Origin: a virus
Direction: 5' to 3' (one strand)
DNA: 21,649 nt
Virus record (IMG/VR): IMGVR_UViG_3300042544_003482
Location: 1-21,649 of that record
The position numbers were made by a program, and so were the translations under genes. The notes under the pieces are model-generated. The model did not search any database and was not told the origin of the DNA. It saw nothing but the letters and a program-made list of their open reading frames with translations. Positions 1-21,649 of the stretch are shown here, piece after piece; the first letter of the stretch is position 1; every line of letters begins with the position of its first letter.

Positions 1-77
1 CGATATACAGCTTTTGTACCGATAAATTTATCCGGATTCTTCGGTACAAAAATACCTTGTCTATATTTCTTATTCAT
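1..77 (-). CDS. gp4: gp4-like head completion protein (N-terminal fragment)
   Basis: The gene starts at 77 with an ATG that overlaps the gp13 stop (ATGA) and runs off the left edge, so only about 25 codons are visible. They read MNKKYRQGIFVPKNP and continue with DKFIGTKAVYR. The pattern G-x-F-x-P-K-N-P-x-K-F-x-G-x, followed by YR, matches the N-terminus of T4 gp4-type head completion proteins, which finish the filled head before tail attachment. The 4-nt overlap points to translational coupling with gp13. The call rests on a short N-terminus recalled from the family, so it is tentative, although the position beside gp13, gp20 and gp15 fits well. Confidence 0.6.
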   Translation of the reverse strand, partial: MNKKYRQGIFVPKNPDKFIGTKAVY

Positions 78-1219
78 CCAACAAAGAAGCATGGCGGAGA
101 ACCATCTCCAAATCCTGGATTTGCACCTTCCATAAGAGATTTTTCGAGTTCAGCTTTTTCTGATAAGCCTTCTTGAAGGATATCTAGATTCAAACTGCCG
201 CCACCTAGAAGTGATACACCGCTAAATCTACCACGGATTCTACCAATAGTAATCTTAGTTAAAGCAAGTGCGTATGCATATACCCATTGCTCTTTAATAA
301 TATCACGAATAGGTCTTTCGATATAACAACCTAATACGCCATAGAACATCGAAGCTCCAGGTTGTGGGTACATTGTTAAATATTGAGTTCTCTCATCAAA
401 CTTAATGTCCTTACGGGTAGCAAGTACTTTTTCACGTGTATCTAACCATTCTTTAACAGTGTACCATGATACAAGGTCAAAGCCATAATTACCCATAGCA
501 TAACTAAAGTATGTCTGCTGTGCGAGTGTTTGTTCGATAGTAAAGAGCGTATTGATACTTTGACTTGAACCTTCTTCAAAGTTAATCACAGATATAACCT
601 TTCTATAATCCATTAGATCGTAGTCATATACATTAGAGTAGTTAGTAGCTGTAGTATCTTGCGATTGAAGAGATAAACTTCTATTAACAGATGGTCTGAA
701 GTATGCAGATAATGATGTGTTATATGCTGTTACAGAACTATACAGAGTCTGGTCAAGCAATTCAAGCTCATAGATACCATCTGTAAATAGACTTGAGAGA
801 GCAGATGAACCAGTGAACAGTGATGAATTTATCGCTGATGTAGCAACATACACTGTAGGAGGAAGTGTTACAGTGTAATCTGGATTATTATTAGCAGATG
901 TCTTAGCAACCTTTTGTTCGTTTGTAAGTGTTGTTCTACCTAGAGTAAACAATACATCGAGTCTGATACCTTTGTTTCTCTCGTATAGATTCGAATCAAA
1001 AACAATAAACTCTTCTGTATAACCAGCGAACTTTGAAAAGAATTCAATAGCAATCTGAATATTTTGAAACAATTGATCCTGGTGTACTTCTACAGAGATA
1101 ACTGGCCACCCTAGAGACCTTTTAATTCTATCACCTAGATCATTAAACGTTTCAATCTTATTGTTAAGATTAGTAGACTGAAACGCTGATATTGGCGTTA
1201 TTTGGCATGCTGTTGACAT
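74..1219 (-). CDS. gp13: T4 gp13-like neck (head completion) protein
   Basis: The 381-aa protein resembles T4 gp13 at both ends. Near the N-terminus, residues 27-60 (DLGDRIKRSLGWPVISVEV, then DQLFQNIQIAIEF) parallel the gp13 segment with LRRLGAPIINVEL followed by DQIYDCIQRALEL. Near the C-terminus, QWVYAYALALTKITIGRIRG and the following LLGGGSLNLDILQEG parallel the gp13 segment with RWVKDYATALAKELNG and LPGGVTIDG; both proteins end in a hydrophobic VG. gp13 joins the portal vertex of the filled head to the tail. At 381 aa it is longer than T4 gp13 (309 aa); the extra length is a Ser/Thr/Tyr-rich middle. It lies 10 nt after the portal stop and overlaps the next gene. A weak late box, CTTAAATA, lies 7 nt upstream. 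Confidence 0.85.
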   Translation of the reverse strand: MSTACQITPISAFQSTNLNNKIETFNDLGDRIKRSLGWPVISVEVHQDQLFQNIQIAIEFFSKFAGYTEEFIVFDSNLYERNKGIRLDVLFTLGRTTLTNEQKVAKTSANNNPDYTVTLPPTVYVATSAINSSLFTGSSALSSLFTDGIYELELLDQTLYSSVTAYNTSLSAYFRPSVNRSLSLQSQDTTATNYSNVYDYDLMDYRKVISVINFEEGSSQSINTLFTIEQTLAQQTYFSYAMGNYGFDLVSWYTVKEWLDTREKVLATRKDIKFDERTQYLTMYPQPGASMFYGVLGCYIERPIRDIIKEQWVYAYALALTKITIGRIRGRFSGVSLLGGGSLNLDILQEGLSEKAELEKSLMEGANPGFGDGSPPCFFVG

Positions 1220-1229
1220 ATAATTTTAT

Positions 1230-3047
1230 TTAAGCAGGTGGTGGTTCAGCTGGTGCACCTTCTTCAGGTGGAGGAGCGCCTCCTTCAGGAGCTGCTGGAC
1301 CGCCTGAGAAATCTGGAGGAGGTCCACCTGGGCCAGCTCCGCCGCCTGGCGGTGGAGCGCCTCCCATTTCATTGCCCATCTCTCCTCCTGCTTCACCGCC
1401 AGCAATTTCACCTGCCATGATAGCTTCTTTCCAACCTGGACCATTCTGACTAATTTGTCCAAGCTCCCATTGTAGCTCAGCATCTTTTCTAAGAAACTCT
1501 CTATTAGCAAGAATATCTTTATCTTTCCATCCAAGGTATTTCTTCTGAGCAAATGTCTTCGAAATAAACTCATTGCTTGCAACATTATTATACGCTGCTA
1601 CCTTCATCTCCATGCGTTGATTATTTCTCAACTCATAGAAGTTTGTTGGTACATTAAATGCAATATCTAAGTTAGTCTCATTAAGATCGTGCTTATCCCA
1701 TATACCTTTTAATTTAAGGTGGGTAATAAAGCCTTTCTTAATACCAGCTGCAAAGCGTTGCTGTTGACGGATAATAAAGCGAGCAAATTTTAGCTCTTCT
1801 CTTAAAATCTCTTGACCATCCTTGAACGAATCTTCAGGGTCGAGACGCGATGTTGGTACTTTAAGCGACCTATACAACTTCTTAATGAAGTACATTAAGT
1901 CTGATAGCTCACCTAAGTTCTGACCACCTGGTAGTGTTGTAACACTTGATCCTTCAGATCCTTGTCTCTTAGGAAACCAGAATGCATCTAGCATCGACTG
2001 TGGATTAAACTTCTTAACAATATCATTCTGATTGATATCGAATGTCTTAGAAGACCAATAGTTACTAATTAGTTTCTTAAGGTACGCTTCAGCTTTAGGC
2101 GCAGGCATGTTACCTACATCAACATTAAAGACGAGTCTTTCAGGTGCTCTTACGAGACGGTAGATAACGATCGCATCTTCAATAAGTGATAATTGTCTGT
2201 AAGCTCTTCTAGCGTTTTCAAGAAACGGAACTACGAATGTCATATTCTCATTCATGAGACCAGAGTTGATATAAACTATCTGGTTTTCATCTAATGGAAT
2301 ATATTCGTATTTTTCAATCTTATCAGGCTTGTTAGGGTCGAAAATAGGCTTACGATATATAAACCCCTTAACCATCATATTCTGAATGTTATTGTATACA
2401 GGATCAATCAGCTCTGATGGTAAGTTAAGTGTACCAAGTACACCTTCGTTTACGTAATCAGAATGTATGATCTGTTCGAAGAACAATTCACCTTCAATTA
2501 AAAACTGTCTAAAGTACTGCCAGCCTTTATTCTTAAAGTCGTAGTAGTTGGCATACTTGTTAAATTCTTCAACAATACCTTCTCTTTCTGCGCTAGCTAA
2601 TTCTACATCACGGAACTTAATATTGAGCTCGTTACCATCTTCATCAGTGTTGATAGCTTCATCGCAAATCTCATCTAAGGCATCGGATACGTCTGAATAA
2701 GCTGCCATGACTCTATAGTCACGAATTCTTGCACCTTTATTCTCCTGAATGTTAGCATACATTACACTTCCAAATGAAGTGTCTTTACCCATTGCACCAA
2801 TAGGTAAGTTGTTATACGGATTCGAAGCTGATACAGAGTTCTTCGCTAGAGCTTCACTTCGTCTCATTCCTACCTCTGCGAATGTACGATATTTTGGATT
2901 TAACTCGTTCTCTTCGGTATCAATAATATTCGCATACGGAATACGATTCTTAATGTATGTCATTAAGTTACGCCCGAATGTAGCTGAGCGACCTGAATCT
3001 CCAGTATAATTTTGATTCTGATTTGGAGTTGTACTAGGACTAGGCAT
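1230..3047 (-). CDS. gp20: T4 gp20-like portal protein
   Basis: The 605-aa protein is a T4-family portal, the dodecameric ring at the special capsid vertex through which DNA is packaged and to which the neck binds. Diagnostic segments are YRVMAAYSDVSDALDEICDE, then the acidic EDGNELNIKF, FLIEGELFFEQII, VRAPERLVFNVDVGNMP and the block ending in LKVPTSRL. T4 gp20 is 524 aa. Most of the extra length is a roughly 60-residue C-terminal tail made almost wholly of Gly, Pro, Ala and Glu, encoded by an unusually GC-rich stretch (about 1235-1420). The start at 3047 lies 9 nt downstream of an ACTAAATA late box that overlaps the gp15 stop; no Shine-Dalgarno is visible. Confidence 0.95.
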   Translation of the reverse strand: MPSPSTTPNQNQNYTGDSGRSATFGRNLMTYIKNRIPYANIIDTEENELNPKYRTFAEVGMRRSEALAKNSVSASNPYNNLPIGAMGKDTSFGSVMYANIQENKGARIRDYRVMAAYSDVSDALDEICDEAINTDEDGNELNIKFRDVELASAEREGIVEEFNKYANYYDFKNKGWQYFRQFLIEGELFFEQIIHSDYVNEGVLGTLNLPSELIDPVYNNIQNMMVKGFIYRKPIFDPNKPDKIEKYEYIPLDENQIVYINSGLMNENMTFVVPFLENARRAYRQLSLIEDAIVIYRLVRAPERLVFNVDVGNMPAPKAEAYLKKLISNYWSSKTFDINQNDIVKKFNPQSMLDAFWFPKRQGSEGSSVTTLPGGQNLGELSDLMYFIKKLYRSLKVPTSRLDPEDSFKDGQEILREELKFARFIIRQQQRFAAGIKKGFITHLKLKGIWDKHDLNETNLDIAFNVPTNFYELRNNQRMEMKVAAYNNVASNEFISKTFAQKKYLGWKDKDILANREFLRKDAELQWELGQISQNGPGWKEAIMAGEIAGGEAGGEMGNEMGGAPPPGGGAGPGGPPPDFSGGPAAPEGGAPPPEEGAPAEPPPA

Positions 3048-3056
3048 TTGTTAAGA

Positions 3057-3064
3057 TATTTAGT
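3057..3064 (-). promoter_or_regulatory. Late-promoter-like box ACTAAATA before the portal gene
   Basis: ACTAAATA on the minus strand lies 9 nt before the portal ATG. The TAA inside the box is the stop codon of the gp15 gene. The sequence resembles the T4 late -10 element TATAAATA and the CTAAATA form seen in marine relatives. Confidence 0.55.
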
Positions 3065-4166
3065 CAACACTTATAACATATCCATTGCTAGTTGATGACC
3101 AACCTACAACATTTGATGCTATTATTGTAAAATTACCGTTTGCAGATAGCGTGCTTGTTGGTATATAGATCGTAGCTATGTTTGAATTTAACACGCTCGT
3201 GAATTGATCAACACCATACGCGCTAATAACCGGGTTATAGAAGGTACTTAACTGAGTATAACCTGTGAAGAAATTAGGAGTGTTACTACTCAAGTAAAAG
3301 CTAGTGCTATACTCAAAGTTTTTGCCCCATACAATAAATTGATTATCTTTATTCTTCTTGATATTGATTGGCGAAGTAACTGGTACTGTTGTACCTGATA
3401 ATGTATAAAACAAATTTGTTATACTCGGTGAACCTGAGACAGTAACTACATCTGTTGTATCATACGAACTTAGCGTCTGATAAGGGTTAATAAGTTTAAA
3501 GATTTGATCAGAACCTACAGTATGGAAGTTATTATTAACTCTATAAATTAAACCTTCTGGTTCTTGCTCTTGCTTGAACAACCATGTCTTGATTGTAAAG
3601 CTTGTGTCCGCTACACTTTGAAACTGATCTGAGTATGTTGTCTCGATAGGTGTTGATAGCGATATATCTCCACTCCACAAGACTTCAGTTCTTATCTCTG
3701 TATTCGGCAAACCTAGCTCTGCAGGCACAAGCCACGATAAAATAATATACGGGTCTGCATATGGTACAAAATTGCTCAAGATTTGATCCATATCGAGCAT
3801 GTACTTTGCCAACACAGAGAAAGAAACATTGATATTGACTGGTACTGGTTGAAGCAGTTTAGATGATTTTAAGTTTCCGCCTTGTGTAGAGATAGGGAGA
3901 TATGCAGGCTCTAGCTTATTAAATACTCGAGATTGATCTCGAGATATGCCTGTAATGTTAATTGCAACAACAGGCAGAGTAATGTTTTGCGCTTTATTTA
4001 CAATATCATACATTACGCGTTCTTTTGGTTTGAACACATAACGTACTTCTATTTTTTCTTGCTCAACACGACTCTTATTATATCTCGAAATAATACAATC
4101 GTCGAACGCAGCCACAAACTGCGTCATAATATCTTTTATCTCAAAAAAGAACGACTTGTTTTTCAC
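3060..4166 (-). CDS. gp15: T4 gp15-like tail completion / sheath stabiliser with C-terminal Ig-like extension
   Basis: Residues 1-215 follow the layout of T4 gp15, which caps the contractile tail and binds the neck. An N-terminal FFFEIKDIMTQFVAAFDDCI parallels LMGDLFSNIQIKR of gp15; VPYADPY corresponds to LPYFQPH; and TWLFKQEQEPEGLIYR corresponds to GWMYPPVDDAEGLIR. T4 gp15 is 272 aa, whereas this protein has 368. Residues ~250-368 form a Ser/Thr-rich beta region with an ending like IPT/TIG Ig-like folds (FTIIASNVVGW). The start is GTG at 4166. It keeps the family's N-terminal helix and lies exactly 5 nt after an ACTAAATA late box; the next ATG (4127) would cut into the conserved N-terminus. 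The gene begins 13 nt after the helicase stop. Confidence 0.8.
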   Translation of the reverse strand: MKNKSFFFEIKDIMTQFVAAFDDCIISRYNKSRVEQEKIEVRYVFKPKERVMYDIVNKAQNITLPVVAINITGISRDQSRVFNKLEPAYLPISTQGGNLKSSKLLQPVPVNINVSFSVLAKYMLDMDQILSNFVPYADPYIILSWLVPAELGLPNTEIRTEVLWSGDISLSTPIETTYSDQFQSVADTSFTIKTWLFKQEQEPEGLIYRVNNNFHTVGSDQIFKLINPYQTLSSYDTTDVVTVSGSPSITNLFYTLSGTTVPVTSPINIKKNKDNQFIVWGKNFEYSTSFYLSSNTPNFFTGYTQLSTFYNPVISAYGVDQFTSVLNSNIATIYIPTSTLSANGNFTIIASNVVGWSSTSNGYVISVD

Positions 4167-4171
4167 AAGTC

Positions 4172-4179
4172 TATTTAGT
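4172..4179 (-). promoter_or_regulatory. Late-promoter-like box ACTAAATA before gp15
   Basis: ACTAAATA abuts the helicase stop codon (TAG at 4182-4180) and lies exactly 5 nt before the GTG start of gp15. This position supports the GTG as the true start. Confidence 0.6.
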
Positions 4180-5817
4180 CTATTGGAAACGATCTAAAAA
4201 GTATTTCGGAATCTTATCTTTACTACGAATAATACTCTCAACAATAGCATAATCCATAACGTAAGTCACGCAGCTATCATCCTTAGATCTTACACCTCTA
4301 CCACACGCTTGAATAAAAGAGCTCAACATCTTATTTTGATACCATTGAAAATCACCCTTCATAAGCTTCTCAATACGTTTATCAGCAATAGGTAAGTAAG
4401 GCGCTTTAATAACGATCTGAAACTTAGCTAAGTCCCCTTTCAAGTCAACACCATGAGACATACTAGGAGATACAAGGATAGTTGGCTCATCAGTATTATA
4501 GTGAATGTCAAGAATCTCTTCATTACGTACACCTACTTCACGAAACAACAACCGTTTATTCTTCAGACGTCTCTTCAGCTCCATCGTAATAGCATTCGTC
4601 TGAGTATGAATGATACCCTTATCATCTGGATGCGCATCACAGATTGCTTGAATTTGCTTAATGATACCTGGCAAGTTTGTTTGTAAGTTATTGTAGTTAA
4701 GTTTAACCTTAGTTGTCGCGTAGATTGGAGCTTTCTTAGAGTCGAACGTAGAATCTGCTTCAACGTACTTATACTCAGTTATCCCAAGAGCTTTACAGAA
4801 GCTAGCAGGGTCAATAATTGTTGCAGACATCAATACAACCTTATCTGCATAGTCAAAGATTTTACCTGCGAGCTTATCGACCTTCAAAGGTATAAACTTA
4901 ATTCCTTTATCATACCTATCAATAACATACTCACTGTCATACCATGTATCGATCAGAGTTTTAAGCTTGTTATACACCCTTGTCAGCACATCGTATTCGA
5001 CTCGAATTGCAGACTGCACTTGCGTTTTTTTAAGATCTCTTTTAGTAAGTTTCTCTTCGATTTCTTCGAGCTGCGCTTTGACACGATTAGCTAACACGCC
5101 TACCCAGTTACTCATCTTATCGTATGCGACAGTAAGCGGCACTGCAGGCACATCTACCTTAGATTTCTTCAATACATCAAAGACAATATCACAAGTAAAT
5201 TCCTTAACAAGCATGTCTTCAATTTCTGAAGCCTCGTCGCATACAATATATTCACGACGCTTAACATGAGATGGCATTGCAAGAAACATGTTATAGTTGA
5301 GAACAGAGAAGTTATTTACAATGACATTATTACGTGCTGCATAGTATGGACATGAATTTTGCTTCCAGCAGCTATCTTTAATCTCTTTTAGATGAACGCA
5401 TGGAGCGTGTTCAACAGTAAAATCTGTATCATAAGTGCACTGGTAGTTTATCTTGCCTTTCAAAACGCCTGCTTCTTCAAAGAGATCTTTGTATTGATCT
5501 TGCAGAGCCTTTGTAAGAGTTAAAGCAAATGCACCGAATGGCTTTTCTTCATCAATAACATCTTCGTGTGCATAGCCACCAGTCTGACTACGCTTAAAAA
5601 TTTTATAGCTTGTTACAAGATCAACAAACTTTTCGCTTGGCTCATTTGCATAATTACCAAGCGTCTTAGAAATAAACGACTTACCTGAACCAGTAGGCGC
5701 ACTACATACAACAAACTTAACTCCAGACTTAAATGCCTCGTCAATACTATTAAGAAGATTGACTTGCGACTTGCTCGGATTAAACTTATCAGGAAAAGAA
5801 TCTAATATACTACTCAT
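4180..5817 (-). CDS. XPD/DinG-type superfamily 2 helicase with Fe-S cluster cysteines
   Basis: The 545-aa protein has a complete set of SF2 helicase motifs: Walker A APTGSGKS (~40-47), motif Ia around LTLTKALQDQY (99-109), a DEAS box (194-197) in place of DEAH, motif III VLMSATI, and motif VI FIQACGRGVRS. Between Walker A and the DEAS box lie four cysteines, C127, C140, C150 and C156, where XPD/DinG helicases hold a 4Fe-4S cluster; the last pair has the C-x5-C spacing of E. coli DinG. Such enzymes unwind DNA, DNA-RNA hybrids or R-loops 5' to 3'. In this phage it probably acts in replication, recombination or repair, although it sits directly upstream of virion genes. No strong promoter is evident upstream. 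Confidence 0.85.
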   Translation of the reverse strand: MSSILDSFPDKFNPSKSQVNLLNSIDEAFKSGVKFVVCSAPTGSGKSFISKTLGNYANEPSEKFVDLVTSYKIFKRSQTGGYAHEDVIDEEKPFGAFALTLTKALQDQYKDLFEEAGVLKGKINYQCTYDTDFTVEHAPCVHLKEIKDSCWKQNSCPYYAARNNVIVNNFSVLNYNMFLAMPSHVKRREYIVCDEASEIEDMLVKEFTCDIVFDVLKKSKVDVPAVPLTVAYDKMSNWVGVLANRVKAQLEEIEEKLTKRDLKKTQVQSAIRVEYDVLTRVYNKLKTLIDTWYDSEYVIDRYDKGIKFIPLKVDKLAGKIFDYADKVVLMSATIIDPASFCKALGITEYKYVEADSTFDSKKAPIYATTKVKLNYNNLQTNLPGIIKQIQAICDAHPDDKGIIHTQTNAITMELKRRLKNKRLLFREVGVRNEEILDIHYNTDEPTILVSPSMSHGVDLKGDLAKFQIVIKAPYLPIADKRIEKLMKGDFQWYQNKMLSSFIQACGRGVRSKDDSCVTYVMDYAIVESIIRSKDKIPKYFLDRFQ

Positions 5818-5842
5818 TCAATAATAGTATATCATAGTTCGT

Positions 5843-6184
5843 TTAGTTTACAGGAGTGATTGTGATAATATTATTATAAATTTTGTTAGCAGTATTTGAA
5901 TTTACCGTCGCTAACAATTTATTAATTTCTCTGTGATTGTTCGACAGAGAAGAGAGATGGTAATTCAATGTTACACCATCTCCATTATCTTGAATAAGAA
6001 AGGGATACGGTAGCTCGAGTATCTTGTCTTCTTTCTTATCGGTCTGGATATACAGTTTGATAAAGTATTGTTTAATGTTAAACAATTTAACAACACCACT
6101 CTTAAGAGTCTTTTTGTTGCACTTTATTACAACTCTTGACTGAAGGAGTTTTTGTAACTTATCGCTATAATAATCAATACTCAT
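5843..6184 (-). CDS. Small conserved phage protein of unknown function
   Basis: The 113-aa protein is not assigned to a family. Visible features are a basic N-terminal half rich in beta-branched residues (VVIKCNKKTLKSGVVKLF), a Tyr/Phe patch ending in ELPYPFLI, and a polar helical C-terminus. The alternating beta pattern would suit a small barrel, but that is inference. Its ATG overlaps the stop of the upstream gene by 4 nt (ATGA), so the two are probably translationally coupled, and the helicase follows 25 nt after its stop. No membrane segment or signal peptide is present. Confidence 0.65.
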   Translation of the reverse strand: MSIDYYSDKLQKLLQSRVVIKCNKKTLKSGVVKLFNIKQYFIKLYIQTDKKEDKILELPYPFLIQDNGDGVTLNYHLSSLSNNHREINKLLATVNSNTANKIYNNIITITPVN

Positions 6185-6552
6185 GAATCCATAAATGTTA
6201 TCTTTTGCTCTGTATTCAGAACATAGATATTTTTGTTAAAATATTCCCAGAAGCTATCATCAGCAGGAATTTTGTTAATAACTTGTACATGCTCTGCAGA
6301 GACTACTCTATAATCTTGCATTAAAATATCCCACACAACAACAGCTCCTTCTGATCTTTCACTAAACTGTTTACCTGTCTTAGGTGGTTTATAGTTAAGC
6401 ACAACCTTACCATTTACTGTGTTGAGCAAATCATAGCTCTTTGTACACAGCATTCTACGCGTAGGAGCTTTTCCTGGTATAGGAATACGTCTAACAAAAC
6501 GTACATCAAGTACGTTATTGAGCAACAAATTTTCTAGCGTAGCTACGTCCAT
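6181..6552 (-). CDS. Conserved T4-like phage protein, possible SH3-like barrel
   Basis: The 123-aa protein contains a segment I associate with small proteins of marine T4-like phages: paired arginines plus a Pro/Gly turn (VRRIPIPGKAPTRRMLCT), VVLNYKPPKTGKQF, and the signature VVWDILMQDYRVV. Relatives are sometimes described as SH3-like beta barrels; no function is known to me. The gene starts 2 nt after the GroES-like gene stop (TAA TT ATG) and ends in an ATGA overlap with the following small gene, so the block 5843-6947 is a tight operon. No transmembrane segment is visible. Confidence 0.7.
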   Translation of the reverse strand: MDVATLENLLLNNVLDVRFVRRIPIPGKAPTRRMLCTKSYDLLNTVNGKVVLNYKPPKTGKQFSERSEGAVVVWDILMQDYRVVSAEHVQVINKIPADDSFWEYFNKNIYVLNTEQKITFMDS

Positions 6553-6554
6553 AA

Positions 6555-6947
6555 TTAAGCTTTACGTTCGCAGATACCGAATACTCTTGATTCGTTTAAG
6601 AAGATACCATTTGAGATTTTACCATGACCTGCAACTTCCATGTTAGCAACTGTCACACCAAGGTTGTTCGGAAACACTACAATGTCACCTTTCTTCGCGT
6701 ATTTAACATTAGGTCCAGCAAGAATAACGACTGCTTTTCTCCATGCTTTTGTGAGAGCGTTTGATGGAATATAAAGTCCTCCACGTAAGACTTCTCCTGT
6801 CTCCGTCATATCAATATATTCAACGAGAATAATATCATCAAAAAGAAACTTAAGTTTGAAATCATCGAGACCAAAATCTCCTGATTGAGTAGAAGAGAGG
6901 TCAATAAGACTTCTCGTTGGCTTGATAACATCGATATCCGCTGGCAT
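6555..6947 (-). CDS. groES: GroES-like co-chaperonin (gp31 type)
   Basis: The 130-aa protein has the GroES fold pattern: a beta strand around DDIILVEYI (37-45), a Gly-rich mobile loop with RGGLYIPSNA (55-64) of the kind that contacts GroEL, VVILAGPN (73-80), KKGDIVVFPNNLG (85-97), and a final strand SRVFGICE (120-127). T4 gp31 (111 aa) replaces host GroES so that GroEL can enclose the large capsid protein, and the same role is likely here. The 30-residue N-terminal extension is unusual compared with bacterial GroES (about 97 aa). It follows the gp62-like gene by 7 nt. A TGTAAATA box-like sequence lies 8 nt before the ATG. Confidence 0.85.
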   Translation of the reverse strand: MPADIDVIKPTRSLIDLSSTQSGDFGLDDFKLKFLFDDIILVEYIDMTETGEVLRGGLYIPSNALTKAWRKAVVILAGPNVKYAKKGDIVVFPNNLGVTVANMEVAGHGKISNGIFLNESRVFGICERKA

Positions 6948-6954
6948 TGTAAAA

Positions 6955-7335
6955 CTATTTACACAGAGTTTCAGATAATGCCATATACATTTTCAACTCT
7001 CTTGTAGAAAGACAGTTATTTTTTGCTTGAATGAAAATTAGTTCATCCTCATTCTTTTCTTCTTCATCCTTCTTTACTTTCTTAACATACTGAATGCGCT
7101 TGAATCTAGATTTAGGAATGAGATTGTCATACAACTTATACATCTCTACCTTGTCATCAAACAACATAGAAAATTTGTTGAGTGTATGATTGACAAAAGT
7201 GGCTTTCGTCTTATCCGAAAACGAAAGCCATCTATTGATCATATAAGGAACAAACAGTTGAATTTCTTCAACTGTTATCTCGTCCCTCTTAGTAGGTTTG
7301 AATAATAGGTTCTGTATTAGTGTAAAGAAGTTCAT
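6955..7335 (-). CDS. Putative clamp-loader small subunit (gp62-like)
   Basis: The 126-aa protein carries PYMINRWLS (30-38), then a helical region, IPKSRFKRIQYVKK in the middle, and a C-terminal helical end. The motif P-x-M-x-N-R-x-L-S followed by a K/R-rich RFKRI-Y patch recalls marine T4-like phage proteins annotated as the small clamp-loader subunit gp62, which with gp44 loads the sliding clamp gp45 for replication. It is shorter than T4 gp62 (187 aa) and direct similarity to T4 is not obvious, so the call is tentative. Its start overlaps the DUF366 stop by 4 nt, suggesting coupled translation. gp44 and gp45 are not in the window. Confidence 0.5.
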   Translation of the reverse strand: MNFFTLIQNLLFKPTKRDEITVEEIQLFVPYMINRWLSFSDKTKATFVNHTLNKFSMLFDDKVEMYKLYDNLIPKSRFKRIQYVKKVKKDEEEKNEDELIFIQAKNNCLSTRELKMYMALSETLCK

Positions 7336-7913
7336 ACAATAACTTTTGATGTAGCAACAAAGATATCAGCAACTTCTTTATTGAAATACTCAATAACAGC
7401 AAGCTGAAGTTCTTTAACTCCTTCATCAGTCAATTGTGAGCTATATGCAAAGCCAGGAGCTTTCTTGCCTGCATTCACATTGATACCTGTATGACCAATC
7501 GCCACTCCATCTTTCGAGTAAGTGATAGAAACGCTCACTTTACCAACTGAGCGCTCAGTCTTATCTGAGCCAAGGAAGGTATCATGAACCATTAAGTCAT
7601 CACCTCTCATCTCAATCGGTTTACGAATAAGATCAGATAGAATATTTGCAATTCCAGTATTGAGCAGTCGTTGAAAAGCGACAGCACCAACAGGGCATAG
7701 GTTAGGAATTTCCCAGCAGAAGTTTACAGCATCATCGCTATAGATATAGTCTTTAGTCAGAGAGTCTTCAAGGTCAATAAGGTTATCGCTTACAAACATA
7801 GGCGCTCTAAACGATACAATATTACCAACAGGGGATACTTGCTTCTTAAAGTACTGATAAGCAAAGCGCCTATGAATCAAGTCACCATTGTAAATAGGTT
7901 GTTCAATAATCAT
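7332..7913 (-). CDS. DUF366 family protein
   Basis: The 193-aa protein matches the pattern I know for DUF366, a family of archaea and some bacteria with no established reaction. Matching elements are IVSFRAPM (32-39), LIDLED (45-50), QRLL (81-84), RGDDLMV (103-109), KVSVSI (125-130), HTGINVNAG (141-149) and an end in ATSKVIV. Conserved D, H and R residues suggest an enzyme. It begins a minus-strand run (DUF366, gp62-like, GroES, two small proteins, helicase) behind a plausible sigma-70-like promoter with -10 only 6 nt before the ATG. Its occurrence in a phage that also carries folE, queD and queE raises a link to deazaguanine chemistry, but that is only inference. Confidence 0.75.
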   Translation of the reverse strand: MIIEQPIYNGDLIHRRFAYQYFKKQVSPVGNIVSFRAPMFVSDNLIDLEDSLTKDYIYSDDAVNFCWEIPNLCPVGAVAFQRLLNTGIANILSDLIRKPIEMRGDDLMVHDTFLGSDKTERSVGKVSVSITYSKDGVAIGHTGINVNAGKKAPGFAYSSQLTDEGVKELQLAVIEYFNKEVADIFVATSKVIV

Positions 7914-7919
7914 ATAGCT

Positions 7920-7947
7920 ATTGTAATATATAATGGTTGTAATTCAA
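7920..7947 (-). promoter_or_regulatory. Sigma-70-like promoter before the DUF366 gene
   Basis: TTGAAT (7942-7947) and TACAAT (7920-7925) are separated by 16 nt on the minus strand, and the ATG follows 6 nt after the -10. It lies in the 58-nt gap between the methyltransferase start region and DUF366, one of the larger gaps of the window. In AT-rich DNA such matches can be chance. Confidence 0.4.
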
Positions 7948-7971
7948 TATTTTTAATTATAAAATAATTTA

Positions 7972-8505
7972 TTACATTTTATATATCCAGCTCGTATCTG
8001 AAAAGATCTCAGTCGGTTCTCCTAAGCAATCCTTCACAGCTTGCAATACTTCTGGCATATAACTATCATGACCTGCTATATAGCCTCCGGATTTAACTTT
8101 ATGTTTCCATGCAGTAATATCTTGAACAACAGCTTCATATGTATGATCAGCATCTATATAGACAAAATCGAGAGAATTATCTTCATATAGCTCAGATGCT
8201 TCTACACTTGGTAATTTTACTTTCTTAATATTTGTATATTCATGTAACATTGAATCAAACATTTTTTCAGCTTGCTCAACAGCAGCCCAACTCCATGGAT
8301 CAACACAATCTAGATGCTTACAGTGTAATGCAATTACCCTGCTACTCACACCAGAAAAACAACCTACTTCCACTCCGGAATCTGCATACGTTATATACCT
8401 TTTACATAAATCAATAAGACCGTCTACACAGTTTTCTTTTTCCAATGGTGACCAGTATACTCTTGGTGTTTGTAATAATAAATTAATTTTCTCGTCGTAT
8501 GTCAT
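7972..8505 (-). CDS. Class I SAM-dependent methyltransferase
   Basis: The 177-aa protein has a Rossmann methyltransferase core: motif I VEVGCFSG (45-52) for SAM binding, an acidic site at CVDPWSW (67-73), DFVYIDADHTYE (113-124) and GGYIAGHD (140-147). This resembles the Methyltransf_24 group, often found in glycan and surface-polysaccharide clusters, where the D-x-D-H site can hold a metal. It ends a run of four glycosyltransferases, and its start overlaps the last of them by 4 nt (ATGA). It therefore probably methylates a sugar or the same acceptor the glycosyltransferases work on; the substrate is not visible. It is shorter than free-standing relatives but appears complete. Confidence 0.8.
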   Translation of the reverse strand: MTYDEKINLLLQTPRVYWSPLEKENCVDGLIDLCKRYITYADSGVEVGCFSGVSSRVIALHCKHLDCVDPWSWAAVEQAEKMFDSMLHEYTNIKKVKLPSVEASELYEDNSLDFVYIDADHTYEAVVQDITAWKHKVKSGGYIAGHDSYMPEVLQAVKDCLGEPTEIFSDTSWIYKM

Positions 8506-9041
8506 CTTAAGTAATTATAGAATGAAATGTATTTATCAATACTAAACTTGTTATTAGTTTTTTTATTTACTTCTTCTGCGAAAAGACCATCACTATGATA
8601 AGCATCAAGCTGCCATTGCAAATTGCCTATAACTTCTCGTTTAACCATAAATGACCCGCTATCTATACTACCAACTGTAAATATGCCTGCATTAAGTCTA
8701 TGCGAGCCGTCCTTATTAATTTGTTTCCAGCTAATTAGGTCATAATTACATTCTTTGACTTCCTGCCAGAATTCCGGGTGCATAACTGTGTCATCGTCAA
8801 TCATTAAGACGTAACCCTCATCTATTAATAAATTTGCAAAATTACGCTGCGAGTGACCTGCTACACTCTTTTCATTTTTGTGCAAATAATACTCTGCATT
8901 ACTTGGTAGTTGTATATTCGGAATTTCATCTGAATCAAAAACAACAATCCATCTATAGTTGCCGCGAGGTATATTAATGCTCTCCGCTATCCTTGTAAGG
9001 TTATCAGGTCTAGAACAAGGTGTTACAATATTAATTAACAT
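8502..9041 (-). CDS. Small GT-A fold glycosyltransferase
   Basis: The 179-aa protein begins with the Rossmann-like first strand of GT-A enzymes (INIVTPCSRPDNLTRI), followed by WIVVFDSDE (31-39), a conserved GHSQRN (62-67), and the metal-binding D-D-D at 82-84 in VLMIDDDTVMHPEFW. D-x-D-type triads bind the divalent cation and nucleotide sugar. It is short for a glycosyltransferase, covering mainly the catalytic core, with a later DSGSFMV and acidic GLFAEEV that could hold the acceptor site. It overlaps the methyltransferase start by 4 nt. A late-type ACTAAATA box lies 35 nt upstream, overlapping the stop of the preceding glycosyltransferase. Sugar and acceptor are unknown. Confidence 0.8.
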   Translation of the reverse strand: MLINIVTPCSRPDNLTRIAESINIPRGNYRWIVVFDSDEIPNIQLPSNAEYYLHKNEKSVAGHSQRNFANLLIDEGYVLMIDDDTVMHPEFWQEVKECNYDLISWKQINKDGSHRLNAGIFTVGSIDSGSFMVKREVIGNLQWQLDAYHSDGLFAEEVNKKTNNKFSIDKYISFYNYLR

Positions 9042-9076
9042 ATTTTATATAATTTAAGATACTATAAATAAAGACA

Positions 9077-9084
9077 TATTTAGT
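9077..9084 (-). promoter_or_regulatory. Late-promoter-like box ACTAAATA upstream of glycosyltransferase
   Basis: The box contains the TAA stop (9082-9080) of the upstream glycosyltransferase and lies 35 nt before the ATG at 9041, so a short leader is predicted, unlike the other boxes. Confidence 0.35.
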
Positions 9085-9730
9085 TGTGAATGTATAAAGT
9101 TTGTGGTACCTTAACAATTGTTTTACCCGTGGTTTTTAATACAGTAATCAAATCATTAACTAAATGCCAATCTGCTGCATATTCGTGTACTTTGATACCA
9201 GTCTGCTTTATAAGCAGTGTTTCTGCAGCAAAATTTCCGATGTCTATATAATTTACTTCTAATTTTGAATCTACATACTTGTTATATTTTTTACCATCTC
9301 TTATATGATCTAAAACAAAATCACAGAAAACAAAACCCACATTATTTGTACTATTACATGCTTGTTCAAACCGCTCTACGAAAATAGGAACATAGTAATT
9401 ATCAAACCCAGTCATAATTGTGAATTTACAATCCGAAGATAGCATTCCTAATTCTCTCGGCGTGTGTCCATAGTCATTATATCTTTTGTCTGTACTAAAA
9501 TATGAAAAATTAGAAAGGTCAAAATATTTCTCTAACTGACTATATGTTGTTGATTCATAACCGTCAGATATAACAGACATATGAAAGTTTTGACATGTTT
9601 GTGCAAGAAGACAATTAATTATTACTTCTAATTTGTACCCTCCACTATAAGTCGGTATAACTATATGAAAGAGTTTATCGTTATCTGGTTTATACGAGCT
9701 ATGAAGTGTAAGTTTTGATGTTATTTCCAT
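9080..9730 (-). CDS. GT2-like glycosyltransferase with altered D-x-D site
   Basis: The 216-aa protein has a family 2 GT-A core: HIVIPTYSGGYKLEVIINCL (22-41) as the first strand and helix, MSVISDGYES (51-60) at the nucleotide site, and HTPRELGM (89-96). Where the D-x-D metal motif should lie it has TGFDNYYVP (107-115), so only one aspartate remains, followed by Asn. This may mean altered metal binding or a different donor. A later WHLVNDL may complete the site. It overlaps the upstream glycosyltransferase by 10 nt, consistent with one polycistronic unit. Donor and acceptor cannot be deduced. Confidence 0.75.
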   Translation of the reverse strand: MEITSKLTLHSSYKPDNDKLFHIVIPTYSGGYKLEVIINCLLAQTCQNFHMSVISDGYESTTYSQLEKYFDLSNFSYFSTDKRYNDYGHTPRELGMLSSDCKFTIMTGFDNYYVPIFVERFEQACNSTNNVGFVFCDFVLDHIRDGKKYNKYVDSKLEVNYIDIGNFAAETLLIKQTGIKVHEYAADWHLVNDLITVLKTTGKTIVKVPQTLYIHN

Positions 9731-10389
9731 TTTGATAAAAATTTATTTTGCTGACCATGTGTTAGATCATTATTACGTTCTTTAAGTAGATCGTGGGAAC
9801 CACTCACGAAATGATGGACTCTCGAATCTTTAACTACGCAGTGCTTTATATTATTCTTCTGAAGAGTCATTGCGTAATCGTTGTCTTGATACCAAAACTC
9901 AAAAGTCTCGTCGAATAGATTACATGTATCTAGTACGCTTCTATGTAATAGAATACACCACCCACAAATGTGTTTCGAGACAGTATACCCAACTTCATAC
10001 TTGTCGAGCGATGCATGTAGATGCCATGTTGGACTGCATGGACTAAACGATCTTACACCTGGATTAGCTGTAATTGCTTCAGACATATGAGTCCACCAAT
10101 CTTTAAAAAAGAACAGATCGTTATTACATAGTAATATCCATTCTGATACACATTCAGTAATACCAATATTTAAAAACTTATTATAGTTAAACGTACATTC
10201 AGGGTAGATTACATTGCAGCCGTTGTATAAGAAACCTTCTTCTTTAATCTTGTTACTACTTTCACTTTCAACAACTACGATTTTACCTTCGTAGTCATTA
10301 CTAGCCTTCAAACTGTTAATCGTACGACATGTTAGGCCATAGTGAGAGAGATCTGATGTCTTGCTAAGTATTACTGTATCAACTCTCAT
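9721..10389 (-). CDS. GT2 family glycosyltransferase
   Basis: The 222-aa protein has the hallmarks of rhamnosyltransferase-like family 2 enzymes: IVVVESESS (37-45), NYNKFLNIGI (69-78), the metal-binding region WILLCNNDLFF (84-94) with N-N-D in place of D-x-D, a CGWCILLHR strand (142-150), and the base region FEFWYQDNDYAMTLQ (163-177), like the (E/Q)D-x-D of the family. The C-terminal VHHFVSGSH matches the H-x-x-x-S-G end common in such proteins. It overlaps both neighbours by about 10 nt and has no Shine-Dalgarno. Within the block it most resembles a polymer-type sugar transferase, but the product is unknown. Confidence 0.82.
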   Translation of the reverse strand: MRVDTVILSKTSDLSHYGLTCRTINSLKASNDYEGKIVVVESESSNKIKEEGFLYNGCNVIYPECTFNYNKFLNIGITECVSEWILLCNNDLFFFKDWWTHMSEAITANPGVRSFSPCSPTWHLHASLDKYEVGYTVSKHICGWCILLHRSVLDTCNLFDETFEFWYQDNDYAMTLQKNNIKHCVVKDSRVHHFVSGSHDLLKERNNDLTHGQQNKFLSKWK

Positions 10390-11215
10390 TTACTTTTAAT
10401 TCTTTTAAAAATTTAACTACATCTGCTTGTGCACTATCAGAAACGCCGTCTCGGCCAAATGGATATACACCATATTTTGATTTAAAATAATCTACTGACG
10501 AACGGATATTATCATACCACTCTTTCTGCCTTTCTGTGGTTTTGATAGATGAGCTTTCTTCTGAGCATGCCTGCTCTTCGATGTAGTCAGTTGAGTTAGC
10601 GAGGTCCGCCCACCACCAATAAGGTGTAGAGTAACCTTTCAGAGCGAGTTCGTAGCTATGCGAGACATGGTCAAACGCATTACGAAACTCTTCGTCAATT
10701 AAACCTACATCATCTAGACAAGCTTTTGTATAATAACAAAACGCTCCAACACAGTGTTGATTTAATGCGAGAGAGAAGTCGCCATAATCTACAACCAAGC
10801 GTGGATGTGGCTTACCTTTAGAGACACCATTCCTATTGGCTGGTCCGTGATAGCCGAACATCATGTGCTGTACGCCGCTTTTCTTTGATGCATTAATATA
10901 TGCTTCAAAGATATTCGGATCTTTAATAAGCATATCGTCTTCAATTAGAAAGATGTGATCGCACCCTTTATCTAAAAGATGTTGTAATGCTTGATTCTTT
11001 GAAATAGCAACGCCAGTATTTTTTGTATGTTGTATTAGATCTACAGTATTTGAATAAATCGTAGGCGTACCAGAATAAGGCTTGCCGTCATTAACGACCA
11101 CATATTCATCAATATGGTCACAGCAGATCTCAAGAGACTTCCAACATTTCCAGAAAAACTCTTCTCTATCTTTGGTTATAATACCAATACCGATTCTTTC
11201 CTTTACTTCCGACAT
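10379..11215 (-). CDS. GT2-like glycosyltransferase
   Basis: From the ATG at 11215 the protein is 278 aa. It has IGIGIITKDREEFFWKCW (8-25), VVVNDGKPY (39-47), NTGVAISKNQALQHL (66-80) and the metal triad FLIEDDMLI (89-97), all typical of GT-A enzymes. A later CVGAFCYYTKACLDDVGLID and FDHVSHSYELALKGY resemble the acceptor and base region of relatives. The longer reading from 11278 would overlap the NTPase gene by 62 nt and add a Lys/Asn-rich stretch unlike the family. The 11215 ATG instead lies 1 nt after the NTPase stop, so it is preferred. It is the first of four glycosyltransferases in the direction of transcription. Confidence 0.82.
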   Translation of the reverse strand: MSEVKERIGIGIITKDREEFFWKCWKSLEICCDHIDEYVVVNDGKPYSGTPTIYSNTVDLIQHTKNTGVAISKNQALQHLLDKGCDHIFLIEDDMLIKDPNIFEAYINASKKSGVQHMMFGYHGPANRNGVSKGKPHPRLVVDYGDFSLALNQHCVGAFCYYTKACLDDVGLIDEEFRNAFDHVSHSYELALKGYSTPYWWWADLANSTDYIEEQACSEESSSIKTTERQKEWYDNIRSSVDYFKSKYGVYPFGRDGVSDSAQADVVKFLKELKVNES

Positions 11216-11216
11216 A

Positions 11217-11948
11217 TTATTTAATACCGAATTTTTTCCAAAGTTCTTTCTCAGCTTGCTCTTGTTTGAGAGCTTCATTCTGAGCTTTAATTAACTGTTC
11301 AAGCTCATCAAGCTTATCTGGTGCAAAGATAGAACTCTCTTCACCGTAAAAATCGCCTTCTGGTGTTACATACTCTGCAATCATATCTACTCTACCTTGA
11401 ATACTTGTAGGTAATTCGATAACAGCAGGCGAATCATTTAACGGGTAAAATATATCAGCATCATAATTTTGACGATACTGTTCATATAATGCTGCAAAGA
11501 TATTGTCAATTTCGATAATGAATTCACGATTAGTTTCTCTTACACCATCCTCTTCAATAGTAATAGAAGGGTCATATCTCAACAAGAAGATAATATCTAG
11601 CTGTCTCATTGATTCCTTTGTAATGTTAATACACTTATCAACAAATTTCTTATCAAATCCCTCAATACCTTTACCATGAGCCCATAGTGTATATGCAAGG
11701 TTATCTAGAGGACATCTATCATAGATAACTTTAGAGTCTTTAGTATGCTTCTGCATTTCATCAACCATGAAGTTGAGAATAGACCACTGAGTATCAGTAG
11801 TTGTTTCAGCAGAATGCGCGAGGCCACCTTCTGTTATGACCTCGCGATATGTTTTTTCAGGAGTTTTATACTTGTCCCATACAGCAAGAAAATTCTTTAG
11901 TAAGGTTGATTTTCCACTGTTGGCTGTGCCAGATATAGCAATTCTCAT
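11217..11948 (-). CDS. P-loop NTPase (AAA_28/NadR-like kinase fold)
   Basis: The 243-aa protein opens with a strand and Walker A motif, IAISGTANSGKSTLL (3-17). It then has YREVITEGG, VIYDRCPLDNLAY as a DR-x-P region typical of P-loop nucleoside or nucleotide kinases, a hydrophobic IIFLLRYDP (~139-147), and REFIIEIDNIF. The last ~35 residues are charged and Gln-rich, probably a coiled coil. This is the AAA_28/NadR-like group, which includes small-molecule kinases; the substrate is not clear. It directly precedes the glycosyltransferases, with the next ATG 1 nt after its stop, so a role in the same pathway is possible. A convincing sigma-70-like promoter lies just upstream, inside the end of the HNH gene. 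Confidence 0.75.
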   Translation of the reverse strand: MRIAISGTANSGKSTLLKNFLAVWDKYKTPEKTYREVITEGGLAHSAETTTDTQWSILNFMVDEMQKHTKDSKVIYDRCPLDNLAYTLWAHGKGIEGFDKKFVDKCINITKESMRQLDIIFLLRYDPSITIEEDGVRETNREFIIEIDNIFAALYEQYRQNYDADIFYPLNDSPAVIELPTSIQGRVDMIAEYVTPEGDFYGEESSIFAPDKLDELEQLIKAQNEALKQEQAEKELWKKFGIK

Positions 11949-11954
11949 ATACTA

Positions 11955-11982
11955 TATATACACTACATTATGTATTTTTCAA
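11955..11982 (-). promoter_or_regulatory. Sigma-70-like promoter for the NTPase and glycosyltransferase run
   Basis: TTGAAA (11977-11982), a 16-nt spacer and TATATA (11955-11960) on the minus strand precede the NTPase ATG by 6 nt. The -35 falls inside the last codons of the HNH gene. It would drive the NTPase, four glycosyltransferases and the methyltransferase. Confidence 0.45.
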
Positions 11983-12570
11983 GAAGGCAGACCACTCTTC
12001 TTTATAAACATCGTAAATCATACCGTTTTGCGGCTTGTACGGTTTATATCGAAGTTTGAGACCTGCTTCTTCTGGCGACATACTACCCTTCATAGAGTTA
12101 AGACCACGGTCGCAACAAGCGAGATTCTCCCATGTATCCTTACCGCCTTTACTACGAGGTACAACATGATCAATGCTTAGTTCGTGCTTAGCAAGCTTTT
12201 TGCCAGTGTAGATGCATGTAAAGTTATCACGCTTATAGATATTATGTTTGGTAGGAAACTGAATACGTGCATAGATAATTTTACTATAGTTAGCGCATAC
12301 AACTACCTGAGGTACACGTACAGGTCCTCTTGCTGTCTGAAGGTATTCGTCATACGACCTGATAGGTAGCTTGAGCCACTCATCAGGTCCATGAACTGCA
12401 GAAAAATATTCAATCGATTCGAAGTCAATATCTCCATCATCGTTTGTTTCATACGAAATATCGAGAGGAGTTACTGAGCCAGAAAAGATATTACCGAAAG
12501 TTTTTTCTATACCTTCTACACCGATAGGGAAGTAGAATTTATTTAATACAAGAATTTTATGTGATTTCAC
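11968..12570 (-). CDS. HNH endonuclease
   Basis: The 200-aa protein carries an HNH nuclease core at 112-172: YKRDNFTCIYTGKKL, then LSIDHVVPRSKGGKDTWENL with the catalytic D-H, and LNSMKGSMSPEEAGLKL. Only one residue of each usual zinc-binding Cys pair remains (C119, and C152 or C153), as in many phage relatives whose fold lacks the zinc knuckle. The N-terminal 110 residues match a domain that accompanies this HNH in bacterial and phage genes. The start is GTG at 12570; the nearby upstream ATG is out of frame. It could be a homing-type nuclease or a DNA-processing enzyme; nothing here settles which. The NTPase promoter lies in its 3' end. Confidence 0.85.
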   Translation of the reverse strand: MKSHKILVLNKFYFPIGVEGIEKTFGNIFSGSVTPLDISYETNDDGDIDFESIEYFSAVHGPDEWLKLPIRSYDEYLQTARGPVRVPQVVVCANYSKIIYARIQFPTKHNIYKRDNFTCIYTGKKLAKHELSIDHVVPRSKGGKDTWENLACCDRGLNSMKGSMSPEEAGLKLRYKPYKPQNGMIYDVYKEEWSAFLKNT

Positions 12571-12592
12571 AACATGATTGTATTAGGGTTCA

Positions 12593-12946
12593 TTATGTTT
12601 GTTGCAGTCTATAGAGTAGGTGATTGAATTCACCTTCAATTTCATCAACAATGTTTTTAAGATCGCCATATTCACTGACAAGTTGACCTAGATATTCTAG
12701 AACACTATCTCTCATTGCAGTATAACGTGCAATTGTATCATTAGTGTATGAGTCTGACTTAATAGTATATATTTTCTGTTCAGTGTCAATAGCAAATCTA
12801 CCATAGTAGATTTCAACAAACTTATCAAACAACCCATCAAATGCTTCATATGCAGTACCTAGAGCTTTATGCTCTGCATATGATTTTGTCTGCCAATGAT
12901 CAATTTTTAGTTGGTTAAGTACGGTAAAAACAACGCTTAGTTTCAT
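12593..12946 (-). CDS. DUF5856, Dps/ferritin-like small protein
   Basis: The 117-aa all-helical protein has the signature IDHWQTKSYAEHKALGTAYE (15-34), then DGLFDKFVEIYYGRF (37-51). This matches DUF5856 of marine phages and resembles the Dps motif in which H-W, H, D and E (here H17, H26, D41, E45) line a metal site. Dps proteins oxidise iron and protect DNA, but this protein is shorter than Dps (about 160 aa) and iron binding is untested. The C-terminal helices end in VDEIEGEFNHLLYRL. It starts 18 nt after queE, with no Shine-Dalgarno; a TATATT-like -10 lies 2 nt before its ATG. Confidence 0.75.
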   Translation of the reverse strand: MKLSVVFTVLNQLKIDHWQTKSYAEHKALGTAYEAFDGLFDKFVEIYYGRFAIDTEQKIYTIKSDSYTNDTIARYTAMRDSVLEYLGQLVSEYGDLKNIVDEIEGEFNHLLYRLQQT

Positions 12947-12964
12947 ATAATATAGTAGTTTGAA

Positions 12965-13723
12965 TTAGACTTTAAGTGCTTTATCCCACAGAAGTAGGTG
13001 CAATCTTGGAGAGAAGTTAACATTAAGAGCTTTTGCATATTCAGCAACTGCAGGAGCTTTTTCGATATGTTCAGTTCGCGAACCACAGCATGGCATAAAC
13101 CAAATACGATTCAAAGGACAGTTAATACCATTCTTGTCATTGACATATTTACGCCAAATCTCATCAAGATCTTCAGAGGTATTGATTACGAATTTAAATC
13201 CTGAGAAGTGATCGACATGCCACTTAAGTACTTCAGGCTTGTATGTCTTATCTTCAGGGTCTCCATTAGAAGTAAGCTTAGGAGATGTAGTAAATGTTGC
13301 CTCCCAACGATTAACCCATTCTTCATCAGGCATAATAGTCGCATTCGTTTCAAAATCGATACGCGGAACAAATTCGTATCTTTCAGAGAAAGCCTGAACA
13401 AACTTCAAGAGCTGCTTTTGCGAAATTAAAGGTTCGCCGCCAGTTAATTTAAGAATTGCATTAGCCTTTAGCTTCTCGATAAGGTTTTGCTTCTCATAAA
13501 GTTCAAAGATTTCATTGAATGTCATCTTATTCTTTATAGACCAAGAGATAAACGAGTCGCAGCCATGAGGTGAGTCAGCGCTCGCAAAATTTTTGCATGT
13601 AAGATTACACATAGACATTCTCATGAATACCGAAGGTTGACCTACATATTCACCCTCTCCCTCAATCGTGAAAAATACTAAATCATCACTCAAAAATAAA
13701 GTTTCTTTATCGCAATTAATCAT
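12965..13723 (-). CDS. queE: 7-carboxy-7-deazaguanine synthase (QueE)
   Basis: The 252-aa radical SAM enzyme converts 6-carboxytetrahydropterin to 7-carboxy-7-deazaguanine, the third step of the deazaguanine pathway. The QueE-specific start FFTIEGEGEYVGQPSVFMRM (17-36), the cluster region beginning at C39, LKLTGGEPLIS, FVPRIDFETNA and TTSPKL are all present. The cluster cysteines are C39, C43 and C55, spaced C-x3-C-x11-C instead of C-x3-C-x2-C, through a 9-residue insertion ending in SPHGCDS. The ATG at 13723 is chosen because the protein then starts close to the conserved core; an upstream in-frame ATG (13777) adds 18 unconserved Phe/Tyr/Asn-rich residues. A sigma-70-like promoter lies just upstream. 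Confidence 0.9.
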   Translation of the reverse strand: MINCDKETLFLSDDLVFFTIEGEGEYVGQPSVFMRMSMCNLTCKNFASADSPHGCDSFISWSIKNKMTFNEIFELYEKQNLIEKLKANAILKLTGGEPLISQKQLLKFVQAFSERYEFVPRIDFETNATIMPDEEWVNRWEATFTTSPKLTSNGDPEDKTYKPEVLKWHVDHFSGFKFVINTSEDLDEIWRKYVNDKNGINCPLNRIWFMPCCGSRTEHIEKAPAVAEYAKALNVNFSPRLHLLLWDKALKV

Positions 13724-13732
13724 ATAATTAAT

Positions 13733-13761
13733 GTTATAATAACTTTTAAAGAAATCAACAA
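13733..13761 (-). promoter_or_regulatory. Sigma-70-like promoter for queE
   Basis: TTGTTG (13756-13761), a 17-nt spacer and TATAAC (13733-13738) on the minus strand lie 9 nt before the preferred queE ATG at 13723. This supports that start over the one at 13777, which would lie upstream of the promoter. Confidence 0.4.
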
Positions 13762-13786
13762 AATTATATAAAACCATTACACGTTA

Positions 13787-13794
13787 CATAAATA
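13787..13794 (+). promoter_or_regulatory. Late-promoter-like box CATAAATA before the GIY-YIG gene
   Basis: CATAAATA is followed by 5 nt (TTAAT) and the ATG at 13800. Late expression from a closely placed promoter is common for T4 homing nuclease genes. Confidence 0.55.
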
Positions 13795-13799
13795 TTAAT

Positions 13800-14453
13800 A
13801 TGACATCAGACGGATTTGTATATCTTTGGTATGATAGAGATAGTAAAATGTTCTATTTAGGGTCGCATAAGGGACGCGAAGACGATGGTTATGTCTGCTC
13901 GTCAAAGCATATGCTTAAGGAGTACAAGGCTAGGCCAGAGAGCTTTAAGCGTAGAATTTTAGAGCGATGTGATGAGGCAGATATATTAAAGACAGAACAA
14001 AAGTGGTTAGATTTAATAAAGTCTAATGAATTATATTATAAGAGAGGTGTTTATTATAATGTAAAAAAGCACGCAGCTGGTGGCGATACAACAAAATACC
14101 ATAAAAATCGCGACGAAATTATACGTAAGAGGTATGGCAAAAAGCATAGTGAGTCTATTAAAGCTGCTATAAAGAAACGTACACCAGAAGCTACTTTACT
14201 TCATCAACAACGTAGGAGTAAGAGTTTAAGGACTACATACTTAAATGGATTTACGTTTTATCAATCAAAACCTATTACTGTTTTCTGTAACGGTATTATT
14301 TTTAATACATACTCTTCAATACTTGAAGCAGCGAGAGAGATACAATGCGATTATTCAACCTTCTTGAAACGAGTTAATTTAGGTATATGGATAGTTAAGC
14401 AAAAGCGAAAGCATCCTTTTAACGTAGGTGACATCATTACCTTTATCAACTAG
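13800..14453 (+). CDS. GIY-YIG homing endonuclease with NUMOD-type C-terminus
   Basis: The 217-aa protein has a divergent GIY-YIG core: FVYLW (6-10) and FYLGSHKG (18-25) in place of GIY and YIG, arginines near 51-52, a Glu in TEQKWLDLI (65-73) as the likely metal ligand, and YYNVKKHAAGG. Behind it is a NUMOD3-like patch (GKKHSESIKAAIKKR, ~113-127) and a NUMOD1-like DNA-binding region (~160-192, YSSILEAAREIQCDYSTFLK). This is the usual layout of phage homing nucleases. The gene runs against its neighbours, beginning 76 nt from the queE start on the other strand and overlapping the end of the convergent 84-aa gene by 8 nt. A CATAAATA late box lies exactly 5 nt before its ATG. Confidence 0.85.
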   Translation: MTSDGFVYLWYDRDSKMFYLGSHKGREDDGYVCSSKHMLKEYKARPESFKRRILERCDEADILKTEQKWLDLIKSNELYYKRGVYYNVKKHAAGGDTTKYHKNRDEIIRKRYGKKHSESIKAAIKKRTPEATLLHQQRRSKSLRTTYLNGFTFYQSKPITVFCNGIIFNTYSSILEAAREIQCDYSTFLKRVNLGIWIVKQKRKHPFNVGDIITFIN

Positions 14454-14700
14454 ACTTTTTCTTCCAGTTAACTCTTTTAGAGCTCTTCTTTTTATACATC
14501 TTACCTTTAATATTCTTACACTGCGCTTTTGTAGGTCTACAAGCAGGGTAAGAGCCTTTAGATGTATTTTTTCTACCGCATGGACCACCTGTCTTGCAGT
14601 TAATCCAACCTTTGAATTTTTTACCTTTCTTATCTACATGTGGCTGAAACCAATCTCGTAGATTCTCTAGTAATTGTCGTTGTGATACAGGTTCGTCCAT
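14446..14700 (-). CDS. Small basic Cys-containing protein (possible DUF5872)
   Basis: The 84-aa protein contains LRDWFQPHVDKKGKKFKGW (14-32), then NCKTGGPCGRK and YPACRPTKAQC, ending in a very Lys/Ser-rich tail with repeated KKKSS. The motif order W-F, G-W-x-x-C, P-C-G-R, Y-P-A-C-R-P-T is a known small domain of phages and large DNA viruses, which I place tentatively in DUF5872; its function is unknown. The four cysteines could bind zinc and the tail is suited to nucleic acid, but neither is shown. Its ATG overlaps the stop of the upstream gene (TAATG), so the pair is co-translated. It ends 8 nt inside the convergent GIY-YIG gene. Confidence 0.7.
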   Translation of the reverse strand: MDEPVSQRQLLENLRDWFQPHVDKKGKKFKGWINCKTGGPCGRKNTSKGSYPACRPTKAQCKNIKGKMYKKKSSKRVNWKKKSS

Positions 14701-15002
14701 TACTTTATTTTACCTCCACGGTTGACACATTTCTGTACATAGCCTGACGCATACGCACTTGGCCATACATCGTACTTTGCCTTCGCTTTTGACTGACACT
14801 TAGAACGTAACTTACTCTTCTTCTTTGGTTTATTCTTTTCTAAGATGATCTCAACAGCTTCATTAAAAGTCAATTCTTCATCTTCGACATTAGCATATAA
14901 TGCTTTGAGATGTTTTTCTGCCTTCTCAACTGTATCTGAACAACCTACGTTCTTGCCAGTATCTTTCTTGTAAACGCATTTCCCTTTTCTTTCGTAAGGC
15001 AT
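14700..15002 (-). CDS. Small basic protein with KYDVWPSAYASG motif
   Basis: From the ATG at 15002 the protein is 100 aa. The N-terminal MPYERKGKCVYKKDTGKNVG with SDTVEKAEKHLKALYAN forms one region, an acidic helix follows, and the C-terminal RSKCQSKAKAKYDVWPSAY plus SGYVQKCVNRGG is a motif common in phage and giant-virus proteins of unknown function. The start is set by a CATAAATA late box exactly 5 nt upstream; the in-frame ATG at 15041 would lie on the other side of that box and add 13 unconserved residues. It is translationally coupled to the 84-aa gene. Together they form a two-gene late unit divergent from phoH. Confidence 0.75.
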   Translation of the reverse strand: MPYERKGKCVYKKDTGKNVGCSDTVEKAEKHLKALYANVEDEELTFNEAVEIILEKNKPKKKSKLRSKCQSKAKAKYDVWPSAYASGYVQKCVNRGGKIK

Positions 15003-15007
15003 GTTAA

Positions 15008-15015
15008 TATTTATG
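15008..15015 (-). promoter_or_regulatory. Late-promoter-like box CATAAATA before the 100-aa basic protein
   Basis: On the minus strand CATAAATA is followed by TTAAC and the ATG at 15002. It is divergent from the phoH box 6 nt away. Confidence 0.55.
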
Positions 15016-15021
15016 ATTCTG

Positions 15022-15029
15022 ACTAAATA
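15022..15029 (+). promoter_or_regulatory. Late-promoter-like box ACTAAATA before phoH
   Basis: ACTAAATA lies 13 nt before the phoH ATG, leaving room for a leader of about 8 nt. Together with the opposite box at 15008-15015 it makes a compact divergent late promoter pair. Confidence 0.5.
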
Positions 15030-15042
15030 ATAATACAACAAT

Positions 15043-15792
15043 ATGGCTACTAAAGTAACGCGTAAGCGTAAATCGATGGTGGTAGATACTGAGATTCAAG
15101 AATCTCTCCAAGCTAATTGGACTCTATCAAGCTTTAAGGTCAAAAAGCCGTTTCACTTCAATGAGAAACACAAAGCAGTCTATGACTGCATTAAGCATGA
15201 TGATACAAACATGGTAATTGTAGACGGTCCTGCTGGATCAGCAAAGAGTTACTTAGGTGTATTAGCTGCTTTAGAATTGCTACAAGAACGAAAAGCAAAA
15301 TCTATAACATATATACGTTCTGTAGTAGAGTCAGCATCAAGATCTATTGGTGCATTACCTGGTGAGTTGGACGATAAATTCATGCCTTACTCTATGCCTC
15401 TTATTGAGAAAGTAAAAGAGATTACAGATGATACAACATGTGCTTACCTACAATCACTCGGTGTGCTAAAAGCTATACCAGTTAACTTTGTTAGAGGTCT
15501 GACATTTAACGATTCTGTTGTTATTGTTGATGAAATTCAAAACTTAACAATGAGCGAGATGACAACTATTCTTACGCGCTTTGGTAAGAATACAAAGTAT
15601 ATCTTATGCGGCGATTCGTTCCAAGCAGACATTGGCAAATCAACATGTATTACACGTATTCTAGATGCATTTGATACTCAACAATCTGCAGATATGAATA
15701 TTCATTGCTTTAAGTTTGGTGAGTCTGAGATTGTACGTAGTAAGATCCTTAAGTATATTGTTAAGGTTCTTGAGCGTGTAAATCCTCATTAA
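15043..15792 (+). CDS. phoH: PhoH-like P-loop ATPase
   Basis: The 249-aa protein is a PhoH family ATPase, common in marine phages and often linked with phosphate stress, though its role in phages is unclear. It shows Walker A GPAGSAKS (62-69), YIRSVVESASRSIGALPGEL (90-109) typical of PhoH, Walker B VVIVDEIQN (159-167), with Ile where DEAQN is usual, and the sensor-like ILCGDSFQADI (187-197). The first ~35 residues are basic and variable. An ACTAAATA late box lies 13 nt before the ATG, divergent from the unit on its left. Transcription is ended by the bidirectional terminator just after its stop, which also serves queD. Confidence 0.92.
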   Translation: MATKVTRKRKSMVVDTEIQESLQANWTLSSFKVKKPFHFNEKHKAVYDCIKHDDTNMVIVDGPAGSAKSYLGVLAALELLQERKAKSITYIRSVVESASRSIGALPGELDDKFMPYSMPLIEKVKEITDDTTCAYLQSLGVLKAIPVNFVRGLTFNDSVVIVDEIQNLTMSEMTTILTRFGKNTKYILCGDSFQADIGKSTCITRILDAFDTQQSADMNIHCFKFGESEIVRSKILKYIVKVLERVNPH

Positions 15793-15832
15793 TAAAAAAA
15801 GGCCGTGGATTTGATCCACGGCCTTTAATTTT
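15793..15832. terminator. Bidirectional intrinsic terminator between phoH and queD
   Basis: A perfect 13-bp stem (AAAGGCCGTGGAT, 15798-15810, with its complement at 15814-15826) has a 3-nt loop TTG. The A-run before it and the T-rich stretch after it allow termination in both directions for the convergent phoH and queD genes. It is the only strong terminator in the window. Confidence 0.95.
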
Positions 15833-15842
15833 ATCAGTAATA

Positions 15843-16439
15843 TTACCCCCAGGTTGTACCTGAGAACCAGTTACCCTTTCCAGGTGTAACATTTGATCCA
15901 ACATTAGCACCTAGTTTTGCTGGAGGTGATGGTGGAGAATAGTTGACTGTAATAGTCTCTTGTGGTGCTGCAGGCATCTCAAGTTCTGCACTTGCTTTGG
16001 AAGGTGTGTAAATCGCAGAATTATCTACGTGTTCGAAGCATTCTACCTTCTCTACCCAGCAGCGATCACCTGCAATTTCTTTGATATGCTCACTAGCAAT
16101 TCGATATACTTCTTCAGCGACTCGTTCAATACCTACACCCTTTTCGAAAACTCTTAATTGAATAATACCTTTACGATCTAACTCTATGAATGTCTCGAGC
16201 TCTGGATCATCAGCAGCAATACAAGTGGTATGATCAAAAACATATTGTAGCTTCGCTTTTAGCTCTTTCAGGCCTCCGAAGTCGATAATCCAATTTTTAT
16301 CGTCGAGTTCAGATCCTCCAAACCAGAGTTTTGCAATAAGCTGATATCCATGGAGAAAATGGCAGTGACTATGATGTGCTCTCCATTGTCTAAACGCACA
16401 AGACCCTAATTCAATTACCTTTGTTGATTGGTAGTTCAT
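15843..16439 (-). CDS. queD: 6-carboxytetrahydropterin synthase (QueD), variant with C-terminal tail
   Basis: The 198-aa protein belongs to the 6-pyruvoyl-tetrahydropterin synthase/QueD fold, which turns dihydroneopterin triphosphate into 6-carboxytetrahydropterin. It shows CAFRQWRAHHSHCHFLHGYQ (14-33), WIIDFGGLKELKAKL (50-64), FDHTT (68-72) and VECFEHVDNSAIY (132-144). The usual C-x3-H-G-H is C26-x3-H-G-Y, so one classical zinc His is Tyr; nearby H22, H23, H25 and H27 may compensate. Similar HGY proteins occur in bacteria. Residues 145-198 form a Pro/Gly/Asn-rich tail ending in FSGTTWG, absent from most QueD. The start lies 29 nt inside the upstream gene and within a perfect 8-bp inverted repeat. 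Confidence 0.85.
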   Translation of the reverse strand: MNYQSTKVIELGSCAFRQWRAHHSHCHFLHGYQLIAKLWFGGSELDDKNWIIDFGGLKELKAKLQYVFDHTTCIAADDPELETFIELDRKGIIQLRVFEKGVGIERVAEEVYRIASEHIKEIAGDRCWVEKVECFEHVDNSAIYTPSKASAELEMPAAPQETITVNYSPPSPPAKLGANVGSNVTPGKGNWFSGTTWG

Positions 16440-17313
16440 ATCTAAGATTATATGAACTTTCTAGCAATTGCAACTGAGTAGGTTTATTACTTTTACTAGT
16501 ATTTACCGCTGCTACGCTTTCTGCGAAGATTCTTTGTTTTATAAATATTTTTCTTATACTTTCCCTCTCTGGCTCTGTCACTTGAGTCGTTGGACTCCTC
16601 CTGAGGAATGCTTTTAGCATATCTTCTACACCTATATAATCAGTACCAGATGCGCTGGCACCAAATTCTCTCGCTAAAGCGATACGACGTGGTTTTGTTA
16701 AAGCACTACCTGCTGCATCTTCAATCCATGCAGCTAGATCAGAAACAGATATATTGCTCGGATTAGGCCAATCTGCATCTGCAAATTCTTCACCCCAGCT
16801 AACTTTTTCACGTTGTTTTTTATCTTTTGTACCTTTATTTATAATCCTATTCGAGCTATCTCTAATTTCGAGTGTATAATCACCACTAGATCCTTTTTTC
16901 GTGCGTGTAAGAATAGCTGTATATTGTTCAGCCTCTCCTTTTTTAGATGGGTCTGTACTACCTTCGCCACCTTCTAATTCACCGGGAGCGTTTGGTACAT
17001 TTACACCTCTTATACGTTTAGCGGTAAATTCTATAGCTACACGGCTATTACCAGCACTATCACCTTGAAGTTTCTTTTCCTTACCAATCTTAACAGTATT
17101 TAAATTAAATGTATTATAATATTCTGTTTTAAGTGCATCTTTTAATACTTGTTTTGGCTGCTGCCCTCTAAATGCAGAAGCCATATCTGAAAAAGGCTGT
17201 AAGTCGCTCTTAATAGCTTGACCAAGCTTAGATGTCATAAAAGCTCTTGCAGCACCTCTTACAATATCACCAAAACCTTCTTCTACTAACTGTCTTTGAG
17301 ATTCTTTTCTCAT
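16411..17313 (-). CDS. Phage protein of unknown function
   Basis: The 300-aa protein is not assigned to a family. It opens with RKESQRQLVEEGFGDIVRGA, then a helical region to ~60, a beta-rich middle with a Gly/Glu linker (GELEGGEGS), a charged KGTKDKKQREKVSWGEEF, and a C-terminal half with PSNISVSDLAAWIEDAAG and YIGVEDMLKAFLRRS. It ends with TQLQLLESSYNLRYEL. The L-x-E sites (LVE|E, LLE|S) resemble those cut by T4-type prohead protease, so it might be a head-internal protein, but that is weak inference. A CATAAATA late box is exactly 5 nt before its ATG. It overlaps queD by 29 nt and is divergent from folE. Confidence 0.7.
   Translation of the reverse strand: MRKESQRQLVEEGFGDIVRGAARAFMTSKLGQAIKSDLQPFSDMASAFRGQQPKQVLKDALKTEYYNTFNLNTVKIGKEKKLQGDSAGNSRVAIEFTAKRIRGVNVPNAPGELEGGEGSTDPSKKGEAEQYTAILTRTKKGSSGDYTLEIRDSSNRIINKGTKDKKQREKVSWGEEFADADWPNPSNISVSDLAAWIEDAAGSALTKPRRIALAREFGASASGTDYIGVEDMLKAFLRRSPTTQVTEPERESIRKIFIKQRIFAESVAAVNTSKSNKPTQLQLLESSYNLRYELPINKGN
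16434..16457. repeat. Inverted repeat over the queD start (possible operator)
   Basis: GTTCATAT (16434-16441) and ATATGAAC (16450-16457) are perfect 8-bp arms around an 8-nt centre. The arms cover a TATAAT-like -10 (16447-16452, minus strand) and the queD ATG (16439-16437). A TTGCAA lies 15 nt upstream of the -10. A protein bound here would block both promoter and start; a hairpin in a longer mRNA would hide the start codon. Confidence 0.5.
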
Positions 17314-17318
17314 ACTGT

Positions 17319-17326
17319 TATTTATG
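17319..17326 (-). promoter_or_regulatory. Late-promoter-like box CATAAATA before the 300-aa protein
   Basis: On the minus strand CATAAATA is followed by ACAGT and the ATG at 17313. It directly abuts the -35 of the divergent folE promoter. Confidence 0.55.
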
Positions 17327-17354
17327 TTGATTTATAGAAATAAAGCACTATAAT
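17327..17354 (+). promoter_or_regulatory. Sigma-70-like promoter for folE
   Basis: TTGATT (17327-17332), a 16-nt spacer and TATAAT (17349-17354) precede the folE ATG by 8 nt. The -10 is a perfect consensus. A start site about 7 nt downstream would leave almost no leader. Confidence 0.5.
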
Positions 17355-17362
17355 AAATTGAA

Positions 17363-18031
17363 ATGGAAGATCATGATCACGATGAAGCCGGCGAAATTGT
17401 TATGCTACCAAAAGCAAATGGTAACAAGCCGCGAACAGATAAAGAAAAGCAAACTATTATTAAACGTGCAGCAAAAGCATATGAAAAATATCTTGATGCA
17501 TTAGGTTTTGATTGGCGGAATGATCCTAATTCCTCTAATACTCCTATGCGAGTTGCAAAGGCTTTTGTAAATGATATTGCAGTTGGTTGTTATACTGAAC
17601 CTCCTACTGTTACTGCATTTCCATCTGATGGATATGATGGCATTATTGCTCAATGTAATATTCCTGTTAAATCTCTTTGCTCTCACCATCACCTTGCTTT
17701 TACTGGTGTCGCTCATGTAGCTTACATTCCATCATCTGATGGTAAAGTTATTGGTCTAAGCAAGCTTAACCGTATTGTAGAGTTTTACGCTCGTCGACCT
17801 CAAATCCAAGAGTCGATGACAAGACAAATAGCGACAGCTATAGATACAGTATGTGAAGGTAATCAAGGTGTAGCAGTAGTAATCAAAGCTCAGCATACTT
17901 GTGCCTGCTTGCGAGGCGTTAAGCATGAAGGATGTTATATGGTAACTAGCAAGCTGTCAGGAGATTTTATGGATGATGATAAAACTCGTAGCGAGTTCTA
18001 CAAGTTTATCGATATGTCATCGCCCTCGTAA
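17363..18031 (+). CDS. folE: GTP cyclohydrolase I (FolE)
   Basis: The 222-aa enzyme converts GTP to dihydroneopterin triphosphate, the first step toward folate and 7-deazaguanine. It has [11 protein letters not shown] (59-69), the zinc site [12 protein letters not shown] (104-115), [20 protein letters not shown] (129-148) and HTCACLRGV (178-186); by comparison with E. coli FolE, C106, H109 and C180 should bind zinc. The N-terminus is acidic and His-rich (MEDHDHDE). The last 20 codons have a near twin at 18675-18737, beyond the adjacent GIY-YIG gene, so this 3' end seems to have been replaced when that gene arrived. A sigma-70-like promoter, TTGATT-16-TATAAT, precedes it with only 8 nt between -10 and ATG. 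Confidence 0.95.
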
Positions 18032-18045
18032 AATTAATATTAATA

Positions 18046-18645
18046 CTAGCCTGGATGGTCAGCTAGCAATCGTTTTAGAGTTGGTGCGCAAATCACGTAC
18101 TTCTTTGAAACCTTGCTAGCTGACATCCCTGTTTTTATATCATGCAGAATCTCATCCCAATTTTCAGGTCTAGGTACTGTATATCCCTGTCTTCTTAATT
18201 TGATACCTCTATCAAGCAAGTATTTACGTATAGTACATTCATGTACGTTATACATTACTCCAATTTCCTTTAAGGTGCGTCCGCTCTCGTAAGCTTTAAT
18301 CATAGAGATTATATCTTTTTCGCGGTATTTTTGATAACTACCTGTTTCCGTGCCATTTTTTCTGAAGTTGAACAGAGTTCCTCCTTCTTCTAAAATCCCG
18401 TATTCCTTAATAAGCTTTGTCTCTAGTTCTAAGGCTTCGGATTCTGATAAATTGCTCGCAACAATTTGAATTATATCAGTATTTAAATATCCTTGCTGTA
18501 ATAATTTGTTTCTTTTATTCTCGCATCTACCTGCGTGATGTTTATTAAACGCTCTATTATAGCATTTTGCATATTTACCCTTGCCTACATAGAAAACTTC
18601 TTGCGTTTTTGGATTGACCCATTTATAGATATAGTACATCTTCAT
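18046..18645 (-). CDS. GIY-YIG homing endonuclease with helix-turn-helix domains
   Basis: The 199-aa protein has YIYKWVNPKTQEVFYVGKGK (5-24), a clear GIY-YIG core, with R31, HHAGRCENKR (36-45), the likely catalytic Glu in ELETKLIKEYG (73-83) and LFNFRKNG (91-98). Behind it are a helix-turn-helix resembling resolvase-type domains (IISMIKAYESGRTLKEIGV and following, ~112-148) and a second possible one (~163-195) that would read the target. It is convergent with folE (14 nt apart) and lies between the folE 3' end and a second folE 3' end. TATAAATA, the exact T4 late promoter sequence, lies 5 nt before its ATG. It is the probable mobile component of a cassette in folE. Confidence 0.88.
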   Translation of the reverse strand: MKMYYIYKWVNPKTQEVFYVGKGKYAKCYNRAFNKHHAGRCENKRNKLLQQGYLNTDIIQIVASNLSESEALELETKLIKEYGILEEGGTLFNFRKNGTETGSYQKYREKDIISMIKAYESGRTLKEIGVMYNVHECTIRKYLLDRGIKLRRQGYTVPRPENWDEILHDIKTGMSASKVSKKYVICAPTLKRLLADHPG

Positions 18646-18650
18646 ACTAT

Positions 18651-18658
18651 TATTTATA
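18651..18658 (-). promoter_or_regulatory. T4-consensus late box TATAAATA before the second GIY-YIG gene
   Basis: On the minus strand TATAAATA, identical to the T4 late promoter consensus, is followed by ATAGT and the ATG at 18645. It lies inside the presumed homing cassette, between the nuclease gene and the orphan folE end. Confidence 0.6.
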
Positions 18659-18663
18659 AAGCC

Positions 18664-18686
18664 TTCTTGTTTTTTCAGGAAGTTTT
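18664..18686. other. Weak hairpin at the cassette right boundary
   Basis: CTTCTTG and CAGGAAG can pair (one G-T wobble) around a TTTTTT loop, followed by TTTT on the plus strand. It spans the point where similarity to folE begins (18675). It may be a weak terminator or a boundary structure; the evidence is slight. Confidence 0.25.
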
Positions 18687-18737
18687 AACGATAAGACTCG
18701 TAGCGAGTTCTACAAGTTTATTGATATGTCGAGTTAA
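18675..18737 (+). pseudogene. Orphan folE 3' end (remnant left by homing cassette)
   Basis: Reading codons from 18675 gives SGSFNDKTRSEF, then YKFIDMSS and a stop. The intact FolE C-terminus reads [14 protein letters not shown], then [10 protein letters not shown]. Bases 18690-18730 match 17978-18018 at 39 of 41 positions, and both mismatches are synonymous (AAA/AAG, ATC/ATT). No start codon or other folE sequence lies just upstream. Its TAA (18735-18737) overlaps the stop of the convergent gene (18734-18736), a natural gene junction, so this is likely the original folE end, cut off from its gene by the ~718-bp insertion that carries the GIY-YIG gene. Confidence 0.88.
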
Positions 18738-19165
18738 TAATCAACCTCAATATTGTCAGTACTAATATTCTTAGCATTGACATCAATCAGAGCATCAAGC
18801 TGTCTGATAAAGTCACGACCAATGAGTACTTTGTATTCATTGGTCTCTCTGTTTCCGACGCTAAAAGCTACATTGTCGAATTCCTGACCAGCAAATTTAA
18901 CTCTGAAAGTAACAACATATCTTTCTTCGACATGTCCGCCACCGATATTAATATTAATAGTATCTGCAATATCTTTAATAAGACGTTTGCCTCCTACTGT
19001 AGTAAATAGAATCTTGTCTCCTTGACGTGTGATATCAGTCCCATGAATTACAGGGTGAGCTGAATTACCGCTATCTACTTTTGCTGCAATTTTGCCAATA
19101 CCTGCAATATCAATCTCTTCTATGAGACCAATTACGGTTGCTTCGTAAAACTTTTTGAATGACAT
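18734..19165 (-). CDS. Retropepsin-like aspartic protease fold protein (RimK-associated 'zinc protease' family)
   Basis: From the ATG at 19165 the protein is 143 aa. It has VIGLIEEIDIAGIGKIAAKV followed by DSGNSAHPVI (31-40) with the D-S-G of retropepsin-like folds, an internal FRVKFAGQEFDNVAFSV, and YKVLIGRDFIRQLDALIDV (111-129). This layout matches the PF05618 family, called ATP-dependent zinc protease but folded like a single pepsin lobe. Activity would need a dimer; targets in phages are unknown, and capsid or peptide processing is possible. The ATG at 19165 follows the upstream stop by 1 nt; an alternative ATG (19180) would overlap that gene. Its stop overlaps the orphan folE stop. Confidence 0.8.
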   Translation of the reverse strand: MSFKKFYEATVIGLIEEIDIAGIGKIAAKVDSGNSAHPVIHGTDITRQGDKILFTTVGGKRLIKDIADTININIGGGHVEERYVVTFRVKFAGQEFDNVAFSVGNRETNEYKVLIGRDFIRQLDALIDVNAKNISTDNIEVDY

Positions 19166-19166
19166 C

Positions 19167-19565
19167 TTAGAGATTCTCATAACCGACTTGGAACATTATT
19201 GAATGATCATCATCTTGCTCAGCATCTTGGCAGCCGCAATCATCCTTGTATTTGTAGTAGTCATGAACACCACTGACATAGTCTGCAGCTTTGGCTAATT
19301 TAATTAAAGCCCATCCATCGAGATCAGATTTATGCTCGAGAATAGAAAGTAATTCAGGCGCTACTTCGCTAATTTTACGAAGCTGATTTAATGCCATTTC
19401 GATGTCAGAAGACTCGCATTCGCCAGTCTCATCTGTTTCATCTTCACTATAACCGCCTTCAAATTCTAAGTGATCAGCAGGGACATTAGTAGTAACCATG
19501 ACCGGCATAGCGGCCTCGCGTATGGTACTATATGCCCTTGCTATATCATAAAGTGTATGCCTCAT
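19167..19565 (-). CDS. Small acidic helical phage protein of unknown function
   Basis: The 132-aa protein starts MRHTLYDIARAYSTIREA, then a strongly acidic stretch (about 36-55, with DETDETGECESSD), then a helical region MALNQLRKISEVAPELLSIL and DLDGWALIKLAKAADYVSGV to ~102, followed by HDYYKYKDD, a CGC and an acidic end. The pattern L-x-x-I plus GW-(A/V)-x-x-K-(I/L)-x-x-A-x-D-Y-(I/V)-x-x-V-x-D-Y-x-K recurs in marine phage proteins near head genes, but no function is known to me. A CATAAATA late box lies exactly 5 nt before the ATG. It is followed after 1 nt by the retropepsin-like gene. Confidence 0.7.
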   Translation of the reverse strand: MRHTLYDIARAYSTIREAAMPVMVTTNVPADHLEFEGGYSEDETDETGECESSDIEMALNQLRKISEVAPELLSILEHKSDLDGWALIKLAKAADYVSGVHDYYKYKDDCGCQDAEQDDDHSIMFQVGYENL

Positions 19566-19570
19566 ACACT

Positions 19571-19578
19571 TATTTATG
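19571..19578 (-). promoter_or_regulatory. Late-promoter-like box CATAAATA before the 132-aa acidic protein
   Basis: On the minus strand CATAAATA is followed by AGTGT and the ATG at 19565. It would drive the acidic protein and the retropepsin-like gene behind it. Confidence 0.55.
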
Positions 19579-19592
19579 CTACACGGTCAGTG

Positions 19593-21649
19593 TTATTGTG
19601 CTGTTGCAGCTTTTAAGAATTTTGTTTTAAGCTCATCGATAAACTTAGGACTTAAAACAAAGCTTATTACTGACAAGTAAGGATTTTCATTATTATGTAA
19701 TCTATTTTCTAGAGTCTTAATGAAACTGTCGATACGAGATTTCTCAGCGTTAATAGCGTTTTGTGTATCAGTTTTAGCTTTAGTATCTTGATCATCGATC
19801 TGAAATAGAGCTCTCTCAATATCTAACTTATATTCTTTAAGCGTAGACGTAAGAGCTGCTACCATCTTCTTAGATTCTAAGAACTCAACTTCGCTAGCTG
19901 CATCACCGTAGAATACATCTAACATTTCGTCTAGAGTCTTAAACTTAGAGCCACGTGTTTCGATAGCATCAGTAAGCTTTTGCATTTGCTTATCAGTAAG
20001 AATAAAGATGTCAGCGTTTTTAAGAATATTATTCTTAAGCTCATTGTATAGACTCTTTCTATATTCTTTCAATGCATCAACACCTGCCCATTGTTCAACT
20101 CTACGACGACCAAAGTCTTCGAGGTCTACTAATTTAGCAATAGCGCCTGTCTCCATATTTCTAATGATAGTACCTTCAATTTCTTTAGCACCTAAAGAAG
20201 ATGGAATGCTTCTAATACTTGATAGTAAATTTCTCTTAACTAAGCTCTTAAGTCGCTCAAACTCTTTTACAGCTTTAGCCTTTAGTATAGCTTCATCACC
20301 TGTTCTCTTTCTCGAAGCCATAGCAGCCATATTTTCTGTCGAACATACTCTAGTGATTTGCTTCTTAATAATATCCTTAATTTTAAGCTCTACAGGCTTC
20401 TTAGTATAAGCCTTCCAAGAACTCGTATCATTTATTGTTTCAGCAACTTGTGATAAGATATCTTTACCTAGTTTTGAGGTAGTTATATCCTCACCTTTAC
20501 TGGTTGTTTGTTTTACAGCACCAAAGAGAACTACAGCTCCATTACCAATAAGCTCCGGTGAGTATTCAATAACATTCATATGTGCTTTGCCGAACAACTC
20601 ACCAAAAATTTGAATAGGTGCGTTTAGTCTTTCTTGTAGACTCATTAACACTTCCTTTATATTGCTCTTATTAAGAGAATTTAAAAAGTTACCAAAACTC
20701 TCGAATACATCGTTTTCGAGATCCTTTGCTAATCGAAAGAATTCATTTGCATCTGTAATAGGGTTACCGCGTTTTGATTTAACATACAGATTATTGTTCT
20801 CATCTAAACCAAAAGATACATTTGAACCGTCGTACTTTTCAGATACCTCCCATGCATCGCTGCTAAACAGATTACAGAAATCTTTAGGTGTCATCTGATC
20901 GATGTGAGGGATAGCAACCATCTTTACAGCTTCACTTAAAATATCATCTGCTGTTTTAGTAAACAATCCGTCAATGTCCTTATTAGTTACATTGCCAAAG
21001 AATGGTAATAGGTAATTAAGAGCAGATTTCGCATCATCAAGAGACATCTGACCTACATTTCTACCTCTAGAAGGGTCAGGTATTTTTGTTTTAATATTCT
21101 TAATAAGGTTATCCCAGATCTCTTGTTTTCTTGTTTGATCGAATGTTGAAATTAGTTTAGCCATCTCAACAACATGCTTCATGTGTTCAGGTGTTTTAAA
21201 TCCAAGGATGTTAGCAATAATTTGTAATTCGTTATAATCTACATTGATTGCTTCGCCGTCAGTAACAAATCTTTGAAGTTGATCGTATTGAACACCTCCG
21301 CTGCTATAACCTTTCTCCTTACCATCAACCATCCATGCAATTTTATATGCAAGACCGCTACCACCTAATGTGTATCTTATCTTGAAAGTAACATCGCCTT
21401 TTTTACCATGTTTCTCAACAAACTTTTTGTATTGTTCGGTGTTTTGAATCAATGATCTAAGATTCTCCATCTTCTTGTTATCAATCGGTGTTGATGAAGT
21501 TATACCTCTAATTAGAAGATCTCTAACTACACCTTTAACACCTGCAGCAATATCTGCAAAGCTAGAAAACTGTGTAAATTTAAGGAAATCTTCCTTCTCT
21601 GACATATCGACAATATCAATCTGAATGACCTGACTTGAATCACCAACAA
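19593..21649 (-). CDS. Ligase-superfamily nucleotidyltransferase (5' end outside window)
   Basis: The visible part is about 685 codons; numbers below count from the internal Met at 21605. It has the nucleotidyltransferase motifs of DNA/RNA ligases: motif I K257-Y-D-G-S-N in WEVSEKYDGSN, SKRG (277-280), motif III FGELFG with E336, motif IV EIEGTII with E477, and motif V AIAKLVD with K491. K257 would carry the AMP. Large regions on both sides (1-230 and 510-670, helical and charged) are not recognised. It could seal RNA or DNA nicks or adenylylate another target. The frame stays open from 21605 to the edge and reads like protein (VGDSSQVIQIDIVD), so the true start is probably outside. Confidence 0.75.
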   Translation of the reverse strand, partial: VGDSSQVIQIDIVDMSEKEDFLKFTQFSSFADIAAGVKGVVRDLLIRGITSSTPIDNKKMENLRSLIQNTEQYKKFVEKHGKKGDVTFKIRYTLGGSGLAYKIAWMVDGKEKGYSSGGVQYDQLQRFVTDGEAINVDYNELQIIANILGFKTPEHMKHVVEMAKLISTFDQTRKQEIWDNLIKNIKTKIPDPSRGRNVGQMSLDDAKSALNYLLPFFGNVTNKDIDGLFTKTADDILSEAVKMVAIPHIDQMTPKDFCNLFSSDAWEVSEKYDGSNVSFGLDENNNLYVKSKRGNPITDANEFFRLAKDLENDVFESFGNFLNSLNKSNIKEVLMSLQERLNAPIQIFGELFGKAHMNVIEYSPELIGNGAVVLFGAVKQTTSKGEDITTSKLGKDILSQVAETINDTSSWKAYTKKPVELKIKDIIKKQITRVCSTENMAAMASRKRTGDEAILKAKAVKEFERLKSLVKRNLLSSIRSIPSSLGAKEIEGTIIRNMETGAIAKLVDLEDFGRRRVEQWAGVDALKEYRKSLYNELKNNILKNADIFILTDKQMQKLTDAIETRGSKFKTLDEMLDVFYGDAASEVEFLESKKMVAALTSTLKEYKLDIERALFQIDDQDTKAKTDTQNAINAEKSRIDSFIKTLENRLHNNENPYLSVISFVLSPKFIDELKTKFLKAATAQ

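Follow-up and report, generated by a model that had tools for sequence, protein, structure and literature searches.

A free-standing GIY-YIG endonuclease gene lies antisense to folE, at the very end of that gene, in the window (the whole stretch of DNA analysed, a viral record from IMG/VR with 21,649 nt). We consider it probable (about 0.8) that this gene is part of a folE-specific homing cassette that supplies its target with a substitute gene end, and that the cassette was joined imprecisely on its right side in this genome. The reading is built on the anatomy of the locus, a fixed insertion site, an empty/occupied pair, imported tracts in relatives, a conserved hairpin and a degenerate copy, all of which were observed directly. 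The features of the locus are as follows, in window coordinates:

17363-18031 (+): folE, GTP cyclohydrolase I, complete, C-terminus ...KFIDMSSPS* (Pfam PF01227 GTP_cyclohydroI, E 7e-50)
17978-18018 (+): inner repeat copy, continuous with the folE body and ending exactly at the insertion point
18019-18689: inserted cassette, 671 nt (669 nt in locus L035), delimited by the repeat limits and by the same insertion point in L035/L038
18019-18031 (+): cassette-supplied folE end read from the sequence, i.e., the last base of S219, then S-P-S and the stop
18046-18645 (-): GIY-YIG endonuclease gene with a helix-turn-helix C-terminal part (Pfam GIY-YIG; PHROG 314 homing endonuclease)
18053-18129 (+): long hairpin with a 17-pair outer stem (18053-18069/18113-18129), beginning 22 nt downstream of the folE stop, then TTTTT at 18132-18136
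18651-18658 (-): TATAAATA, a T4-late-promoter-like sequence 5 nt before the nuclease start codon
18663-18682: hairpin CTTCTTG-TTTTTT-CAGGAAG in the nuclease 5' flank, source of an apparent SGSF reading (-7.4 kcal/mol, z -2.0)
18690-18730 (+): outer repeat copy, not translated, either what remains of the folE tail or a duplicate of it
18731-18737 (+): ancestral folE end (..GAGTTAA), the same as in empty-site relatives
18734-19180 (-): convergent gene of the putative ATP-dependent zinc protease family (Pfam PF05618, E 1e-6), earlier described as retropepsin-like

The nuclease gene is intact. As originally observed, it lies between folE and a second folE 3' end, and the stop codon of the outer copy (18735-18737) overlaps that of the convergent gene, an overlap also present in nuclease-free relatives.

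The nuclease scored 23.7 bits against Pfam PF01541 (curated cut-off 22.6) and matched the solved GIY-YIG proteins 9u7u/9u75. IMG/VR contained 250 folE relatives, and 80 folE loci (L numbers) formed the comparison set. Homologues of the nuclease with 53-74% amino acid identity were found in L070, L035, L024 and L063, each of them antisense and directly after folE. Residues Y5, Y19, R31, E75 and N93/N97 are invariant across the five proteins, and by analogy with I-TevI they may be catalytic. Searches that started from the nuclease (alignment and single proteins, folE not used) returned the same loci plus L096, and nothing else. In L096 the GIY-YIG domain is deleted and the C-terminal part is left at the folE end; the folE tail is the same as in L063. 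This degenerate copy, which occupies the same site and keeps the replacement tail, is a decayed stage of the homing cycle. Isolate phages (tblastn) contained no relatives of the window nuclease, bacterial genomes contained generic GIY-YIG domains only and no closer relatives, and the literature search returned no description of a folE-associated homing endonuclease. The folE ORF is uninterrupted and has its own stop, and the nuclease is antisense, so that there is no intron or intein around it. A group I intron or other structured RNA was also considered and rejected, with no Rfam match at E<=1 in 17300-19200. The late-promoter reading of TATAAATA is suggestive only, because the window has 11 occurrences of the short form TAAATA-N-ATG against 7.7 expected, which is no significant enrichment.

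The window also contains a T4-type portal gene (PHROG portal) as well as PTPS/queD-like and queE-like genes. At 13800-14453 (+) there is another GIY-YIG/Seg-like homing gene (PHROG 314), which is positioned 5' of the queE-like gene and points away from it; homologues occur at the equivalent position in L022, L075 and L080, and the gene is absent from L018 and L012. It possibly marks a second homing site in the same pathway as folE. The third nuclease gene of the window codes for an HNH endonuclease (11968-12570, -; Pfam HNH_5, PHROG HNH).

In L011, L012, L015 and L018 the same convergent gene abuts a single folE tail and no nuclease is present; hence, an empty site exists. That much had been anticipated, but the tail found there, SGDFM[DN]...[IV]DM[AS]S*, is of the GDFMDD type carried by the inner copy. 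Nuclease-free relatives that have a tail of the GDFM[DN]DE type and lack a second copy largely contradict the original prediction, in which the outer tail was ancestral and the inner one foreign. The alignment of L018 with the window is gap-free from position 18690 rightwards (86% over 2,960 nt) and also covers the folE body up to 18018. The insertion point was located most precisely with a near-isogenic pair, L035 (occupied) and L038 (empty), which are 98.5% identical over 8 kb (98.6% across the 4,235 nt to the left of the insert, 98.4% across the 4,217 nt to its right). Here, 5 nt are replaced by 669 nt, and the protein end changes from ...KMASVK* to ...KMAEPR*. The left limit of the insert follows ATGGC in this pair and ATGTC, at 18018, in the window. 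Since the two points correspond exactly, the end supplied by the cassette in the window is 18019-18031, and the insert proper is 671 nt long (18019-18689), not the ~718-bp unit including the inner tail that had been proposed. Native folE ends in MAS* or MSS* in L011, L012, L018 and the outer copy, whereas the window gene ends in MSSPS*, so that the insert provides an in-frame end and stop. The claim of a replacement C-terminus thus stands in that folE is intact and has a new end, but the supplied part amounts merely to about four codons and a stop. The folE C-termini of occupied loci are all unusual (MSSPS, MATRN, MAAVDNH, MAEPR and SDVTKK), and their stops are abutted or overlapped by the nuclease stop. 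Presence of the nuclease is polymorphic at one site, with intact empty sites (L035/L038; L018/L012). Against the homing model it counts that only one exact occupied/empty pair is available, tail divergence blurring the other insertion points. In the window, native sequence beyond the nuclease ORF comprises 18690-18737; in L035 and L070 it amounts to no more than a few nt.

Two further loci deserve mention. The nuclease-free L038 has the canonical ASVK end, yet it matches the unusual folE tail of L035 at 99.5%, and it is either a target just before invasion or the product of precise nuclease loss. L082, a contig assembled from a different sample (3300042559), matches the window at 100% identity for 2,857 nt and ends at window position 18793, 56 nt past the outer copy; an occupied/empty polymorphism may have interrupted its assembly there.

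The segment just before the outer copy, TCAGGAAGTTTTAAC, can be read as SGSFN, and it had been taken for diverged folE with a 6-nt in-frame gap and, being recoded, for a destroyed cleavage site. However, TCAGGAAG is the right arm of the 18663-18682 hairpin and pairs with CTTCTTG, and similar hairpins occupy the equivalent place in L070, L063 and L096. Furthermore, the pattern CTTGTTTTT-CA..A.GTTTTAAC recurs in the 5' flank of the L024 nuclease homologue: this flank reads CTTGTTTTTACAATATGTTTTAAC in L024 and CTTGTTTTTTCAGGAAGTTTTAAC in the window, where the 41-nt repeat starts at the next base. Because it completes the hairpin and recurs in L024, TCAGGAAGTTTTAAC is probably not diverged folE. 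It is best explained, as judged from these comparisons, as the nuclease's own cassette flank, folE homology beginning at 18690, and it gives no basis for proposing a destroyed cut site.

Each occupied folE was then compared with its nearest nuclease-free relative, picked on the 5' part of the gene. In three comparisons the differences jumped 207-211 nt before the insertion point, near the codons of the conserved YARRPQIQE motif (about 17787-17813 in the window). Between L024 and L025 they rose from 4.1% in the body to 23.7% in the last 211 nt, with 92-97% similarity in the right flank; between L070 and L016, from 11.9% to 30.9% (right flank 88% similar); and between L063 and L075, from 15.0% to 37.0% (right flank 83% similar). 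The L024/L029 breakpoint gave a Fisher p of 9e-11, a signal reached in 0/1000 permutations. Among 52 dereplicated nuclease-free controls only L002/L003 gave a stronger signal, and L038 a similar one; islands end at the nuclease in 3/5 occupied loci, compared with roughly one independent event in the controls. The last ~210 nt of folE beside the nuclease in L024, L070 and L063 are thus, by sequence comparison, an imported tract (co-conversion). The original prediction that the inner tail came with the nuclease agrees with these three loci, but the inner copy of the window is not demonstrably foreign: against L014 the folE body differs by 15.6% and the tail by 26.3%, which is not significant (LLR 5, within the range of the nuclease-free controls), and against L018 no island was seen. 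In the nuclease-free pair L002/L003 the folE 5' part differs by 1.4% and the last ~229 nt by 20%, possibly the scar of a past nuclease visit. The swaps in L002/L003 and L038 indicate that the folE tail also recombines where no nuclease is present, or that L038 has lost its nuclease.

The hairpin beyond the folE stop (18053-18129) is antisense to the last 26 codons of the nuclease. Its minimum free energy in the window is -42.9 kcal/mol (z -6.3), and the z values are -5.2 in L070, -6.9 in L063 and -4.4 in L096. In a gap-free codon alignment the 17 stem pairs are 92.6% paired, and 8 have changed on both sides (compensatory); 0/500 shuffles reached as high a covariation, slid versions were 30-47% paired, and the pairs exceeded synonymous resampling in 4/4 sequences (P 0.0002-0.0045). 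As L063 and L096 are related, this support comes from about three lineages. Several of the compensating pairs join third codon positions, which argues for selection on the nucleic acid and not on the protein alone. On the folE strand a T-run lies 3' of the hairpin (TTTTT in the window, T7 in L096). A different hairpin occupies this place in L024 (z -4.7), and L035 has no clear 3' hairpin (z -1.6), which counts against the homing-cassette model. We favour the hairpin as a candidate substitute folE terminator or mRNA 3' end over a role in the nuclease's own mRNA. In many nuclease-free relatives (L005-L040) a hairpin that hardly varies, GATCCCGTG..CACGGGATC, is located about 45 nt downstream of the folE stop and within the first codons of the next gene, and the nuclease cassette parts folE from it.

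The following sequence of events is proposed. The nuclease gene family would invade phage genomes at a single fixed position, some four codons short of the folE end and downstream of the last conserved residues of the gene. The cassette would bring the last codons, the stop and an antisense hairpin within the nuclease's last codons, and folE would stay functional because a substitute gene end is carried in. The nuclease presumably cuts nuclease-free folE within the last ~210 nt, and repair from a nuclease-bearing phage would copy both the cassette and the donor folE tail. In the window, a break in the recipient tail would have been repaired on the left by copying from the donor through the cassette, and on the right the cassette would have been joined to the recipient's broken folE tail and not rejoined by homology, plausibly because the donor's downstream gene did not match. 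Such joining would leave a 41-bp target duplication between the cassette and the downstream gene, and it is as such a product of imprecise right-side repair that we best read the outer copy. GATAA, which occurs in the L070 right flank and again where the outer copy begins, offers a possible microhomology. The fuller claim, that the cassette carries the entire end of its target gene (codons, stop and an antisense transcription-ending hairpin) together with a co-converted, maybe cut-resistant 3' third of folE, seems to us almost an even bet.

How the two repeat copies arose bears on several alternatives. The 41-nt repeat is not a chance match (39/41, blastn E about 1e-11), and a search of other viral contigs for its 35-nt shared tail found none. 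The original prediction gave its coordinates and its two synonymous mismatches (AAA/AAG and ATC/ATT, both transitions) correctly, but it went too far in choosing import over local duplication on this ground: a random transition in this stretch has a chance of about 29% of being synonymous, which gives ~0.09 for two, so that the observation is weak evidence and two mismatches cannot decide. One alternative is that insertion simply doubled the genome's own 41 bp and the copies drifted by two transitions. We regard this as a serious possibility, if on the lower side of even: the repeat flanks the insert exactly, as a target duplication would, and GAT is common to both copies where the nearest relatives have GAG. 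On the other hand, GIY-YIG enzymes leave short staggers, so that 41 bp would need repair with an offset, and the other occupied loci show no such duplication. Alternatively, the inner tail (17957-18031) and the nuclease could have been imported as one unit from another phage, the outer copy being the untouched native tail. That the nuclease travels with imported folE tails in L024, L070 and L063, and that the outer copy runs without a break into the native downstream gene, are in line with this. It is nevertheless rather doubtful, as the outer copy is no closer to the empty-site relatives L012 and L018 (36 and 36 of 41 matches, against 38 and 36 for the inner copy, in a stretch too short to resolve origin), SGSFN is cassette flank and the window has no clear island. 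In addition, 39/41 is reached in this stretch by 1.4% of folE pairs with 78-85% identical bodies and by 67-93% of pairs above 90%, which indicates that both copies come from the same or very close genomes, and any donor would have been very close. The inner copy is not demonstrably more foreign than the outer one, and the repeat data agree with a 41-bp target duplication, local or nearly so, as well as with co-conversion from a close donor.

Two further explanations were considered. The outer copy could have been kept as an operator, i.e., a homing-site-like sequence for autorepression of the nuclease, as in I-TevI (PMC2988022). It does lie 32 nt upstream of the TATAAATA element, which would drive the nuclease, but its absence from the homologue flanks of L070, L024, L035 and L063 means that it is no family feature, which makes this very improbable. 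The nuclease could also be an ordinary hypothetical gene in an intergenic hotspot, with tail differences due to general phage recombination, as the L002/L003 swap might suggest; the fixed insertion point, the exclusive association with folE, the GIY-YIG fold, the enrichment of islands at the nuclease over controls and the degenerate copy at the same site render it very improbable.

If the fuller claim about the cassette is true, a selfish gene encodes the 3' end of its target on its own opposite strand, and loss of the cassette would damage an important gene. The folE loci offer a phage model, with occupied, empty and degenerate alleles found in nature and two of them near-isogenic, for the harmless entry of a homing gene into the coding end of a metabolic gene. 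They open the cut site, the extent of co-conversion and the function of the antisense hairpin to direct tests, and they connect phage intronless homing with the C-terminus-replacing elements of fungal mitochondria.

Replacement of a gene end by a homing element is well known in fungal mitochondria; C-terminus-replacing homing at folE or phage gene ends was not found in the open-access literature searched, an absence that is no proof of novelty. Mobile ORFs with duplicated C-termini were described in Allomyces macrogynus atp6 and in Glomus sp. atp6, atp9, cox2 and nad3; they are sense-oriented, and their replacement tails of 51-238 nt have 64-81% nucleotide identity to related species (PMC3630166). 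The window shares with them an endonuclease ORF placed at the 3' end of a gene, a substitute C-terminus in frame and a native C-terminal remnant beyond the ORF, but its nuclease is antisense, its insert codes for about four residues and its remnant is 41 nt long and 95% identical. The fungal tails are clearly diverged from the native ones; in the folE family a foreign tail is shown for loci other than the window. The free-standing Seg and Mob endonucleases of T4 are known for intronless homing, co-conversion, late promoters and hairpins (PMC2988022). In common with these, the folE family has a free-standing GIY-YIG gene beside a conserved phage gene, a late-promoter-like element, co-conversion and an upstream hairpin. 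In contrast to the T4 type, the window cassette enters the coding end and replaces the stop and the 3' hairpin, and the antisense orientation, exceptional in T4 (segD only), is the rule in the folE family. I-TevI, which is intron-encoded, shares the GIY-YIG nuclease domain and a separate DNA-binding region and cleaves upstream of its insertion site, as we propose for the folE nuclease, but the window locus has no intron or Rfam match. In the ICP1 exchange regions bounded by homing endonuclease genes, a nuclease gene likewise marks a recombination boundary near an important gene (PMC10448857); a text search of that paper found no mention of folE/cyclohydrolase or C-terminus replacement. Overall, the sequence comparisons suggest that the folE element is a phage counterpart of the C-terminus-replacing homing elements of fungal mitochondria, combined with intronless homing of the T4 type.
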